Origin: Stieleria magnilauensis
GTDB lineage: Bacteria > Planctomycetota > Planctomycetia > Pirellulales > Pirellulaceae
Reading direction: 5' to 3'
Length of the DNA stretch: 64,000 nt
Assembly (NCBI GenBank): GCA_007753675.1
Contig: CP036432.1
Coordinates: forward strand, 8,000,233 to 8,064,232
The notes under the pieces were generated by a model. It had not been told where the DNA came from. It searched no databases and saw only the letters and a list, made by a program, of their open reading frames with translations. The position numbers and the translations under genes are program-made. Within the stretch, counting starts at the first letter, position 1. Each line of letters opens with the position of its first letter. Shown piece by piece: positions 1 through 64,000 of this stretch.

Positions 1-184
1 CCGTCGGCAGCCCCGATGCCGTGATCACGTTGTACGGGTCCACGTCCGCCAGCGAATCACCACCAGACGCCTCAACCGCCACGCGGTATTCCGTCGTCCA
101 TGTGATCGAGACGCTATCGCCCTTCCCGGCAAACGACATTTGCCGACCGGTTCGCAGTTCGTGTGGTGTGTAGGTGTACGCCAT
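1..184 (-). CDS. Phage protein following the tape measure (3' end outside window)
   Basis: The ATG at 182-184 overlaps the tape-measure stop in a TGATG arrangement, and the frame stays open to the window edge (61 codons visible). The visible N-terminus begins MAYTYTPHEL and looks soluble, with no signal peptide or membrane segment. In siphophages the gene after the tape measure is usually a distal-tail or tail-tip component, but nothing in these residues identifies a family. The call rests on translational coupling and position only. Confidence 0.6.
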   Translation of the reverse strand, partial: MAYTYTPHELRTGRQMSFAGKGDSVSITWTTEYRVAVEASGGDSLADVDPYNVITASGLPT

Positions 185-2178
185 CAGACCGCTTCGGCTC
201 CCTCCAAATTCTCAATCGCGTCTCGCGTTTGCTCTGACGCTTCCGCAATTCGCTCCGATGCTTCGGCCGTCTTCTCCGCCGCCAGCTTCTGCGCGATCAG
301 TGCGGCCATTCGTTCCTGATGCTGTCGCAATGCTTCCTGGGCCGTCTTGTTTTGACGCTCGGCCAGGAGTTTGTATTCTTCGCGGCTGCCCTTCGTGATC
401 GACGGCGGCAGCTCGATCGACTTGGGCTGCGTTGCGTCGTTGAACCGGTTCGCGGCACCTTTGATTGCCTGGTCACGAACGCCAGACGTCAGTTCCATCT
501 CGTTGATTTCTTTTAGTTCCTCGATCATCTTTTGGAACGGCGACTTGAATTGCTCCTTCAACTCGTCGGTCTTGCGGGCCAGTTCCTCAGCAGCCCGTTC
601 GGCGGCGTTCTTTCGCTCCTCTTCCAATCGCAACTGCTCTTTCAGTGCGTCGTTTTGCTTTTGCGTTGCATCGAGCGACCGCAGTTTGTCCTCGGTCGCG
701 CCCTTGAAGAACAATTGACGCCGCTCGTACTCGCGATTGCCGTACAGAATCCGCTGGTTCTCTTCGTCCAGCTTCATGATCATTTCTTGCACCGCACGGT
801 TGGCCGTCACCCACCGTTTCTCCGGTGGTTCGCCCACGTTCGCCCCTGCCTCCATCGCCGCGTTCAATCGCTCCTGGGCTTTCGTCGCGTTGTTGATCGC
901 CTTTTCCTGGTCCACGACCCCGCCTTGCACCTTGCGGACGTTCTCCCGCATGGTTGCGAATAGATCATTGATCTTGTTGAGCGGCGTCGTGATCAGCGTC
1001 GAGAACTCCGCCAGCGGTCCCGTGACGATCGACGTAAGGTTGCGGCGAAGCCGAGAGAATGAATCTGATAGCTGATTCAGCTTGCCCTCGTTCGACTCGC
1101 CGAACTTGTCGAGAGCCCCGCCATACAGACCGGTCTTTTCCGTTAGCTGCCGAATGATCTCAGTGACCTCTGCCGCGGCGACACCGCCGCTTCGGATCCG
1201 GTCCCGCAATCCGGCAACACTTTCCCCCGTCTGCTCGGCCATCAGTGACAGCAGCGGGAACCCAGCGTCGGCCATCTGGTTGGCTTCTTCCTGCATCAGC
1301 CGGCCATTGGACAAGACCTGGCTGTACGCCAGCGAGAGACGCTTGAACGTCTCATCGTTGCCTTGTGCGATGTCGCCAAGTCGCTTCATCGTGTCCATCA
1401 GGTCTTCGGATGCGACCTTGGCCCCGAGCAGCCGACCGGATGCCGTAGACAACGCCTCAAACGTCAGCGGCGACTGTGCGGCCAGCCGCTCCATCTCTCG
1501 CACAAGTTTGCCGGCGGCGGCACTGCTGCCAGTAAAGACCTCCGCTTGCCGCTGGGCTTTGTCGAGTTGGAATTGGTCCCGCATCCCCTCTTGGGCCTGC
1601 CGGAACAATCCGTAGGCGGCAACAGCGGGCACGATCCGTCGCGAGAGCATCCCGAACGCAGACGCCTGCTTCGTTACGCCATCGGTCGCCTTGCCCCGCA
1701 TCCCGTCATAGATTTCCTCATTCAGTTGTCGCTGCGAGAGCGTGGCCTGAATGGTCTTGGCCCGGAGTTTTGTATGCTGATCGGTCAGGATCCGCATCGT
1801 GCGATAAAACTCAGTCGCGGCAACGTTTCCGTTCTTGAACTCCTGCTTCAGCTCCGACATCTGCCGTTCAAGTCGATCGACTTCCGGCGTATGGGATGAA
1901 ACCAACGCCTTCACGCGGGCCAGACGCTCGGCGGTCTTGGGGAACTTGTTGTTGATCGCCTCAAGTCCACGAGCGTACTCCTGAGCGCTCAGCGCACCGG
2001 TCAGGTAAACCCGGTTCAGCGCCGCCGTAGAATCCGCCGCCAGTTCGGTATCCGATGCAGTGGAACGCATCAACCGATTGATCTTGTTGACATCCCGCTG
2101 CACCGCACGCACGCCGGCGGTAACGCCCTCGGTGTTGGCGTTGATCTTGAGCGTTAATGCGTTGAGCGTTGTTGCCAC
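184..2178 (-). CDS. Tail tape measure protein
   Basis: A 664-residue protein that sets tail length and is threaded through the tail tube. Residues about 195-375 match the phage tape-measure N-terminal domain: a run through KRLGDIAQGNDETFKRLSLA, then QEEANQMADAGFPLLSLMAE, and a conserved SFSRLRRNL near 375. Flanking regions are coiled coil (about 110-160 and 430-560, rich in E/K/R/A heptads), and the C-terminus is again helical (AEASERIAEASEQ). There is little hydrophobic sequence, unlike many longer tape measures. At roughly 1.5 angstrom per residue the tail would be near 100 nm; that is inference. It follows the tail chaperone genes, as in lambda. Confidence 0.93.
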   Translation of the reverse strand: MATTLNALTLKINANTEGVTAGVRAVQRDVNKINRLMRSTASDTELAADSTAALNRVYLTGALSAQEYARGLEAINNKFPKTAERLARVKALVSSHTPEVDRLERQMSELKQEFKNGNVAATEFYRTMRILTDQHTKLRAKTIQATLSQRQLNEEIYDGMRGKATDGVTKQASAFGMLSRRIVPAVAAYGLFRQAQEGMRDQFQLDKAQRQAEVFTGSSAAAGKLVREMERLAAQSPLTFEALSTASGRLLGAKVASEDLMDTMKRLGDIAQGNDETFKRLSLAYSQVLSNGRLMQEEANQMADAGFPLLSLMAEQTGESVAGLRDRIRSGGVAAAEVTEIIRQLTEKTGLYGGALDKFGESNEGKLNQLSDSFSRLRRNLTSIVTGPLAEFSTLITTPLNKINDLFATMRENVRKVQGGVVDQEKAINNATKAQERLNAAMEAGANVGEPPEKRWVTANRAVQEMIMKLDEENQRILYGNREYERRQLFFKGATEDKLRSLDATQKQNDALKEQLRLEEERKNAAERAAEELARKTDELKEQFKSPFQKMIEELKEINEMELTSGVRDQAIKGAANRFNDATQPKSIELPPSITKGSREEYKLLAERQNKTAQEALRQHQERMAALIAQKLAAEKTAEASERIAEASEQTRDAIENLEGAEAV

Positions 2179-2547
2179 TTACTTGACCCGTATCTTGTCG
2201 GCCGTCGGGAACATGCCCGAAAGGGCCTTTACCGACTGATTAACCGCTTGCTTCGTTCGCTTCTTTCGCTTCGATTCCCCGATCCAGTCCGATGGCATGA
2301 ACGACCCGAACTCTTGAATCTCGATCTTCTGCCCGTTCGCCGCGGCGGCCATCGAAATAGCCGCACTGGCGAGCGATGCTTGTGTTGCCGATCGGTGGAA
2401 CTCAGCGCCCCACGGTTCGATCCGATAGAACGCCTGCCACAGAGCCAACTGACGCTCCGATGCTGAATCAAGCCACGCCTCGGGGTCATCGATCCCGAGA
2501 GCCAAGCACAACCGGCAAGCCAGCATCAACCGCCAGTTGTGCTTTAG
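2179..2547 (-). CDS. T-like tail assembly chaperone extension, expressed by -1 frameshift
   Basis: This frame has no convincing start of its own; an internal TTG-ATG at 2529-2524 is the only candidate. It is continuous with the preceding gene if ribosomes slip -1 at the heptamer 2547-2553. The shifted frame reads on as LKHNWRLMLACRLCLALG and includes an LWQAFYRIEPWG stretch typical of phage tail assembly protein T. The G-T fusion would be about 241 residues, with 122 contributed here. By analogy with lambda gpGT it would chaperone the tape measure and recruit tail tube subunits. The C-terminus (KRKKRTKQAVNQSVKALSGM) is basic. Confidence 0.82.
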   Translation of the reverse strand, partial: LKHNWRLMLACRLCLALGIDDPEAWLDSASERQLALWQAFYRIEPWGAEFHRSATQASLASAAISMAAAANGQKIEIQEFGSFMPSDWIGESKRKKRTKQAVNQSVKALSGMFPTADKIRVK

Positions 2548-2903
2548 TTTCCCAACAGCCCTTCGACTTCCTTCCCTTCGTTCAGCTTGTCGATTTCGGT
2601 GATCAGTTTGACGGTGATCGATGAATCAACGTCTCCCCACACCTCCCACTCGCTCACCTGGAACAGCGGTTCCTTGTCGTCGGGATCGACCACGCATCGG
2701 CACAGCAAATCGCACTTCTGCCGGTGCAGCTTCTTGCTATCGAATGCTCCGGTCTTTGCGTTGACCAAGATCGTTTCGTTCTCCCCCTTTTCCCGAAGGG
2801 TCAGGGATCTGATCGTGTACGTCTCGCCGCCGGCCTCGACCACTGCAAACAATCGCTTGCCGCCGCCCTGGATCTTTGCCCGCAATTCGTCTCGCTTGCT
2901 CAT
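2544..2903 (-). CDS. Tail assembly chaperone (G-like)
   Basis: A 119-residue protein with a compact beta-rich N-terminal half (TYTIRSLTLREKGENETILV) and an acidic C-terminus ending in VEGLLGN. The size, the place between tail tube and tape measure, and the slippery site over its last two codons fit the lambda G family. It should be made in excess over the frameshifted G-T product and bind the tape measure before tube assembly. Its ATG overlaps the stop of the upstream gene by four bases. Confidence 0.85.
   Translation of the reverse strand: MSKRDELRAKIQGGGKRLFAVVEAGGETYTIRSLTLREKGENETILVNAKTGAFDSKKLHRQKCDLLCRCVVDPDDKEPLFQVSEWEVWGDVDSSITVKLITEIDKLNEGKEVEGLLGN
2547..2553 (-). promoter_or_regulatory. 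Programmed -1 ribosomal frameshift site, GGGAAAC
   Basis: Read on the minus strand the heptamer is G GGA AAC, in exact X-XXY-YYZ phase with the chaperone frame, and the next codon is the TAA stop. After a -1 slip the ribosome enters the T-like frame, open for 122 further codons. Lambda uses GGGAAAG at the equivalent place. I see no obvious downstream stem-loop. Confidence 0.88.
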
Positions 2904-3235
2904 TCGTCCTCGTCGTCCTCTGGTTCGTCGTCGTCTTCTTCTGGCTCATCCGGCGGTGCCGTCACTCGCTCGAACTCCTGGCCGGTCAATTCCTCAACCA
3001 GCCGCTTGACTGTCGCCTTGTCCTCGTCCGTCGCGCCTCGCACCGTGTCGAACGAGATAAATCGCGACGGGCGAAACCACGCATACCCGATTTGACGCAT
3101 CCGCCCCGTGCCGTCCCAGTCGCACAATAGGACTTGCAGGTCAGGGTTGAACACGTCCTCGGTTTCACCGTCAACGAGCCGATAGCCCATCTTGATCGGC
3201 TGTAGCGCGACCTTCGTGATCTTCGCGTCACTCAT
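2900..3235 (-). CDS. Phage tail-region protein with acidic C-terminal tail, function unknown
   Basis: A 111-residue protein lying between the tail tube and chaperone genes, overlapping both neighbours. Residues 1-90 look like one small mixed alpha/beta domain (VALQPIKMGYRLVDGETEDV, then WDGTGRMRQIGYAWFRPS). The last 20 residues are almost entirely D, E and P. I do not recognise the family. Its place in the tail operon suggests a virion-assembly or minor tail role. The acidic tail could mediate a charge interaction, but that is speculation. Confidence 0.8.
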   Translation of the reverse strand: MSDAKITKVALQPIKMGYRLVDGETEDVFNPDLQVLLCDWDGTGRMRQIGYAWFRPSRFISFDTVRGATDEDKATVKRLVEELTGQEFERVTAPPDEPEEDDDEPEDDEDE

Positions 3236-3645
3236 TAGCTGCCCGCCGTGAATGTGGGTCCGGTTTGCCCGTCGAACTTGATCTTGGCCGATCCCATTTG
3301 GACGGCGTTGTTTTCAAAGTCCGGGTACTTCGTTCCGGTGTAGAACGCGGTGCCGGTCAGGTTGGCCGCCGTGGTCAGTCCGCCCTGCGGGTGCGTAATC
3401 ACGACCGATGCCGCCGCAGCGGTGATGTCGGGCACGCCGACCTCGTCGTCAAAGACGTACTCCACTTCGACTTCGCTCCATGCCGTCAAATCGCCCTGGA
3501 TCGCCTCTTCGTTATTCGTTGACGCAAGGTCCGAGATGTCCAGCGATGGGCGGGATAACTCCGTGCCCGTGATGCGAGTGATGTTTGCGGAGACTGCCGA
3601 GCCCCCAAATGTGATTGTGGCACCGTTGCCAGTGTTCTTTGCCAT
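3235..3645 (-). CDS. Major tail tube protein
   Basis: A 136-residue beta-rich protein beginning MAKNTGNGATITFGGSAVSA, with ITRITGTELSRPSLDISDLA soon after; this is the typical start of the lambda gpV-like tail tube family. A C-terminal GSAKIKFDGQTGPTF strand is also characteristic. It should hexamerise into the non-contractile tail tube. It sits directly after the tail terminator gene and before the chaperone genes, the usual siphophage order. Confidence 0.88.
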   Translation of the reverse strand: MAKNTGNGATITFGGSAVSANITRITGTELSRPSLDISDLASTNNEEAIQGDLTAWSEVEVEYVFDDEVGVPDITAAAASVVITHPQGGLTTAANLTGTAFYTGTKYPDFENNAVQMGSAKIKFDGQTGPTFTAGS

Positions 3646-4068
3646 CTAAACAGTCTCCCTGTATGTGATTGAATAATCAGTCGCCGTGATGTAGCGCAGT
3701 TCGTGACTGCCCTCGCTGTTTTGCTCGCTCAGGTACTCCGCCCCTGAATCGATCTCGATCGCACGAACATCGACGCCGTTGTCATCGCCTTCCCAATCGA
3801 GAATGCCCGAAAGGCGGACAAGCTCGGCCAGTGCGTTTGCGGCAACCCTCGTCGACGCATAGCACTCGATCGCAATGCGAGCGGTTGCCAGTCCGACCTT
3901 GGGGCCGTTAATGTCGTGTTCGTGTGTGGTCGAGATGACGCGGTAAGTGATCGCCGGCAAGGTTTCGCCTTGCGCGAGTGAATCCGGGATGACGCGAGAG
4001 CCGACCTGTGCGACAACGCTTGCATCATCCAGCAGTAAATCCCGTAGCGATTGGCCAACATCAGCCAC
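3646..4068 (-). CDS. Tail completion/terminator protein (DUF3168-like)
   Basis: A 140-residue protein resembling DUF3168 tail terminators (lambda gpU class): an N-terminal helix SLRDLLLDDASVVAQVGSRV, then LPAITYRVISTTHEHDINGP, then RIAIECYASTRVAANALAEL. This family caps the finished tail tube and joins it to the head. It overlaps the preceding gp10-like gene by eight bases and directly precedes the tail tube gene. Confidence 0.85.
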   Translation of the reverse strand: MADVGQSLRDLLLDDASVVAQVGSRVIPDSLAQGETLPAITYRVISTTHEHDINGPKVGLATARIAIECYASTRVAANALAELVRLSGILDWEGDDNGVDVRAIEIDSGAEYLSEQNSEGSHELRYITATDYSITYRETV

Positions 4069-4612
4069 GTCCCAGCGTCCTTAGTTGGTTGTCAACGTCT
4101 CGCGAAACCGCCGCCACCCATGCGGCGGCGGCTGCTTTCTTGGATTCGTCAAATGCCCGCTTGAGCACGTCTTGCTTGCGTCGTCGCTCGACCATCGTCA
4201 TGTTGCCCCATAGCACATGACGCGAGAGCGTGTTCTTACTTTCGATGACGACGTGCCCAATGTTTCCATCCGGCCACGTAAAGCCGACCATCCCCACGCC
4301 AAAGCCCGCCGACCCCCGCCACAGCTTGATCTTGGTCGTTTTCCAAAGCGGTTTATCGTTTGCCCGCCGCAGTTTCTCCTTGGCGCTTCGCTTGTCCCTG
4401 TCCGTCTTCTTACTTCGCGGCGTCAGTTCCTTCACCCGCTTCTGCACCACCCTTGCAGCGGGTCGCAAACCTTTGCCGAACGATGCGGCCTGCATCAGGC
4501 CCGGCAGCTTTTCAAGTTCTTTGTTCAATGCGGCAACCTGCATGTCCATCGCTTTGACTTGCGACTGCATGCGCTTTTGGCCTTGCTGGTTGGTTCGTGC
4601 TGCTTCGCTCAT
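4061..4612 (-). CDS. HK97 gp10-like head-tail component
   Basis: About 183 residues from the ATG at 4610-4612, chosen because it overlaps the upstream TGA as ATGA; an in-frame ATG 18 bases upstream exists. The N-terminus is helical (VAALNKELEKLPGLMQAASF), followed by GLRPAARVVQKRVKELTPRS, the gp10-family signature of a helix then a basic strand. Charged helices are abundant and Ala-rich towards the end. Genes of this family lie between head closure and tail terminator genes, as here. Confidence 0.8.
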   Translation of the reverse strand: MSEAARTNQQGQKRMQSQVKAMDMQVAALNKELEKLPGLMQAASFGKGLRPAARVVQKRVKELTPRSKKTDRDKRSAKEKLRRANDKPLWKTTKIKLWRGSAGFGVGMVGFTWPDGNIGHVVIESKNTLSRHVLWGNMTMVERRRKQDVLKRAFDESKKAAAAAWVAAVSRDVDNQLRTLGRG

Positions 4613-4956
4613 GCTGCCCTCGCCTTGCAATGCAACGCCAGATACCGCCGCCCACCGTCCACCGGCTCGACCCGAGTGATCCCGTATGTCACACCGTCGT
4701 AAATGACGTTTTGCGTTGTGTCGTACCCGCTGCGGTATCGCACCTCGAACACCGCGATCACGTTTTCTTCCAGCTGCCGGCCCCGGTAAGTCGTCCCGCC
4801 GCCGGTCATCAGGTAGCGTGCCGGTTCATTCGTCAGCCGATCCGCCCACGTCGAAACAGCCTGCCCCGCGGCGTCTCGCGTGTCCGCGTGCGACTGGACG
4901 GTGATGCGTTGCCGCATCGCTCCGACTCGGAATGATTTACCGGGACGCCAGATCAT
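4609..4956 (-). CDS. Phage head closure / head-tail adaptor protein
   Basis: A 115-residue protein with the signature of SPP1 gp16-like head-tail joining proteins: MRQRITVQSHADTRDAAGQA, then a TWADRLTNEPARYL segment, an ENVIAVFEVRYRSG strand and a final DGVTYGITRVEPVDGGRRY. It may start at residue 14 (MRQRITV), where family members often begin. It overlaps the 61-residue gene upstream by four bases. Confidence 0.87.
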   Translation of the reverse strand: MIWRPGKSFRVGAMRQRITVQSHADTRDAAGQAVSTWADRLTNEPARYLMTGGGTTYRGRQLEENVIAVFEVRYRSGYDTTQNVIYDGVTYGITRVEPVDGGRRYLALHCKARAA

Positions 4957-5138
4957 TCGTCGCCCTCGTCCATCGAGACAATCAGCTCAGTTTTGATTGA
5001 CACCAATTCCCCAACCGCAATTCGCGCAGTCCATTCGCGGATCCCAAACGTCCGGCCTGTCTCTGGACACACAAGCCGCTTCGGCATCTGGATCGCGTCA
5101 TTTGCTCGCTCGTCACGCCAGTCGACGTATTCCGTCAT
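4953..5138 (-). CDS. Small phage protein, function unknown
   Basis: A 61-residue acidic protein overlapping both neighbours by four bases, between the head-tail connector and head closure genes. It contains KRLVCPETGRTFGIREWTAR, which could be a short beta-hairpin, but there is only one cysteine, so no metal site is evident. Coding status rests on the double ATGA overlaps. No family recognised. Confidence 0.65.
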   Translation of the reverse strand: MTEYVDWRDERANDAIQMPKRLVCPETGRTFGIREWTARIAVGELVSIKTELIVSMDEGDE

Positions 5139-5740
5139 GGGTAGCTACTCCTTCCCAACTTCCGAGCGATCCGCTCATAAGCAATGTCAAAATTCGCTTC
5201 CGTTTGCCCCAGCATCATGTCGCGATCCTCGAACCATTTCGCGACCTGCAACAAGATCGCGCGGCGGATGAATCGCGGGCACTGGCTCGCCGCGTACCCC
5301 GCCTCGAACGTGATCACGATCGCGTCCGTTTGCGTGGTGATCGACGGCCACTCTTGCTCATACTTGAGCGCTAAAAAATCCTTCTTGCGGTCCAAGTCCG
5401 CGACGGTCGTCGCGAGTGTTTCGCTACTCGACCCGTCCAAGTACGTCACCGATGTCAGCGATGTCACCGGACGCACTGGCAACCGGATTGCCCGCGAGCC
5501 GGCCGGGAAACAATCGAGCAGGTATTCGTAGGTGGACGACACACAGACATACTGCGTGTCGTGCTCCCACTGCTCGGTTGCCGCCGCGATCAGCTCGGTT
5601 AGCTGGTCATCGTGTGCCGTGTCGTCGGTCGCAATTTCAAGTTGCTTTTTTGCGTCCGCGACGCTTACCGGATAAGCCGCCGGGGCCACGGTTCTCCGCA
5701 GCCTGCCGTTGATCATTCCGGTCGTTGTCGTCGTCGACAT
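5135..5740 (-). CDS. Head-tail connector protein (HK97 gp6-like)
   Basis: A 201-residue protein with the gp6-like connector pattern: YPVSVADAKKQLEI, then DDQLTELIAAATEQWEHDTQ, a beta region (AIRLPVRPVTSLTSVTYLDG) and a C-terminal helix PRFIRRAILLQVAKWFEDRD. It should form the ring below the portal. Its N-terminal 34 codons overlap the next upstream small gene, so a later start such as the ATG at residue 9 is possible. Confidence 0.87.
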   Translation of the reverse strand: MSTTTTTGMINGRLRRTVAPAAYPVSVADAKKQLEIATDDTAHDDQLTELIAAATEQWEHDTQYVCVSSTYEYLLDCFPAGSRAIRLPVRPVTSLTSVTYLDGSSSETLATTVADLDRKKDFLALKYEQEWPSITTQTDAIVITFEAGYAASQCPRFIRRAILLQVAKWFEDRDMMLGQTEANFDIAYERIARKLGRSSYP

Positions 5741-5858
5741 ACTCAGCCACCCTCATTCGATTGACCCAGAGATCAGCAACGCCTGGGCCGTGTGAAAACA
5801 CGCGACCCTTTTTCCAGCCCTGCCAATCCCTGCTCAGCCTCACACGCAAAACCGTCAT
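5637..5858 (-). CDS. Small phage protein overlapping the connector gene
   Basis: A 73-residue reading frame. Its first 45 residues (DWQGWKKGRVFSHGPGVADL) resemble short proteins often found beside phage capsid and connector genes, where a lysine-rich loop is followed by a G-V-A-D-L helix. The C-terminal third overlaps the connector gene in another frame and is basic and low in complexity, so the true end may be misjudged. Moderate confidence that it is expressed. Confidence 0.5.
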   Translation of the reverse strand: MTVLRVRLSRDWQGWKKGRVFSHGPGVADLWVNRMRVAEYVDDDNDRNDQRQAAENRGPGGLSGKRRGRKKAT

Positions 5859-5870
5859 CGGAAACGCCCC

Positions 5871-6326
5871 CTAGACTCGGCAGACGCCACCGTCCGCCGC
5901 TTCGGTTGATGTGGTCGGGTCGCTTCGCAGTTCGCTCAAACGAGCGATGCCCGCGATGAAACCGCCCGACGTTCCATCGCCGAACGTGGCGACGACTTTC
6001 AGATACCGCTTCGTGCCGTCCAGGTTGAGCTGGAAAACACAGGTCTGGTTGTCATCGGTCGCGCTCGGCAGTGCGAGGGCGGTGCCGTCGATGTCGGTGC
6101 CGCCGTCAAAGGTCGCACCAGACACGTCGGTGTAACTGCCGCCGCTGGTGTCGCACTCTTGAACCTTCAACGCCGTGACGGCGATGTCGGTTGCCCCGAG
6201 TTGCAAAACAATCTCGGCGTAGCGTGCGTCTTTCGTATCGATCGCGGTCGCAGCCGCCGACGTGTTGTCGAGGATCGCCGCCGGTGCAATGGCTACCGCG
6301 TAGGTAGCTCGCTGTGCATTGTGCAT
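5871..6326 (-). CDS. Probable head decoration or capsid-associated protein
   Basis: A 151-residue, Ala/Thr/Asp-rich, beta-strand-dominated protein encoded right after the major capsid gene. It has alternating strands (ARYAEIVLQLGATDIAVTAL, TKRYLKVVATFGDGTSGGF) and no hydrophobic core helices. Position and composition suggest a virion surface or stabilisation protein; I do not recognise a named family. Confidence 0.7.
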   Translation of the reverse strand: MHNAQRATYAVAIAPAAILDNTSAAATAIDTKDARYAEIVLQLGATDIAVTALKVQECDTSGGSYTDVSGATFDGGTDIDGTALALPSATDDNQTCVFQLNLDGTKRYLKVVATFGDGTSGGFIAGIARLSELRSDPTTSTEAADGGVCRV

Positions 6327-6373
6327 TTCAAAACCTTGAAAAAAGGATCACGAACGTTTGAAAACCAGAGCGA

Positions 6374-7807
6374 TCAGGAGCCCGGCGTTTGAAGAACCAA
6401 GATTGCCCCGGCTTCGGTTGCCGTACCGGTGCTGTGAACGTTGATGTCAAACCGCTCGGTTGCTTTGATGCCGATCTGGTCTTCGTCCCAGTAGCGTTGA
6501 TCCGACAAGCTCAGCGACATCATGCGACGGTCGCCGAACTTGGCACCCATTCGCAAGTCGCCGAGCACGGCCAGTTTGGTGCTGGTCTGTGCTGTCAACG
6601 TCTTGTTGAGCACGTTCGTGAACCGAACGGGCAAACCAAGGAAGCGAGGCCCGCCGCCGTTCTCGAAGTTCGTGGTGGTGTTGCCGCCGGCCGCCATCAT
6701 CAAGCGGTGCATCGAGGCGTAATAACCCTCTTTGCTGATGTACCACGTCGGGTTGATGCCGGGGTAATCGGGCAACTGACCAACCATCGTCTCAAAGTCG
6801 CTCAGGTCGAGCGAACTGAACGCGGTGTTGCCGGTCGCTGCGGTGTAGATGCTGCCTGCCTTGGCCGCCGACAGGATGCCGGTGATGCCGTGGTAGGCGC
6901 TCGTGCTGTCACCGTTGAACCCGGCGTTGTCTTCCGCGTAGGCGAACGCCAGGGCGGATTCCTCGGCGATCTTGTCGCCCATCGAAACGAACGAATCCTC
7001 GTTCAGTTCGTCGGACATCTTGCACCAGGTCTTCCACTTGCGGGCGACCAGTTCGATGTTTTTCCACGTTGGCGACGACTTGGTTCCGGTGTTACTGCCT
7101 TCGTTGCCGGTGGTGGTTTCAGCAACGGGATAGGCGGTCATGCCGGACACGCGAACGGGAACGACCTTGCGATCGCTGCCCATCGGCTCAACGTCCATCG
7201 CACTGCGAATGATGCCGTAGTTTTCGACGAGCCGGATGATAGCCCGGCTCATTTCGACCGGCACGAACAATCCGCCGCCGTCGTTGTCGCCGCTGCTCAG
7301 TGCGTTGGAAAAGCCGTGCTCTTCCAGCCACTTTTTGGACGCCCGATGCCCTCGGGTTCCGTCGCCGTTTTCGCCCAAGAAATGGGCGGCGAACCATCGA
7401 CCAGCGACGTAGGCGTTCTTTTCGCCCTCGTCGGAATCGTCGAAGGCTTTCAGCTTGCCGTGTAGGCGGGCCTTGGCTGGAACCGCGAAATCCTTAGGTG
7501 CGTCGACTTCGGCCGGTGCGTCCGACACGCGGACTTCGCCGCTCTTGATGCGACCCGCGAGAATCTTGGCCTGGATCTCTTGCCGTTTTTCGGCACGCTC
7601 GAGCTGCTCTTCCAGGTCGTCAATTTCGCCGGGGGCGTAGCCCTCGGTTCCTTTCTTGCCCTTGCCGACGATGGAATCAAATTCCTTTTGCTCGTCGTCG
7701 GTCAGCTCTCGCCCTTCGGCTTCGGCAAGTTCGCCGATCGCCAGGGCTGCCGCCTGCTTTTCCGCGATCTCTTCGCGGATTTCCTTTGCGTTTAGCACTC
7801 GAATCAT
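6374..7807 (-). CDS. Major capsid protein, HK97 fold
   Basis: A 477-residue protein. Residues 1-110 form a coiled-coil scaffold-like delta region (DDLEEQLERAEKRQEIQAKI). The HK97-type core follows, with GDNDGGGLFVPVEMSRAIIR near 170, TTTGNEGSNTGTKSSPTWKN and WKTWCKMSDELNEDSFVSMG, and a C-terminal RYWDEDQIGIKATERFDINV. The delta region is normally removed by the prohead protease encoded two genes upstream. The ATG has an AGGAG sequence 9-13 bases before it. A hairpin and a possible promoter lie upstream (7847-8018). Confidence 0.95.
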   Translation of the reverse strand: MIRVLNAKEIREEIAEKQAAALAIGELAEAEGRELTDDEQKEFDSIVGKGKKGTEGYAPGEIDDLEEQLERAEKRQEIQAKILAGRIKSGEVRVSDAPAEVDAPKDFAVPAKARLHGKLKAFDDSDEGEKNAYVAGRWFAAHFLGENGDGTRGHRASKKWLEEHGFSNALSSGDNDGGGLFVPVEMSRAIIRLVENYGIIRSAMDVEPMGSDRKVVPVRVSGMTAYPVAETTTGNEGSNTGTKSSPTWKNIELVARKWKTWCKMSDELNEDSFVSMGDKIAEESALAFAYAEDNAGFNGDSTSAYHGITGILSAAKAGSIYTAATGNTAFSSLDLSDFETMVGQLPDYPGINPTWYISKEGYYASMHRLMMAAGGNTTTNFENGGGPRFLGLPVRFTNVLNKTLTAQTSTKLAVLGDLRMGAKFGDRRMMSLSLSDQRYWDEDQIGIKATERFDINVHSTGTATEAGAILVLQTPGS

Positions 7808-7846
7808 GTGGTCGCGTCTCCTGCCGGCGGCAAGGGTTCGCGCATG

Positions 7847-7871
7847 AAAAAAGCGGCTATGGCTTGCCGCT
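7847..7871 (-). terminator. Rho-independent-type hairpin upstream of the capsid gene
   Basis: On the minus strand the stem AGCGGC/GCCGCT (6 bp, 8-base loop) is followed by six T residues. It lies between the small gene at 8015-8236 and the capsid start at 7807, inside the late operon. It may be a partial terminator or an mRNA-stabilising or attenuation element that adjusts capsid synthesis. Confidence 0.65.
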
Positions 7872-7990
7872 CGGCGCTTTGAGTCTGTTAAAAGTCAAAA
7901 CGTCCGAGCAGTGAGCCACGCCGCTAATGAGTTGCGTGAGATCACAAATCGGTGATGTCGTGTGCGGGTCTTTCTCCCGCGTGTGTCCGA

Positions 7991-8018
7991 ATCCTAGCGA
8001 ATAATCGCGAGGTGTCAA
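7991..8018 (-). promoter_or_regulatory. Candidate sigma70-type promoter for the capsid gene
   Basis: On the minus strand TTGACA (8018-8013) and TAGGAT (7996-7991, 4/6 match to TATAAT) are separated by 16 bases. Initiation near 7984 would give a leader of about 175 bases containing the hairpin at 7847-7871. Planctomycete promoter rules are poorly known, so this is a sequence-match proposal only. Confidence 0.35.
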
Positions 8019-8236
8019 GTATAAAGATAGACGGTGATCGGAGGAGGAAACCGCACCCTCAAGCGGAGGATTTCCGTTCCGCACTCCGCGACGAGAAGCC
8101 GGCCATCGTGCCTCACGCACTTCTCGCACTCGCCAGACTCTGTGTCGATTGACGTAATCAATTCTGGTAGCTTCTTGCCAGTTGCGTCATACGCCTCGCC
8201 TGGTGGCACATTGCCCCTTGACCAATCAATGAACAT
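8015..8236 (-). CDS. Small phage protein between prohead protease and capsid, function unknown
   Basis: 73 residues; its ATG overlaps the end of the protease gene by 11 bases and is preceded by GAGG. The sequence has PPGEAYDATGKKLPELITSI followed by a CEKC pair and a beta-rich end (RLRVRFPPPITVYLY). It resembles small proteins seen at this position in other phages, with a PPG-A-D motif and a C-terminal strand, but I cannot name a function. Confidence 0.65.
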   Translation of the reverse strand: MFIDWSRGNVPPGEAYDATGKKLPELITSIDTESGECEKCVRHDGRLLVAECGTEILRLRVRFPPPITVYLYT

Positions 8237-8936
8237 TTCGCAGCCTCTGTAAAGCCATTTTGTTCCGCGCCGACATCTGCCGCCGGGCGTTCTTCACCTT
8301 CGCATCTTTCGCCTTGCTGTCGGCCTTTGGGTCGATCAGTTCATCGGCCAATCCGATCTCGACCGCTTCGGTCGCACTGAACACCGTCCCGTCAGACTTG
8401 CCAACGAGCCAGCCGCGAATCTCCGATTCCTCTCGCCCAGTCTTGTCCTTGTAGATGTCGACCAGGTGACTGTCGATCGTCCGCAACCAGTCGCCCACAG
8501 ACTCCATTTCTGCCTCATTGCCCCACGCCAGCGTTGACGCCCGGTGAACCCCCAGGTCGCTCGCCTTGTACATCTGCAGCTTGTCGCCGGCCAGTGCGAT
8601 GTAGGACGCCGCCGAGAACGCGATACCCTCGACCGTGATCGTCACTTCCCCGTCGTGGCTTGCCAGTGCATTGTGGATCACGAACCCGTCATACACATCG
8701 CCGCCGAACGAGTTGATGCGGACGTTGACCGGCTTCCCTTTCTGCCCTGCCAGGAACGACGAGACACTTTTGGCCGAAACGCCTTCGCCGAACCAATCCT
8801 CCCCGATCTGGTCGAAAATCAGAAGCTCCGCCGGTTCGTCGCCTTCGCCCTTGTTGACGAACACCTTGAAATCGCTGCCGTCGTTGGCGTCAACGATCGC
8901 CTTGGGTGCGGCGCGATTGAATGGTTTGACTTTCAC
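8226..8936 (-). CDS. Prohead (head maturation) protease, ClpP-type serine protease
   Basis: About 236 residues starting at GTG 8936, chosen because it overlaps the portal stop as GTGA with GGAG eight bases upstream; an in-frame ATG at 8984 would bury the start in the portal gene. ClpP-fold motifs are clear: INSFGGDVYDG (oxyanion region), then GIAFSAASYIALAGD, whose first serine is the expected nucleophile, and GVHRAST with the catalytic histidine. The C-terminus is basic and may be self-cleaved. It removes the capsid delta domain and scaffold. Confidence 0.92.
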   Translation of the reverse strand: MKVKPFNRAAPKAIVDANDGSDFKVFVNKGEGDEPAELLIFDQIGEDWFGEGVSAKSVSSFLAGQKGKPVNVRINSFGGDVYDGFVIHNALASHDGEVTITVEGIAFSAASYIALAGDKLQMYKASDLGVHRASTLAWGNEAEMESVGDWLRTIDSHLVDIYKDKTGREESEIRGWLVGKSDGTVFSATEAVEIGLADELIDPKADSKAKDAKVKNARRQMSARNKMALQRLRNVH

Positions 8937-10594
8937 GATACTGTCTCCGCTAAAAGGATGTCGTCCACCAATTGCTCCACGCATTGGCTCAGGTCTTCGG
9001 TTGCTTCGTCCACCGCTGCGGACAATTGCTCAGGCTGCACGCTGTCGAGCACCGACAGCATCGCATCGAAACGGTCGCTGCAGTGCCGCTTGGCTGATTC
9101 TGGATCCCCGCCGAGCTGCTCGACCGCGCGGGCCAGCGTTCTCGGCCAGGTGTCGATGTAGAACTTGTCGGCCCAGTTCAAAAAGTTCTTCTGGCTCGCC
9201 GCCGCTTTGCGAACGTGCTTCTGCTCGACGCTCATCAGGTGCTCGATCCGGCCCGCGTAGGCCTTCCGCTTCGCATCCTCGGCGGAATCCGTCTCGTCGC
9301 CTTCGTCTGTGTCGTCGCCGGTTTCTGTTGCCGAGCCCGGCGAGATCGCGGGGTTCTGGTACTCGTCGCCGCCTTCGTAGGGGTTCATGTCCAGTTTCTG
9401 GCGTGCTTCGTTCGGACTGTAAATCCGATGCACAATCCCCATGCCTAGCGTTTCCATCGACGTCTTCGAGTCCGTCCGCAGCAGTGCCTTAACTTCCATC
9501 TTGAAAAAGTGCGTGCGTCGCTCTTTCTGCCGGTTGCTCAGCAACTTTCGATCGCACTCCTGCTCCCACTTCGTCACCCATCGCATCAGCGAGTTGACCA
9601 GGTAGGCCAAGTTTTTTTGCTCGATCGAGTTGTAGGACACGCTGTCATCATCGCCAAGGATGCTTTCAAGCATGAACGTCAACGCTGCTTCCTGCCGCTG
9701 GAAAAGCCGCTGCTGCACCCACTCGTTATCCTTCGCCCCCGACCCTTCGAACGCCTGGGCCTCCATCTCGCCACGCAACAGGCCCCACTTGCCGGCGTTG
9801 TCGACGCCTTGGTGATGCCGGTTCCAGTCGGCCAGGAACTCGCGGGCCTTCGTTTCGTTTTTCAGTTCGTTGCGAGGGTCGCGGACAAACCCGCCCGGAT
9901 TCGCTCCGCTGCTGAAATGCTTATTGGCCGCTTTCTCGCTCGCCAGACCCAGCCCCCACGAGTTACGGAATAACTTCATCGCATACAGTCCGGCCAGTCC
10001 GTCGCACGAAAGCCCCGGAATGTGCAACACGTATTCGTCAGGGATCATAAACGTGCGGCCTTCGACCTCGATGTAGTCAAGATCCTTGAACCGCATCAGC
10101 CGGTCATCCTCGTCGACCTCCGTTGCGTGCCACTTGTCGCCCTTGATCATCTTCGTCGTGCTGCGGTCGGGATGGATCGGCAAAAGTTCCTCCACCCGGC
10201 CCGCTCCCTGGATCATCACCGCGCGACCGTTGCCGCCGAGCAATGAATGTACCATCAGTTCCTCACGGAACACCGCTGGCATCTGGTATTTGTTCGGCTC
10301 GACGTTCATCAGGTAGTCGCCACGCTCACGTAACGCGACTTCTGCCCCACGAGGCAAGCGGCGGTGAACGTGCAACGGCATTTGGCTCATGTGTCCGCAC
10401 AGCTTGCTGACGCCGTACCAAACGGGCGGATAGCCAAGGGCGGTTTCCCAGTTGACCTTGACGCCGCTCTCGGACGTGCTGCCTCCGCCGACCCAATTGA
10501 TAAACCACTCCGCCGGATCGGATAACCCGGTGACAATGCCCGCTGCGTCGGTCGGCTTGCTTTGCCGAAAGATACCTTTAATCCAGTCAAACAT
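8933..10594 (-). CDS. Portal protein, HK97 family
   Basis: A 553-residue protein with portal signatures: the N-terminal MFDWIKGIFRQSK, then GYPPVWYGVSKLCGHMSQMP followed by LHVHRR, a YLMNVEPNKYQMPAVFREEL helix, and HIPGLSCDGLAGLYAMKLFR. The family-typical NLAYLVNSLMRWVTKWEQEC stem helix is present, and an acidic linker (TETGDDTDEGDETDSAEDAK) precedes a C-terminal helical domain. It forms the dodecameric DNA channel and docks the terminase encoded just upstream. Confidence 0.95.
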   Translation of the reverse strand: MFDWIKGIFRQSKPTDAAGIVTGLSDPAEWFINWVGGGSTSESGVKVNWETALGYPPVWYGVSKLCGHMSQMPLHVHRRLPRGAEVALRERGDYLMNVEPNKYQMPAVFREELMVHSLLGGNGRAVMIQGAGRVEELLPIHPDRSTTKMIKGDKWHATEVDEDDRLMRFKDLDYIEVEGRTFMIPDEYVLHIPGLSCDGLAGLYAMKLFRNSWGLGLASEKAANKHFSSGANPGGFVRDPRNELKNETKAREFLADWNRHHQGVDNAGKWGLLRGEMEAQAFEGSGAKDNEWVQQRLFQRQEAALTFMLESILGDDDSVSYNSIEQKNLAYLVNSLMRWVTKWEQECDRKLLSNRQKERRTHFFKMEVKALLRTDSKTSMETLGMGIVHRIYSPNEARQKLDMNPYEGGDEYQNPAISPGSATETGDDTDEGDETDSAEDAKRKAYAGRIEHLMSVEQKHVRKAAASQKNFLNWADKFYIDTWPRTLARAVEQLGGDPESAKRHCSDRFDAMLSVLDSVQPEQLSAAVDEATEDLSQCVEQLVDDILLAETVS

Positions 10595-10602
10595 TGTACA
10601 TC

Positions 10603-12399
10603 CTATGTAATGAACAGCTTGCCCTTCGTGCCGGGCGGAGCAATCGACGCCAGCCGATACGCCATGATCACCGCGACGATGGGGTCAATTTTGTCGGGGC
10701 TGTTGGCTTTATCGGGGATGCAGAAATAACCCGCCGAACGCTTGCCATTAACCAGCACCATGTTTCCCGCCGCCCACGTCAGCAGCCCGTTGCCTTCGTG
10801 GCGAACCCGCCCCAGTTTCAAGTCGGCCAGGAACTTCGTAATCGGTTCGGTCCACATGCCGGCGTTTTGGAAAAACTTCACCGTCTCGATGCCCTCGGGT
10901 TCCAGCGACTGCGCGAAGTCTCGCGAGTTTGCCGGGTCATACGCCCACGATCGAATCTGGTTGTCCTGGTACTCGCGGATCACTTCCTGACGCATCTCAT
11001 TGATTTCCATCGACGACACACGCAGCAGTTTTTGATCGACCCAATCGGACCACGGTTCCTTTGACAGATCACGCTCGGCGGAGGTGTTGATAAACCCGAC
11101 GCTATCGACCTCATACCGGTAGAGCGGCCGGCCAGTCGGCTCGCCGGTCTTGGTGTCAATCTCATCTTCGCCCGTGTCGAACCGGGCACAGAACCCCAGC
11201 GCCGCCAAGTCGTCTTGGCCGCCCATGTCCCACGCGCCGCAGATCGCGTCTGCGTCAGACCAGTCCGAAAACTCGCCCTGTGCCGCTCGCCAGGTCTCAT
11301 CATGGATTGCTTTTTCCAGCGACGAAACCAAGACGTTGCAGTGATAGCGTTTGAAGACGTGCAAGCCGGCGGGGCTTAGCTGTGCATCGTCGGCCTGCTC
11401 CTGCATAAATTCCCGCTTTGGCGTCACCGGATAGTTCGGGTTGGCCTTGGCCCAATTCTTCTCGTCGAACGGGTCATCCTCTGGGATCTCGCCCGTGCCC
11501 TCGCACTTGGGACATCCCTTGATGGCTCCGCAATCACACGGGCGTTTTTCGTCCAGTCGAGCGATGAAGCAAAAGCGGTGATCGCCCGGCGGGTTATCCA
11601 GTTTGTAGCCGTCCAGCACGCGACAGGACAGCGTATCAACTTCAATCCACAGCTTCGACTGATCGTCTCCCGCCGTCGTGATCGTGATGATCAGCGGCTG
11701 ACGACGTGACCCGTGAGCGGTATTTAATTTGTCCCAAAGCCCCTTGTGATGGGTGCCCCATTCGTGGATTTCATCGAGCACCGCAGCGTGAACGTTGAAC
11801 CCGTCCGACGTTCGCGAATCGGACCCGAGTGGTTTGAAGAAACTGTTTGGCTGATAGGCCCCCTTCTTCGTCACGATCGACTTGGCCAAGACCGTGACTT
11901 GCTTACGGACCTCTGGCGACCCGTCAGCCATCGCTTTGGCCAGCCCGTGGACAATCTTGGCCTGATCCTCTTTCGTGGCGGCACAATAAATCTGTGCCCC
12001 CTTTTCCAGCGGATCGTCGCACGTCAGCAGCAGCAGCCCGATACCCGCCGCCACGGTTGACTTGCCCCACTTTCTGCCGCAAGTGATGTAAGCGTGGCGA
12101 AACCGCCGGCAACCGTCCGCACGTCTCCAACCCATCAGGCACCAGACGATGAAAGCCTGGTTGTCCGTCAGTTCGACCGGCTTGTCGGCCCACTCGCCCT
12201 CGACGTGACGCAGGCAAGCCGGAAACCACATGATCGCGAGCGACGCCTTTTGTTCGTCGAAGTAGTGCCCGCGAGTGTGTGCGTGCTCCAAGTCGTAGAC
12301 GTGTCGCTCGACCGCTTGGCGAACCCGTCGCCCGGTGACGATTGACCCGTCCAAAACCCCGTCGATGTATCGCTGAACTTGCTGCTTAGGTGCTTCCAT
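10603..12399 (-). CDS. terL: Terminase large subunit
   Basis: 598 residues from the ATG at 12397-12399, which overlaps the small-subunit stop by 14 bases; the longer upstream frame is only a shadow of that gene. ATPase: Walker A GRKWGKST (residues 108-115), Walker B AAVLDEIHE (205-213), then IITITTAGDD as coupling motif. Nuclease: GAWDMGGQDDLAA with the first metal-binding Asp near 391. Between the two domains is an unusual cysteine cluster CxCx5CxxC (residues 288-299), probably a zinc knuckle. It packages DNA into the prohead through the portal encoded downstream. Confidence 0.95.
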   Translation of the reverse strand: MEAPKQQVQRYIDGVLDGSIVTGRRVRQAVERHVYDLEHAHTRGHYFDEQKASLAIMWFPACLRHVEGEWADKPVELTDNQAFIVWCLMGWRRADGCRRFRHAYITCGRKWGKSTVAAGIGLLLLTCDDPLEKGAQIYCAATKEDQAKIVHGLAKAMADGSPEVRKQVTVLAKSIVTKKGAYQPNSFFKPLGSDSRTSDGFNVHAAVLDEIHEWGTHHKGLWDKLNTAHGSRRQPLIITITTAGDDQSKLWIEVDTLSCRVLDGYKLDNPPGDHRFCFIARLDEKRPCDCGAIKGCPKCEGTGEIPEDDPFDEKNWAKANPNYPVTPKREFMQEQADDAQLSPAGLHVFKRYHCNVLVSSLEKAIHDETWRAAQGEFSDWSDADAICGAWDMGGQDDLAALGFCARFDTGEDEIDTKTGEPTGRPLYRYEVDSVGFINTSAERDLSKEPWSDWVDQKLLRVSSMEINEMRQEVIREYQDNQIRSWAYDPANSRDFAQSLEPEGIETVKFFQNAGMWTEPITKFLADLKLGRVRHEGNGLLTWAAGNMVLVNGKRSAGYFCIPDKANSPDKIDPIVAVIMAYRLASIAPPGTKGKLFIT

Positions 12400-12778
12400 C
12401 TCGCGCCGCGATAAGATCGGCCATTGATGGGGCACCGTCGCCGCTTGGCTTGCTTTGCTCCGACTCGTCCTTGGGTGCTTCGCGGGCAAGATCGGCCGCG
12501 AGTCGGTACAGCCGGTCCCAGTAGGCAGTAAAAGACAGCCGGGCCTCTTTGTCGGTTGGCTCGCCTTCGATCGCGGCAAGCAGTGTTTCGCAGACGCTAG
12601 ACAGTCGCCCGGCAACGTTGCCAGCATCAATGCCAAGATCAGCCAAAGACGTGACCACCGACCCGGTAGCGTGCTCAGCCGCATCGCTGCGACACGCCTG
12701 TAGCGTCCCGAGCATCTCTTTCTCTGCGTCTGTTTTTTTGTTGTGGCCACCGCTCCGCTGCCCTTTTCGTCCTGCCAT
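12386..12778 (-). CDS. terS: Terminase small subunit
   Basis: 130 residues from ATG 12778, preceded by GAGG and AGAGGG; a start at 12826 would overlap the upstream gene. The protein opens MAGRKGQRSGGHNKKTDAEK, the basic Gly-rich start common in P27-like small subunits, followed by helices (GNVAGRLSSVCETLLAAIEG, FTAYWDRLYRLAADL) and an acidic, Ser/Pro-rich tail. It recognises the packaging site and loads the large subunit. The position next to terL supports the assignment. Confidence 0.8.
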   Translation of the reverse strand: MAGRKGQRSGGHNKKTDAEKEMLGTLQACRSDAAEHATGSVVTSLADLGIDAGNVAGRLSSVCETLLAAIEGEPTDKEARLSFTAYWDRLYRLAADLAREAPKDESEQSKPSGDGAPSMADLIAARDGST

Positions 12779-12788
12779 CCCTCTGGCC

Positions 12789-13241
12789 TCATTGATGTTC
12801 AGTTCTCTTGACGCAAAGCTTGACATTCATGTCAAAGCACGGCTTCGCGCCCATGTAGACGTGATTCCCGAAGACGTTTATCAGGCTCCACATTTGCCAT
12901 TTCGACCATCCGTCATCGTCTTCCACTGGCTTCGTGTATCCCGCATCCCAAAGATTGCCGCTCATTACTGACTCAAACCATTCGCGATGCACTTGGCGTC
13001 CGTGTTCGGTCAATCGCACATAGACGTAATCGTTCAGGTTGAAGGGAACGCCGCGCTCTGACGTGTATTCCTTGGGTCGCTCGTTTTCTCTAGCCCATTC
13101 TGAAAACCGCTCCACCGCCTCAGCAGCCTCCGCAAATGCCTTGCGAATGCCGATGGTGGGGTCATGGCTACCAAGCTGGACCTTTTTTCCAGTTGGCGTT
13201 ATCCATGTGTCCGATGCACTCTTTCCGGTGTGTACCGCCAT
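12789..13241 (-). CDS. Conserved phage protein of unknown function
   Basis: 150 residues. The central part reads DYVYVRLTEHGRQVHREWFE and the C-terminal part WQMWSLINVFGNHVYMGA followed by PCFDMN. I recognise this two-part pattern (Y-V-V-L-T-G, then W-x-L-W-x-L-M-x-I-F-G-x-x-x-Y-M-G) from small proteins of many unrelated phages, where no function is known. It lies between the HNH nuclease and terS and overlaps the HNH stop by one base. Confidence 0.78.
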   Translation of the reverse strand: MAVHTGKSASDTWITPTGKKVQLGSHDPTIGIRKAFAEAAEAVERFSEWARENERPKEYTSERGVPFNLNDYVYVRLTEHGRQVHREWFESVMSGNLWDAGYTKPVEDDDGWSKWQMWSLINVFGNHVYMGAKPCFDMNVKLCVKRTEHQ

Positions 13242-13609
13242 TACTCTGCCTCTTTTCTCAACTGTTCCAAAAAACCGTCCAGCTCCATCCGCCCCATGCC
13301 CTCAATCTCAACGTGGCACCGCTGGCAAACCGGCACCAAGTTCGCCCGATCAAGCCGCAAGTGTTCCGCATCTTCGAACCGCTCGATGTGGTGCATGTGC
13401 TCGGCTACGCTCGTGAGCTTGCCCCGCGCGACGCACACCACGCACTCTTCCAATTCGTCCCTCAGTCGTTCGCTCAGTGTTCGCCATCGGTGATCATAGC
13501 CCCGCTCTTTCGTCGTCCGTCGGTGTGTCGGTGCCGGCGGCTTGCACTCGTCGCAAACCTTCCGGCCTTGCACGATCGCCCCGCATCGGCAAAGTCTCGC
13601 GCTAGTCAC
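13241..13609 (-). CDS. HNH endonuclease beside the terminase genes
   Basis: 122 residues from GTG 13609, which overlaps the upstream stop; an ATG at 13645 would overlap that gene by 44 bases. An N-terminal CxCx9CxxC cluster (residues 7-22) and a second ring (C57, C60, C95, C98) frame the HNH motif: EHMHHIERF, then NLVPVCQRCHVEIE. Such HNH proteins next to terminases (HK97 gp74 type) stimulate cos cleavage by the terminase, so a packaging role is more likely than homing. Confidence 0.88.
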   Translation of the reverse strand: MTSARLCRCGAIVQGRKVCDECKPPAPTHRRTTKERGYDHRWRTLSERLRDELEECVVCVARGKLTSVAEHMHHIERFEDAEHLRLDRANLVPVCQRCHVEIEGMGRMELDGFLEQLRKEAE

Positions 13610-14813
13610 CGAGCCAGCCCACGCCCAATTCATCCGGTGGCACAAACGTCCCTGCCATGATCGCGATCGAATCCCCTGCCGCCATCGTGAAGATGCCCGG
13701 ATCCGCCGTCAGCGTGACCGTCTTGGTATCACCGACATAGTTCTTGATTCGCCCGACTGCCTTTTGTGTGCTCGTGGTTTGATCCGTCACAACAATAATT
13801 GCGTTGTTGTAGGCGTCGTTATCTGACGACCCGGCGGTGAGCGTGAACACCGTCTGGCTGGTCAGCGTCGCGATCGTCGTGCTTTGCAACAGTTGCGGAG
13901 GCGACCCGCCCGCCCCAGTCGTCCATGCCGCATCACCGCGGTCGCGGATCTCTTCCAGCGTGTCGGTCGACGATGACCACCCCGCGCCCTTGATGTCGGT
14001 CAGGTGCGTAATGATCGTTGATTGATTCGCCGCAGTTGCGTCACCGCCACCACCTCCGCCGCTTGGGCCGTTTTCGAGTGCCAGCGTCGTAAACTGCCAT
14101 CCGCTCGACCCGTCGTCCTCGATCGACGTGGCGAGCTTGTCAGTCACAACCTGGATCGCATCGACCACCGTGTCCACTGTCGCCAGTGCCGCAACAGTCG
14201 CCGGTGCATAGTTCGCCTGCGCGGTTGCGAGCGTCACGCCGTCGCTGCCCGTGATCGTGTCCAGATCCGCTTGGGCTGTCGCAAGTGCCGAAGCCGTCGC
14301 AAGGGCACTGGTTGCCGTTGCCAGCTTTGTATCCAAATCCAACCCGCCCGCATCACTCACGGGCAATCCACCTGCGGCGTCGGCGGCTGCGTTGGGGAGT
14401 GCGGTGCCAGCGAGTCCGCGCGTCGTCGACCACGGCGATTCGATCAGGGCATCATTGAGTGCCGACGCCCTGAAACAAAACGTCTCCGATCGCCATGCCA
14501 AAACCCCGGTGCAAATGCCAGTAAAGTAGCCATAGCCCTCGGTGTCGTTGTTGATCGACGCACCACCGGTTGCCGGGATCTCGATCTTGTACATGCCGTC
14601 GCCAACATGTGTCCAATCGTAATCGCCTGCCGTTGTCGGCGTGACTGCGGTTTGCGTAATCACCCCCGCGGGCGTGACGAAATTCCACACGAGATCCATG
14701 CCCGCCGCGTTGTAAGCAATCGCCGTTTCGCGGGTCTTGAAATCCGTGTCGTCAGTCAGCGGCAAAATATTGACCGGCACTTCAACCGCTGTGTCTACGT
14801 CTAGGTACATCAT
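13602..14813 (-). CDS. Probable virion fibre or tail-associated structural protein
   Basis: 403 residues. The N-terminal 100 form a beta domain starting YLDVDTAVEVPVNILPLTDD, similar in style to N-terminal adaptor domains of phage fibres. The middle (160-240) is an Ala/Thr/Leu heptad region (LATATSALATASALATAQAD) likely to form a trimeric coiled coil, then a Gly stretch (GPSGGGGGG) and a C-terminal beta domain. It overlaps the next upstream gene by four bases. Its place before the terminase is unusual for a fibre gene. Confidence 0.65.
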   Translation of the reverse strand: MMYLDVDTAVEVPVNILPLTDDTDFKTRETAIAYNAAGMDLVWNFVTPAGVITQTAVTPTTAGDYDWTHVGDGMYKIEIPATGGASINNDTEGYGYFTGICTGVLAWRSETFCFRASALNDALIESPWSTTRGLAGTALPNAAADAAGGLPVSDAGGLDLDTKLATATSALATASALATAQADLDTITGSDGVTLATAQANYAPATVAALATVDTVVDAIQVVTDKLATSIEDDGSSGWQFTTLALENGPSGGGGGGDATAANQSTIITHLTDIKGAGWSSSTDTLEEIRDRGDAAWTTGAGGSPPQLLQSTTIATLTSQTVFTLTAGSSDNDAYNNAIIVVTDQTTSTQKAVGRIKNYVGDTKTVTLTADPGIFTMAAGDSIAIMAGTFVPPDELGVGWLGD

Positions 14814-16450
14814 CCGATTATCGCCGCCATTTGGTTGTAGTAGTAATCTGCGCCGCCCGGCGCATCGCTAGACAATCCCGTTGCGTAGCCAAGTTTTTCT
14901 GTTCCAGTCACATCAGCGGCACCGGTGTGATAGAGAACAAAGTTCTCGCCATCGTCCCAGAGGTATGGATCGCTCTTGTATTCCCCATCAAACGCACCCA
15001 CGCCGTGCCCATTGGTTAGCAGTGGATTTTTGTTGACGCGACTGAATGAAATCAGGTCAAAGGACTCCGCCATCGCTAATTCGTGCGGGTATGTACTGGC
15101 GTTGGAAACCGCGAAGTGGTGCAGCTTGTTGTATCCAGCGTACAGCAACAGATAGTGCGACTCGCCTAGCTTGTATATCTGCGGGTGCGTCAAATCCGAG
15201 CCTTCGAACCCGACCCCCGTCGGCGACATGACCGGCGAGTTAAACGAGTCATACGTCCACGAAATGCCGTCTGATGACGTGTAACGAACTAGATCGCCCT
15301 CCAGCCCCGCGATCGAGTCAGTTCGCCGATCAACAATCATCACCCATTCGCCAGACTCCTCGATCACGGCAGGCGCGCGAACATAGGCACCTGATGCACC
15401 AGTGATAACGGGGCTGGATGCGTGCTCCGTAAGCGATGACAAATCCGACCCGGTAAAGAGTCGGATAGTCCCGTTCCCTGTCGCGTCATCGAGGTACACA
15501 TACCACGTCGACCCGACATAAACCAGTTCCACGGCCCGGATCGTCGACCCTGCTATGATCTGCCCCTGATCTGTCCATGTGTGCGGACTGCCTGTTGTTG
15601 ACGTGTAATATCGAACATTCCCGGCGACCTCCGCAACAATCATGTGATTCGCCGCGAGCCCCGTCTTTGCTGCGCCTGCCACAGCGCATCCACGATTGCC
15701 TGTCGAAAGCAACTCGGCAGTGTCCGCGTACTCGCTATTGGGGTAACGCTCAGACATCCAGTTGTGAAGATCAGTGATGTCTGAATTAGTCACGGCGACA
15801 TCGTACAAGACGAAATCCGCCAAGTGAAAAGCCGCCCCGATATCTGTCGTGGGGTGGTTGCCAATCACAAGGTCGCCCGACACTGCGGTATCAATCACCC
15901 CGGACGCGCTCACCTGGAACGCAAACTCACCGTCTATCCACACCTGCAAATTCGTGCCGTTGTGGCGAACGATGAGAGTCATCCACCCGGATGCAGTAGG
16001 AGAGTCATCCGCAACCGAGAGAGCGGTTGATGGTGCAGCAGCAAGACGGCAAAAAGCCTGAAACGCTCCGCTGAGCACTCGCAACGCAACGGTGGCCGCA
16101 TTGGTCGCCACTTTGTTAAACAGCCATGTCCCGCTAGATGCCGCCTCTAAGTTTGTTAGTCGCACACGCATTGCGTATGTAACGGCTGAGCTATTGATCG
16201 TCGAGTCTGCACTGACCGTCAATCGGCCATCACCACCAGCTGCGGCAAAGCCCACGAACGGCATGTCGGAATAATACTCTGATCCATCCTGGTATGTCGG
16301 ATGGTCTGTGCCGCTACCCGCTGCATCATTGCCCTCGCCGGATGAGTCAGCCCATGACGTAACATCATCGCCGTCAGACAACGCGGTAAGCGTTGACGGG
16401 TCAAGCCAAACCACGCAGCCTGAAATGTCTGTAGGGTCTGCAATGGGCAT
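14810..16450 (-). CDS. Putative receptor-binding/tailspike protein: LamG-like domain plus beta-propeller
   Basis: 546 residues. Residues 1-230 fit a concanavalin/LamG jelly roll: GCVVWLDPSTLTALSDGDDV, TWLFNKVATNAATVALRVLS, then LQVWIDGEFAFQV and AAFHLADFVLYDVAVTNSDI. Residues 250-540 have repeated blade-like strands (WVMIVDRRTDS, YLLLYAGYN, FVLYHTGA) like five-bladed propellers of the GH43/sialidase-like group. Carbohydrate binding or cleavage at the host surface is plausible. I cannot assign catalytic residues with confidence. No signal peptide. Confidence 0.65.
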   Translation of the reverse strand: MPIADPTDISGCVVWLDPSTLTALSDGDDVTSWADSSGEGNDAAGSGTDHPTYQDGSEYYSDMPFVGFAAAGGDGRLTVSADSTINSSAVTYAMRVRLTNLEAASSGTWLFNKVATNAATVALRVLSGAFQAFCRLAAAPSTALSVADDSPTASGWMTLIVRHNGTNLQVWIDGEFAFQVSASGVIDTAVSGDLVIGNHPTTDIGAAFHLADFVLYDVAVTNSDITDLHNWMSERYPNSEYADTAELLSTGNRGCAVAGAAKTGLAANHMIVAEVAGNVRYYTSTTGSPHTWTDQGQIIAGSTIRAVELVYVGSTWYVYLDDATGNGTIRLFTGSDLSSLTEHASSPVITGASGAYVRAPAVIEESGEWVMIVDRRTDSIAGLEGDLVRYTSSDGISWTYDSFNSPVMSPTGVGFEGSDLTHPQIYKLGESHYLLLYAGYNKLHHFAVSNASTYPHELAMAESFDLISFSRVNKNPLLTNGHGVGAFDGEYKSDPYLWDDGENFVLYHTGAADVTGTEKLGYATGLSSDAPGGADYYYNQMAAIIG

Positions 16451-17869
16451 TCAGTTCGCCCCCTCAATCTCGTAATGCCAAAAGATCGGCGTCGGCTCGT
16501 ATCGATTAACAGACAGATCCGCTTTCTGCTGCACGAAAACCAACTCCTGTACGTCCGGCAGCCAACACAAACCGACCTGTTCACGTTTGGGCTTGAACAC
16601 CGATGCGTTGCCGTCACGCCTGCCGCCCCATCCGTACATTTCGCCGTCGAGGTACGGCAGGTTGACGACAATCTCCTGCGTGTGCCGCACTGCGGACGGG
16701 CTGCGTCCGTCGAGTGTTTTGACGTACTCGGAAAGCGGGAAAACCAACAGCCGCAATTCGTACCCGTTGGCCGCGTATCCGCCGATTTGATTTCCGTTTT
16801 TATCTCTCGGCTTGTAGTCCACCCAGCCGAGCCCAACGCCGACCAACGCAATCAGATTGTCACCGACAATCACCGCGTCCACGATGTCGTCAGAGTGCTT
16901 GGCGTGCTGGTAAGGGGCTGAATAGCTATCCCAGATCGCGGGATTGTTCAGCCGGATGCTCTCGCCGTAATCGACCCCATCGTCTGTCGGCAACAGATAC
17001 GGCAGCGCGTTTGCGCCGTTCCAAAACGCCAGCGGTTCGGCCTCCATCGTGTCGAAGTCGAGCGCAAACGCAGGTGGCCCGAACGATGTTGACCCGCTGC
17101 CAGTCATCGCAACGCCGCCGACAATCGCCTCGCATCGCGAGAGCTTCGGGTGTGCTGCTTTCCAGCTATCCGGTAGCTCAACGATGTATTTAGAGATCCT
17201 GTTGTGCATTGCGTATCGGTTGCGGCCCGTGTCCGTCAGTTCGCCGCCGATGTCTGTGATTCGAAACAGTTCCCTCCCGCTGAAATCCAGATTGCACCGG
17301 CCCAAGTCCAACTGATCGTCCTCGGCAGCGGTATTGTAAAATTCAAACAGCGTGAAATAGAGCTTGCCATCAATCACCGTCAGCCCTTCGGCCTGTCCTT
17401 CGCTCGGATCACTGTCATTGATCCCGCTAATCGTTGACGTTGACGCAATCGCTGCCTTTCTCGCCTTGGGGATAGCTTTCGTTGTCGTGGCGATTCTAGG
17501 CTCGGGAAATTGCAGCAGCGCCACCGCATCAGACAGCCCGCCGTATTGACCGCCCTGCAAAATTGGTCGCTTGCCCCGAACATAGAACCGCCGATCGCCT
17601 GCATAGGCAACGCGAGCCCCAGACGCACCGATCAAGCATACGCCAGCTTCGTCGTAGCAGGTCGTGCAGCCGATGTATTGCAGCGAGATCCCATCGCCTG
17701 GCGTATCCGGTTCCGGCTCCACCGACTCCAACGCATCCAGCCGCGATTCAATCGCGTCGAGTCGCGCAGTGATCCCCGAATCGTCGTACACCGGCACGTC
17801 GATCGTCACCGGCACCGTTTGTGCCGCCGCGACCGTTGCGAGGGCGAGCCATAGTAGGAGTGTTTTCAT
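16451..17869 (-). CDS. Exported phage protein with coiled coil and large C-terminal domain, function unknown
   Basis: 472 residues. A clear Sec signal peptide (MKTLLLWLALATVAAAQ) is followed by a heptad segment (TARLDAIESRLDALESVEPE), a proline linker, a CTTCYDEAGVC cysteine patch near 70, and a long beta-rich domain with repeated strand-turn units (YVGDNLIALVG-type), possibly a propeller. The phage protein would be exported by the host. Adsorption blocking, lysis support or surface modification are possible; none is shown. Confidence 0.72.
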   Translation of the reverse strand: MKTLLLWLALATVAAAQTVPVTIDVPVYDDSGITARLDAIESRLDALESVEPEPDTPGDGISLQYIGCTTCYDEAGVCLIGASGARVAYAGDRRFYVRGKRPILQGGQYGGLSDAVALLQFPEPRIATTTKAIPKARKAAIASTSTISGINDSDPSEGQAEGLTVIDGKLYFTLFEFYNTAAEDDQLDLGRCNLDFSGRELFRITDIGGELTDTGRNRYAMHNRISKYIVELPDSWKAAHPKLSRCEAIVGGVAMTGSGSTSFGPPAFALDFDTMEAEPLAFWNGANALPYLLPTDDGVDYGESIRLNNPAIWDSYSAPYQHAKHSDDIVDAVIVGDNLIALVGVGLGWVDYKPRDKNGNQIGGYAANGYELRLLVFPLSEYVKTLDGRSPSAVRHTQEIVVNLPYLDGEMYGWGGRRDGNASVFKPKREQVGLCWLPDVQELVFVQQKADLSVNRYEPTPIFWHYEIEGAN

Positions 17870-17875
17870 GCGTCC

Positions 17876-18250
17876 TTAAATCCCCAACCCACTAACATCG
17901 TGCACGTCAAATGCTCGAATCATGCACGATCCGTGCCCGACTCGCACCCACGCATCGCGTGATAATTTTTCGTAGCCAAACAAACGCCCGTCGGCATACC
18001 GCCGGCGTACTGTATCTGCGTTGCATCCGATCTCGTCGGCCAATTGTTCGGTCGTCATGACCGCCGGTGTCGGTTCGACCGGATCGGCAATCATGACCGA
18101 TACGTTACCGACGCTTTGTGTTTGATGCACCGTCGGCGAAACCGATGCGTGACGTCTGTCCCACGTGATCAACACCAGGATTCCGATCGTCGTCGCCAAA
18201 AAGACACCGCAATTGGCAAACCACGCGATAATCTTTTCATTGGTCGTCAT
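17876..18250 (-). CDS. Membrane-anchored helix-turn-helix protein
   Basis: 124 residues from ATG 18250; the longer frame upstream overlaps the next gene. Residues 9-31 are one hydrophobic helix (FANCGVFLATTIGILVLITW), then a Ser/Thr/Val/Pro linker, then MTTEQLADEIGCNADTVRRR at about 66-85, an excisionase/MerR-type helix-turn-helix with the usual R-x-A-x-G-R-L-F continuation. A DNA-binding domain fixed to the membrane is odd for a gene in the lysis region. Confidence 0.7.
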   Translation of the reverse strand: MTTNEKIIAWFANCGVFLATTIGILVLITWDRRHASVSPTVHQTQSVGNVSVMIADPVEPTPAVMTTEQLADEIGCNADTVRRRYADGRLFGYEKLSRDAWVRVGHGSCMIRAFDVHDVSGLGI

Positions 18251-18464
18251 CGTTGGTCTCTTCGAGAGTTTCGACTTGTTGACGTAGTTTTTTGTTCTCG
18301 CCTCGCAATTCGTCATTCCGTTTCAGAACGGCCCAAAAGACACGGACGAAAAAGATCCACATCGAGCCGATCGCAACGTATGTTGCGGCTAAGACGGTTT
18401 TGACAAATCCCAATTCTGACGGATCATTGTTTTGCCCCAGCATTTCATCGTTTCGCCTCGACAC
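18237..18464 (-). CDS. Small membrane protein with coiled coil, holin- or spanin-like candidate
   Basis: 75 residues from GTG 18464. One transmembrane helix (TVLAATYVAIGSMWIFFVRV) is followed by a charged heptad coiled coil (RNDELRGENKKLRQQVETLE) and an acidic tail. The end overlaps the next gene by 14 bases. Size, topology and place among other small membrane proteins suggest a lysis function, but no holin family is recognisable. Confidence 0.6.
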   Translation of the reverse strand: MSRRNDEMLGQNNDPSELGFVKTVLAATYVAIGSMWIFFVRVFWAVLKRNDELRGENKKLRQQVETLEETNDDDQ

Positions 18465-18559
18465 GGTGAATCATGTTGTAGTTTTCAGTAGCCGCAGGAT
18501 GTCATCCGCATCATGCGGTTAGGCTCGGCCGATTGTGTCAGCTTTCGGTCGAGCCGCTT

Positions 18560-18778
18560 CTACTTCTCCGACGTGGACCGCTCCGGTACGAGACGTTCGA
18601 TCAACGACACATGCCGCTCGATCGCCGCGCTGTACTCCGCACGCATCGCCGCGCGTTCGACCTGTGCGTCATTCAGAACGACGTAAAGCAACGCAAACGC
18701 CAGCCCGCCAAACCCAAGCGGCTGAACCAGTTTGACCCACCACGGGCCGACGGGCTGTTGTTGATCGTCTTCGTTCAT
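18560..18778 (-). CDS. Small membrane protein, putative holin
   Basis: 72 residues with a soluble polar N-terminus, one transmembrane helix (VQPLGFGGLAFALLYVVL) and a long amphipathic, charged C-terminal helix. Its ATG overlaps the upstream stop by four bases. The layout is close to single-pass phage holins or pinholins. Function inferred from topology only. Confidence 0.6.
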   Translation of the reverse strand: MNEDDQQQPVGPWWVKLVQPLGFGGLAFALLYVVLNDAQVERAAMRAEYSAAIERHVSLIERLVPERSTSEK

Positions 18779-19047
18779 TTATCCAGGTCGAGTACGGCTT
18801 GCGGGCCACCGACGGCGAACGCTCGCAGTTCGTCATCCGTTGCGCTTTGGATCTCGTCGATTACTTCCCGACGAGCTTCGCGAAGTTCATCCCCGGCCAA
18901 GCCGGCTTTCCGCAACGCTTGCGTCACGCGGACGCGAACAGCAAACGGTCGACGTCTGATTGCAGCGACGCGAGCTTCTTCCGTGTCGCCACATGAATCG
19001 AGCCATTTGTACAACAGGTCAAAAACCAGATCCCAAGGGATATTCAT
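18775..19047 (-). CDS. Small helical phage protein, function unknown
   Basis: 90 residues, predicted mostly helical and amphipathic (VTQALRKAGLAGDELREARR), with no membrane segment. It overlaps the putative holin gene by four bases and follows the exported protein gene by six bases, so it belongs to the same late cluster. No family recognised. Confidence 0.65.
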   Translation of the reverse strand: MNIPWDLVFDLLYKWLDSCGDTEEARVAAIRRRPFAVRVRVTQALRKAGLAGDELREARREVIDEIQSATDDELRAFAVGGPQAVLDLDK

Positions 19048-19053
19048 TGAGTT

Positions 19054-19959
19054 TTACCTACCAAAAAGGAGTTTTCTGCCGGGGAACCAAATGGTGTTGC
19101 GTTGTTGTGACGCAGCGGGTTGCTGCGATGGGCTGCGGATCGGGCATTGTCCGTCCGGGCAGTATTCGTCGGACGCTTCGCCATCGAATGACAATTTCAG
19201 AGACGCCGTCGCGGACGGACTGACGCGAGCAGCCGCCGGCGCGGACGTGTAGGGATTAATCGCTAAGCTGGAATGATTGAGGTTGTGAAGATTCCACAAC
19301 CAATTCCAGTTCAACCCTTCCAGTTGCGATCGCTGATAGACGTACCGATGATCGTCTTCCGGTGTGGTCAAATGGAGCTTTGCCCACGAAGGCGTCTTGG
19401 GGCTCATGTCCGCGTAGAGATTACCGTCGTAGCGTGCTTTGATTTCGCGTTTCAACTCGTCGGGCGTCTTGAGCCGCCGGCCAAAGGACACTACCGGCTT
19501 TGAGACGGAAGCATTCCCATCACTGACAACATGCTCAACTTTCGCCGGCGAAACGACTTTGATATTTCCTTGTTCAGCACGCGTGGATTGCTGGTCGATG
19601 ATGATTCGGACGACAGTTTCGCCGGGGCTTTGGTTTTCACCGGCTCCTTTCTCATTGTCTCCAATCGCCGATTGAATTCCTTTCGCTTCCGTTTGGATGC
19701 TTTCAAGTTCTTCAATACGTTGCTGCAGCTGGAAGATTCGTTTGGCATTAGGGTCGTCCTTTGGTGGATCGCAAGACTTCGGTGCTTCGAGAATCTTGAC
19801 TCGAGTATCGAGGTCGCAAATCTGTTGATCGTGCTCATTGACCCTTTCGGTCAATAATTGAAGCGGTGCCGGCGTGTACGTGTCGGCGGCAACCGATGGA
19901 AGGGTGAGTAGCAGCAGGACGACGATCGCCAGTGCTGCGATTGTTTTTTGGTTTCTCAT
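19054..19959 (-). CDS. Exported phage protein, function unknown
   Basis: 301 residues from ATG 19959, chosen because it opens a good signal peptide (MRNQKTIAALAIVVLLLLTL, then PSVAA). Residues 30-110 are coiled coil with a CDPPK break. A conserved-looking block near 190-240 (PDELKREIKARYDGNLYADM, then SWAKLHLTTPEDDHRYVYQR) and a CPDGQCP turn follow. It lies next to the 43-residue membrane protein and the matrixin gene. Probably periplasmic; role unknown. Confidence 0.72.
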   Translation of the reverse strand: MRNQKTIAALAIVVLLLLTLPSVAADTYTPAPLQLLTERVNEHDQQICDLDTRVKILEAPKSCDPPKDDPNAKRIFQLQQRIEELESIQTEAKGIQSAIGDNEKGAGENQSPGETVVRIIIDQQSTRAEQGNIKVVSPAKVEHVVSDGNASVSKPVVSFGRRLKTPDELKREIKARYDGNLYADMSPKTPSWAKLHLTTPEDDHRYVYQRSQLEGLNWNWLWNLHNLNHSSLAINPYTSAPAAARVSPSATASLKLSFDGEASDEYCPDGQCPIRSPSQQPAASQQRNTIWFPGRKLLFGR

Positions 19960-19963
19960 TTCG

Positions 19964-20095
19964 CTATCGGGAATCGAGGTACAGGACGAATACGATGATT
20001 GGGAGTGCAAGCAAGTAAACTCCGACCGCAAACGTGAATCCGACGAATGGCAGTGAAAACAGATCATTGATCAGCTTGTAGAATGCATCGCTCAT
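19964..20095 (-). CDS. 43-residue membrane protein, holin-like candidate
   Basis: The ATG at 20093-20095 shares a base with the matrixin stop (TGATG) and the TAG at 19964-19966 lies five bases before the next gene. The product is nearly all hydrophobic: NDLFSLPFVGFTFAVGVYLL then ALPIIVFVLYLDSR. That makes one long or two short membrane helices. Position between two lysis-region genes and exact coupling support real expression. Confidence 0.68.
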   Translation of the reverse strand: MSDAFYKLINDLFSLPFVGFTFAVGVYLLALPIIVFVLYLDSR

Positions 20096-21042
20096 CACAC
20101 TTTCGGTTTTCGTGCGAGAATGAATTCACCGAGTGAACGATCGCCGTCGAATGCTTCGAAGGATCCGCGGAACACCAGCTCGTTCACCGGTACGTCCGGC
20201 TCGTCGGGCTCATCCGGCGTGTGTGGCATCGGACGGTATTGATTGTCCAGCGACGGTGGCGCCGATCCGCTCAGCGAATAACCCAGCCCGCGGGCCTGGC
20301 CAAGGTCGGTGTTGTTCGGATACCCGCGCCGGCCGAGCGATTTCGAGTGGATCGACGGGTACATGAGTGCCGAACCATCGCGGTTGTGCGGCAATCCCAA
20401 CGCGTGCCCGATCTCGTGAGACGCGACGGTCGACAGAAAATTGAGCGACCACGTCCGATCGTTGTCGTAGCGTTGTTCCAGCACCGCGCGACAGTTGGAT
20501 TGCGCAAGATACGACCACGCGAGCGTCGAACCACCGAGACGACCCAGCCCGGCCCAAATGTGTGCACCGGTCCGACCACGCTGCACAACCGCCGTCAAAT
20601 CGCTCAGTGCGTAGTTCCAGTTGTTGATAGCACCGATGAATGCTTTCAACGTGTCATCGGATGTCATCCCCGGCGCTTTGTCGAACGCCAAACCGAATTT
20701 GATGTTTCGCCGGCAAGCCGTCGGCCAGTTCGCCTCTTGCTTGGCCGACATCGCGGCCCCAGGAACCTCGAAATCAGGGAACCCACAACGCGGCATCGCA
20801 AACAGCCTTTCAGTCGCCGGGCCAATGTCGCCGTCGGCCACGGCTAAACGTCCATGCTCTTGAAGCGTCAGTTCGTCCAGCGTTGGCCGCAAGAAATCTT
20901 GGTACGATCGCACCGCCGTTGCGAATTCCTTCGACGTCAGCGTGATCTTGTCCAGGTCGGATTCTTCAATCCCGACGGGCATTTCCGTATTGTGAAAATG
21001 CCCTTTCTCCCACAGAAACGACTTCAATTCGGTGCCGTTCAT
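20095..21042 (-). CDS. Matrixin-type zinc metalloprotease with peptidoglycan-binding-like pro-domain and cysteine switch
   Basis: 315 residues. Catalytic site: HEIGHALGLPH (209-219), the metzincin zinc motif HExxHxxGxxH, with the Met-turn at ALMYPS (M227). PRCGFPD at 84-90 matches the cysteine-switch consensus PRCGxPD of matrix metalloproteinases, where the Cys occupies the zinc to keep the enzyme latent. Residues 35-83, ending GDIGPATERLFAM, fit the helical PG_binding_1 pro-domain that precedes this motif in the family. The C-terminus has a D/E/P linker (PHTPDEPDEPDVPV) and a short strand-rich end. No signal peptide, so release probably depends on a holin. It sits where an endolysin is expected, and no other lysin is visible. 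Confidence 0.88.
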   Translation of the reverse strand: MNGTELKSFLWEKGHFHNTEMPVGIEESDLDKITLTSKEFATAVRSYQDFLRPTLDELTLQEHGRLAVADGDIGPATERLFAMPRCGFPDFEVPGAAMSAKQEANWPTACRRNIKFGLAFDKAPGMTSDDTLKAFIGAINNWNYALSDLTAVVQRGRTGAHIWAGLGRLGGSTLAWSYLAQSNCRAVLEQRYDNDRTWSLNFLSTVASHEIGHALGLPHNRDGSALMYPSIHSKSLGRRGYPNNTDLGQARGLGYSLSGSAPPSLDNQYRPMPHTPDEPDEPDVPVNELVFRGSFEAFDGDRSLGEFILARKPKV

Positions 21043-21671
21043 TCACTGGCCTCGTTGATGATCGAATTGGTTTTTGACACTACGGCCAAAGCCTCGCCGG
21101 GCGTGATCGATTCACTTCCACGGGCGGAATACGCTAAGCCGTACCGAACGGCTTCCAGCGTGTTCGCAATCACGGTCGCGTTGCTCAACCCGCCTTCTTG
21201 CATTTTCGCGACCAAGTAATCGCTCAGCTTGCGGCGAAACGGCTGCCAGTTCTCATCAATGACGGAATCGGCCGCGGAGTGCAGGACGTGGTAAACGGTT
21301 GCCGTGTTGACCTTGCCATCGATCGCGCCGTCGCGGACCGTTTCGAAAACGAGGGCGTATTTTTGAGCCCCCTTGGGATCGCCGATCGACGCCGACCATT
21401 CCGCCGCGTCTGCGGAGATACCCGCCGGCGGTTCGGCCGGCTGCTCGGGATCGGGCTTGGGCTCATCCGGCGATGTCGGCGGCGTCTCGTCACCGTCGCG
21501 CAGATCCACAACCGTCTCGATCCGGACCAGCGACGGAACCCCATCGGTATCCAAGACGGTCAGAAAATAGCCCGCGTCGGTGATCGTCAACGGTGGCGGT
21601 CCGGCGATGACACCGATCGACCCGACGAGAATGGCCAGCCCCAGCAAAATGTGTTGCGCAATTCGGTTCAT
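21039..21671 (-). CDS. Exported phage protein with proline-rich linker, function unknown
   Basis: 210 residues from ATG 21671, which overlaps the upstream TGA. A signal peptide or anchor (HILLGLAILVGSIGVIAG) is followed by a short domain, a linker TPPTSPDEPKPDPEQPAEPP and a helical C-terminal domain (WQPFRRKLSDYLVAKMQEGG, then NATVIANTLEAVRYGLAY). Its stop overlaps the matrixin start by four bases, so the two are likely co-translated. It could be a periplasmic partner of the protease. That is inference from coupling. Confidence 0.72.
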   Translation of the reverse strand: MNRIAQHILLGLAILVGSIGVIAGPPPLTITDAGYFLTVLDTDGVPSLVRIETVVDLRDGDETPPTSPDEPKPDPEQPAEPPAGISADAAEWSASIGDPKGAQKYALVFETVRDGAIDGKVNTATVYHVLHSAADSVIDENWQPFRRKLSDYLVAKMQEGGLSNATVIANTLEAVRYGLAYSARGSESITPGEALAVVSKTNSIINEASE

Positions 21672-21928
21672 CAATAGCCCCACGGATAAGGTCGGCTGGA
21701 CGGCTCGCCATAACGGTCGTATGCATACTCCCGCACACCACGCCGCACTTGCTCCTGGCGACCGTAGGAAACGAAATCGCTGTGCAGTTGGTACTTGCTC
21801 CCGGCGCGGTCGCGGCATGTGTACGTGTCGCCCATGTGAGCCAGACCGCAGAGGGCGACCGCAATGCACGCAACCACGCAGATCATCGCGATGGTCTGGG
21901 CGTCTGATTCGGCTCGGCGGTTTCGCAT
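21671..21928 (-). CDS. Small single-pass membrane protein with Tyr/Arg-rich exterior
   Basis: 85 residues from ATG 21928; the longer frame conflicts with the upstream gene. One hydrophobic helix (TIAMICVVACIAVALCGLAH) is followed by a Cys-containing polar region and a Tyr/Arg-rich tail (YGRQEQVRRGVREYAYDRYG). Translationally coupled to the exported protein downstream. Lysis or envelope role suspected only from context. Confidence 0.6.
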   Translation of the reverse strand: MRNRRAESDAQTIAMICVVACIAVALCGLAHMGDTYTCRDRAGSKYQLHSDFVSYGRQEQVRRGVREYAYDRYGEPSSRPYPWGY

Positions 21929-22023
21929 GGGGGCCACGAGTGCGGGGTTGCTGATCAACTCACGCAATAATGGCAAGCCGTTTCTATGCGTCAAACGAGT
22001 TTCCGGCCTGGGCGGAATTGGGG

Positions 22024-22323
22024 CTAGTCGGCCTTGATGCCGCGCAACGCAAGGATTCGCTCCGTGAGCTGATCTCGCAACTCCGTGGCGGCATTGACAT
22101 CCAGTCCGACCCATTCAGTCGGGTGAGCAAACCTTATGATGATCGTTCCGTGTCGATCATCGTTCGCGATTGCGTATGTCAGTTCTCCGTCGTCATCACA
22201 ACCAATGCGTCCGTCGGGAAACTTTCGAGAATAGGCCCCTGTCGTCTGTTCGATAAAACGATCGCGTAATGCACCCTGCTCTCGCAGGATCCTTTCCAAG
22301 TCTTGCCCATGATGTGGGTTCAT
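22024..22323 (-). CDS. Small phage protein, function unknown
   Basis: 99 residues from ATG 22323, preceded by GGAG. The sequence is soluble, with two amphipathic helices (QDLERILREQGALRDRFIEQ at the N-terminus, AATELRDQLTERILALRGIK at the end) around a small beta domain (ELTYAIANDDRHGTIIIRFA). A 76-base gap precedes it, the largest in this part of the operon. No family recognised. Confidence 0.65.
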   Translation of the reverse strand: MNPHHGQDLERILREQGALRDRFIEQTTGAYSRKFPDGRIGCDDDGELTYAIANDDRHGTIIIRFAHPTEWVGLDVNAATELRDQLTERILALRGIKAD

Positions 22324-22399
22324 AACACTAGCTCTCCAAAGCCCCGCCGCGCCCGCTGCGGCGAGAGGTTCAAAACGCGAGCGGGCCGCGTTGGGTGCG

Positions 22400-22687
22400 C
22401 TAGGCAATGATCAGTCGCACTGTTCGTTCGTAAATCTCGATCGCCTTCCGATCAGCCCTTGCTTCTGCATCGGCAAGCCGGATCTCGGTATCAGCAAGCA
22501 TCGCAATCTCGCGATCGATGCCGACCTGCGACATGGCGGAAGGATACGGCAGGCTCCGCTGCCGTATCTCGCTCATCTTTGCCGCAAAGCAATACCCGCA
22601 AATGTCGGCGTCTCTCGGGTCTGCGAACCCCGTCTCATCGACGTCAATGCCGCATTGCATGCACTTGTATTCCGTGTCGCATCTCAT
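22400..22687 (-). CDS. Small zinc-ribbon-like phage protein
   Basis: 95 residues from ATG 22687 (ATGA overlap with the upstream stop). An N-terminal CMQCG and ICGYC pair 21 residues apart suggests a four-cysteine zinc ribbon; the rest is a charged helix (LADTEIRLADAEARADRKAI). Resembles DksA/TraR-type zinc proteins only loosely. Confidence 0.65.
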   Translation of the reverse strand: MRCDTEYKCMQCGIDVDETGFADPRDADICGYCFAAKMSEIRQRSLPYPSAMSQVGIDREIAMLADTEIRLADAEARADRKAIEIYERTVRLIIA

Positions 22688-22959
22688 GGCTCCCACTCCT
22701 CAAAAACCTCAACCCCGCCCCTGCCCGGATACGCAACACGCGTGCCCACGTAAGACAGCGGCCTCGCTTGATCGTCAACCATCCGAATGTCACCCTCCTC
22801 TTCCAGCACGCTGACGATCTCGTACAGCGCCGAAAAGCAAACGTCGTGCTCGGTCCCTCGTATCGCCGCCGCGATTTGCTGGATCGTCATCGGCCCGCGA
22901 CTGTCGACGATGCGACGGATGCGGATTGATCGGCGTTCGGCCATCCTTGGTTTTGTCAT
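22684..22959 (-). CDS. Small winged-helix-like phage protein
   Basis: 91 residues from ATG 22959, two bases after the upstream stop. MTIQQIAAAIRGTEHDVCFS, then SALYEIVSVLEEEGDIRMV and a short hairpin, fits a winged helix: recognition helix plus wing. It could be a DNA-binding regulator; no specific family identified. Confidence 0.62.
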   Translation of the reverse strand: MTKPRMAERRSIRIRRIVDSRGPMTIQQIAAAIRGTEHDVCFSALYEIVSVLEEEGDIRMVDDQARPLSYVGTRVAYPGRGGVEVFEEWEP

Positions 22960-22960
22960 G

Positions 22961-23188
22961 TCAAAACCACTCCGGCGTGTCGCGGCTGTATTCATCTTTC
23001 TTGATGACCTTCTCTTCCAAGCACTTCTCGCAAAAGAAACGATCGACTCGCACAAAGTGCGTTTGGTATCCGCCGCCGTAGCAGTCCTTTTTCTTCGTGT
23101 CGAGATGCACGAAGCGATGCTCGCACGGCGGTGGTGGCGGAAGCTCTGACGGCTTCGGCACTGTCGGTCCCTTATAGTTTTCACTCAT
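22961..23188 (-). CDS. Small Cys/His-containing phage protein
   Basis: 75 residues from ATG 23188 (TGATG coupling). A proline stretch (PKPSELPPPPPCEHRF) leads into a domain with CEHRF, a lone C, and CEKC, enough for one zinc site. Ends in a charged EYSRDTPEWF. Function unknown. Confidence 0.6.
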   Translation of the reverse strand: MSENYKGPTVPKPSELPPPPPCEHRFVHLDTKKKDCYGGGYQTHFVRVDRFFCEKCLEEKVIKKDEYSRDTPEWF

Positions 23189-23385
23189 CACTCCCCATCC
23201 TCCAAAACATCACTGCACGCCAAACACACCACCACCTCGGTCGGCAACCATTGCCCCGAGTCGTTGACACAGAAGAACATCCGCGTCATCTGCAAATAGC
23301 ACCGGTCGCCGCAGCCGCAGCACTCGCTGCCGTCCGGGTCGTCTTGGTCCCAGCGGAAGTCGACGTGCACCGTTAGTGTCGCCAT
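23188..23385 (-). CDS. Small cysteine-rich phage protein
   Basis: 65 residues from ATG 23385 (TGATG coupling with the upstream gene). Cysteines occur as ECCGCGDRC, then C, then CLAC, enough for one or two zinc sites in a beta-rich fold starting MATLTVHVDFRWDQDDPDGS. No family recognised. Confidence 0.6.
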   Translation of the reverse strand: MATLTVHVDFRWDQDDPDGSECCGCGDRCYLQMTRMFFCVNDSGQWLPTEVVVCLACSDVLEDGE

Positions 23386-23738
23386 CACTCCCAATCCCTC
23401 CGAAACTCCGGGTAACGTTTCCGATCTTCCGCCTCTGGATCCCCAACGGTCCAGGTCTCAATCACACAATCACTCGTCACACGCCACCGCTTGCCGTCAT
23501 GGTTGACGATCACGCTATGACGTTCGCCGCAGCACACGGGCCGCTGTTGCTTGTCTCGCAGCATCACGTAGCCGTAGCTGATGAACCGCCGCGAGTACGG
23601 CGACCATCGCCAGAAAATTAGCTGCGTGAACACGAGCGTGCCGTCTGGCCTGTGGCAGTGGTTCACGTCGATTCTGTCGAAATGGATCGACGGGGTTTCG
23701 CACGGGATGGTCAGGGCGAGGAGGAGGAGGATGGTCAT
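23385..23738 (-). CDS. Small phage protein with probable signal peptide
   Basis: 117 residues. MTILLLLALTIPCETPS looks like a short signal peptide with a cysteine near the cleavage site; the stretch is brief and lacks a basic N-terminus, so export is uncertain. The remainder is aromatic and basic (FTQLIFWRWSPYSRRFISYG) with a CCGERH motif. Overlaps both neighbours. Confidence 0.58.
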   Translation of the reverse strand: MTILLLLALTIPCETPSIHFDRIDVNHCHRPDGTLVFTQLIFWRWSPYSRRFISYGYVMLRDKQQRPVCCGERHSVIVNHDGKRWRVTSDCVIETWTVGDPEAEDRKRYPEFRRDWE

Positions 23739-23941
23739 TGGTTGGCCTCCTTTTTGGCTAAATGCTCTATCACAATGTCCGCGACGACGATCAGGTGCAT
23801 GTCGCCAAGCTGGGAAAAGTCAAAGCCAGCGATTGCGTCAAGGGCCGCCTGCCTCAACCCCTCTCGTCCAAGCGGTCCCTGCCTCCGTTCACTTGCCCAC
23901 TCCACGAAGCTGGCGGGCTGCTTTTGGGGGTCTTGGCTCAT
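23735..23941 (-). CDS. Small helical phage protein, function unknown
   Basis: 68 residues, soluble and helical (SERRQGPLGREGLRQAALDA, then MHLIVVADIVIEHLAKKEAN). ATGA overlaps on both sides support coding. No family recognised. Confidence 0.6.
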   Translation of the reverse strand: MSQDPQKQPASFVEWASERRQGPLGREGLRQAALDAIAGFDFSQLGDMHLIVVADIVIEHLAKKEANQ

Positions 23942-24222
23942 TGGTTAGCCTCATCCAATCGAATCCCAATACACGCAGCCGTCCCTGGCTCGCCATAACA
24001 CGCAATCCAATCCTTGGACCGCATCCAACGCCGTTGAAAACTTACGATCACGCCCGTGCGTCGATGCTTCTTGCCGTAGCCTTTACTCAGCGTCACACGC
24101 CGACCGACGCGACACGTTTGCTCGTTCCACCGTTTGCCGTGCTTGCGGTATTCGACCGTTTTGCTGCCGTCGCAGAATGCGTCGTAGTATTCGGTTTTCA
24201 GGGGGATGAATAGGCTGGTCAT
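23938..24222 (-). CDS. ASCH/PUA-like domain protein
   Basis: 94 residues. SLFIPLKTEYYDAFCDGSKT followed by VEYRK is the typical ASCH start, where substrate-contacting residues include the Lys and the E-x-R pair. It is followed by GRRVTLSKGYGKKHRRTGVI and a terminal IGIRL strand. ASCH domains bind RNA or modified nucleosides. In phages a nucleotide- or RNA-related role is usual but rarely proven. Confidence 0.75.
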   Translation of the reverse strand: MTSLFIPLKTEYYDAFCDGSKTVEYRKHGKRWNEQTCRVGRRVTLSKGYGKKHRRTGVIVSFQRRWMRSKDWIACYGEPGTAACIGIRLDEANQ

Positions 24223-24467
24223 TGCTTCGCCTCCAACTCCCTCATTGCCGCATCAAAATCAAAGTCATCCCATTGGTGGATCCACTCAATCGCACACTTG
24301 CGACAGTAGCAGTCCCATTCGTCGTATTCGTAGCTGGTCTTCCGATACCAGCCGCGACTGCCGTTGCATGTGCTTTCGCAGGTTCCGCAGGTGGCGTCGT
24401 AGGAGTCGCTGTTGCCCTGGATGAAACCGTTTCGCCTTAGGTCTTCTGTGTCGCTTGCTCTGCTCAT
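24219..24467 (-). CDS. Small cysteine-rich, acidic phage protein
   Basis: 82 residues with CGTCESTC, then CYCRKC, giving six cysteines likely to hold one or two zinc ions, and a strongly acidic helix (WDDFDFDAAMRELEAK) at the end. Coupled by ATGA on both sides. No family recognised. Confidence 0.6.
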   Translation of the reverse strand: MSRASDTEDLRRNGFIQGNSDSYDATCGTCESTCNGSRGWYRKTSYEYDEWDCYCRKCAIEWIHQWDDFDFDAAMRELEAKQ

Positions 24468-24673
24468 TGCTTCGCCTCCGCATCACGAATCCGCCGAGCC
24501 TCTCGCAGCACATCGACCAGTTCGCTGTGCCCGTCGTCACGAATGCCGAAGTCGTAAAGCTTGTCCGCCACAAACTGGGCAAACTCTTCCAGCGGGCTGA
24601 CCGGATCGGACAGCTTCACATGCCCGCACGCACGCTCCCAGTACAGGTCCGCAAATGTTTTCTTTTCACTCAC
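24464..24673 (-). CDS. Small helical phage protein, function unknown
   Basis: 69 residues, two or three helices (FADLYWERACGHVKLSD, PLEEFAQFVADKLYDFG, ELVDVLREARRIRDAEAK). Four-base overlaps with both neighbours. No family recognised. Confidence 0.6.
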   Translation of the reverse strand: MSEKKTFADLYWERACGHVKLSDPVSPLEEFAQFVADKLYDFGIRDDGHSELVDVLREARRIRDAEAKQ

Positions 24674-24864
24674 TCTTCAATCCTCACTTTGTCTTCATCA
24701 ACCAAAACAACCGTCTCTCCAATAACGCCATAGATCCAGCCGCAAAACTGGTCCCTGTATTCGATCTCGACCTCTTCCCGCGACGTGTGCCGGCGATACG
24801 GAGAGCAGTCGTCGTCCTTGGCGATCTTGCAGACAGTGCCGGCGGGGATGATGTAGCGGGTCAT
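24670..24864 (-). CDS. Small phage protein, function unknown
   Basis: 64 residues from ATG 24864 (ATGA overlap); the longer frame conflicts with the helicase-loader-like gene. MTRYIIPAGTVCKIAKDDDC and the strand-rich remainder suggest a tiny SH3-like barrel. Function unknown. Confidence 0.58.
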   Translation of the reverse strand: MTRYIIPAGTVCKIAKDDDCSPYRRHTSREEVEIEYRDQFCGWIYGVIGETVVLVDEDKVRIEE

Positions 24865-25397
24865 TTCCAAAAATCCACCATCGACTTCTGGTCTGTCTGC
24901 GGCACCGTCGGCCAGCACAACTCGACATTGCCCTGTTTGTGGTATCGGTGGATCACCTCCATCGCCGTCGCGTTCTCCGCTTCGCTCACATGCCCCGCAC
25001 GCAACGCCGAACCCCACGCTGCCGCGCACTTGATCGACGGGCCGAATCGCCACGACATGCTTTTGAGCGATGAGTCCGCCGGCGGTTTCGCTTGGTCTCG
25101 CAACTGTTCGGTGTTTCGCTGCTCGATGCGTCGCGCCGCTTCAACGCCGCCCCATGTGCGAAGCAGGTTTCCGAGTCGGTCGAACTCGTAGTTCTTCGGC
25201 ATCTCAACGCGACCGTCTAGGATCTCATCCGCAGCAACGCGAACGTCTGACGGCTCCAGGCTTGAAAGCTGCCGGAGCCACGCATCACGCATGCCCTTTT
25301 TTTGCGTGTCGGTCAGGTTGTCGTACCACTTCGCGAACGACGGGTATGACCTGCCAATCGACTCGACGATCGGCCCCAGGTCTGATTCAGCTACCAT
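24861..25397 (-). CDS. Probable phage replication protein (helicase-loader-like)
   Basis: 178 residues directly after the replication initiator. The first 80 (SYPSFAKWYDNLTDTQKKGM, then RDAWLRQLSSLEPSDVRVAA) match the helical N-terminal pattern of phage helicase-loader proteins: Y-P-x-F, W near 30, L-x-x-x-D-V, then a P-x-N-Y element. The rest is helical. No ATPase motif, so it is not a DnaC-type loader. Gene order initiator then loader is common in phages. Confidence 0.6.
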   Translation of the reverse strand: MVAESDLGPIVESIGRSYPSFAKWYDNLTDTQKKGMRDAWLRQLSSLEPSDVRVAADEILDGRVEMPKNYEFDRLGNLLRTWGGVEAARRIEQRNTEQLRDQAKPPADSSLKSMSWRFGPSIKCAAAWGSALRAGHVSEAENATAMEVIHRYHKQGNVELCWPTVPQTDQKSMVDFWK

Positions 25398-26098
25398 GTG
25401 AACGGTTCCTCCTTGGCGGTGCTCCTGCCCTTGCCTGCTGACGCTTTCTGAAAATCGTTATCGCTGTCGAGAATCGACCGAGCGGATTTGCCGAGCGAAA
25501 ACCGCAGGTCCGCGGCTGCCTTCGCTGGCTCCTTCGATGCCAAGTCCATCAAGTGGACCTCAGCCACAACGGGATCAAGCGGCTTTCCCATTCGAGATTC
25601 CCAGGAATCAAGCCATCGCCCCCAATCCTCCCGCCACTCATCCTCCACAGCGGGGTGATTCAAAATCTGCTCGCGCTGCGTGTGTGTGTGTGTAATACTC
25701 TTCTCTTCTCTTCTCTTCTCTGGTAACGCAGATGTAACGCTGTCCGCGTTACAATTCTTCCGGTGTGATTCCACCCGTTTTCGAGTTTGAGCCCGTGTTT
25801 TTGCAGTTTTTCCGTTGTGTCGTTCAAAGTTCGGCAACAGAAACTGCCCCCCCTCTTCTAGCAGCCAGCCGGATTCCGACATCGCTTTTGCAAAACCTGA
25901 AACGCCAGCGAGTCGATCTAGTAACGAGCGTGTAACGCTGCCAGCGTTACCGTCAACGGTCTGTTGATCGGCCCAGATCCAGATTCGAATGAGCTTTCCG
26001 GTGACAGCATCGGGGTCAATTCCAAGGGAGTCCGCCATGCGGAACACTTCGGGTTTGTCCGGCGTCGTATTCTCAATCTTGATCCAATCGCCAGCCAT
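25391..26098 (-). CDS. Replication initiation protein (O-like), hosting the putative origin
   Basis: 235 residues from ATG 26098 (TAATG with the upstream gene). The N-terminal half (MAGDWIKIENTTPDKPEVFR, then AVTGKLIRIWIWADQQTVDG) matches winged-helix initiators of phage replisomes. A Lys/Arg-rich hinge encoded by CTTCT and GT microsatellites (KRREEKSITHTHTQRE) separates it from a C-terminal helical domain. Two iteron blocks lie inside the gene and encode repeated NA-D/G-SVT peptides. Lambda gpO likewise binds iterons within its own gene. Confidence 0.75.
   Translation of the reverse strand: MAGDWIKIENTTPDKPEVFRMADSLGIDPDAVTGKLIRIWIWADQQTVDGNAGSVTRSLLDRLAGVSGFAKAMSESGWLLEEGGQFLLPNFERHNGKTAKTRAQTRKRVESHRKNCNADSVTSALPEKRREEKSITHTHTQREQILNHPAVEDEWREDWGRWLDSWESRMGKPLDPVVAEVHLMDLASKEPAKAAADLRFSLGKSARSILDSDNDFQKASAGKGRSTAKEEPFTW
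25723..25950. other. Putative phage replication origin: two iteron blocks
   Basis: Blocks at 25723-25752 and 25921-25950 share one 30-bp layout: GTAACGC-like repeat, second GTAACGCTG starting 11 bases later, then inverted GCGTTAC starting 23 bases from the block start. 23 of 30 positions agree between blocks. Adjacent on the left is a (CTTCT)n pyrimidine tract (about 25699-25720) and a GT run, possible unwinding or slippage elements. Position in the initiator gene mirrors lambda ori. Confidence 0.65.
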
Positions 26099-26250
26099 TA
26101 CTGCACCACCCTCTCCCTTAATCCCTCGGCTTCCTTGCACTCGCAGAGCACCACAAGCCGGCGGCACCGATCACATCGGCATTTGTCGCAGATCGTGTTT
26201 TCAGTCGGGCCGCCGCAATGGTTGCAGGGTGATGCTTTCCTGGTGCTCAT
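26098..26250 (-). CDS. 50-residue zinc-binding phage protein
   Basis: ATG 26248-26250 overlaps the methyltransferase stop (ATGA); TAA at 26098-26100 overlaps the initiator start (TAATG). Eight cysteines in CNHCGG, ICDKCRCDRCRR and LCEC indicate at least one, probably two zinc sites. Basic loops suggest nucleic-acid contact. Too short for most gene callers but perfectly coupled. Confidence 0.75.
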   Translation of the reverse strand: MSTRKASPCNHCGGPTENTICDKCRCDRCRRLVVLCECKEAEGLRERVVQ

Positions 26251-27167
26251 TTCAATTCCGCAAAAAGTAGGTTTTGCTCGTCATTCGACCGCTCCGCAAT
26301 CGCTGTCCTGCAATTCTTGATTGCTTGCTGGTGGTACTCTGGCTTTAGCTCGCAGCCGTAAAACCGTCTCGGATCCGCGATCAGCTTGCGAGTTTTCGGA
26401 GACTTCCCGCCCAGTGCCACGTAGCCCTCTGATCCAATGCCGGCGAACGGGCTGAATACAATCTCGCCGGGGTCGCTGTACAGCAGCACGCAACGCCGGA
26501 TCACTTCCAGTTGCAGCGGGCAGATGTGCCGTGTGTCTTCGTCTGACTTGGCTGCCTTGGTGTTGAGGGTGTCCGTCTCGTGGATGTCATGCCAGCAGCC
26601 CTCCGCCCAGTCGATCCAGTCGTTCCGGGTCACTTGATGCTTGGCGTTGATCTTCCGAGCGTTATCCCCCGGCTTCCGAAACTTGATCAAATAGTCCTGC
26701 AACGTGCCCCGCTGCCCCGCACGGTCGGATTCGAGCCCGCTGAATTGCAGTTCCCTGCTACGGGTTCTGATCGCCTGTGATTGCGGGTTCTTGCGAACAG
26801 ACCAATCGTATTCGTAAACAAGCCCCGCACGTTCCCCGAGTCGAATGTTCAGACCGCGGAAATCAAACAGCCCAACGCCGCCTGATCGCTTCATGCGTGG
26901 TATCTGCATCACGTGGACAATCGCAGCCCGACCCGGCTTCAACACCCTTGCAAGGCCATTGAAGAAAAACGATAGATGCAGCTTCGCTTCGTCGCCCATC
27001 GAATCCACATTGCCGATGTCGCACTCAGAATCAGAGTATGCGTACAACGCTGGGAACGGTGGCGAGAAGATAGAGAAGTCAACCGACGACTCCGGCATCT
27101 CGTCCATCATGTGCGTGATGCAGTCGCCGTGATGGATGTCAAACTCTTTGTTATTGAAAACAGGCAT
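26247..27167 (-). CDS. DNA methyltransferase (N4-cytosine/N6-adenine, beta class)
   Basis: 306 residues from ATG 27167, overlapping the helicase gene end by 17 bases. The catalytic motif IV is SPPF (35-38), the form common in N4-cytosine enzymes; the SAM-binding motif I FAGIGSEG (241-248) comes later, the beta order. HHGDCITHMMDEMPESSVDF at the start is the usual motif III region. Pairing with an SNF2-type helicase is frequent in phages. It probably protects phage DNA from host restriction; no nuclease is encoded next to it. Confidence 0.88.
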   Translation of the reverse strand: MPVFNNKEFDIHHGDCITHMMDEMPESSVDFSIFSPPFPALYAYSDSECDIGNVDSMGDEAKLHLSFFFNGLARVLKPGRAAIVHVMQIPRMKRSGGVGLFDFRGLNIRLGERAGLVYEYDWSVRKNPQSQAIRTRSRELQFSGLESDRAGQRGTLQDYLIKFRKPGDNARKINAKHQVTRNDWIDWAEGCWHDIHETDTLNTKAAKSDEDTRHICPLQLEVIRRCVLLYSDPGEIVFSPFAGIGSEGYVALGGKSPKTRKLIADPRRFYGCELKPEYHQQAIKNCRTAIAERSNDEQNLLFAELK

Positions 27168-28632
27168 GGCCCACCTCTTTAAATAATTCCTCTTGCTGCT
27201 TGGTGTCGGATTCCACGCGATCCGCTTTCCGCAGCACGTTGTCAACAAATGGCATTTCCAGTTCGGTCACTGGAATGTGAACATTCAGCGGTCGGGTTGA
27301 TCCGATGCGGTTCGACCGCTTGACCGCTTGGTAAAACTCCTCATACGAATCCTTAATCCCGCTGAATACCTGCCGTGTGCAAACCTGAAGATTGAGGCCG
27401 AATCCAAGGATTTTCGGCTTGGTAATCAACACCTTCACATCGCCACGCTTAAATCGGTCAATGGCTGACTGCCGGTCTGTTTCGCTGGTCGCTCCATGAA
27501 CTGACACCGCATCGGGAAACGTCCGCTCCATGCTGGTTTGCTCGTCGTTGTAGTGGCACCAGATGATGGTCGACTCATCCGGCCACGAATCAACAAGGCT
27601 GCGGATGAATGCCGGCTTATTTGTCGGTATCCCGTTCTTGCCTTTTGCGATTTGCGAAAGCTTGCCGCGGTCGCCCAGCCCGCCGATACTCGTCGGCATT
27701 AAAGTGCCAGTCACTTCCCGAGCCGCTACTCGCTGCTCTTGTGTCATCGGAACTTCGTCAATGTGGATGTGTATCGGCGGCGTTGTTCCAACGTTATCTT
27801 TCCAGCCGTATGTCGCTGGGTTCGTCAGAAAGATAGACCAGTCCGCCAGATCGCGATAAAACGGCTTTAGTGCGTGCGGCTTAAGCTCCCATCGGTTCTG
27901 CGTCTGTCCGCGATTGATGAAGTAGGACGCGAGGAACTCGTTCACCGTCTTGGCACGGTCCAGAAAGACGGCATGGTTTGCAAACTCAATCCGATCATTC
28001 GGTGCCGGTGTTCCAGTCGCACATAGCTTCCATTCGAGCCCCCTGCCAAGCTCGATTAGTCGCGTGCCCCATGCCCCATAGTGACTTTTCAACATTGACG
28101 ACTCGTCAAGAATCAAAGCCCCGAGATTGCCTGTCGTCAATCCATCGCGTATCGCTTCGTAGTTCGTGACACCAATCTGTGTATCGAACGAATCAGTGCT
28201 TGTAAGCCAGTGTTGCAGATCCCTTGCAACAATCCGGCCAATGTCGAATCGTTCGCCGTAAAACGACCGGGCCTCGTCGATCGTCTGCTGCACAACCATT
28301 AGCGGCGAAACGATCAGCACCTTCTTTCCGGTAGCTTCCGCAGCGTGCTTTGCAAACTCCAGGATCATTAGCGTCTTGCCAAGCCCGCAGTCCGCAAAGA
28401 TTGCAAACTTCCGTTTCTGTATCGCAATCTGGGAAATGTCCCGCTGGTAGTCGTATGCGGAATCATGTGGCGTGTAGTTGCACTTTCCGCTGATTGGTTT
28501 CGCGCCAAACATGCCAGCGTATTCGTCGGGAATCCATGCCTGCCCGCCCGTGATCTTATAGATTGGGCACTGCCGCACCTGAATGAACTGGCGATAGCTT
28601 TCTGGGCTTGATTTGTCAAAAGTCAGAATCAC
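27151..28632 (-). CDS. SNF2-family DNA helicase/ATPase
   Basis: 493 residues with a full superfamily-2 core: motif I DCGLGKT (81-87), KVLIVSPLMVV (Ia), motif II DESS (176-179), motif III ATGTPAPND (205-213). The second RecA domain has TIIWCHYNDEQTSM, VHGATSETDRQSAIDRFKRG, then VLITKPKILGFGLNLQ (V) and FYQAVKRSNRIGSTRPLNVH (VI). It translocates on double-stranded DNA. Co-expression with the methyltransferase suggests a joint function. Confidence 0.9.
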   Translation of the reverse strand: MILTFDKSSPESYRQFIQVRQCPIYKITGGQAWIPDEYAGMFGAKPISGKCNYTPHDSAYDYQRDISQIAIQKRKFAIFADCGLGKTLMILEFAKHAAEATGKKVLIVSPLMVVQQTIDEARSFYGERFDIGRIVARDLQHWLTSTDSFDTQIGVTNYEAIRDGLTTGNLGALILDESSMLKSHYGAWGTRLIELGRGLEWKLCATGTPAPNDRIEFANHAVFLDRAKTVNEFLASYFINRGQTQNRWELKPHALKPFYRDLADWSIFLTNPATYGWKDNVGTTPPIHIHIDEVPMTQEQRVAAREVTGTLMPTSIGGLGDRGKLSQIAKGKNGIPTNKPAFIRSLVDSWPDESTIIWCHYNDEQTSMERTFPDAVSVHGATSETDRQSAIDRFKRGDVKVLITKPKILGFGLNLQVCTRQVFSGIKDSYEEFYQAVKRSNRIGSTRPLNVHIPVTELEMPFVDNVLRKADRVESDTKQQEELFKEVGHACFQ

Positions 28633-28952
28633 TGCACCACCCTCCGCCGCTCCCAGTTCTCGCGCCGCCGTTTGGCGAACGCCTCGCCCTCGCCGCCGTC
28701 GCGGTAATCAATCGCGTCCATCATTAAGCCGTATGCGTAGCACTCGATTCCAATCACCTCACGCAGCCTCACGCAGTCCGCGCAAGTCTTGTGTGTTGAA
28801 CCGCCCGAGTCTTTCCAAATGCCGCTGACGTACTCGTACCGCTCGCCTGGCAGGATGTCCCGCAAGCACTCACCGCACCGGTGGACCTTGCGAGCCTTCG
28901 GTTTGGTGACGGACCCGCGGACCATCGGATTTTCCATGCAGTCGCACATCAT
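28629..28952 (-). CDS. Small zinc-binding phage protein
   Basis: 107 residues. HRCGECLRDILPGERYEYVS and HKTCADCVRLREV form a CxxC...CxxC treble-clef-like pair; the C-terminus is Arg-rich (AFAKRRRENWERRRVVQ). Similar small proteins lie in phage recombination regions. Overlaps the resolvase stop by four bases. Confidence 0.68.
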   Translation of the reverse strand: MMCDCMENPMVRGSVTKPKARKVHRCGECLRDILPGERYEYVSGIWKDSGGSTHKTCADCVRLREVIGIECYAYGLMMDAIDYRDGGEGEAFAKRRRENWERRRVVQ

Positions 28953-29437
28953 TTGCCCTCCGTTATGTTTCGCCGCTCATCGTCGAGCCGTTGGTGCATC
29001 ACACGCTCCGCCATCGTTCGCCGCCCATACTCCGCCAGCAGCACAGCGTCGGCCGTCCTGTGCGTCCACTTATGCGTCGGGAACAACTCCTGCGCCCTTG
29101 CCTTCGTGACGTTCTTGTCGCCCTTGCTGCGGCACCTCATCACCTGTTGCCACTTGGCAGGCGTGACGGTTTCAAAAGGGATCCGGTGGGCAATAAGGAG
29201 CCCGCGCAGGAACCCGTAGGATCGCCCGAACTTGAATGTTGACGACACACCCTGCTTGGGCATTGCCGAGACTTGCTCAAGGATGGCAAAACAATAGTCG
29301 TCCTTGAGCGGCTCGAATGCCGACAGCCAATCGCTAACGTCCCTTTCGGTCCAATCGTTCCGGGCGTGCATGATCTCGTTGCCGTCGATCGCCACAATCG
29401 CACCGCTCGCCCCTGGGTCCACTCCTAGATAGATCAC
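28949..29437 (-). CDS. RuvC-like Holliday junction resolvase
   Basis: 162 residues with an RNase H-like nuclease core. GVDPGASGAI gives Asp7, AILEQV gives Glu54, and HRTADAVLLAEYG gives His126 and Asp130, the expected acidic metal-binding set. FKFGRSYGFLRGLL and VTPAKWQQVM are typical RuvC-family elements. It should resolve branched DNA made during RecT-dependent recombination or replication before packaging. Confidence 0.88.
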   Translation of the reverse strand: MIYLGVDPGASGAIVAIDGNEIMHARNDWTERDVSDWLSAFEPLKDDYCFAILEQVSAMPKQGVSSTFKFGRSYGFLRGLLIAHRIPFETVTPAKWQQVMRCRSKGDKNVTKARAQELFPTHKWTHRTADAVLLAEYGRRTMAERVMHQRLDDERRNITEGK

Positions 29438-29643
29438 TTGGTTTCCCTCTCCATTGTTCGCACCCTTTGCTTCACCCGATCACACAACGCCTTTCCGCTC
29501 ACCGCCACCAGGTCCATGACCGTCACGTCGCCACGGTCATACAGCTTCGCCAACTTCGTAATCGCCGCACTGTCGCACTTGCTCGCACAGCCGCCGCCGC
29601 TGTCGGTGATGATCTTGCGGATCTTGGCTCTTGCTTTGTTCAT
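29434..29643 (-). CDS. Small phage protein, paralogue of its upstream neighbour
   Basis: 69 residues from ATG 29643 (ATGA). KIRKIITDSGGGCASKCDSA, then a V-x-x-LC-DRV end, parallels the next gene upstream (KIIRIIDECGGDWRKMNETQ, ending in VLRDRV). The pair looks like a tandem duplication with divergence. Function unknown. Confidence 0.62.
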   Translation of the reverse strand: MNKARAKIRKIITDSGGGCASKCDSAAITKLAKLYDRGDVTVMDLVAVSGKALCDRVKQRVRTMERETK

Positions 29644-29948
29644 TGCTCCTCGCTCGACTCCCATGCCATTTCGATACCAGGCCGGAACGACAGATCCAGC
29701 GTCCCCGTCTCGGCAAGTCGTTTCTTCGCCCACGGCTTGAACCGGACGTTTTCCGCCTTCCAAACCCGATCACGAAGCACGGTGCCACCGATCGCCCGCA
29801 CATCGCCATAGGTGGCCTGTGGCTTCTGGTCGTGCCCGCTGCCAAACGTCAGATCCGCAATCCGCTTCAATTGCGTCTCGTTCATCTTTCGCCAGTCGCC
29901 GCCGCACTCGTCGATGATGCGGATGATCTTTTCCTTGCCGTTCGTCAT
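29640..29948 (-). CDS. Small phage protein, paralogue of its downstream neighbour
   Basis: 102 residues. The first 65 align with the next gene (K-I-x-x-I-I-x-x-x-G-G, then A-x-L-x-x-G-D-V, then DRV). The C-terminal extension (RFKPWAKKRLAETGTLDL) is not shared. A structured 94-base gap precedes it. Confidence 0.65.
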   Translation of the reverse strand: MTNGKEKIIRIIDECGGDWRKMNETQLKRIADLTFGSGHDQKPQATYGDVRAIGGTVLRDRVWKAENVRFKPWAKKRLAETGTLDLSFRPGIEMAWESSEEQ

Positions 29949-29965
29949 CGGTTCCTCTGTGAATT

Positions 29966-30035
29966 AAAAAGCCGGTGTGTAAATCGCTCCCCCAGACTTA
30001 TGTTTGGAGTTGCCACCGGCCGCCCCACGCGGGGC
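29966..30035 (-). terminator. Intercistronic structured element ending in a T tract
   Basis: On the minus strand a GCCCC/GGGGC hairpin (30022-30035) is followed by GCCGGTG (30020-30014), a 36-base loop with an inner CTCC/GGAG pairing, then CACCGGC (29977-29971) and five T residues. It may be a terminator or attenuator inside the early operon. The long loop is atypical for a simple terminator. Confidence 0.5.
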
Positions 30036-30042
30036 TGTATTG

Positions 30043-30255
30043 TTAGACTTCCACGTGCCCCCAACGCCTGCCCGCTCGGACATCGTTGATGGTGCTCTTG
30101 CTGACTTTCAACACCTCCGCGACTTTCGCGGACGGCAATGAGTCTCGTATGACCACACGCACCCGCATGTCGGTCATCTTCGCTTGTCTACTCTTCTCGC
30201 CCGCGGTCGATTCCCAACCGCGTAGGGCGAGTGATCCTCTCTTGCGTCGTGTCAC
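30043..30255 (-). CDS. Helix-turn-helix protein resembling HNH-associated DNA-binding modules
   Basis: 70 residues from GTG 30255 (GTGA overlap). SAKVAEVLKVSKSTINDVRA then GRRWGHV is the helix-turn-helix usually fused to HNH homing nucleases, here without a nuclease domain. The N-terminus is basic (TRRKRGSLALRGW). It may be a free-standing regulator or the remnant of a homing enzyme. Confidence 0.65.
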   Translation of the reverse strand: MTRRKRGSLALRGWESTAGEKSRQAKMTDMRVRVVIRDSLPSAKVAEVLKVSKSTINDVRAGRRWGHVEV

Positions 30256-30464
30256 GCCGGACGCCTCCAATACTTCGCCATGCTGCCCATCTGCACCGTC
30301 CGCGTGTGGACCATGACGATCCGACCGCACGGGTACTGGATGCGATCCCAGCGGTAATACGTCCCGCCGATGATCTCGGTGTACTGGGCTTGGCCCGCTT
30401 GGATCGCGACGAACGAACCGCAGGAAGGTCCGCCGATCAGTTCGGCTTCTTCGTAGGTGATCAC
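30252..30464 (-). CDS. Small phage protein, function unknown
   Basis: 70 residues, beta-rich: MITYEEAELIGGPSCGSFVA, QYTEIIGGTYYRWDRIQYPC. The ELIGGP-G-x-x pattern is seen in small phage proteins of unknown role. Overlaps recT by four bases. Confidence 0.6.
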   Translation of the reverse strand: MITYEEAELIGGPSCGSFVAIQAGQAQYTEIIGGTYYRWDRIQYPCGRIVMVHTRTVQMGSMAKYWRRPA

Positions 30465-31474
30465 TGCACAAACTCCTTCATCCGCTCGTTGAACAGCTTG
30501 CCCAACCGCTTGGCGTCAGCCGGCGGCACCTCGTCCGATCCGTCAATCTTTTTCCACGCTTCGTCGATCGCCTTGGGGTCGTCCGATTCGTGCAAGATCG
30601 CCTCGCAGTCTTTGAGCCACGATGGCGCAGCGGGTTGCTGCTCTTTCGGCTTCACGCCTAGTTGCTCCTGCCGACGACGACCGGCAAGAATGATTTCTTG
30701 ACGGTGCGCGTTCTCGATCGACTCGTCGGCTTCCAGCTGGTCCTTGCACGCCTTGAGCGTTTCAACGTTCGGCGCGTTCTTCATCTCTTCCAGCAACCGC
30801 AAGACGTTCGGCGGTTTCTCCAACAATCCCACGCTACCGGGGCTGGTCGTGAACGTCGCATCGACTTGCACGTAGGGCGGTTCGGCTTCGTCGAACTCAC
30901 TCACCAGACCAAGCAGTACGTCAGGACAATACCGACGCACCCAACTCCGCGCCGCCGCGTAGCTCAACTGCTGTTCCGGGTCGCAACCATCCCATGCTGC
31001 ACCGCCTCGCTGCTTGCACACCGCAAACGGGTCGGTTTGCAACTCTCGGGGCTCTCGTTCGCCCGCGAATCGCCCGCTGCAAATGCACCGCTTTTGGTCG
31101 CCCTCACCGATGTAGCGGAACGACAACCGCTCTGCCAATCCGCCGCGACTGTTGGCAAGTGCCGCGTAGGTCTTGCCGTCGAAGTCCAGCTTGCCGTGAA
31201 CGATAAACGTCGCTTGGGCAAACGCGAAAAGATCGACGCCGTAGCGATGGGCCGCACTGATCACAACCGTTGCGATTGCAATTTGTTTTTGACGGGTGAA
31301 CCGCTCGACGATCCTGCCTTTTTCGAGTCTGCCGCGAAGGTGGGCGGGTAGCATTTCGCTATCCACGAGCACACCCGCCACGGTCGCGAAGTGTGCAAAC
31401 TGGGCTGGGTCGAATACCGCGTTGACTTGCTGCGGTTGCTGTGTGGTTTCTGGTGATGCCATTAACTGATTCAC
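30461..31474 (-). CDS. recT: RecT-family single-strand annealing protein
   Basis: About 337 residues from GTG 31474 (GTGA overlap, GAGG seven bases upstream); an ATG 12 bases later is the alternative. The conserved core is clear: YGVDLFAFAQATFIVHGKLD, FDGKTYAALANSRGG, then QQLSYAAARSWVRRYCPDVL near 195-215. An acidic, helical C-terminal region follows (about 240-330). RecT proteins anneal and pair single strands. No RecE-type exonuclease is visible nearby, so the partner is unknown. Confidence 0.87.
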   Translation of the reverse strand: MNQLMASPETTQQPQQVNAVFDPAQFAHFATVAGVLVDSEMLPAHLRGRLEKGRIVERFTRQKQIAIATVVISAAHRYGVDLFAFAQATFIVHGKLDFDGKTYAALANSRGGLAERLSFRYIGEGDQKRCICSGRFAGEREPRELQTDPFAVCKQRGGAAWDGCDPEQQLSYAAARSWVRRYCPDVLLGLVSEFDEAEPPYVQVDATFTTSPGSVGLLEKPPNVLRLLEEMKNAPNVETLKACKDQLEADESIENAHRQEIILAGRRRQEQLGVKPKEQQPAAPSWLKDCEAILHESDDPKAIDEAWKKIDGSDEVPPADAKRLGKLFNERMKEFVQ

Positions 31475-31773
31475 TTCAATGCCTCTTCGGAAATGTGGAA
31501 ATAAGAACCCTGCAGATTGAGCAGCGACTGGTGCCACCCGTCGAACCGTTCGCCGAACTCTGACGAACCGATGTAGCCGATTGGTTCAGCTTGGATGCTG
31601 GCCACTTCGTCCCGCATGTTTTCATGCGTTTCGCTTTTCATACGCTCCAGATAATCCTGAACGCGGACACAGGCGTGCTCGTTGTCGTCGGCCCGAACGA
31701 TCACGCCGCGGAACTCTCCGCCAAGTGATTCAAGACGCCGGAACGTGACGCCGTAGTGTTTCCTAATCGACAT
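31471..31773 (-). CDS. Small phage protein, function unknown
   Basis: 100 residues from ATG 31773. Mixed alpha/beta: FRRLESLGGEFRGVIVRADD, then a helix with RVQDYLERMKSETHENMRDE. Overlaps the 36-residue membrane protein gene by 11 bases and recT by four. Confidence 0.6.
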   Translation of the reverse strand: MSIRKHYGVTFRRLESLGGEFRGVIVRADDNEHACVRVQDYLERMKSETHENMRDEVASIQAEPIGYIGSSEFGERFDGWHQSLLNLQGSYFHISEEALK

Positions 31774-31873
31774 GACGCCTCTCCAAAAAACGGCACAAAA
31801 GCCAAGCCGGGACTTCCACCAGCGGCACCGCGAGTGCCGCACCGATCGCGAAATGTATAAAGTCAGGATTCAT
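31763..31873 (-). CDS. 36-residue single-pass membrane protein
   Basis: ATG 31873 lies inside the end of the preceding gene. FIHFAIGAALAVPLVEVPAW, then LLCRFLERRHVD, is one hydrophobic helix with a basic end. Coupling to both neighbours makes it plausible, but it is short. Confidence 0.45.
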   Translation of the reverse strand: MNPDFIHFAIGAALAVPLVEVPAWLLCRFLERRHVD

Positions 31874-33242
31874 TGGTGGACTCCTCGCCGCGTAGCTCGT
31901 TGGCCTCCACTGCCCTTGCAAGCCCGTGTAGTGAGCGATAGAACGCCTGTGATTCTTCAAGCGTCGTGAACTTTGCCGTCACGACATAGTGCTTGGCTGA
32001 ACCGCAGGATTCACTCACGACAAAGCCAGCCCTGCCAGTGCTGACTACCTCTTTGCACCGCTCCCGCAACTCATCCCGCTCCCGCCGCAACTGCTCGACT
32101 TCATCGGGCGTGGGGTCGGTGGGGAGGACTTCGCGGATGCGAACCAGACTGCTCTTGGCCCACGATGGGGCATTCTCTGCGTCGCTGTAGAGGTGAGCCT
32201 GCTCGCCGTTGATGTCTGTCCAGATGCTCGCAAGCCACTCCCGCCGCTCACCATCCGGCACGCCGGGGGCGAGCGGGGCATGCAGCCCGTAGTCCACGAC
32301 GTAATCACAGCCAACCACCGCGGTGTCTTTTTCAGGATCAACTGGGCGACGGCTGCCCTCAATCTCTCGCACGTCTCCCATGATGCACCCGTAGCAGATG
32401 TTTGTGACGCACTCGTCCCACCCGTTGTCGCTGGCTGCATCCCTCGCCTCATCCACATACGTCTCGGTTGCAGCCCTCGCTTCTTCTTCTGTCGCGTGTC
32501 GCTCCACATTGCCGTCGATGTCAATGCTGATCCACTCCCGCCGCTCACCATCCGGCGCGAGCGGCTTGCGTTTGCGTGGAACGACCAGCACATCGGCAAC
32601 GTGATCGGGGGCGGGGGCGATGCGACGGCGACGGATAAGCTGATTGGTGTCGTGCGTGTGGCCGATGTCACTTGATGTGGTCCATATGTCCAAGCCGTCG
32701 AGATAAAGGTCGTCCCCCTTCTGAACCACTTCACCGTTTTGCAGGAACCGCCATCCATCACCAGCGACCAACCGTCGATGCCAAGCCAACTCCCCGTGCG
32801 GGTCCACCCACTCGCTCCCGTCCCACGACTGCTCAGCGTCGGCGATGTCGCATAGGTTGTGATGGGGGCCGGGGTCGGGGGCGGGCTCTGGCGTGTCATA
32901 CGCATCGACCGGAACCTGGTCGCATCGCTCGTGTGCGTCCCACTTGCGGGCAGCTTCGATGATGCGGTCAAGATCGGATTCGAGCAGCGACGGAAACTGA
33001 TCGCCGGGATAGCTGTTCGTCCGGTCCCACCTCCACTCTTCCAGCCTGTCGCAACTCGCCGCCAGCGACGTGTCGGGTTCGGGCGGTTCGGGTGGCACTG
33101 GCGGAAAGCGCGTCCATGTATCGCCCATGCTGACCTCTTCCCAGTAGATGGGCAGCCATGCACCATTTCGCAGCCACAACACATACTGGTCCGCGTCTGC
33201 ATCCTCCGCAGTCGGCAGCCTGTCAGTTATCCACTCACTCAT
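31863..33242 (-). CDS. Large early phage protein with repeated WI/DGERREW modules
   Basis: 459 residues. The start WITDRLPTAEDADADQYVLW resembles DUF551-like modules. DGERREW occurs twice (about 242 and 331) followed each time by a small domain with I-D-I-D/T-D-I-N and an A-E-E/A-E-N helix, an internal duplication. Cysteines are scattered (CVTNICYGCIMG). A coiled coil (DEVEQLRRERDELRERCKEV) precedes the C-terminal domain. Function unknown; the protein looks mosaic. Confidence 0.68.
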   Translation of the reverse strand: MSEWITDRLPTAEDADADQYVLWLRNGAWLPIYWEEVSMGDTWTRFPPVPPEPPEPDTSLAASCDRLEEWRWDRTNSYPGDQFPSLLESDLDRIIEAARKWDAHERCDQVPVDAYDTPEPAPDPGPHHNLCDIADAEQSWDGSEWVDPHGELAWHRRLVAGDGWRFLQNGEVVQKGDDLYLDGLDIWTTSSDIGHTHDTNQLIRRRRIAPAPDHVADVLVVPRKRKPLAPDGERREWISIDIDGNVERHATEEEARAATETYVDEARDAASDNGWDECVTNICYGCIMGDVREIEGSRRPVDPEKDTAVVGCDYVVDYGLHAPLAPGVPDGERREWLASIWTDINGEQAHLYSDAENAPSWAKSSLVRIREVLPTDPTPDEVEQLRRERDELRERCKEVVSTGRAGFVVSESCGSAKHYVVTAKFTTLEESQAFYRSLHGLARAVEANELRGEESTNES

Positions 33243-33338
33243 CTCGCACCTCAGTTAGTTGTTAAAAAACGCCCCTCCGTGGGCCGGATCCCATCCGCTC
33301 CGTTGCACTCATTGCCGACGGCTCCGCCATCGCTCGTA

Positions 33339-33584
33339 TCAGTCACGCTCCAATGGCGTGAACTCCTTGCCGCTGTTCGACAGCCTGCCCTCGATCAGCA
33401 GCGGATTGCCATCCGAGTCCCTGATGTGCTCCGCGACCGCTGGCCCAAAGATTTCGCCAATGCCGTCAATGTGGATCTGGCACCATGCCGAGAACCGCTC
33501 GGGATGTCCGTTTCCTGGTGGGATTCGCACGCCAAGCGACACCGCGTCTTTATCTAGCGTGTCCTTCCAAGCCCAAAGTCTCAT
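33339..33584 (-). CDS. Small phage protein, function unknown
   Basis: 81 residues from ATG 33584 (ATGA overlap). Small beta-rich domain: DAVSLGVRIPPGNGHPERFS, then CQIHIDGIGEIFGPAVAEHI. A 96-base gap follows with a weak GCCC/GGGC hairpin and a T run (33264-33284) that may be a terminator. Confidence 0.6.
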   Translation of the reverse strand: MRLWAWKDTLDKDAVSLGVRIPPGNGHPERFSAWCQIHIDGIGEIFGPAVAEHIRDSDGNPLLIEGRLSNSGKEFTPLERD

Positions 33585-33778
33585 TGATCTCTCCTGTGTT
33601 TGATGCTCTTGATTTGCCATTGCATGTAGTCGTAGTGCCTGCTGTCCATGCTGCTGTGCTGGTCGGGCATGTTTGGTGCGTGTTTGAACCAGCAGATACA
33701 GACCAGCGCGCCGATCACGCAGACGGGCAGGATTCGGGTTGTTGCCCAGATGACCGCGTAGAATGCGATGTCGATCAT
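33581..33778 (-). CDS. Small membrane protein
   Basis: 65 residues from ATG 33778. One or two membrane helices at the N-terminus (FYAVIWATTRILPVCVIGAL, then VCICWF), then a polar, basic tail (HYDYMQWQIKSIKHRRDQ). Coupled to the next membrane gene by a four-base overlap. Confidence 0.6.
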   Translation of the reverse strand: MIDIAFYAVIWATTRILPVCVIGALVCICWFKHAPNMPDQHSSMDSRHYDYMQWQIKSIKHRRDQ

Positions 33779-33972
33779 GTGTCGCTCCCGGTCGGCTGTG
33801 CCCAAGTGGCGTATGCTTCCAGTGCCCAACGTGCCGCAAGGCAGGCCATCGTCAGAGCGAGCACCGCCCGGTGAACGACTTGCAAACTGTCGGTGCAGAC
33901 CATCACAGCAAGCAGGATTGCACCCGCCGCAGAGATCAGGTTTCCGGCGATGGTTAATGTGGCGCGGTTCAT
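33775..33972 (-). CDS. Small two-pass membrane protein
   Basis: 65 residues: LTIAGNLISAAGAILLAVMV and VHRAVLALTMACLAARWALE form two hydrophobic helices. Paired with the preceding 65-residue membrane gene. In the early region, so superinfection exclusion is one possibility; no direct evidence. Confidence 0.6.
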   Translation of the reverse strand: MNRATLTIAGNLISAAGAILLAVMVCTDSLQVVHRAVLALTMACLAARWALEAYATWAQPTGSDT

Positions 33973-34235
33973 TGCTTGTCCTCGTATGGGTTTTGCAAAA
34001 GGTCTTCAAGATGCTCCAGTCGCCAGCACCGCTCACAGCGGGCGGGAGACGTGGTGGCACATTCACACTTCGGAAAATGCGTCTCAATCAAACGCATCCC
34101 GAACACATGCACCGGCTCTGCTTGTGCGTCCCACGTCTCGTCCGGTGGCGTGTCTACGCGGTTGCCGTTGGCGTCGAGGATGCGGATTGCTTCGGTGTAC
34201 AGGCTTGAGGCGTGGGGCCAGTTGGGGTTGGTCAT
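33969..34235 (-). CDS. Small phage protein with CxC and CxxC motifs
   Basis: 88 residues from ATG 34235 (ATGA). Contains KCECATTSPARCERCWRLEH, a likely zinc site. Preceded and followed by four-base overlaps. Function unknown. Confidence 0.6.
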   Translation of the reverse strand: MTNPNWPHASSLYTEAIRILDANGNRVDTPPDETWDAQAEPVHVFGMRLIETHFPKCECATTSPARCERCWRLEHLEDLLQNPYEDKQ

Positions 34236-34771
34236 TGGTTCGCCTCGCGATTCCGAAAGAACCACCGCACCGCTTCACGGCACCACAAGAACGCCGGCGT
34301 CCACTGCCTCAGATTCGGGAAGTCGCGGCCGTCAACCAATCCGCTGCTATACAGTTCGCTTTGAAACGTATGCTCGCAGAATGTGTATTCCTCAAGCTCC
34401 GCCGCGATGCGTGCCCGGTCGCTCTCGGTTCCTTCGGCAGTCTGTTCTTCGGCAAGGAACTCATTCGCTGTATCAGGGTCGTAGGCTTTGACGATGATGT
34501 TGTTCGGCACCTTTTCCGCGAAGTAATCAATCGACTCGACCGCCGACGGTGCCCATTCGAACATATCGTTTAACCGCTCGACAACGAGCGTGCCAACGTC
34601 ACCCGTGACAATCAGCCTGCCGGGTATCGTGGTGATGTTGAACGCATAGATTCCGGTTCCTGGCTTTGCGCATCGGTAGTGCCGGAACAGGCCATTTTCC
34701 AAGTCGGTCGTGATGACGTGATCCGCAAACGCCTTTTCGGCCAGCCTCTCAATCTGCTCTTTGATCTTCAT
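34232..34771 (-). CDS. Conserved phage protein of unknown function
   Basis: 179 residues from ATG 34771. The segment YRCAKPGTGIYAFNITTIPG followed by RLIVTGDVG matches a small, widespread phage family (P-G-T-x-I-Y-x-F, then P-G-x-L-x-V-x-G-D) of unknown role; the later SIDYFAEKV also recurs in it. Acidic linker near 105-125, aromatic C-terminus (FLWCREAVRWFF). Confidence 0.68.
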   Translation of the reverse strand: MKIKEQIERLAEKAFADHVITTDLENGLFRHYRCAKPGTGIYAFNITTIPGRLIVTGDVGTLVVERLNDMFEWAPSAVESIDYFAEKVPNNIIVKAYDPDTANEFLAEEQTAEGTESDRARIAAELEEYTFCEHTFQSELYSSGLVDGRDFPNLRQWTPAFLWCREAVRWFFRNREANQ

Positions 34772-34962
34772 CGCATCACCTCCGGCCGACGCCCGCACTC
34801 GATCAACCACTGCTCAACAGCACCCCGCGAAACCCGCCAGCCGTACCGGTCCTGCACCCGCCGCGTACAGTAGATGTCGCCGCGGTCGATTAGCTTGCGG
34901 ATGTCGTCGGGGTCGTGGTTGAGACGGCGGGCGATTTCGGGGATGGATAGGGAGTCGTTCAT
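34768..34962 (-). CDS. Excisionase-like small helix-turn-helix protein
   Basis: 64 residues. SIPEIARRLNHDPDDIRKLI then a basic wing (RYGWRVSRGAVEQWLIECGR) fits the MerR/Xis-like excisionase fold. It could be the prophage excisionase or an early regulator. Its place in the early operon, far from any visible integrase, leaves both open. Confidence 0.65.
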   Translation of the reverse strand: MNDSLSIPEIARRLNHDPDDIRKLIDRGDIYCTRRVQDRYGWRVSRGAVEQWLIECGRRPEVMR

Positions 34963-35264
34963 TGGGGGTTCCTCAGCTTCTTAGATAGGTATGAGTAAAC
35001 TTCTCGGCACAGTTCGTCCTCGATCGTGTCTGGGTATCGCACCCATCGCGTGCTTGTTGAGAAGTGCGTGCCATCGTCTAGCCAAACGTCGCCGTAGCTT
35101 GTCCAGCCGCCTTCGAATTGCGTTCGATCGACACGCGGCATTTCGAACAACGCTCGACGCTTTCGCCCTTGGTTCTCTTTGCTCAGGCATGTGTCACGGG
35201 CGATCCTGAGTGACAGCAACTCGCACATGCGGGCAGCGTCTGCACAGCTTCTGCGTTTGCTCAT
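34959..35264 (-). CDS. Small phage protein, function unknown
   Basis: 101 residues from ATG 35264. Basic N-terminus (MSKRRSCADAARMCELLSLR), then WTSYGDVWLDDGTHFSTSTR. No family recognised. The 90-base gap upstream (35265-35354) contains a 31-codon frame starting inside the HNH-AP2 end that I do not trust. Confidence 0.6.
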   Translation of the reverse strand: MSKRRSCADAARMCELLSLRIARDTCLSKENQGRKRRALFEMPRVDRTQFEGGWTSYGDVWLDDGTHFSTSTRWVRYPDTIEDELCREVYSYLSKKLRNPQ

Positions 35265-35354
35265 TGGTTGACCTTTACGATTAGTGATTGCCAAACGGTG
35301 ATTTTTCGGTGCCGTCGCGGTATGCGGGATTGCACAACGCGGTTCGTGTTTTTG

Positions 35355-35990
35355 CTAAGACGCTGCCCTGCTGCATGCGATGGAATCGCCAGGGATCTCC
35401 GAGCGGCACGCAGGGTTGTCAAAGACCCTGCCGTGCATTTCGGGGAAGTTGAGTGCGGCAAACTCGCCTCGCAACTCAATCGCCCGTTTATCAAAAGCCT
35501 CTGCCGCCGCTTCCTCGTTCTGGAAGTAACCGATCGTTTCCAGCTTTCGCTTGTGGCGTATCTGAACGCACCAGCAATTGGCGGACTTGTCCCAATGGAC
35601 GCCAACAAATCGTGACGTTCCTCCGCGCGACCAAGTGTTGACGCTGTTCTGCCACGGTGTAGCTGCACGCAGGTTTTCGCGAACGTTGTTGAGTCCGTTG
35701 CGGTCCCGGTGATCAACAACGAACAGCGGGAAATCAAGAATCAGGCGGTGCATCAAGACCGGCCGCCTCTGTCCGTCGCGATCAAAGAATGACGAGCGAG
35801 TCCTTGCGTACTTCGTAGCTCCGGGGCATTTCCAGCTTCCATGGAGCTCCCACCGGAACCTCTGCACGTTGTCAATTGACGACTCGTCAATGATTGCAAC
35901 GGTGTCCTTTACCGGGATCTCTGCAAGGCCGTCTCCGATGAGCCTTGCCTTCAAGTGCTCCGGTATCGCACGCAAAAAAATCCGTACCAT
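35355..35990 (-). CDS. HNH endonuclease with AP2 DNA-binding domain
   Basis: 211 residues. HNH nuclease: LMHRLILDF (His81), FVVDHRDRNGLNNVRENLR (93-108, His94 and Asn residues), ATPWQNSVN. AP2 domain at 126-185: RFVGVHWDKSANCWCVQI, GYFQNEEAAAEAFDKRAIEL. This is the typical phage HNH-AP2 selfish endonuclease. It is the first gene after the early promoter. A C-terminal extension of about 25 residues after the AP2 domain (EMHGRVFDNPACRSEIPGDS) is unusual. Confidence 0.9.
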   Translation of the reverse strand: MVRIFLRAIPEHLKARLIGDGLAEIPVKDTVAIIDESSIDNVQRFRWELHGSWKCPGATKYARTRSSFFDRDGQRRPVLMHRLILDFPLFVVDHRDRNGLNNVRENLRAATPWQNSVNTWSRGGTSRFVGVHWDKSANCWCVQIRHKRKLETIGYFQNEEAAAEAFDKRAIELRGEFAALNFPEMHGRVFDNPACRSEIPGDSIACSRAAS

Positions 35991-36070
35991 TTCACCCGTC
36001 CATCAAATGACGAACGGTCGCGGAAGAGTCCGCAAGAGTTCGCCGGCTAGTGGTGTGCCGGCGTTTCGTA

Positions 36071-36089
36071 GGTCACTCAGATAGTGACC
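36071..36089. repeat. Inverted repeat in the early leader
   Basis: GGTCACT (36071-36077) and AGTGACC (36083-36089) form a 7-bp stem with a five-base loop. It lies in the untranslated leader between the early promoter and the HNH-AP2 gene, directly after the terminator T tract. It could be an RNA hairpin for antitermination or a second terminator stem. Confidence 0.55.
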
Positions 36090-36121
36090 AAAAAGAAACC
36101 CGGCGTTTGTTTGACGCCGGG
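36090..36121 (-). terminator. Rho-independent terminator of the XRE repressor gene
   Basis: On the minus strand CCCGGCGT / ACGCCGGG (8-bp stem, seven-base loop; 36121-36099) is followed by TTTCTTTTT. It would end transcripts of the repressor gene. A transcript started at the early promoter (start point near 36115) would lack most of the first stem arm and so should escape it. Confidence 0.8.
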
Positions 36122-36163
36122 ACTTTATCGGTTAGATTTTCATGTGTCAACAATAGTTGACAC
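36122..36163 (-). promoter_or_regulatory. Early promoter with repressor operator (O2)
   Basis: TTGACA (36150-36145) and TAAAGT (36127-36122) are 17 bases apart. The -35 hexamer is part of a perfect palindrome: arms GTGTCAAC and GTTGACAC around AATA at 36144-36163. The same palindrome, with one changed position, covers the repressor's own promoter. A repressor bound here would block early transcription. Confidence 0.72.
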
Positions 36164-36165
36164 GA

Positions 36166-36393
36166 TTAAGCAGAAATTTTCTTTCTTGTCGCCGCTTTCA
36201 GGGTAAATTGCATGCCGACAGCAGCAGCCATCTTTTCGGCGACTGGGACAGTAGGGTGTGAATCGCCGCGAAGCATCTTGTAGATGTACTCGCGCGAGAC
36301 GCCGCATTCATCGGCCAAGCATTTGACCGAGATAGCCTTTGAGCTGATCGCCTGACGGACTTTTGTGAGTAGTGCATCCATGATGGCGGACAT
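36166..36393 (-). CDS. XRE/Cro-CI-type repressor
   Basis: 75 residues from ATG 36393, preceded by AGAGG nine bases upstream; the longer frame would start inside the operator. The helix-turn-helix is VKCLADECGVSREYIYKMLR, followed by VPVAEKMAAAVGMQF, a standard XRE five-helix domain, then a short Lys-rich tail (LKAATRKKISA). There is no dimerisation or RecA-cleavage domain, so it is far smaller than lambda CI. It has its own promoter, operator and terminator and is the likely master switch. Confidence 0.85.
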   Translation of the reverse strand: MSAIMDALLTKVRQAISSKAISVKCLADECGVSREYIYKMLRGDSHPTVPVAEKMAAAVGMQFTLKAATRKKISA

Positions 36394-36413
36394 TATTGGT
36401 TGCCTCTGTCGTC

Positions 36414-36447
36414 GTGTCAACTAAAGTAGACACAGCAGAGGTGTCAA
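36414..36447 (-). promoter_or_regulatory. Repressor promoter with autoregulatory operator (O1)
   Basis: TTGACA (36447-36442) and TTTAGT (36425-36420) are 16 bases apart on the minus strand. The palindrome GTGTCAAC-TAAA-GTAGACAC (36414-36433, one mismatch between arms) covers the -10. The repressor should control its own synthesis here. Confidence 0.7.
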
Positions 36448-36499
36448 ACAAACGCCAGGCGTTGCTTTGCGGGCCTCACGGCTACCGCCCTCTGCTGAG

Positions 36500-36572
<73 letters not shown>

Positions 36573-36812
36573 ATGGCGATGAGCAACCTGGGTGACTCAT
36601 CACTGGGCGGAGTTTTAGCGAAGACCCCAAGGAACCGTCAAGGGTTCGTGTCGCCCACTCGGAAAAACGGCGCAATTTTTGCTCGAATCGACGAGCGAGA
36701 CAGAAATGACGCACCGTGGTGGGGGCTCGGGGGCGGCCAGATCAGGCGTCTGCTTGGGAAAAAACGCTACTGGGCCGGTCCTTCGAAGAAAACCTCGTCG
36801 CCGTGTGAGACA

Positions 36813-37007
36813 CTATGCGTCGACGGCCGCGTCTCCCGACTCCAAACTTTTCTGAATCGCCTCGTAGACTTCGCGGCGGTGCACGGGGACTTCGCGTGGA
36901 GCCTCCACGCCGAGTCGAACCTTGTCGCCACGGATCTCGACAACAACGATCTTGATGTCGTTGTTGATGACAATACTCTCGTTCTTTTTTCGCGATAAAA
37001 CCAACAT
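36813..37007 (-). CDS. csrA: Carbon storage regulator CsrA
   Basis: 64 residues, a full-length Csr[21 protein letters not shown], then [20 protein letters not shown] and [12 protein letters not shown]. The RNA-contacting Leu4/Arg6 region and the R-x-E-V-Y helix are conserved. AGGA precedes the ATG. It binds GGA loops in mRNAs and controls translation. Host gene, between tRNA-Glu and the heptamer-repeat locus; the 240 bases between it and the tRNA show nothing clear. Confidence 0.95.
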
Positions 37008-37332
37008 TGTTTCAGTCCTTTCGTTGACCGGCCTGATAAATCGAATTGATGCCTACGGGGCGAACCAGCGTCCGACGGGAGGTCATTCGGCAAGATCGCT
37101 GTAGGCCGGTTCAATGCGGCGTCACTATTGGGAGGTAGGGACAGCCACTCCTGACAGTCAACTCTAGAACAAAATTAGTATCGGTCAAGGAATTCTGGCT
37201 TGACAAAACCCGATTTCTGGCCTTTCCACTCATCCAGGGGCTCGCCTAACCGTCAAACTCCGCCGTAAAGGGGGTGTTTTGCACCGCCCGTCGCGAACTC
37301 CCGTCCGCCAGCGACGCCACACGGGGGGGCAA
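37008..37332. other. Intergenic region upstream of csrA
   Basis: No gene seen. It contains the csrA ribosome-binding site (AGGA near 37018) and an isolated TTGACA at 37200 on the plus strand without a good -10. A run of seven G residues lies just before the repeat arrays. Confidence 0.5.
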
Positions 37333-37416
37333 GTTTCGGGTTTCGGGTTTCGGGTTTCGGGTTTCAGGTTTCAGGTTTCAGGTTTCAGGTTTCAGGTTTC
37401 AGGTTTCAGGTTTCAG
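37333..37416. repeat. Heptanucleotide array 1: GTTTCGG x4 then GTTTCAG x8
   Basis: Twelve uninterrupted 7-bp units; the first four end GG and the next eight end AG. The change from one variant to the other occurs once, as expected from unit-by-unit expansion. Read on the opposite strand the unit resembles that of array 4, so arrays 1 and 4 are roughly inverted relatives. Confidence 0.95.
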
Positions 37417-37488
37417 TACTCAGTACTCAGTACTCAGTACTCAGTACTCAGTACTCAGTACTCCCCGTACTCCGTACTCCGTACTCAG
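37417..37488. repeat. Heptanucleotide array 2: TACTCAG and variants
   Basis: Six perfect TACTCAG units (37417-37458), then TACTCCC, two bases, TACTCCG x2 and TACTCAG. Each junction creates the palindrome AGTACT. The array begins at the base after array 1 ends. Confidence 0.94.
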
Positions 37489-37490
37489 AC

Positions 37491-37588
37491 GCTAATCGCT
37501 AACTGCTAACTGCTAACTGCTAACTGCTAACTGCTAACTGCTAACTGCTAACTGCTAACTGCTAACTGCTAACTGCTAACTGCTAACT
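37491..37588. repeat. Heptanucleotide array 3: GCTAACT x13 preceded by GCTAATC
   Basis: Thirteen perfect units from 37498 to 37588 with one degenerate unit in front. No interruption and no mutation within the run, which implies recent expansion or active homogenisation. Confidence 0.95.
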
Positions 37589-37594
37589 GCTGTT

Positions 37595-37629
37595 GAAACT
37601 TGAAACTTGAAACTTGAACCTTGAAACTT
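37595..37629. repeat. Heptanucleotide array 4: GAAACTT x5
   Basis: Five units, the fourth being GAACCTT, followed by a ten-A run that belongs to the secretin terminator. The reverse complement unit GTTTCAA differs from array 1 by one or two bases. Confidence 0.93.
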
Positions 37630-37630
37630 G

Positions 37631-37673
37631 AAAAAAAAAACGCGGCGTGACCCATCTGGCCGCGCCGCGTTTT
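37631..37673 (-). terminator. Rho-independent terminator of the secretin gene
   Basis: Arms AAAACGCGGCG (37637-37647) and CGCCGCGTTTT (37663-37673) form an 11-bp stem; on the minus strand ten T residues follow. The stem is symmetrical, so it may also act on plus-strand transcripts. Confidence 0.88.
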
Positions 37674-37701
37674 CGGTTGATCGTGTTCGATCGGTGACCG
37701 C

Positions 37702-40700
37702 TTAGCGGTTGGGATCGAATCCGGTTTGAGCGAACTCTTCTTCCTCTTGGATGATGATCCGTGGGGTGACCATCAGCATCAAGCTGGAGGCGTCGCGTCC
37801 GACGGCGACGTTGCGGAACAGTCGGCTGATGTACGGAATCTTGCTGAGCATCGGAACACCGCGTTCGGTGCGTCCTTCGCTGAGTCGTTTGATTCCGCCG
37901 AGCAGGATCGTTCCTCCGTCCGGCACGCTCACCGTCGTGCTGACTTGGGTGAACGCGAAGGTCGGCAACTGGACGGTCGAACCGGAGATGATGTCTTCTT
38001 CATCTTCGCTGTTGACCGCGTCGTCGTCGTTGACGACACCGTCACCGTTGGTGTCTTCTTCGGCCCGACTGCTGCGTCGGGTCGTCCGTGAACCTTCGAA
38101 CGTGAAGGTGTCGACGTCCCCGATTTGGCTGAAGAACGGCACCAGCGTCAGACGCACGAATCGCTTGTCATCGCTGACGATCCCTTGCACGTTCAACTGG
38201 GTGCCTTCGTTGAGGACCACGATCACGGGTTGTTGGGCGACGGCAAAGTCACCGACAACGGGCGTGATACTGGTCACGAAGGGACGTTGACTCTGGTCGG
38301 AGATCGTGGCGATCTGGCCGTCGAACAAGGTGACCTTGGGAGCCTGCATCACGTTCGTCCGCTCGTCGCCTTGGGCGGCTTGCAGGAAGAAGAACGCTTC
38401 GATGTCGCTAAGGATGGCGAAACCGATCGATGACAGGGCTCCGGGGTCGGGTGCCCCGAAGGCCGGGACGACGCCGAAGGATCCGTTGTTGAACGCGATG
38501 TCCAAGTCCGCCGTCGGCAATCCAGAGATCCCGTCGAATCCGACGGTGACACTCGGGCCACTGTCGTCATCGGGAAGCGTCTGGACGTTGTCGTCGAACT
38601 GGACGTTGAAGTCGACGCCGATCTGTTCAAAGAACGTATCGGAGAGCGTGATGAATCGCACTTCAATTGTGATTTGAAGGTTCTGCAGCGAACGCAGCGA
38701 TTCGATCAAGTCGACGATCTGGTCGTGAACATCGCTGGTCGTGCTGATGATCAGACTGAGGTTCTGGGGATAGGGAGCCATGGTGCTGTTGCCACCAAGC
38801 GCTTCCCAGGTGTCCGGAACGACGGTCGTTTCGATCAGGCTGATCAGCGAATCGAAGTCCGCGAAGGAGCCACCACCACCGCTGCCGTTGGGCGGGTTCT
38901 GGGGGCCGAAGCCGCCCTGAGCGCCACCCGGTGCGTATTGGCCGAGCATGTTCGGTGCCATCTTGCTCGGCTGCAGGGCGTTGGCCTGTCGCGAAGCAAG
39001 GTCGGTCATCCGGACCGGCATCATCTGCACGTCCATCCGTGGGTTGGTCATTTGATAGGCGGCTCGCAGAGCCCCGGCCAACCCGTCTTCGTAGCTGGAC
39101 GTGAAGTTCGGGATCGGAGTCACCAGGTCGGCGACCTTGTACACCCGCGTGATCACGTTGGCACGTTTGGCTTCGGCACTGGTGATTTGCAGCACTTCGT
39201 CCTTGATCTCATAGCCCAGATCCAAGGGTTCCAGAATCAGATTCAGGGCACTCTTGAGTTCGATCTGGTTTTGCAGTTCCAGGGTCACCGGAGTATCGAT
39301 CAGAACGCGAACCGCTTCCATGGCGCGTTGGTTCATCACGATCGGCATGCCGGTGACTTTCTTCAAGTCTTCGATGACTTCGACCAGCGGGCGATTGCGG
39401 TACTGGACATTGACCGGAGTGCTCAACTGTTGTTTCAGTTTCTGCTCTTGGACGGTGCCGTACAGCGAACCGGTGTCACGGGATCGACGAAGTGTCAATT
39501 CGTGCCACGATTGTGGATCGCGTCCGAAGGTCATCGGTTGATTGGGATCCAAGCCGTCGGAGAGCGACGCGGAGTACTCGACGTCTTCCAGGCCCTTGTA
39601 GACCAGCTCTTCTTTACCGGCTTGGATGTCCCGCATGATTTGATCGCGAGTGGCGAACCGACTCTTGTGGAACATCGTCGTCGCGATGGTGGAGCCGGGT
39701 TTCAGCTCGCCCACTTGTTTCGCAACCACTTCCGCTTCGGAGTACCGTCGCTCGCGGATCAAGTCGTTGAACGTGTTGACCAACTCGGAGATCTCTTCAT
39801 CGATTTGGGCTGTGCGAGCGGCATCGGTCGCCAGCTCGGTTCGGACCGCATCGTTTTGAAGTTCCAACTCGATCGACGCACGATTGGATTCGACGTATTG
39901 CTTTTGCTTTTCCAGTTCACGGTCGACCAAACGGGCGAGCGTGCGTTTGCTGGTTTCATCGACATTGGAACCGTCGACGCGTCGGCGCAGGCGGTTCAAG
40001 TTGTCCAATGCGTCCAACGGAGCCGATTCTCGGATTTCGGCGGCGTTGGCCATTTCGGCGGTGATCTCTCGATACAGCCGTTGGGTTTGCTCGCGTGATT
40101 CCGCATCGGCTTGATCGATCGCGGAAAGCTGAGGCTCGCCGCCGGTCCGCGGAAGCCGGGCCGGTTGCAGCAGCGTCAGTTTGTCCTTGAGCCCTTGTCG
40201 GGTCGCCAAGTCCAATTGATCTTCGTACTTCCACGCTTCGACAAAGTTCTTGCGAGCGGTTTCCTGGTCGCCGGCTTGAAGCGCCTGCAGTCCGGCTTGA
40301 TACAGCCGGTTGGGATCGGCTCCCGGTGGGCCCAATTCGGCTTGAGGCAACGGTGGGATCGGCGCGCCGAGTGCTTGCACTTGGGCAACGGCTCCGCCGC
40401 CGACGTTCTCCAGTCCGGCGTTGGCGTCGGCATTGAACAGCATCTGCTTGATGAAGCCTGCTTCGTCGCTACCGATTTCTTGTTGTCCACCGGCCAAAGC
40501 GATTTGGGAATCCATCGTGCCGGAGCGTTTGGCGGCCGATTCGGCATCCAAGACGAATTGCCACACCTGGGGTGCCGCTTCGGGGGCGTTGAGCGATTGG
40601 GCCTGACGTGCCAGACGCAGTGCCGTGGCGGTGTCGCCCCGATCCAGCGTGGCGCGTCCGACGGCGATCAATCGCCGTGCTTCACGTTCGGCCGCGGACA

Positions 40701-41202
40701 TGTCCGAGCTGCCCAACGCTGTTGCGGTGGCCAGCGGTGCGGCGTTGATCCCGGCGGACAAACGCTTGGGCGCCGGGGCCGGGATGTTGAGCAGTTCGCC
40801 GTCGATTCCGGCGATCTGCAGATCGACACGCAGTCGTGCGACATCGGCCGATAGGTTCGAATCCGACTTGGCCGCCGCCGAAGCTTGGCGGAAAGCGTTG
40901 ACGGCCATTTCGTAATGGCCGCCGGCCAGCGCGGCGCGAGCCTGCTGGACGAGTTGTTTCCCACCGGCGGGGCGACTTTCGACCGTCGCGTTGGGCACCC
41001 TGTAGCCGGCCGGCAGGGCCGAGCCACCTTGTGCGTAGGAAGGAGCGACAGCAGTTGCCGCACCCGTTTTGTCGTTGGATGGCAGGCTCATGCCTGGCAT
41101 CGGTAGCTGGGCAGAGACGCTGGACGCCCCTACAAGCCACGCCATTACGGCGCCGCCCCATCGATTGCGATTGAGGCCGAAAAGTTTTTCGTGGCGTTTC
41201 AA
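37702..41202 (-). CDS. Secretin (GspD/PilQ-like) with long N-terminal helical-repeat region
   Basis: 1166 residues from TTG 41202, with AAGGAG seven bases upstream. A signal peptide (GGAVMAWLVGASSVSAQ) leads into about 450 residues of TPR-like helices, far beyond ordinary secretins. An N-domain follows (VNVQYRNRPLVEVIEDLKKV), a NPQNLSLIIST-type region, then the secretin beta-barrel domain with VMQAPKVTLFDGQIATI, VPDGGTILLGGIKRLSEGRT and IPYISRLFRN. The last part carries a D/E-rich insert (residues about 1040-1065). It should form an outer-membrane channel; no other type II or IV components are in the window. Confidence 0.88.
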   Translation of the reverse strand: MKRHEKLFGLNRNRWGGAVMAWLVGASSVSAQLPMPGMSLPSNDKTGAATAVAPSYAQGGSALPAGYRVPNATVESRPAGGKQLVQQARAALAGGHYEMAVNAFRQASAAAKSDSNLSADVARLRVDLQIAGIDGELLNIPAPAPKRLSAGINAAPLATATALGSSDMSAAEREARRLIAVGRATLDRGDTATALRLARQAQSLNAPEAAPQVWQFVLDAESAAKRSGTMDSQIALAGGQQEIGSDEAGFIKQMLFNADANAGLENVGGGAVAQVQALGAPIPPLPQAELGPPGADPNRLYQAGLQALQAGDQETARKNFVEAWKYEDQLDLATRQGLKDKLTLLQPARLPRTGGEPQLSAIDQADAESREQTQRLYREITAEMANAAEIRESAPLDALDNLNRLRRRVDGSNVDETSKRTLARLVDRELEKQKQYVESNRASIELELQNDAVRTELATDAARTAQIDEEISELVNTFNDLIRERRYSEAEVVAKQVGELKPGSTIATTMFHKSRFATRDQIMRDIQAGKEELVYKGLEDVEYSASLSDGLDPNQPMTFGRDPQSWHELTLRRSRDTGSLYGTVQEQKLKQQLSTPVNVQYRNRPLVEVIEDLKKVTGMPIVMNQRAMEAVRVLIDTPVTLELQNQIELKSALNLILEPLDLGYEIKDEVLQITSAEAKRANVITRVYKVADLVTPIPNFTSSYEDGLAGALRAAYQMTNPRMDVQMMPVRMTDLASRQANALQPSKMAPNMLGQYAPGGAQGGFGPQNPPNGSGGGGSFADFDSLISLIETTVVPDTWEALGGNSTMAPYPQNLSLIISTTSDVHDQIVDLIESLRSLQNLQITIEVRFITLSDTFFEQIGVDFNVQFDDNVQTLPDDDSGPSVTVGFDGISGLPTADLDIAFNNGSFGVVPAFGAPDPGALSSIGFAILSDIEAFFFLQAAQGDERTNVMQAPKVTLFDGQIATISDQSQRPFVTSITPVVGDFAVAQQPVIVVLNEGTQLNVQGIVSDDKRFVRLTLVPFFSQIGDVDTFTFEGSRTTRRSSRAEEDTNGDGVVNDDDAVNSEDEEDIISGSTVQLPTFAFTQVSTTVSVPDGGTILLGGIKRLSEGRTERGVPMLSKIPYISRLFRNVAVGRDASSLMLMVTPRIIIQEEEEFAQTGFDPNR

Positions 41203-41569
41203 CGCGACACTCCTTCTTCGCGGTGAGACTTCGTTGGATACACATGGAGTTTCCGCCTACGTTCACGAAAACCCATCGTCGGCTTAGCCCCACGGCACGT
41301 CTGTCCAACCAATGAGGACCGACCTTTCGCGAGCCCCGGACGGTGACGGACCGCGTCTGGCCGTCGCCATTCGGGCCCCGACGCTTGACCGACCAAAGTG
41401 GGCGGAAGTGCCGGGAGCTAATGGACACGGAGCCGGGGATACGGTGTTTTCGATTGCCCTGTCAAGCTCGGCCGAGCCCGGTTTTTGGCTTTTTTTCGAA
41501 TTGAAACCCCCGTCGGCAGACGTCCAGTGCGACTTGAGTCAAAGCCGAAAAAAAGATCCCCCATTTGCG
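41203..41569. other. Intergenic region between secretin and SecA-like genes
   Basis: No gene seen. On the minus strand a TTGACA (41465-41460) could be a -35 element for the secretin gene, but the -10 match is poor. A GCTCGGCCGAGC palindrome (41466-41477) and T-rich runs nearby may be the SecA terminator. Confidence 0.4.
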
Positions 41570-43873
41570 TCAGTCTGGGGTGTCTAGGTAAGGATCCTGG
41601 CCGATTTCACGCTGCATCTTCTTGCGTTCCTTTTCGTGATGCAGCAGCACCATCCGATCGCGAAAGTGCTTCTTTTCCACTTTGCGTTGGGCGCGGCGGA
41701 ACAGTTTGGCGTAGGAGTCGACCGAATCGGTCAAACGTTCCCCGCGGGCTTTCAGCTTCTCGGCTTTGTCCGGGCCCAAGCCGCCTTTGAGAATGTCGTC
41801 ATCCAACGACAGGTATTGGCGGTACGAACCCGGGTCGCCCTGGCGTCCACAGCGTCCGATCAGCTGGCGGTCGATCCGTGCCGCATCATGCAACTCGGTG
41901 CAGATCACGTGCATCCCGCCGAGTTCGACGATCTGGTCGGTGAGTTTGATGTCGGTACCGCGGCCGGCCATGTTGGTGGCCACGGTGACGCGGCCGTGTT
42001 GACCGGCATCGGCAACGATCTCGGCTTCCATCGCGACGTTGTTTGCGTTGAGAACCTGGTGCTCAATGCCGATCTCGTGCAGCATCCGCGACAACATTTC
42101 GCTCTTGTCGATCGAACGCGTTCCAATCAACACCGGGCGACCCGTCTCGTGAATCGTTTTGACCTCTTCGACGATCGCTTGAAATTTGGCATCGATCGAA
42201 CCGAACACACGGTCGGCCAGTCGCTTGCGTTTGGGCGGTCGGTTGGTCGGGACCCGCAACACGGGCGTGCGGTAGATCCGTTTCAATTCACGCGCACTGG
42301 TCGCCGCGGTCCCGGTCATACCGGCCAAGTGGTTGTAGCGGAGGAACAGGTCTTGGACCGTGATCCGTGCCGCCTGGCCGGTGGGAACGCTGATCTCGAT
42401 ATTCTCTTTGGCCTCGATCGCCTGGTGGATTCCGTCGCGCCACTTGCGCCCTTCGGCGAGTCGGCCGGTGAATTCATCGACGATCACGATTTCATCGACG
42501 CCCTTGTCGTTGGGACGGACGACGTATTGGCGATCGAGCAGGAATTCGCGGTAAACCTTGATCGCCCGCTCGGTGTATTCGTACAGATCGACCAAGCCCA
42601 TCGTCCGCACCAGGTTGCTCTTGGGCAACGCACGGACCTTCTGCCGGCCCCGCGCGGTCAGTTCGTATTGTTTGGTGTCGTCGTCGATCGTGAAGTGATC
42701 GTCCAGCTCGTATTCGGGCGCGTGCTCGGAAGCCCAGCGATAGGTTTCCACGATTTGGTCCCGGACGGTGTCTTCCAGGCTACCGATGATCAGCGGCGTG
42801 CGGGCTTCGTCGATCAAGATGCTGTCCGCTTCGTCGACCAGGCAGAAGTGCATGCCCCGCATCACCGGTTTATCGCCGGAATCGGAGAAACCGCCGCCGC
42901 CATCACCCAGCATTTCGGTCTGGATGCGGTTCTGGGCACGCAACAGCAAACGATCTCGCAGGAAATCGAATCCGAACTCTTTGGCCGTCCCGTAGGTGAC
43001 CGCGGAGCCATACGATTTGCGTCGGGACCCTTGGTCGTCGGGCGTCTGGATGATTCCGACGCTGACGCCCAGCAAGTTGTAGATCGGGGTCATCCATTCG
43101 GCGTCCCGTTTGGCCAAGTAATCATTGACCGTTGCCAGGTGGGCGCCTTTGCCGACCAAGGAATGCAGGTACAGCGGCAGCGTCGCGGTCAACGTTTTTC
43201 CTTCACCGGTCTGCATTTCCGCGATGTGGCTTTCGAACAGCGAGATGCCGCCGATCATCTGCACGTCGTAGTGTCGCATGCCGAGCGTTCGGCGGCCGGC
43301 TTCGCGAACCAAGGCGTAGGCTTCGGGAAGCAGCTTGGCCAGTTTTTCGCCGGCCATGGCGCGGTACCGCAGCGCCAACGACCGTTTGCGAAGGTCGTTG
43401 TCGGACTCCGGTTGCAGCGTCGGTTCGAGCTCATTGATTTCGGTGAGCATCCGCTTCCAACGCACCATTTTGGGGTGGAAGCCGCCGCCGGAAAAGATCG
43501 ACATCGACTTGGTGCCGACCGACTGAAAACGCTCTGGGGCGACGGTGGCCGGGGGCGTTCCGGCGTCACCGCGGGGCTTGTCTGAGTCGCCGCGGGGCTT
43601 GTCGGCGGGAATGATTTCGGTCGCTTGGACGACCTTGCGTTCGGCCGGCTCGGGGGCGACGTTGGGCTCGGGTTCGGTGATCGCTTCGGTCGCGGTGTTC
43701 GACTCGTGTTCGGTGACCGGCTGGTGTTCGGTGACCGGCTGGGGAGGCTCGATCGGTTCGACGATCGTATTGCGGGTTTCGGTGGGAGGCTCGATTTGCG
43801 TGTCAACGGAATCGGTCGGATCGGGCTGGCGGCTCGATCTGGCGTCGTTTTGGCCGGGGTCTTGGTCGGTCAT
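41570..43873 (-). CDS. SecA-like preprotein translocase ATPase, short form
   Basis: 767 residues. The SecA motor is complete: MQTGEGKTLTATLPLYLHSL (Walker A), VDEADSILIDEARTPLII (Walker B), MTGTAATSARELKRIY, TNMAGRGTDIKL and LIGRCGRQGDPGSYRQYLSL. The N-terminus carries about 115 extra residues rich in P/E/T with repeats (PVTEHQPVTEHE, DKPRGDSDKPRGD). After the second nucleotide fold only about 95 residues remain, so most of the helical scaffold and wing and the C-terminal zinc finger are missing. Probably an accessory SecA; canonical secA should lie elsewhere. Confidence 0.85.
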   Translation of the reverse strand: MTDQDPGQNDARSSRQPDPTDSVDTQIEPPTETRNTIVEPIEPPQPVTEHQPVTEHESNTATEAITEPEPNVAPEPAERKVVQATEIIPADKPRGDSDKPRGDAGTPPATVAPERFQSVGTKSMSIFSGGGFHPKMVRWKRMLTEINELEPTLQPESDNDLRKRSLALRYRAMAGEKLAKLLPEAYALVREAGRRTLGMRHYDVQMIGGISLFESHIAEMQTGEGKTLTATLPLYLHSLVGKGAHLATVNDYLAKRDAEWMTPIYNLLGVSVGIIQTPDDQGSRRKSYGSAVTYGTAKEFGFDFLRDRLLLRAQNRIQTEMLGDGGGGFSDSGDKPVMRGMHFCLVDEADSILIDEARTPLIIGSLEDTVRDQIVETYRWASEHAPEYELDDHFTIDDDTKQYELTARGRQKVRALPKSNLVRTMGLVDLYEYTERAIKVYREFLLDRQYVVRPNDKGVDEIVIVDEFTGRLAEGRKWRDGIHQAIEAKENIEISVPTGQAARITVQDLFLRYNHLAGMTGTAATSARELKRIYRTPVLRVPTNRPPKRKRLADRVFGSIDAKFQAIVEEVKTIHETGRPVLIGTRSIDKSEMLSRMLHEIGIEHQVLNANNVAMEAEIVADAGQHGRVTVATNMAGRGTDIKLTDQIVELGGMHVICTELHDAARIDRQLIGRCGRQGDPGSYRQYLSLDDDILKGGLGPDKAEKLKARGERLTDSVDSYAKLFRRAQRKVEKKHFRDRMVLLHHEKERKKMQREIGQDPYLDTPD

Positions 43874-44128
43874 CGAGCTGTTTAGGGGACCAATTTGCGA
43901 AAAGATTTAGCAAAAGCAGAGTGCTTGGGGAGCTTTGCGAACCCCAGTCTACCGCTCAAAACGCTGTTTTTCCTGCACTTTGGAAAGTCCAGGCAGTTTG
44001 AGTGTTGAAGTTGGGAGGGATACGCCGACTTTAAGCACCATAAGGGACGTTCTCGATCTAACGCTCGTTTTCGTCGATCGTCTTATACCAGTCGTTCCAG
44101 TAATCCCGGACTGCGCGAGACTACAATA

Positions 44129-45535
44129 ATGAAGAAAAACTTTCGAGGCATGACCCTGGCAGCGCTGTTGCTGTCCGCCTCAGCGTCGGCCCAGGCTGAC
44201 AACAATCAGTATGTACCCGCCAACGATTCCCCACAAGCATTCGTCGGCGATGTCGCCTCCGATGCCCCGGTGCACGTTGGTTCCCCTTTTGCCGCTCCCG
44301 TTGCACCGATCAGCGATTACGCTCCGGTGACCGTGGGTGATCTGCAGCCTGCCGGCTTCTTTGACGGCGGATTGAAGCGAGCGATCGGCGGTTGTGACAG
44401 TTGCGACAGCCCCGGCTGCGATGGTGTCGGCTGCGACAGCATGTGTGGCAGCAAGGGCGGCGGCTTGGCCGGCCTGCTCAACCTGTGCGGCAAGGACGGC
44501 TGGATGCGAGCCGAAGCGATGTTGATGTTCCATGCCGAGCGACAGGCACCACCACTGGTGACCTCTGCCGCACCCGGTGTGTTTCCCGTCTTGCCGGCAG
44601 CCACTGTGGAGTTCGGTGACGATCTCGATGGCGGCCTTTCCGGCGGCATTCGCACGGACGTGGGACGCTACCTGACCGACAGCTTCGGCATCGGCGGACG
44701 CACCCTGTGGATCGGCGAAAACGGCGACGATTACTCCGCCAGCGGTGACCAAACCGATGCGACTGCCCGTTCGCTCGGCCGCCCCTACTACTTCGTCCCC
44801 CGGTTCAATCCGGGCACGGCGCAAGAGGACTCGGTCATCATCAGTCAACAGAACTTGTTCTCCGGCAATGTCCAAGCGGAATACGCCACGGACTTGTTCA
44901 TGGCCGATGGCTATGCCCGGATGACGTTCTGCCACAACAAATCATCGCGTCTGGAGTTCATCGCCGGTTACACCTACGCCGAGCTGGACGACATGATCTC
45001 GATCAGCAGCTTTCGCAGTGACACCAATGCCGGTACGAACCCGAACCTCGCCGGAACGGCCTTCTCCAGCTTGTTCGACACCGAAAACCGCTTCAACGGT
45101 GGTCAACTCGGTTTTGAATCGATGGTTGCTCGCGGACGTTGGACGGCCCGAGCGCTGACCAAGGTTCACTTGGGGAACATGGAGCAAACGGTCCGCAAGG
45201 TCGGCACGACGACCGATTTTCTGGCCAACGCCGCGATCTCGACACAGAATTCGAGCGTCTTGATCAACGACGAACAGGGAACGCAAACGCAAGACGTGTT
45301 CACGTTCATTCCCGAAATGGATTTCACCATCGGGTACCGGTTCCGCGATCACGTCTCGTTCACCGTCGGCTACACGTTCTTGTACTTCGACAACGTGGCG
45401 ATGGCGGGCGACCAGATCAATCGCAATCGTGACACCGGCAACATCGGTGCCAACGTGACCCCGGTCGCCTACGACATCGTCGAAGGCAGCCACTGGGTCC
45501 AAGGGGTCAGCCTGGGCGCTTCGATCGACTATTAG
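44129..45535 (+). CDS. BBP7-family outer membrane beta-barrel protein
   Basis: 468 residues. Signal peptide (MTLAALLLSASASAQA), then a Cys/Gly-rich stretch (CDSCDSPGCDGVGCDSMCGS) and the BBP7 domain: WMRAEAMLMFHAERQAPPLV, GGIRTDVGRYLTDSFGIGGR, YRFRDHVSFTVGYTFLYFDN and a terminal WVQGVSLGASIDY ending in an aromatic residue. BBP7 is largely restricted to planctomycetes and is thought to be an outer-membrane barrel. Divergent from the SecA-like gene; a strong terminator follows. Confidence 0.88.
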   Translation: MKKNFRGMTLAALLLSASASAQADNNQYVPANDSPQAFVGDVASDAPVHVGSPFAAPVAPISDYAPVTVGDLQPAGFFDGGLKRAIGGCDSCDSPGCDGVGCDSMCGSKGGGLAGLLNLCGKDGWMRAEAMLMFHAERQAPPLVTSAAPGVFPVLPAATVEFGDDLDGGLSGGIRTDVGRYLTDSFGIGGRTLWIGENGDDYSASGDQTDATARSLGRPYYFVPRFNPGTAQEDSVIISQQNLFSGNVQAEYATDLFMADGYARMTFCHNKSSRLEFIAGYTYAELDDMISISSFRSDTNAGTNPNLAGTAFSSLFDTENRFNGGQLGFESMVARGRWTARALTKVHLGNMEQTVRKVGTTTDFLANAAISTQNSSVLINDEQGTQTQDVFTFIPEMDFTIGYRFRDHVSFTVGYTFLYFDNVAMAGDQINRNRDTGNIGANVTPVAYDIVEGSHWVQGVSLGASIDY

Positions 45536-45636
45536 GCTGCGGAGAATCATTTCGGCCGGTTGGAAGCTCTTTGCGTCATCCGGGATCACGACAAAGAATC
45601 TTCGCGTACCGAACCGATTTGTTTCAATTTCCAAAG

Positions 45637-45666
45637 ACGCGTGGTCTCATCGACCACGCGTTTTTT
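45637..45666 (+). terminator. Rho-independent terminator after the BBP7 gene
   Basis: ACGCGTGGTC / GACCACGCGT (10-bp stem, five-base loop) followed by six T residues. Confidence 0.92.
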
Positions 45667-45776
45667 CGTTGTTTCACCAGGCGGTTTGTTTTCGAGTTCG
45701 CCGACAGAGCCGGCGAAGGTGGCAAGCAGGATGCTTCCACCCTTTTTTCTCTCGTTTCCAACGAGCACTCATCACC

Positions 45777-46682
45777 ATGCATTCCTCGAAACTTGTCTTG
45801 GGACTTTGGCCGATCGCCGGCATCACGACGATCGGCGTCACGCGCGATGACGCCAAAGCCACGCTGTTGGCAGCGATCGACGCCGGCATCACCACCTTTG
45901 ACACCGCGTACAGCTACGGCTACGACGGAGAGAGCGATCGATTGCTCGGCGAGTGCGTTCGCGGCCGGCGCGATTGCTTCACCGTGATGGGCAAAGTCGG
46001 CCAGCGATGGAACGAGCAACGCGAACGCATTGTCGACGGCTCTCCACAACAGTTGACGCGCGACGCCGAAGCCTCGTTGCGGCGGATGGGGATCGATTCG
46101 ATGGACACCCTGTTTTTGCATCAGCCCGATCCGAAGGTTGCCTTGGACGTGTCAGCCGAGGCGATGGCACGGCTGCAAGCACGCGGGCTCTGCAACCGCG
46201 TCGGGATCTGCAACGCGTCGGCCGAACAAGTCGAACAGTTCGCCGCAACGGTCCCCGCCGACGCAATCCAATGTCCGTTGAATCTGGTTCAGCGGGAGAG
46301 CCTTGTCGACTTGATTCAGCCGGCGCAATCAGCCGGTCGGGACGTCTACGTTTACTGGACGTTGATGAAAGGCTTGTTGGCCGGAAAGATCACCCGCGAC
46401 CACGTGTTCGAGAAAGGCGACAGCCGGCCGGGTTACGCGATCTTTCAAGGCGAGACGCGTCGTCGGATTCACGATGCGATCGACCGTTTAAAACAGTTGG
46501 GCCGGGAGGTCGACCAGAGCGTCGCACAGCTGGCCGTCGGCTGGGCGATCTCGCAGCCTGGTGTGACCGCGGCGTTGGTCGGGGCACGCCGTGAAGAACA
46601 GATTCGAGAGCTGGCGGGGACGCGTGTGCTGTCGCCCGAAACGCTCGCCGAGGTGGAGCGGATTATGGTCGACGTCACTTAA
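45777..46682 (+). CDS. Aldo/keto reductase
   Basis: 301 residues from ATG 45777; the open frame extends upstream without a plausible start. The AKR barrel shows the catalytic tetrad: Asp in TFDTAYSYG with Tyr at YSYG, Lys in VMGKVGQRW, His in LFLHQPD. NADPH-binding region near the end: WAISQPGVTAALVGARREEQ. Soluble, substrate unknown. Stand-alone gene on the plus strand. Confidence 0.88.
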   Translation: MHSSKLVLGLWPIAGITTIGVTRDDAKATLLAAIDAGITTFDTAYSYGYDGESDRLLGECVRGRRDCFTVMGKVGQRWNEQRERIVDGSPQQLTRDAEASLRRMGIDSMDTLFLHQPDPKVALDVSAEAMARLQARGLCNRVGICNASAEQVEQFAATVPADAIQCPLNLVQRESLVDLIQPAQSAGRDVYVYWTLMKGLLAGKITRDHVFEKGDSRPGYAIFQGETRRRIHDAIDRLKQLGREVDQSVAQLAVGWAISQPGVTAALVGARREEQIRELAGTRVLSPETLAEVERIMVDVT

Positions 46683-46908
46683 CTTCATCGAACGCGTCGT
46701 CTTCGAGCGCTTCGACGTCGCCGCCGCCGAAGTCATCTTCGAGCACTTCGTGGTCATCGCCACTGCCCTCGGCTGCCGCATCTTCCTCCAATTCCGCGTC
46801 GCCGTTGTCTGTCTTTGCAACGCGCCCGCCGGACGACATTTTTGCAGCGACCGGAACGGCGACGATCACGGCCAGCATCAAGACGGCCCAAAGACTAAAA
46901 TACAGCAT
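46675..46908 (-). CDS. Small membrane protein with highly acidic tail
   Basis: 77 residues: one N-terminal membrane helix (FSLWAVLMLAVIVAVPVAAK) and about 50 residues dominated by D and E (EVLEDDFGGGDVEALEDDAF). The end overlaps the reductase gene by eight bases in opposite orientation. Function unknown. Confidence 0.68.
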   Translation of the reverse strand: MLYFSLWAVLMLAVIVAVPVAAKMSSGGRVAKTDNGDAELEEDAAAEGSGDDHEVLEDDFGGGDVEALEDDAFDEVK

Positions 46909-46992
46909 GACTGAAATGAAAAAGGTGTGTAACGAGGGTTCCCCAAAACGAGAGGCGTTCTAGTTTAGCTCGATCGATCCCCGGGTGAAATT

Positions 46993-48654
46993 TTATTCGG
47001 TCGGGGCGGGTTCGATTCCCAATTCCAGCCGCTCGCGTCCGGAAAACACCGTCTCGAACAGGGTAATCGCCGCCGCATTGGACGACTTGATGTCCGAATA
47101 GGCGGCTTTGAGTTGTCGTTTCGCTTCGTCGACGCGTAATTTGTCCCCGCTCTGTTTGGCGGCCTGGACCCGTCGGGCCAACGCGATCAAGCGATATTTC
47201 CGGTCGGTCGTGGGATTATTGAGCAATTCGACCAGCGTGGCTTCAGCCTCAGCGATTCGATCTTGCTCCAGATACAATCTGGCCAGCTGTAACTTTGCCT
47301 TGCTGACATACGCCTGCATCACGGCGCTGTCGCCGGGGGGGAAATAGGTTTCGATCGCTTTCCAACCCGGGACGTCGTCTCGCTCGGCGGCTTCCAAATA
47401 CTGCTCTTCGATCGACCCCCGCTGGGGGACTTGGTCGGGGCGCAACAGGTCCGCCACGGCGGGGCGTTTGACTTGGGATGCCGTGGCGATCCCCAGCCCG
47501 ACGGCCAGGATCGGAACCAGGCTGAGTGCGATCATCCGTTTTCGACGTCGAGCACGGTTTTGTTTTTCCTCATCCGCGACCCGTTGCAAACGTGCCGTTG
47601 CGGTCGCGGCGCCGGCCAAGCGACGCGTGTTGCTGCGTTGGGTCGCATCGTCACCGGTCAGCGCGTCGAGCAACGCGCCGGGTGATTGAAAGCGTTCGGC
47701 CGGATCTTTCCGCAGCAGCTTGGCGATGATCGCGACCAACCATTCCGGGACATCTTTGTCACCTCGAACGCGATCGAGCGGCTTGGGCGTTTCGTTGACA
47801 TGGGCAAACGCCAGGGCGAGCGGATCATCGGCTTCAAACGGAGGGCGTCCGGAGAGCAGGTGGTACATCGTCACACCCAACGAATACAAATCGCTGCGCG
47901 GATCCACCGGCCGACCTTGGACCTGTTCCGGGCTCATGTACCGTGGCGTTCCAAGGGTCAGCCCCGCCTGGGTCAAATCGGCGCGACTGCCGTCGACGTC
48001 GTCGCCCAATCGGGCCAGGCCGAAATCGGCAACTTTGACCGACCCCGCCTTGGACCACATGATGTTCTCGGGTTTGATGTCACGGTGCGTGATGCCCTCG
48101 ATCGCCGCCGCGTCGAGTGCGGACGCGACCCCGTAGAGAATCTCGATCGCCTGCTCGGGACCGACGGTCCCGTTGCGTTCGAGGTATTCGCGAAGGTTTT
48201 GCCCGGAGATCAGTTCTTGGGCGATGTAATGTCGCGAGGCGTCTTCACCGACTTCGTAGATTTGGACGATGTTGGAATGATTCAGCTTGGCGGCCGCCTT
48301 GGCTTCGCGGCGGAAACGCGTGATGTAGTCTCGGTCACGGGCCAAGTCGGGGCGCAACACCTTGATCGCGACATCGCGTTCGAGCGCCATGTCTCGGGCG
48401 GCGTAGACGTCGGCCATGCCGCCGCGACCGAGACGGCTGAGGATCAGATAGCCTGCCAGTCGCGATCCGACCAAGCTGGCCGTCGAAAGTGGCAGCGGTA
48501 TGGATTCGGTGACGCTCGCTTTGTTTCCCGCTGCCGAATCGCCAACCGAATCATCGGTCGTGGCAGCTTGCTGCCATGTCGCGTCGGTGGTTTCCCTCGC
48601 ATCGCCATCGCGGGAGTCTTCGTCTGACGAATCATCAGCTGCGGTCTTGTTCAT
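46993..48654 (-). CDS. Membrane-bound Ser/Thr protein kinase (PknB-like)
   Basis: About 553 residues from ATG 48654 (GAGAG five bases upstream); GTG 48711 overlaps the larE stop and is an alternative. Acidic N-terminus of about 60 residues. Kinase domain 68-335: GRGGMADVY loop, AIKVLRPD (Lys), HRDIKPENIMW, ADFGLARLG, GTPRYMSPEQ. Then a basic stretch and one membrane helix (MIALSLVPILAVGLGIATAS), and a C-terminal helical region likely outside the cytoplasm. Last gene of the methyltransferase - larE - kinase operon. Confidence 0.92.
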   Translation of the reverse strand: MNKTAADDSSDEDSRDGDARETTDATWQQAATTDDSVGDSAAGNKASVTESIPLPLSTASLVGSRLAGYLILSRLGRGGMADVYAARDMALERDVAIKVLRPDLARDRDYITRFRREAKAAAKLNHSNIVQIYEVGEDASRHYIAQELISGQNLREYLERNGTVGPEQAIEILYGVASALDAAAIEGITHRDIKPENIMWSKAGSVKVADFGLARLGDDVDGSRADLTQAGLTLGTPRYMSPEQVQGRPVDPRSDLYSLGVTMYHLLSGRPPFEADDPLALAFAHVNETPKPLDRVRGDKDVPEWLVAIIAKLLRKDPAERFQSPGALLDALTGDDATQRSNTRRLAGAATATARLQRVADEEKQNRARRRKRMIALSLVPILAVGLGIATASQVKRPAVADLLRPDQVPQRGSIEEQYLEAAERDDVPGWKAIETYFPPGDSAVMQAYVSKAKLQLARLYLEQDRIAEAEATLVELLNNPTTDRKYRLIALARRVQAAKQSGDKLRVDEAKRQLKAAYSDIKSSNAAAITLFETVFSGRERLELGIEPAPTE

Positions 48655-48707
48655 GAAGTCTCTCGAAAACGTTGTGTGGGGCTCGATCGGATTGCCCCGG
48701 GCGGGAG

Positions 48708-49631
48708 TCACTTGCCGGGATCAATGGGTTGGCCGAGCGAGACGAGTTGGCGGTTCATGCTGCCGCTGGAAAAGCCTTGCAAGTCCAGGGTGATGTAACG
48801 AAAGCCGATTTCGACCAATTGCTCTGACAGCCGAGTACGGATGGGGGCGGCGGTCAGTTGGACGATTTGGTCCGCGGGGACTTCGATGCGCGCCAGGTCG
48901 CCTTCGTGGTACCGGACGCGAACGTCGTCCAATCCCAGACCACGCAACAAGTCTTCCGCTTTTTCCACCCGCCGCAATCGCTCGACCGTCACCGGCACCC
49001 CATAGGCGATCCGGCTAGCCAGACACGGCGAAGCGGGCAAGGTTGCATTGGGCAAACCGAATCGGTGTGCGATCTCGCGAACGCCGGCCTTGTCGATGTT
49101 CAATTCCGCCAGCGGTTTCAAGACACCGGCCTGATCACCGGCGGCGATGCCCGGTCGATAATCGCCCAAATCGTCGGCGTTGGTTCCCGAAACGATCGTT
49201 GCGTCCCGAAGCGTCGGACTCTGGCACAGCTGGTAAAGTGTTTGATACAGCGTGCTCTTGCAGTGAAAGCAACGCGAGCCGTCATTGACTTGGTACGCGG
49301 GCAATTCGACTTCGCGTGTTTCCATCAATCGATGCGTTGCCCCCAGGTGCTTGGCGACCGATTGGGCCAGTTCGAGTTGCCAGGTCGCGACACTGGGCGA
49401 AACTGCCGTGACGGCTGTGACCGCGCGGGCGGTGCTGCGGAGCGCCGCGGCCAATACCACGCTGCTGTCGACCCCGCCGGAGAACGCGACGGCGATCTCA
49501 CCGCGGCCGTCGAACCAGCCAATCAGCTCGGCCTGCAACTGCGCCACCGAGCGGGCGGGCGCTGTGGGGGCAGTCGAGCGGTCGGCAGTCGAGCGGTCGG
49601 CGGGCAGTGGTGTGGAAGAATCAGTCGTCAT
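48708..49631 (-). CDS. larE: LarE-type sulfur transferase, probable [4Fe-4S] form
   Basis: 307 residues. PP-loop AVAFSGGVDSSVVLAA (ATP pyrophosphatase), then DGSRCFHCKSTLYQTLY with Cys121 and Cys124, GTNADDLGDYRPG, and ASPCLASRIAYG with Cys203. LarE makes the thiocarboxylates of the nickel-pincer nucleotide used by lactate racemase-like enzymes. The CxxC plus one Cys pattern matches LarE proteins that bind a [4Fe-4S] cluster rather than the single sacrificial Cys type. No larA, larB or larC is in the window. ATGA overlap with the upstream gene. Confidence 0.87.
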   Translation of the reverse strand: MTTDSSTPLPADRSTADRSTAPTAPARSVAQLQAELIGWFDGRGEIAVAFSGGVDSSVVLAAALRSTARAVTAVTAVSPSVATWQLELAQSVAKHLGATHRLMETREVELPAYQVNDGSRCFHCKSTLYQTLYQLCQSPTLRDATIVSGTNADDLGDYRPGIAAGDQAGVLKPLAELNIDKAGVREIAHRFGLPNATLPASPCLASRIAYGVPVTVERLRRVEKAEDLLRGLGLDDVRVRYHEGDLARIEVPADQIVQLTAAPIRTRLSEQLVEIGFRYITLDLQGFSSGSMNRQLVSLGQPIDPGK

Positions 49632-50527
49632 GCATCAGGCGAATGGAAAGTGACCCGAACAAAAAAGCCGGCATCGAGTTTTCGGCCACCCGAACCGTCC
49701 AGCGTTAAACGTCCGCTGTCGACGATCGAATCAAACCGACGGGGCGAAAACGAGAACGTTTTCGGCATCTTGGATGCTAAATAGTCTACCACGTCTTCGC
49801 CGGCGACTTGCGGAGAATGCCCCGTGATGAGCAGACGAAAACCGTTCGGCGACAACAGGGACACGCAATCCTGCAACAGCGGCCAGAGGTCGCGTTCGAG
49901 TCTCCAGGCTTTGCCCGATGGCCCATGCCCATACGCCGGGGGATCCAGGACGATCGTCTGATACCGGTTGCCGCGGCGGACTTCGCGGGCGGTGAATTTG
50001 GCCGCGTCGTCGACCAGGTATCGAATCGGATGATCGGCCAGTCCGTTCAGCTGCGCCGCTGCTCGCGCGGCCGTGACGTTCGGTTTGGCGGCGTCGACGT
50101 GCGCGACTTTCATCCCCGTCGCGGCCATCACGATCGAACTTGCGCCGGTGTAGGCAAACAGGTTCATCCCGCTGGCGTCTCCACCGGTTCGGGCAGCGGT
50201 CTGACGCAGCCACCGCCAGTTGGCCGCCTGTTCGGGAAAAACACCGACGTGACCGAAGGGCGTGGGGGCGATCGGCATTTGAAATCCGTCGCAGTCGACC
50301 CGCTGGTCCGCCGGCCAAGGCGTCCGATGTTCCCAGTCGCGGGAATCGACATGGAAAACAGAATCGGCGGCCGCCCACAGATCCGGGCGGTGTTTTCGTT
50401 GGCCTTCGGCCGCCGGCGAGGGGCGGTCCAAGATCCGGCCGCCGAATGATTCCAATTTGCGTCCGTGGCCGAAATCAAGCAGCCGATAGCCGGGGCCGTT
50501 CGATCGTTCGTTCACCGTGTTGCTCAT
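49628..50527 (-). CDS. Class I SAM-dependent methyltransferase (RlmI-like)
   Basis: 299 residues. Motif I is NLFAYTGASSIVMAATGMKV, followed by HVDAAKPNVTAAR and TIVLDPPAYGHGPSG (motif IV DPPAYG). This order is that of RlmI-type 23S rRNA cytosine-C5 methyltransferases; the N-terminal PUA domain of true RlmI is missing, so the substrate is uncertain. First gene of the operon with larE and the kinase. Confidence 0.8.
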   Translation of the reverse strand: MSNTVNERSNGPGYRLLDFGHGRKLESFGGRILDRPSPAAEGQRKHRPDLWAAADSVFHVDSRDWEHRTPWPADQRVDCDGFQMPIAPTPFGHVGVFPEQAANWRWLRQTAARTGGDASGMNLFAYTGASSIVMAATGMKVAHVDAAKPNVTAARAAAQLNGLADHPIRYLVDDAAKFTAREVRRGNRYQTIVLDPPAYGHGPSGKAWRLERDLWPLLQDCVSLLSPNGFRLLITGHSPQVAGEDVVDYLASKMPKTFSFSPRRFDSIVDSGRLTLDGSGGRKLDAGFFVRVTFHSPDA

Positions 50528-50632
50528 TTCTCAAGCCTGCACTTTTGCCGAACGCCTGTAAAGGAGACTACAATAGCCATTCCCACGCGTTCCCTCCCCC
50601 CCCGCTGAACACGCACGCCTCCAGGTCCCTCC

Positions 50633-51589
50633 ATGCCCAGCCTCTCTCGATCGCGGCTCCTGTTGATTCTGTTCGCCGCCCTGGCACTCTTGTCCGCCCC
50701 ATCACTCCTTGCGCAGCAACCTGATGAGTGGGAGCAAAAAAAGGCCGAGCGATTTAAACCGTTGTCGGAAAATGAGAAGCACCAGATTGCCGCGGCTGTT
50801 CCCAGCGAGTTGGCGGCCAAACCGTTGCCCAAGCGACGTGTCCTCGTTTTTTATCGCTGCGAAGGATTCATTCACACGTCGATTCCGCATGGCAACGAAT
50901 GCGTTCGGATGATGGCGGAAAAATCCAAGGCCTTTGAAGTCGACTTCGCCGACACCTATGACGTCTTCCGGGCGGAGAATCTGGCGCGGTATGACGCCAT
51001 CCTGTTGAACAACACCACCCACATGCAATTCCCCGAACCGGCGATGCGTGACGCCTTCATGGACTTCATCATCGGCGGCAAAGGGTTGGTCGGTTTCCAC
51101 GCCGCCAGCGACAACTTCAATCGGCATCCCGAGTGCCTGGCGATCGTCGGCGGTACGTTCGCCGGCCACCCCTGGGGCGCCGGCGGCAAGTGGGCGTTCA
51201 AATTGGACGATCCCAGCCATGTCCTCAACGCCGCGTTCGACGGTTCGGGATTCTGGCACTCCGACGAGATTTACCAATACGACCCCAAGTCCTACGTCGG
51301 TACGGGCGTGCTGCGTCTGTTGGTCAGCCTGGACATGAGCAAGGAAGCCGTCTCCAGTCGCATCAACGATGGGCCGCGTGAGGTTCCTGTTTCATGGATC
51401 CGTGCTGCCGGTGACGGCCGGGTGTTCTACACCAACTTCGGCCACCGCGAGGACACGTTTGCCAATCCGGTGATCGTCAAGCACATGCTCGACGGCATTC
51501 AATACGCGCTCGGTGATTTACCGGCGGACGCCACGCCGACGGACAAAATGGAGAGCCTCGAGCCCGCCTTGGCTCCCGCTATCAGATAG
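50633..51589 (+). CDS. Secreted ThuA-domain protein
   Basis: 318 residues. Signal peptide (LLLILFAALALLSAPSLLAQ) and then the ThuA fold: KRRVLVFYRCEGFIHTSIPH, RYDAILLNNTTHMQFPEPAM, GGKGLVGFHAASDNF, GGTFAGHPWGAGGKWAF, HSDEIYQYD, ending GRVFYTNFGHREDTFANP. The family is a class I glutamine-amidotransferase-like fold linked to sugar use; planctomycetes carry many secreted copies. Substrate unknown. Confidence 0.88.
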   Translation: MPSLSRSRLLLILFAALALLSAPSLLAQQPDEWEQKKAERFKPLSENEKHQIAAAVPSELAAKPLPKRRVLVFYRCEGFIHTSIPHGNECVRMMAEKSKAFEVDFADTYDVFRAENLARYDAILLNNTTHMQFPEPAMRDAFMDFIIGGKGLVGFHAASDNFNRHPECLAIVGGTFAGHPWGAGGKWAFKLDDPSHVLNAAFDGSGFWHSDEIYQYDPKSYVGTGVLRLLVSLDMSKEAVSSRINDGPREVPVSWIRAAGDGRVFYTNFGHREDTFANPVIVKHMLDGIQYALGDLPADATPTDKMESLEPALAPAIR

Positions 51590-51730
51590 GTGTCGATCCA
51601 CCACGGCAGGTCCGTTATTCATCCAATGCCATGTGCCGCTTCGCGTAATCTTCACGACAAGTCCCTATGATCACAGGCCGATCGTGGCTGATGATGTGTT
51701 CTTCGTCAAACCGGACTTGGCAGTCGACTC

Positions 51731-52471
51731 TTGTTTCGTCTCACCCTTCTGCAGACCAATGGCTCGCGAAGAGGCAGTCGACACATCATTGACCGATCGC
51801 CCTACTTGATCGGTCGCAACGAGCAGTGCGATCTGACGTTTGCTTCGCGGTCGGTCAGCCGAAAGCACTGCAAGATCACGTTCAATGACACCGACGTCTT
51901 GATACAAGATTTGGGCAGTCGAAACGGAACCGTCGTGGAAGGGGAATTGATCGAGACTGGCGTTCCCAAGCCGCTCAGCCACCACGATCATCTGAAAATC
52001 GGCAAATACACCTTCCGCGTTTCCATACGCGACCAGGCAACCGGGAAGCCCTTTCGTTTCAAGCCGACCGATCTTTCCACGCTGTCGGGGCCACCGGTGG
52101 TTCCGGCAGACACGTCCAAAGGGGCGGCGCAACTGTTGGTCGAGCTTGATGAACTCGCGTCGGACCTGGGGCGTTCGCAGGGATCCGCATCCCCGTTGCT
52201 GCGCCGTTTCGCGGCCACCGACGAGCCGGAGATCAAGGCCGATCCGGTGAAGGCGGACGAGTCGGAACAGGACGACCAAACGTCCTCGACCACATCGATC
52301 CAGGTTGCCGACGGCGGCGTTCCCTCGACGGACCGTTTGGACGTGTCCGCGGACGACACCGAGTCGGCTTCCCCGGAGTCGCGTAAAATTCCCGATCATC
52401 TCCGCCCGAAGCGACCCAAGGATTCACAGAGCGCCGCATCAGCGGCGCTCCGGAATCTGTTCATTCGCTAG
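51731..52471 (+). CDS. FHA-domain protein
   Basis: 246 residues, apparently from TTG 51731. The FHA domain fills residues 1-100: YLIGRNEQCDLTFASRSVSR, then KHCKITFNDTDVLIQDLGSR and NGTVVEG, with the conserved R, S, H and N of phosphothreonine binding. The rest is acidic, Ser/Pro-rich and probably disordered, ending in a basic stretch. It could read phosphorylation by a Ser/Thr kinase such as the one encoded 3 kb away. Confidence 0.85.
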   Translation: MFRLTLLQTNGSRRGSRHIIDRSPYLIGRNEQCDLTFASRSVSRKHCKITFNDTDVLIQDLGSRNGTVVEGELIETGVPKPLSHHDHLKIGKYTFRVSIRDQATGKPFRFKPTDLSTLSGPPVVPADTSKGAAQLLVELDELASDLGRSQGSASPLLRRFAATDEPEIKADPVKADESEQDDQTSSTTSIQVADGGVPSTDRLDVSADDTESASPESRKIPDHLRPKRPKDSQSAASAALRNLFIR

Positions 52472-52507
52472 GTTCGATGGACCGTGTCGGTCACACGTGC
52501 GGGCGCG

Positions 52508-54220
52508 TTAGGGTTTCGGTGCGGCAGCGGCCATCACGGTCAGGTCTTCCTGTCCGACCCGGGCACAGAAATCGCCCAGCGACTCGCCTTCGTTTCGATT
52601 GGCTTTGTACGCCGAGGCGATGGCGACGATCTCGCCGGCGATCTGATCCGACGGGACCAAGTCCTTGTACAGATACGCCAATCGATTGCCCAGCCATCCG
52701 CCGCCGGCAAACAGGGTGTACTTGTCCTTGGCCTTTCCGACCAACGCCAAGTCCGCGTTGTAGGGGCGGGCGCATCCGTTGGGGCACCCGGTCACTCGAA
52801 TCGTGAACCGTTCCTTGTCTAAACCGAGTTTGGCCAGGGGTTGTTCCAGGTCGTCGATCAGACTGGGCAAACGGCGTTCGCTTTCGGTGATCGCCAAACC
52901 ACAGGTCGGCAATGCGACGCAGGCCATGGACCAGCGGCGGACCGTGCTGGTTTCCTCGGTCGTGCGAACGTTGTGTCGCTGGATGATTTCGATCAGCTTG
53001 TCTTTGTCGGCCGGATCGATGTCCGTCACGATGATGCTCTGGTGACCGGTCATCCGCAGTTCGGTGCCAAAGGTTCGACAGACCTCACGCATCATTGCTT
53101 TGAGTTGACGGTGATCGTTGTCGTACAGACGGCCGTTTTCGATGTTCAGTCCGTAGGACCATTTTCCGTCGCCCTGGTCTTGCCAGCCCATGTGGTCGTC
53201 GAAGCCGGTCACATCATCGGGCTCGCAATCGGCCAGCGGCTGGCCGAATTGCTCTTCGACCGCGCGGCGGAATTTTTCAACGCCCCACTCATCGACCAGG
53301 TACTTCATCCGTGCGACCTTGCGGTCGGCGCGGTTGCCATGGTCGCGCTGGACCTTGATCACCGCCTTGCTGACTTCGACCGCTTGTTCGGGCGTGCAAA
53401 ACGCCATCCGCTTGGCCAGCGCGGGATAGGTTTTCTTGAGGGCGGGCGTGACGCCCATGCCGCCGCCGACCAAAACGTTGTAGCCGACGATCGCACCGTC
53501 GCGGACGACGGCCAGGAATCCCAGGTCTTGCGTGTAGATGTCGATGCAGTTGTCTTCCGGCAACGCGATCCCGACCTTGAACTTTCGCGGCAGATAGGTC
53601 GGTCCGTAGAGGGGTTCAACGACCGGCCCGCCGCCTTGGAGCGTTTTTTCACCGGTCTCCGGATCGGTCAGCCACAGCTCGTGATAGGCCGGTGTTTGCG
53701 GGGCCAGCGCGGTGACCAGTTCATCGGTCAGTTGGACCATCGCCTGGTGCACTCCGTCGGCACGTTTGGCCGGGCAGCACATGACGTTGCGATTGACGTC
53801 GCCGCAGGCGGCCAACGTCGACAATTCGATTTCGTTGATGCGATTGATCGTCGCACGCAGGTCTTTCTTGAGCACGCCGTGCAATTGCAGTGTTTGCCGG
53901 GTCGTGATCTTCATCGTCGAATCACCCAGCTCGTCGCACAGATCCAATTGGGCGAGCATCTGCTGGCTGGTGATTCGGCCACCGGGGATCCGGCAACGGA
54001 CCATCATCGCGTACGCTTTACCGCCGCCGGCTTTCTTCAATTCCACCCGCTTGTCGCGATCGTCTTGCTGGTAGGTGCCGTGAAATTTCAGCAATTGAAT
54101 GTCGGACTTGCCAAAATGATCGGTCTCGGCGGCCATCTCGGTGTCGATGGTGCCCTTGAGATACTGGCTTTCCTCTTTGATTTTTTCGACCGGGCTAAGC
54201 TTCGGCGCTTCGGTAGACAT
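52508..54220 (-). CDS. cysI: Assimilatory sulfite reductase haemoprotein (siroheme/4Fe-4S)
   Basis: 570 residues, two nitrite/sulfite reductase repeats. LAACGDVNRNVMCCPAKR is the sulfite reductase signature. Cluster/siroheme cysteines: CVALPTC (C-x5-C) and GCPNGC (C-x3-C), with ITESERRLPSLI between. NVLVGGGMGVTPALKKTYPA is the repeat core. It reduces sulfite to sulfide with six electrons. No flavoprotein subunit is next to it, so ferredoxin may be the donor, making it Sir-like in function. Confidence 0.88.
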   Translation of the reverse strand: MSTEAPKLSPVEKIKEESQYLKGTIDTEMAAETDHFGKSDIQLLKFHGTYQQDDRDKRVELKKAGGGKAYAMMVRCRIPGGRITSQQMLAQLDLCDELGDSTMKITTRQTLQLHGVLKKDLRATINRINEIELSTLAACGDVNRNVMCCPAKRADGVHQAMVQLTDELVTALAPQTPAYHELWLTDPETGEKTLQGGGPVVEPLYGPTYLPRKFKVGIALPEDNCIDIYTQDLGFLAVVRDGAIVGYNVLVGGGMGVTPALKKTYPALAKRMAFCTPEQAVEVSKAVIKVQRDHGNRADRKVARMKYLVDEWGVEKFRRAVEEQFGQPLADCEPDDVTGFDDHMGWQDQGDGKWSYGLNIENGRLYDNDHRQLKAMMREVCRTFGTELRMTGHQSIIVTDIDPADKDKLIEIIQRHNVRTTEETSTVRRWSMACVALPTCGLAITESERRLPSLIDDLEQPLAKLGLDKERFTIRVTGCPNGCARPYNADLALVGKAKDKYTLFAGGGWLGNRLAYLYKDLVPSDQIAGEIVAIASAYKANRNEGESLGDFCARVGQEDLTVMAAAAPKP

Positions 54221-54394
54221 CGAGTCAAAAATCCTGTGTGATATCGTTTCGCGGGTCGGGGACCTGGCGAGAGAAGAACTGTGAATCTACGCGAACTATA
54301 ACGCTCAATCGCAATTCCCACTATGGTAAACCCATCGGCCGATCACAGGCTGGCAGAACAGGGGTGCGACGAGCTGACGCAACACGAGGCGAAC

Positions 54395-55288
54395 ATGACG
54401 GCAGTGATTTTGGATGGAAAACAGGTTGCGGCAGAAATCCGCGCAGATCTCGCCAAGGAAGTCGCAGATTTTGTTGCCGGCGGCGCCCCGCCACCCTGCC
54501 TGGCCGCCGTGTTGGTGGGCGAGGACCCCGCCAGTCAGGTCTACGTGCGAAACAAGGCGCGTGCCTGCGAAAAAGCCGGCATCGACGGCCGCACTCATCG
54601 CTTGCCCGCCGACGCCGGTCAAGACGAACTGATGGCGTTGATCGCTGAACTCAACACCGACACCAACGTCAACGGCATCTTGGTTCAACTCCCGCTGCCG
54701 ACAGGCTCCGGCGTGGAGTACGACGAGCGGGAAATTCTCGACGCCATCGATCCGCTCAAGGATGTCGACGCCTTTTCGCCCGTCAATGTCGGCCTGTTGA
54801 TGCAGGGCCGGCCGCGATTCCTGCCCTGCACCCCGCACGGCATCGTTCAGCTGCTCGGGCGATCAAACCTGTCGGTCGCGGGGAAAAAGGTCTGTGTCGT
54901 CGGGCGCAGCGACATCGTCGGCAAACCGATGGCGATGATGCTGGCCCAGAAAACCGGTTCGTGCGGCCCCGACGTCGCCAATGCCACCGTGACGATCGCC
55001 CACAGCCGGACCGCGAATCTGGCCGACGTGTGCCGCGATGCGGATTGCTTGATCGCCGCGATCGGCCGCCCCGAAATGATCACCGGCGACATGATCAAAC
55101 CCGGCGCGATCGTGATCGATGTCGGGATCAATCGCGTCGGCGACAAACTGGTCGGCGACGTGGCCTTCGATCAGGCCAAAGACGTCGCCTCGGCGATCAC
55201 GCCGGTTCCCGGCGGCGTCGGCCCGCTGACGATCGCGATGCTGCTGCACAACACCCTGGCAGCGGCGAAACTGCAAAGCGGCCGTTAG
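54395..55288 (+). CDS. folD: Bifunctional methylenetetrahydrofolate dehydrogenase/cyclohydrolase
   Basis: 297 residues from ATG 54395, the usual FolD length; the 24 upstream codons are not family-like. Signatures: AAVLVGEDPASQVYVRNKAR then ACEKAGI (catalytic Lys region), GILVQLPLP, DVDAFSPVNVGLL, PCTPHGIVQLL, VVGRSDIVGKPMAMMLAQ and TPVPGGVGPLTIAMLLHNT. Makes 10-formyl-THF in one-carbon metabolism. Confidence 0.95.
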   Translation: MTAVILDGKQVAAEIRADLAKEVADFVAGGAPPPCLAAVLVGEDPASQVYVRNKARACEKAGIDGRTHRLPADAGQDELMALIAELNTDTNVNGILVQLPLPTGSGVEYDEREILDAIDPLKDVDAFSPVNVGLLMQGRPRFLPCTPHGIVQLLGRSNLSVAGKKVCVVGRSDIVGKPMAMMLAQKTGSCGPDVANATVTIAHSRTANLADVCRDADCLIAAIGRPEMITGDMIKPGAIVIDVGINRVGDKLVGDVAFDQAKDVASAITPVPGGVGPLTIAMLLHNTLAAAKLQSGR

Positions 55289-55351
55289 ATGCGAGTCGAC
55301 GCGTTTCGAGATCGCGTGATGAACCGTTGCCTCCGGCATGGTCGAGAGAGA

Positions 55352-55502
55352 AAATGGGTCAAAAAATGGGTTGGTCAAAAAATGAAGGCAGCTGCTCGGA
55401 CTCGATTGGCGAACCACCCCATCGCTCCTCCTGCCTCATTTTTGCTGCCCCCATCCATCTCTGGCCAACCCATTTTTTGACCAACTCATTTTTTGACCAA
55501 CC
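55352..55502. repeat. Large imperfect inverted repeat between convergent genes
   Basis: Left arm (55355-55384) has two GGTCAAAAAATG units 16 bases apart; right arm (55464-55502) has the reverse complement twice at the same spacing. A further related pair (GAAGGCAGC and GCTGCC with CTCATTTTT) lies inward. The structure separates folD from the convergent methyltransferase gene. Each arm has A6/T6 tracts, so it may end transcription from both sides, or be a REP-like element. Confidence 0.8.
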
Positions 55503-55562
55503 CCTGCTTTACGCCCGTTTCGGCCCCATCAAGCATTGGGTCGAACAGGCTTAGCGGGACGC

Positions 55563-56924
55563 CTATTGCACGATCATCCGGGCCGCGGCGGGCAGGTGAT
55601 TTTTGCCGGTCCCGCGAGACGCCTTCACCCAGCCCAGCGCTCGGCCCTGGTAACGCACGACGCACCAGCCCGATGCCTCGCACGGGATCGGTTCGCCACC
55701 GAGGAACCGCTGTGCCGTCGTCGCATCGACTTCGATCCCTTCCGTCGCCCGCAACGCACCGGTTCGACGTAACGCCGCACCATGCGCGGGCTTCCAGGTT
55801 TGGCCGGTGCGATAGGCCGCTTCGGGACCGCCGGCGGCAATCGATTCGACCCACGGCGGGGCGTCTTCGGGCCATGCCCAAATGACCGCGCCGGCAACTT
55901 GGTATCGCTGCGGCGTCGCGTCGAACCAGTCGCCCAATTCCTCCGGCAACCGCTCCGGCTTCTTGCGGCGTTTGCGTTTCGCTCCAATCGCCGGCGCAGC
56001 GGGAATCGCGTCGTCGAGGTCACAGCGCAGCGACGCGGCAAAACTGCCCGCACAGTCGTGGCGGTGGGGCCACAAGCGATAGCTGCATCCGGTCTCGTCG
56101 CTCGCATAGTCTGCCAGGCGATCGAGTGGTTCGGATGTCACGCCGTCTTGGTCCAATAACCAACGCACTTGAGATTCGTTTTCCGCTTCGGCGAACGTGC
56201 ACGTGCTGAGCACCAATCGGCCTCCGGGGCGGAGCAGGTGGACGGCCGACGCAAGAATCCGCTTGGCCCGCAACGCGCTGTGTTCGATCTGTGTCTTCGA
56301 AACCGCGGCCAGACTTTGTTTGCCGCGTCCCAACAATGCTTGCCCGCTGCAGGGGACATCGGCCAAGACCACATCAAAGATGCCGCCGAGTCGCGATTGC
56401 AGCCGCTCGGGATCGAGACTGGAGATGGCGTAGCGGTCGCTCCCGGTGCGAGCCAGGTTGTACGCCAACGGTGCAATGCGAGATTGGATCGGTTCATTGG
56501 CCAGCAAAAAGCCGTCGCCGATCGATTCCAACAGGGCAGTCGATTTGCCGCCGGGCGCGGCGCATAAATCACAGATCAATCGGTCGCGTTGCGGAGGCCG
56601 ATCTGCGTCGGCGGCTGCCAAGGCCAGCATCGAACCGGCATCCTGAATAAAAAAATCACCGGCGGCGTACGAGAGTGTTCGGCTCGGTCGGACCTCCGGG
56701 TCGGTGCACTGATAACCGAGCGAATACCACGGGATTGGGCGGACCGGGAACGCGATGTCCTGGGGATCGATGTCCTGTCGATAGCGCACCGCGCTGGGGT
56801 GTCGCGACATCAAGGCGGCCGAGAACGCGGCGAATTCTTCGGGACGCATCGAGACGTTTCCGAGTGCCGCCACCAGCGGTTCCAACATGTCAGCCTGATC
56901 CGCGCCAGACGGTTCGTCGTTCAC
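55563..56924 (-). CDS. RsmF-like rRNA cytosine-C5 methyltransferase (NOL1/NOP2/Sun family)
   Basis: About 453 residues from GTG 56924 (GTGA overlap); ATG 56888 (MLEPLV) is the alternative. AdoMet motif DLCAAPGGKSTALLES, motif IV DVPCSGQALLGRG with the releasing Cys, and LSTCTFAEAENES with the catalytic Cys. C-terminal domains after 300 fit the RNA-binding part of RsmF/YebU. It methylates 16S rRNA cytosines in this family. First gene after a convergent boundary, coupled to two membrane genes. Confidence 0.88.
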   Translation of the reverse strand: MNDEPSGADQADMLEPLVAALGNVSMRPEEFAAFSAALMSRHPSAVRYRQDIDPQDIAFPVRPIPWYSLGYQCTDPEVRPSRTLSYAAGDFFIQDAGSMLALAAADADRPPQRDRLICDLCAAPGGKSTALLESIGDGFLLANEPIQSRIAPLAYNLARTGSDRYAISSLDPERLQSRLGGIFDVVLADVPCSGQALLGRGKQSLAAVSKTQIEHSALRAKRILASAVHLLRPGGRLVLSTCTFAEAENESQVRWLLDQDGVTSEPLDRLADYASDETGCSYRLWPHRHDCAGSFAASLRCDLDDAIPAAPAIGAKRKRRKKPERLPEELGDWFDATPQRYQVAGAVIWAWPEDAPPWVESIAAGGPEAAYRTGQTWKPAHGAALRRTGALRATEGIEVDATTAQRFLGGEPIPCEASGWCVVRYQGRALGWVKASRGTGKNHLPAAARMIVQ

Positions 56925-57286
56925 GTTGTGGTGCGCTGCAAGTATTTCAAGGCCGAGACCACCAGCGACAGGACGCAAGCCAGCAGCAGGGGCGATGTAA
57001 ACGTAAACATGATGAATGCCCGATGCGCCAGCCGACCGACGTCTTCACCACCGTCCTCCGCTTTCCCGTACAGCAGCACACTGAGTTCTTCGCGGATCGC
57101 CGGGACTTGTGATGCGTAGAACAGGGCAGCCGAAATGAAGGCGAACACGACCATCATCAACAACATCATCGACAGACTGATTTGAATCCTGGGGCCATGC
57201 TTGGCGGGGCGCGGCGAGGCATCCGATTCGGCCGGCCCGGTCGCACCGCGTGGTGAGGATTCAGGATTTATCGAAACTGGACTCAT
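56921..57286 (-). CDS. Small two-pass membrane protein
   Basis: 121 residues from ATG 57286 (ATGA). A polar Pro/Ser-rich start, then SLSMMLLMMVVFAFISAALF and MFTFTSPLLLACVLSLVVSA as two membrane helices. Coupled to the membrane protein upstream and the methyltransferase downstream. Function unknown. Confidence 0.72.
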   Translation of the reverse strand: MSPVSINPESSPRGATGPAESDASPRPAKHGPRIQISLSMMLLMMVVFAFISAALFYASQVPAIREELSVLLYGKAEDGGEDVGRLAHRAFIMFTFTSPLLLACVLSLVVSALKYLQRTTT

Positions 57287-58341
57287 CCGTCGATCGCCTC
57301 CTTGGGCAATTCCGGCAACGGCTCCACCGGCGCTGCGGGCGGTTCCCAAAGATCCTCCGCCTCTTGGCCACCGGTGTCACTACGGAGCAACAAATAGACT
57401 CCCCCGAGTAGACCAAATGCCAGCGTGGTTTGCCAGGCAACGACGACCATGGTGATGGCATCAACGGCGGATTGAATCTGAACACCGTTCGGCGAAATCA
57501 CCCACGTGACGATCCGTGCCGCCAGCACCGATGCCCCGCCGATTCCGCCCAACAATATGCCGAACAGAAACACCATCGCTCCGGAAAACGCCACGTACCA
57601 GGCCAGCGACAGCGGTCGACGATACAACGATTCGTAGCCGCGGCTGAGCGAATCGATCGGGTCGGGCGTCGGTTCACAGACCATTGCCGCGAGCGCCAGC
57701 GGTACGGCGAACAGGGCTCCAAATCCCAGGATACCGACCGGGATCGCGGCGACGCCGATCGCCCAGCCGGTGATGCCAGAGACCAAGGGCACGTCTGCCA
57801 CGAAACTCGGAAGTCGGATCAGAAACACGCCCACCATCAATGCCACGATGCACAAGCAGGGCAGGATCGGCACGAACAGCGATCGCCAAAGCCGCGATCC
57901 AACCAAACGCAGCGTCTGGCCGGCACGCGGCAGAGGTTTGCCCGCAGCCAACGCCGCGCCGCCACGGCAAACGAACTGAATCACCGGAATCCAAATGATC
58001 AGCAACACGGCGGCCAGCAGCGATCCGAGCAGCGGACCGGTCCACTGAAACATCGCCACCAGCAGTTGAATGTGGGAATGCAGCTCCCAAAATCGGCCCG
58101 GCTGGAGAGGTCCCTCTGCGAAAAACGACGCGATCGTTCTGGTCGCAATGCAGGCGAGCAAGACGACTGCGACGTGACTGGGGGAAGCGAGGATCCTGGG
58201 GATGCGGGTCAGGCGAATCCAGGATGCCACGTCGACCCAGGAACGCATCCGAGAGAACATCCCGGATTCGAAGTCGTAACCGGCGTGAATCTCGCTCTTG
58301 TTCAAGCCTGGGCTCCGCTTCGTCCGATCAACCGTGGGCAA
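57283..58341 (-). CDS. Multi-pass membrane protein, function unknown
   Basis: 352 residues with about six hydrophobic helices (HVAVVLLACIATRTIASFFA, LLGSLLAAVLLIIWIPVIQF, WYVAFSGAMVFLFGILLGGI) and Gly-rich loops. Cytoplasmic N-terminus (MPTVDRTKRSPGLNKSEIHA) and a Pro/Glu-rich C-terminus. A Glu-Gly-Asp-rich loop separates helices. Similar membrane proteins sit beside rRNA methyltransferase genes in planctomycetes, but the role is unknown. The 250 bases upstream (58342-58591) show no gene. Confidence 0.75.
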   Translation of the reverse strand: MPTVDRTKRSPGLNKSEIHAGYDFESGMFSRMRSWVDVASWIRLTRIPRILASPSHVAVVLLACIATRTIASFFAEGPLQPGRFWELHSHIQLLVAMFQWTGPLLGSLLAAVLLIIWIPVIQFVCRGGAALAAGKPLPRAGQTLRLVGSRLWRSLFVPILPCLCIVALMVGVFLIRLPSFVADVPLVSGITGWAIGVAAIPVGILGFGALFAVPLALAAMVCEPTPDPIDSLSRGYESLYRRPLSLAWYVAFSGAMVFLFGILLGGIGGASVLAARIVTWVISPNGVQIQSAVDAITMVVVAWQTTLAFGLLGGVYLLLRSDTGGQEAEDLWEPPAAPVEPLPELPKEAIDG

Positions 58342-58591
58342 TTCCGACCAGGGGCGACACGCACCGTCGTGGTCGCTCGTCTCCTTCAGGCCGCAGTATC
58401 ACGTACGCGGTGCCGATCACGCAAGAAGCCCACTGCCGCGTCGTCGAGATCGATGGAGCTCCGCTGAAATCAATCAAGCCGCCTGGACGCTGGCGCGAAC
58501 CGGCTGATGTCAATCGATGATCAGCCGTTTGCCGCGAGCCTTCGGGCCCAAGCCTCGACACCAACCTGCGTGTCACTGGCTCAGCGGTTGA

Positions 58592-59761
58592 TCACGCCGC
58601 CATCGCGGACGGTTTGCTTTCGGCTGGTTTCCCGCGATCGCGAGCCCGTCGCCACAGCGCCTTGATCTCGGCGGTCAAACTGGTCGCGACCGTTCGATGA
58701 TACGGCGAGTCGGCCGGCAACCCCTCGATCAGCCGACGATGAGCTTCGCCCAGGTTGTGATAGGGCAAGCGGGGGAACAGGTGGTGCAAGGCGTGGTAGC
58801 GTGTTCCGATCGGACCCCACAGTTCGCTGATCCACGGATGGTGGGGATAGTTGACCGAATCGAGCAACTGTTCTTCGAACGTCATCTCGCCGCCGTCGCC
58901 CGTCCATCGATGCGCTCCCAACGTGCGGACTTCATTCAGCGTCAACAATCCGATTGCAACGCTGTACGCGACGATCCACAACGGATCAAACCATTCCCCG
59001 GTGACAATCTTGTGGCGGAAGATCAATCCGCTTCCGACCAGAAAACAGAAGAACTCCTGCATCACCACGATCCGCATTTCCTTGTCCGACGGATCGTCAC
59101 GCTCGTAAAACGGATCCACCACCATCGTCGACGCGTGGCGGTGCACGAACGCGCGGGCTCCCGGGATCAGCCAGCAAACCGGGCTCAGCACCACGAACCG
59201 AAACAGACCCAAAACGGGAATGATCAGCGCCTGGCCGATGAAGCCGACGATCATCCACGGGCTGTGATGGCTGAGCGACAGGTACTCTCCGTCATGGTCG
59301 GTGCCGTAATGTTTGCGTCGATGGTGATCGACGTGCGGATAGTACAGAAACGACGGCACAAACAACGGGATGCCGCACAAGGCATTCCACGCGAACCGAA
59401 ATCCTTTGAACCCTTCTTTGGGTAAATGGACCAGCTCGTGAATGAACATCACCGAGCGCATGAACAACAGCACGGTCGCCAGGTACGACACGATCACAAC
59501 GGGAATCACCCAGGGGGCCGGCCAGAACAATCGCGGCACGTGCAGCGTCGCGTTCAAGGCAATGAAGCCGCCGACGATCGACAGCAAGAAATCTGTCCAG
59601 TAGATTCGCGGATTCGGTTTCGTCAAATCACCGATTAGATTGCGCGCTTCGGCAAAGGAAAACTTGCCGTCGCCACGCGGCGGAGCAGGAACCACCTTCG
59701 GCGTTCGTTTGGGGTCTGGATTAGTGTCGCTGGCGAGTTGGGCTGGGCTATCAACGGACAT
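58592..59761 (-). CDS. Fatty acid desaturase
   Basis: 389 residues from ATG 59761. Three histidine boxes: HELVH, HVDHHRRKHYG and HALHHLFP, in the spacing of membrane desaturases with a di-iron centre. Four or so membrane helices (FLLSIVGGFIALNATL, VIPVVIVSYLATVLLFM, IVGFIGQALIIPVLGLF, LWIVAYSVAIGLLTL). Introduces double bonds into lipids; exact position unknown. Confidence 0.87.
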   Translation of the reverse strand: MSVDSPAQLASDTNPDPKRTPKVVPAPPRGDGKFSFAEARNLIGDLTKPNPRIYWTDFLLSIVGGFIALNATLHVPRLFWPAPWVIPVVIVSYLATVLLFMRSVMFIHELVHLPKEGFKGFRFAWNALCGIPLFVPSFLYYPHVDHHRRKHYGTDHDGEYLSLSHHSPWMIVGFIGQALIIPVLGLFRFVVLSPVCWLIPGARAFVHRHASTMVVDPFYERDDPSDKEMRIVVMQEFFCFLVGSGLIFRHKIVTGEWFDPLWIVAYSVAIGLLTLNEVRTLGAHRWTGDGGEMTFEEQLLDSVNYPHHPWISELWGPIGTRYHALHHLFPRLPYHNLGEAHRRLIEGLPADSPYHRTVATSLTAEIKALWRRARDRGKPAESKPSAMAA

Positions 59762-59978
59762 CGCAGAACAATCGTGTAGTGGGTCGCGGTGGTGATCCGA
59801 CACGCGGTTGGGTAAACCACGTGGTCGAACGGAATCCTCGTTTGGATTGTATCGTCCCTGGAAGTGGGCAAATCTGACTGGCCGTCCTAGTAAACCCCCA
59901 GTTTAAATCGCTTCTTACGGCCTTGCCCGCATATTCCCCAAAGTTACTGACGTCACGATTGTCGCAGGCAGACCGCAC

Positions 59979-61256
59979 ATGACCCATTCACCGATGCTCG
60001 ACAAATCCGCACACTCGATCGTGGTGATCGGCGCCGGGGCGGCCGGTTTGGTCGCTGCGGCGGAGGCCGCGATGAGGGGGGCGAGCGTACTGCTATTGGA
60101 GAAGAATGGCAAAACCGGGGTCAAGATCTTGATGTCCGGTGGAACCCGCTGCAACATCACCCAGGACACCGATGCCAAAGGGATCGTCCAGGCTTTTGGC
60201 AAGGCGGGGCGATTTTTGCAAAAGTCCGTCGGTGCCTTCGGACCGGCCGATGTCGTGGCGATGTTTCACGAACACGGGGTGCAGACCAAGGTGGAGTCGA
60301 CGGGGAAGGTGTTTCCGCAATCCGATCGCGCGATCCACGTCCGTGACGCCTTGCAACGACGCGCCGTCCAAGCGGGTGTGAAACTTCATTTGCGGTGTGC
60401 CGTCACCGCGGTCGAAAAAGCGGCCGACCAGTGGCTGGTCCATACCGAATCGGAATCGATCCGCTGCGATCGGCTGATCGTGACCGCCGGCGGCAAAAGT
60501 TGGCCGGGCTGCGGCACGACCGGCGATGCGTACGCCTGGCTGCACAAGTTGGGACACACCATCGTCCGGACCCGGCCCGCACTGGTTCCCTTGGTCGGCG
60601 GATACGATTGGACGCACAGCCTGTCCGGTTTGACGCTCGATGATTGCATCGCTTCGGTTTACCAACGCAGTGATTGGCAATCCAAGGCACCTTCCAAACG
60701 CAAGCCGCTGGTCAGCCGCCGCAGCAGTTGGCTGTTCACGCATCTGGGGTTCTCCGGCCCCGCAGCGATGGACGTCAGCGGCACGATCACCCGCGCCGAT
60801 TCGTTCGACGACGTCACGCTGGCCGTCGACCTGGTGCCCCAGATGTCGGTCCCGCAACTTGAGAAGGCACTGACCGATCGTGGCGGCGGGGGACGCCGCA
60901 CGACCACCGCCGTGATCACGGAGTGGTTGCCAAGTCGACTGGCCGAATCGGTCGCCCGAGCGAGTGACGCCGAGTGCCCGATCGCAGAACTTTCACGCAC
61001 CAAGCTGCAGTCTCTCCTCAACGGGCTGAAATACGCGACGTTTCCCGTGCAAGGCACACGGGGGTTCGCCAAGGCGGAGGTCACCGCCGGTGGCGTGAAG
61101 CTGTCGGAAGTGGATCCGCGAACGATGGAAAGTCGCAAGGTCTCGGGGCTCTACATCGCCGGCGAAGTGCTGGACGTCGATGGCTGGATCGGAGGCTACA
61201 ACTTTCAAGCCGCCTTCAGCACCGGACGAGCCGCCGGAATCGCCGCCGCGCAGTAA
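59979..61256 (+). CDS. HI0933/YhiN-family flavoprotein
   Basis: 425 residues. The FAD-binding start is IVVIGAGAAGLVAAAEAAMR then VLLLEKNGKTGVKILMSGGT and RCNIT, the family hallmark. GKVFPQSDRAIHVRDALQRR, CDRLIVTAGGKSWPGCGTTG, and a C-terminal GLYIAGEVLDVDGWIGGYNF followed by QAAFSTG. Soluble oxidoreductase of unknown substrate. Confidence 0.9.
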   Translation: MTHSPMLDKSAHSIVVIGAGAAGLVAAAEAAMRGASVLLLEKNGKTGVKILMSGGTRCNITQDTDAKGIVQAFGKAGRFLQKSVGAFGPADVVAMFHEHGVQTKVESTGKVFPQSDRAIHVRDALQRRAVQAGVKLHLRCAVTAVEKAADQWLVHTESESIRCDRLIVTAGGKSWPGCGTTGDAYAWLHKLGHTIVRTRPALVPLVGGYDWTHSLSGLTLDDCIASVYQRSDWQSKAPSKRKPLVSRRSSWLFTHLGFSGPAAMDVSGTITRADSFDDVTLAVDLVPQMSVPQLEKALTDRGGGGRRTTTAVITEWLPSRLAESVARASDAECPIAELSRTKLQSLLNGLKYATFPVQGTRGFAKAEVTAGGVKLSEVDPRTMESRKVSGLYIAGEVLDVDGWIGGYNFQAAFSTGRAAGIAAAQ

Positions 61257-61606
61257 CCTTCCAGCCTGCGATCCTCACCAGTGGCGTAAGCTTCCAGCTT
61301 GCGACTCTCGGCCGTCCCGGCCGACCCCCCTTCAAACCTCATCCGATTCGCGAAACCGTTCACGCCCCACAGCGTGTTGTGCCCCCCAACTCGACACCCA
61401 ACCGCCGGTTCCTCGACCGACCCAAACAGACAACGTGCGCAAACACGACTCAGGACTGCGTATGGCGCACCGCGACGCCGTGTCACGCCGGTTTCTTGTG
61501 GCAGAGTCGCTCTGCTCTGCTTCGGCAAGCGAGATGCTTGCTCTACACTGCAGTTACACTGTCGACATCGAACAAGAACCTTGATCATCAGACGAGAACC
61601 CTTGGC
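61257..61606. other. Intergenic region with short repeats before the cytochrome gene
   Basis: No gene seen. Near its left end a near-duplicate TTCCAGCCTGCGA / TTCCAGCTTGCGA occurs within 30 bases. Paired palindromes are annotated at 61501-61540. No clear promoter. Confidence 0.6.
61501..61540. repeat. Two adjacent short palindromes, REP-like
   Basis: GCAGAGTCGCTCTGC (61501-61515) and CAAGCGAGATGCTTG (61526-61540) can form two small hairpins ten bases apart. Their purine/pyrimidine patterns are similar. I recall such motifs being widespread between genes in this group, but copy number cannot be tested here. Confidence 0.55.
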
Positions 61607-64000
61607 GTGAATCGAATCCTGCTCGCCGCACTGCTGTTTGTACTCGGTTGCCATGCCGCGCGGGGACTGGCGCAGTCCGCCCCACAGCCCTCGTTGACTG
61701 ATCAACTACTCGCCGAGGGCAGCCGAACATTGGCCGCCCAGGCTCGCGAGCGGGGAGATGCGGTCCGGGGAGCCATTTTGTTTTCGACCCAGTCACTCTC
61801 GTGCACCAAGTGCCATGCCCAGGGCGCTGTTGATCTGCTCGGACCGGATCTCACCCAAGTCTCCGCGGACCGGAATGACGAAACGATCGTCGAAGCCATT
61901 CTGCAACCGTCCAAATCGATCGCCAAGGGATTCGAATCGGTAAAGATCCTGACCCTGGAAGGTCGCGTGGTTACCGGGCGTCCGATCCGGCAGGACAATG
62001 ACACGATTGTTCTGAGGGAACTGTCGGATACCAATCGCGTGATCGAGCTCGCATTCGACGACATCGATCTGTTGGAACCGCAAACGGTTTCTGCGATGCC
62101 GACCAAACTGGCTGATCAACTCAAAGACCGGCAACAGTTTTTGGATTTGGTCAAATACCTGATGGACATCGCCCAAACCGCGCAAGCACCAAACGTCGCC
62201 GCGTCGATGCACGCTTCACGGTCCACCTCGCTGGATCCTCGAATCCACGGATTGGTTTTGATGGACCAGTTCGGTTGCGTCCGCTGTCATGGCGACAACG
62301 CCGCGGCACCGACGATGCACGCTTCCACGCCGCCCAAACAGGCTCCGGTTCTGACCGCGGCGGCATCGCGAATCGATCCGCATTACATCCGACGATTCAT
62401 CGCGGATCCCCACGGCGTGAAGCCGGGGACCAGCATGCCGGATCTGATGCAACATCTTTCCGATGAGGATCGCGATGCGGTGTCGACGGCGATCACCCAC
62501 TATTTGATGTCACTGTCGAAGGATCCTTTTAAACGGGGATCGATCGACGACCAGTCGGCGGCGCGCGGTCGAGAACTGTTCCACTCGGTCGGATGCGTCG
62601 CCTGTCATTCACCGCGCGGCAAAGACGGCGACGAGTTGATGGCCGACAGTTCGGTTGCCCTCGGCGATCTGAGCCAGAAGTACAGCGTCGACGGACTTTC
62701 GGCCTTCCTGGAAAATCCGCATTCGGTGCGCCCGTCTGGACGCATGCCCGACATGAAACTGACGCACTGGGAAGCGGTCGATCTGGCAAACTATCTGGTC
62801 AGCGGTGCGGGAGACGATGCCGATCGCCGGCCGATGCAAACCGATCCCGAGAGGATTCGGTCCGGCCGCAAGTCGTTCACCGAACTCGGATGCGTCCAGT
62901 GCCATGTCGCCGAGGGCGGTCAAACGCAACAGGTGCAAGCCCGAGGGCGTGCCGATCGTTATCCGTCCCTGGCTGAATTGAACACGGCGCAAGGCTGTCT
63001 GTCGGCGAAGTCGGGGGCGTGGGCGAATTACCGATTGGACGACGCCCAGCGCGACGCGATTCGAGTCGCCCTTCAATCGTCCGCCGCCACGCTTGATGAT
63101 CGAGAACACGTCGTTTTGACGATGGCAACGTTTCGCTGTGACCGTTGCCACTCGCGCGATGGCTGGGGCGGGGTGTCGGACCAACGCGATCCGTACTTCC
63201 ACACGACCAATGAAAACCTCGGTCCCCAAGGACGGATCCCGCCGACGTTGAGCGGCGTCGGAGGGAAGCTACGTTCCAAATGGCTGCGCGACGTGTTGGT
63301 CAACGGTCGTTCCATCCGCCCCTACATGAACACCAGGATGCCGCAGTACGGCGCGGCCAACGTGGCCCACCTGGTCGATCGGTTTGCAACGGTTGACCCC
63401 AAGCCGTTGGTCGAAATCACCGAGACGCAGGATCCCAAGGAGGCTCGCCAAACGGGCTTGGAACTGGTCGGCAACGGCGGACTGAACTGCATCGCGTGCC
63501 ACACCTTCCAACACAAACCGGCGCAAACCATGCCGGCGGTCGACCTGACCGAAATGGCCGAGCGACTTCATCGGGAATGGTTCTATCAATACATGGTCTC
63601 GCCGCAATTGGTCAGCCCGGGAACGGTGATGCCCTCTTTTTGGCCCGGCGGAAAAGCGATCCGCAAAGAGATCCTGGGCGGAGACCCGAACCTTCAAGTC
63701 GGAGCGGTCTGGGAATACCTGCTCGAAGGGCGGCAGGCCAGGACGCCGCGCGGATTGCAGTTGGAACCGATCCGGTTGTTGGCCGATCAAGGCCGTGCCG
63801 TGATGCTGCGTCGAAGCTATCCAGGCATCGGCAAACGAGGCATCGGAGTCGGCTATCCGGGCGGATTGAATCTGGCCTTTGACGCCGAACAGATGCGGTT
63901 GGCAATGATTTGGAAAGGCGACTTCGCTGATCCGGGCGGCGTCTGGCGCAGCCAGGGCCACGGAACCGTACGACCTCTGGGAAGCGACTTGATTCGTTTC
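61607..64000 (+). CDS. Multi-haem c-type cytochrome / PVC-type haem-binding protein (3' end outside window)
   Basis: 798 codons visible from GTG 61607. A signal peptide with a lipobox-like FVLGC opens the protein, so it may be a lipoprotein. Six CxxCH sites: C66, C224, C330, C429, C511 and C628. MP-containing distal-ligand loops (SMPDL, RMPDM, RMPQY, VMPSF) follow several of them. The first 190 residues fit the planctomycete haem-binding domain. This many class I haems point to an extracellular or periplasmic electron wire or a large dehydrogenase subunit; the C-terminal domain is off the end. Confidence 0.88.
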   Translation, partial: MNRILLAALLFVLGCHAARGLAQSAPQPSLTDQLLAEGSRTLAAQARERGDAVRGAILFSTQSLSCTKCHAQGAVDLLGPDLTQVSADRNDETIVEAILQPSKSIAKGFESVKILTLEGRVVTGRPIRQDNDTIVLRELSDTNRVIELAFDDIDLLEPQTVSAMPTKLADQLKDRQQFLDLVKYLMDIAQTAQAPNVAASMHASRSTSLDPRIHGLVLMDQFGCVRCHGDNAAAPTMHASTPPKQAPVLTAAASRIDPHYIRRFIADPHGVKPGTSMPDLMQHLSDEDRDAVSTAITHYLMSLSKDPFKRGSIDDQSAARGRELFHSVGCVACHSPRGKDGDELMADSSVALGDLSQKYSVDGLSAFLENPHSVRPSGRMPDMKLTHWEAVDLANYLVSGAGDDADRRPMQTDPERIRSGRKSFTELGCVQCHVAEGGQTQQVQARGRADRYPSLAELNTAQGCLSAKSGAWANYRLDDAQRDAIRVALQSSAATLDDREHVVLTMATFRCDRCHSRDGWGGVSDQRDPYFHTTNENLGPQGRIPPTLSGVGGKLRSKWLRDVLVNGRSIRPYMNTRMPQYGAANVAHLVDRFATVDPKPLVEITETQDPKEARQTGLELVGNGGLNCIACHTFQHKPAQTMPAVDLTEMAERLHREWFYQYMVSPQLVSPGTVMPSFWPGGKAIRKEILGGDPNLQVGAVWEYLLEGRQARTPRGLQLEPIRLLADQGRAVMLRRSYPGIGKRGIGVGYPGGLNLAFDAEQMRLAMIWKGDFADPGGVWRSQGHGTVRPLGSDLIRF

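Follow-up and report, generated by a model that had tools for sequence, protein, structure and literature searches.

The window (the whole 64,000-nt stretch analyzed) carries at positions 1 to 36518 part of the second of two tandem prophage copies, which span positions 7947821 to 8036750 of the host chromosome. The copies have a period of 44,455 bp, lie at a tRNA-Glu gene, and are identical except for differences at the attachment site; they reflect either a double lysogen or the way in which phage DNA was assembled. PHROG matches identified tape measure, capsid, head protease, portal, terminase, and HNH genes in the prophage. Together with the two-copy boundaries at tRNA-Glu, these genes bear out the proposal of a preliminary description, made from the DNA letters alone, that the protease gene considered here is phage encoded. 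This gene shares 4 bp with an upstream partner gene. It is one of a series of genes on the same strand that are spaced no more than 95 nt apart and continue down to the terminase gene. In window coordinates and in the order of transcription, the relevant genes are as follows, with the attachment core listed last:

21039..21671, minus strand, partner protein, exported or anchored, 210 amino acids (aa) from the ATG of MNRIAQ
20095..21042, minus strand, pro-matrix metalloproteinase (pro-MMP)-like zinc protease, ATG start, 315 aa, PF00413, without visible signal peptide
19054..20067, minus strand, protein with a hydrophobic segment at residues 39 to 65, downstream of the protease, without Pfam match
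18775..19047, minus strand, 90-aa protein of the cassette, weakly resembling positions 1536 to 1964 of viral contig L014 (26% in a two-sequence alignment; not found by BLAST)
18560..18778, minus strand, 72-aa protein, candidate holin-like, hydrophobic segment at residues 17 to 35, no family match
18237..18464, minus strand, 75-aa protein with a coiled-coil tail, hydrophobic segment at residues 29 to 47 (score 1.83), weak spanin and coiled-coil matches only
17876..18316, minus strand, 146-aa protein with one hydrophobic segment (residues 29 to 52)
16451..17869, minus strand, 472-aa protein, probably exported, hydrophobic N-terminus (segment 3 to 23)
14810..16450, minus strand, 546-aa Laminin_G_3 protein (E = 7.8e-9)
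13602..14813, minus strand, 403-aa protein, no match
10603..12792, minus strand, terminase large subunit (phrog_9, 1.7e-110)
36499..36518, no strand, 20-nt attachment core in tRNA-Glu(TTC), two bases differing between the copies, right end of the second prophage copy

Several proteins encoded between the protease and the terminase have N-terminal or single hydrophobic segments, and the ORF for the 75-aa protein has 80 nt in common with the one that follows. In family searches, none of the small membrane proteins of the operon matched a holin family. The lysis genes of phage lambda also precede the terminase gene, and the location of the protease gene before the terminase gene, in an operon running on to it, agrees with the lysis position originally ascribed to it. 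Past the attachment site, outside the prophage, 41570 to 43873 matches phrog_32805 (4e-163) with a weak helicase match, and 37702 to 41202 matches phrog_1012 (M13 protein IV, 9e-18).

The protease ORF lies on the minus strand; the plus frame across the same positions is interrupted by stops. The motifs first taken to indicate a zymogen, i.e., HExxHxxGxxH, a Met-turn, and PRCGFPD, are all present in this ORF, which matches Pfam Peptidase_M10 (PF00413) with an E value of 6.1e-10 and 39.6 bits (cut-off, 24). Its parts, all on the minus strand, are as follows:

20743..21042, predicted prodomain, residues ~1 to 100, a helical bundle plus switch peptide (DSSP of the model), superposing with pro-MMP prodomains
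20773..20793, switch peptide PRCGFPD, residues 84 to 90, with Cys86, aligning with PRCGVPD of pro-MMP-3 in a profile search
20713..20715, Cys110, an extra conserved cysteine
20491..20493, Cys184, a second extra conserved cysteine
20386..20418, zinc site HEIGHALGLPH, residues 209 to 219, based on motif and conservation
20356..20370, Met-turn ALMYP, residues 225 to 229, in the context SALMYPS with Met227

We searched 5.8 billion proteins and obtained 95 at E ≤ 1e-3, the window protein itself counted. In these 95 proteins, C86, C110, H209, E210, H213, and G216 are invariant, and C184 (94/95, the exception being P0094), H219 (94/95), P229 (93/95), and M227 (90/95) are nearly so. Against a mean column identity of 26% among the 95 proteins, Cys86 is thus as strictly conserved as the zinc ligands. 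The exact PRCG.PD sequence is present in 52 of the 95, although C86 is found in all. The metzincin pattern HExxHxxGxxH/D is kept in 94 of them, with P0066 departing after HEIGHVLG, and 94 also match PF00413 at E ≤ 0.01. A profile search returned 204 proteins at E ≤ 1e-6, and we examined 30 further relatives among the 120 matches listed; in 29 of these, a Cys is aligned at the switch position, while the 30th, P0120, has a KRC nearby by eye. Thus, a prodomain-type Cys is common to all 125 examined database relatives, to 124 of them by alignment. Coincidental occurrence of the motifs was ruled out by the 95 database proteins and the structural matches. The protein had also been described as having a peptidoglycan-binding-like helical segment ahead of the switch. 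The helices were recovered in the predicted structure; PF01471 (PG_binding_1) was not listed for the window protease at E ≤ 1 in the Pfam scan, and with the limit at E ≤ 0.01 it is found in 8 of the 95 relatives (best E value, 1.3e-6).

The full-length protease was modeled with a pLDDT of 93.7 and a pTM of 0.85. The model has a matrixin catalytic-domain fold, and the prodomain helices (residues 3 to 12, 27 to 32, 38 to 50, 52 to 63, and 75 to 82 by DSSP) lie in the orientation of those in pro-MMPs; AlphaFold has seen pro-MMPs, and the model was output without coordinates or metal. Within this output, a Cys86 remote from the zinc, named beforehand as counterevidence, did not emerge. Over residues 1 to 260, the predicted prodomain and catalytic fold resemble those of the animal enzymes pro-MMP-3 (1slm) and pro-MMP-9 (5ue3), which we take to belong to MEROPS M10A, and the superposition extends over the whole length with PRCG.PD in register. 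The phage protein shares PRCGxPD, HExxHxxGxxH, and the ALMYP Met-turn with these enzymes. Unlike them, it is phage encoded, lacks a visible signal peptide, and with 315 aa is too short for a hemopexin domain. It also lacks the S-loop: in a sequence alignment, the structural zinc site (His-Asp-His-His) of this region was not found in the window protease when we used the ligand positions of MMP-3, and Trp176 (89/95) and Gln190 (93/95) occupy the places of the His residues. Ser after the third zinc His is a family mark of matrixins. The window protein has Asn at this position instead, and the 95 relatives have N in 34, T in 23, V in 16, I in 11, L in 5, S in 2, D in 2, Q in 1, and a gap in 1.

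The phage protease also differs from the animal enzymes in its two additional conserved cysteines, Cys110 and Cys184. These may pair in a disulfide bond, which, if formed, would point to work outside the cytoplasm. The three conserved cysteines would also fit a likeness to pro-MMPs that is structural only, with Cys86 of a metzincin without latency binding something else, e.g., Cys110 or Cys184. We regard this as very improbable given the predicted whole-length superposition with pro-MMPs and the in-register PRCG.PD. Based on its sequence and predicted fold, the protein is very probably a cysteine-switch zymogen, as proposed for it at the outset.

Neither the hydrophobicity of the protease, whose most hydrophobic 19-mer scores 0.79, nor that of its relatives points to export. 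A crude hydrophobicity test for signal peptides flagged 1 of the 95 N-termini, unconvincingly, and the family thus seems to be without signal peptides. An ordinary secreted bacterial MMP was ruled out by the lack of a visible signal peptide and by the phage operon.

The PRCGxPD switch has been described for mammalian MMPs and is presumed in other animals, plants, and fungi (PMC6949598). The bacterial MMP karilysin is described there as using an aspartate switch in a 14-residue propeptide, unlike the Cys-bearing prodomain of ~100 residues here, and cysteine switches are reported for bacterial pappalysins and promyroilysin (PMC6949598). Mirolysin and promyroilysin are bacterial metzincins with a cysteine switch like the window protease, but belong to other metzincin families, have short propeptides without a PRCGxPD helical prodomain, and do not figure there as phage proteins (PMC6949598). 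According to a survey of bacterial MMPs, the genes are widespread in bacteria; its main text is without the words phage, virus, or cysteine (PMC12587646). Among the matches listed in the open-licence literature searched by title and abstract, we found no phage-encoded cysteine-switch MMP. By structure, the best match in BFVD was A0A6J5RTD2 of an uncultured Caudovirales phage (TMq 0.67, 16%). Matrixins of insect viruses (granulovirus, ascovirus, and nudivirus) are also virus encoded and among the BFVD matches, but are from viruses of animals and have 12 to 20% identity.

Relatives of the protease are encoded on five viral contigs, here designated L013, L014, L015, L049, and L050. The window gene and these five relatives are thus found in a phage context, and three of the five keep the switch Cys, within PRCGFPD in L049 and L013 and RKCWVPD in L014; the switch Cys is absent in L015 and doubtful in L050. 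The relative in L049 is located between the portal and terminase genes, that in L014 upstream of the tape-measure gene, those in L015 and L050 a few kb beyond the gene for the major capsid protein, and that in L013 near helicase and ParB genes. The positions of four of them (L014, L015, L050, and L049) in head-tail gene regions would fit an entry protease that the virion carries in latent form, in its tail or at the head-tail joint, and that becomes active upon contact and cuts through a layer of surface protein to let the DNA in. We consider this unlikely: the window gene lies in an operon with hydrophobic-segment proteins ahead of the terminase, the adjoining partner has a signal or anchor helix that would be unusual for a virion part, and two of the four relatives in question (L015 and L050) have an absent or doubtful switch.

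A further possibility is that the protease is cargo (a moron) that benefits the lysogen apart from the phage cycle, for instance in nutrition or competition. The host genome has nine PF00413 matches, of which two are the prophage copies, and bacterial MMPs, besides being widespread, are thought to act on animal-derived substrates (PMC12587646). Against this stand the lack of recognizable signal peptides in the family, the tight one-strand operon with its overlapping start, and the phage contigs with relatives, in which BLAST finds nothing in common with the prophage except the protease (plus the partner in L049). The distribution within the phylum argues in the same direction. Some protease match was found in 187 of 392 phylum genomes (≤5 candidates per genome scored), and we rejected these as family members since, among the matches listed, mostly only the zinc-site stretch was covered; among the same matches, only the two copies of the host (residues 4 to 316) cover both the prodomain and the catalytic part. 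Altogether, a cargo function appears highly unlikely.

The partner has an N-terminal hydrophobic helix (signal or anchor), short strands, a Pro-rich linker, and a six-helix C-terminal domain, with a block of pLDDT > 90 from residue 81 in the model. A homolog is encoded just upstream of the protease relative in L049 (33%, 1.5e-16, BLAST), and a gene of similar architecture occupies this place in L014, with 24% in an alignment, which is below BLAST detection; no homolog was found in L013, L015, or L050 by BLAST. A database search with the partner gave nine matches, its own protein included. Longest contigs of 4551 and 8367 bases are alike for two of the other partner matches and two protease matches, while six differ.

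Such a two-gene unit with an exported partner, present in the window, in L049, and weakly in L014, together with the alike contigs of the database matches, could also mean that the metzincin and its partner, by modifying the envelope, make it susceptible to a different lytic agent without acting as the lysin themselves. There is a precedent in Listeria prophages, where the metzincin of the Mtz-Tim pair is phage linked, adjoins an exported partner, and eases lysis (PMC8235301). In contrast to the proteins described here, that metzincin has a predicted Sec signal and its partner is a TIMP-like lipoprotein, and the main text of the report is without the words cysteine or zymogen (PMC8235301). Homology to Mtz-Tim was rejected, and the resemblance is by analogy only. 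A sensitizing role of this kind seems distinctly unlikely to us.

No peptidoglycan hydrolase was recognized in 55 prophage proteins using Pfam (22 families matched; some left-arm genes lay outside the scan), in line with the earlier remark that no endolysin gene is visible. The same held for the L014 phage, with 34 of 35 chosen ORFs scanned and 13 families matched, and for the L013 phage, with 61 of 62 scanned and 22 families matched; Amidase_2 was found in none of five records. A Pfam scan could miss diverged endolysins and the viral contigs may be fragments; ORFs of ~400 aa without family exist in the prophage, e.g., 16297 to 17538 of L009, and the endolysins of such phages may simply be unrecognized.

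We compared the host genome with 14 control genomes. The host has 68 matches to PF07596 versus none in the controls, and expansion of this family is a mark of planctomycetes; the host is therefore planctomycete-like, as had been supposed. The transpeptidase PF00905 is absent in the host and present in 10 of the 14 controls. MurG has no match in the host, and all 14 controls match, 9 of them above the cut-off. For MurE, the host has 52.9 and 38.5 bits in one ORF (cut-off, 257.3), and for Mur-ligase it has one weak match of 28.5 bits. The lack of recognizable MurG and penicillin-binding transpeptidase in the host speaks in favor of a protease used in place of an endolysin. PF00905 is strongly split by family, occurring in none of the 11 genomes of the host family (host included) and in 23 of 79 genomes of the class; since it is missing in 56 of the 79, lacking it does not necessarily imply lacking peptidoglycan. 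Peptidoglycan has been detected chemically in several planctomycetes, with genes found there by sensitive search (PMC4432640), and has been reported in planctomycetes elsewhere (PMC5147048). A phage of a deep-sea planctomycete is reported to be released chronically without host lysis (PMC10945688), and lysis thus cannot be assumed here.

From the computed fold, conservation, and gene order, and with no endolysin recognized, we infer how the protease may act, from zinc ligation by Cys86 to the timing, release, activation, substrate, and role in lysis. A temperate phage of a planctomycete-like host would make an MMP-type zymogen in which the helical prodomain covers the cleft of the active site, with the catalytic zinc capped by Cys86 of PRCGFPD. 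The enzyme would stay latent in the cytoplasm, where the active form would attack phage and host proteins. It has no visible signal peptide and is coencoded with small membrane proteins and the exported partner; late in infection, when the inner membrane is opened, it would pass through the lesions and reach the envelope. Loss of the prodomain or unlatching of the thiolate bond would then permit cutting of an envelope protein and, in place of or beside an endolysin, help progeny release. The position of the gene and the missing signal fit an endolysin-like protein, while the neighbors were not identified as holins; cleavage of peptidoglycan itself is unlikely because of the protease fold. We give a roughly even chance to use of the protease as a latent envelope protease at lysis, possibly instead of an endolysin. 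Only tentatively do we extend this to a general proposition, namely, that phages of hosts with little or no canonical peptidoglycan might lyse by means of a protein-wall lysin. This would be a cysteine-switch pro-MMP that stays inactive in the reducing cytoplasm, escapes when the membrane is breached, and loses its latch in the envelope; with its exported partner it would make up a dedicated two-gene lysis unit. If this is true, the MMP zymogen design exists, perhaps anciently, as a phage lysin. A role in lysis would make the protease a proteolytic counterpart to endolysins and would help to show how planctomycete phages exit and what keeps the envelope together in a host without recognizable MurG and penicillin-binding transpeptidases. 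The database and phage relatives widen the known range of the cysteine-switch latency device, and the protease offers a single-chain model of latency that should be easy to express.

Some minor observations concern the relatives. L049 (2498 to 4075), L015 (10602 to 12002), and L050 (12301 to 13680) encode a common 459- to 525-aa protein near the protease, with 24 to 39% identity and, by eye, a CxxCH motif in the L049 and L015 copies. The relative without switch Cys in L015 (9497 to 10582) has, by eye, a hydrophobic stretch within a long extension at its N-terminus. Within the class of the host, a 331-aa ORF (G194:C34:2872-3153) has a prodomain match (profile 12 to 119, 6e-7) and no catalytic match among the matches listed. 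The LGGSTLAWS..C..EQRY..W segment of P0094 (327 aa) follows the zinc helix and the Met-turn; this protein either has its catalytic domain circularly permuted or is an assembly chimera.
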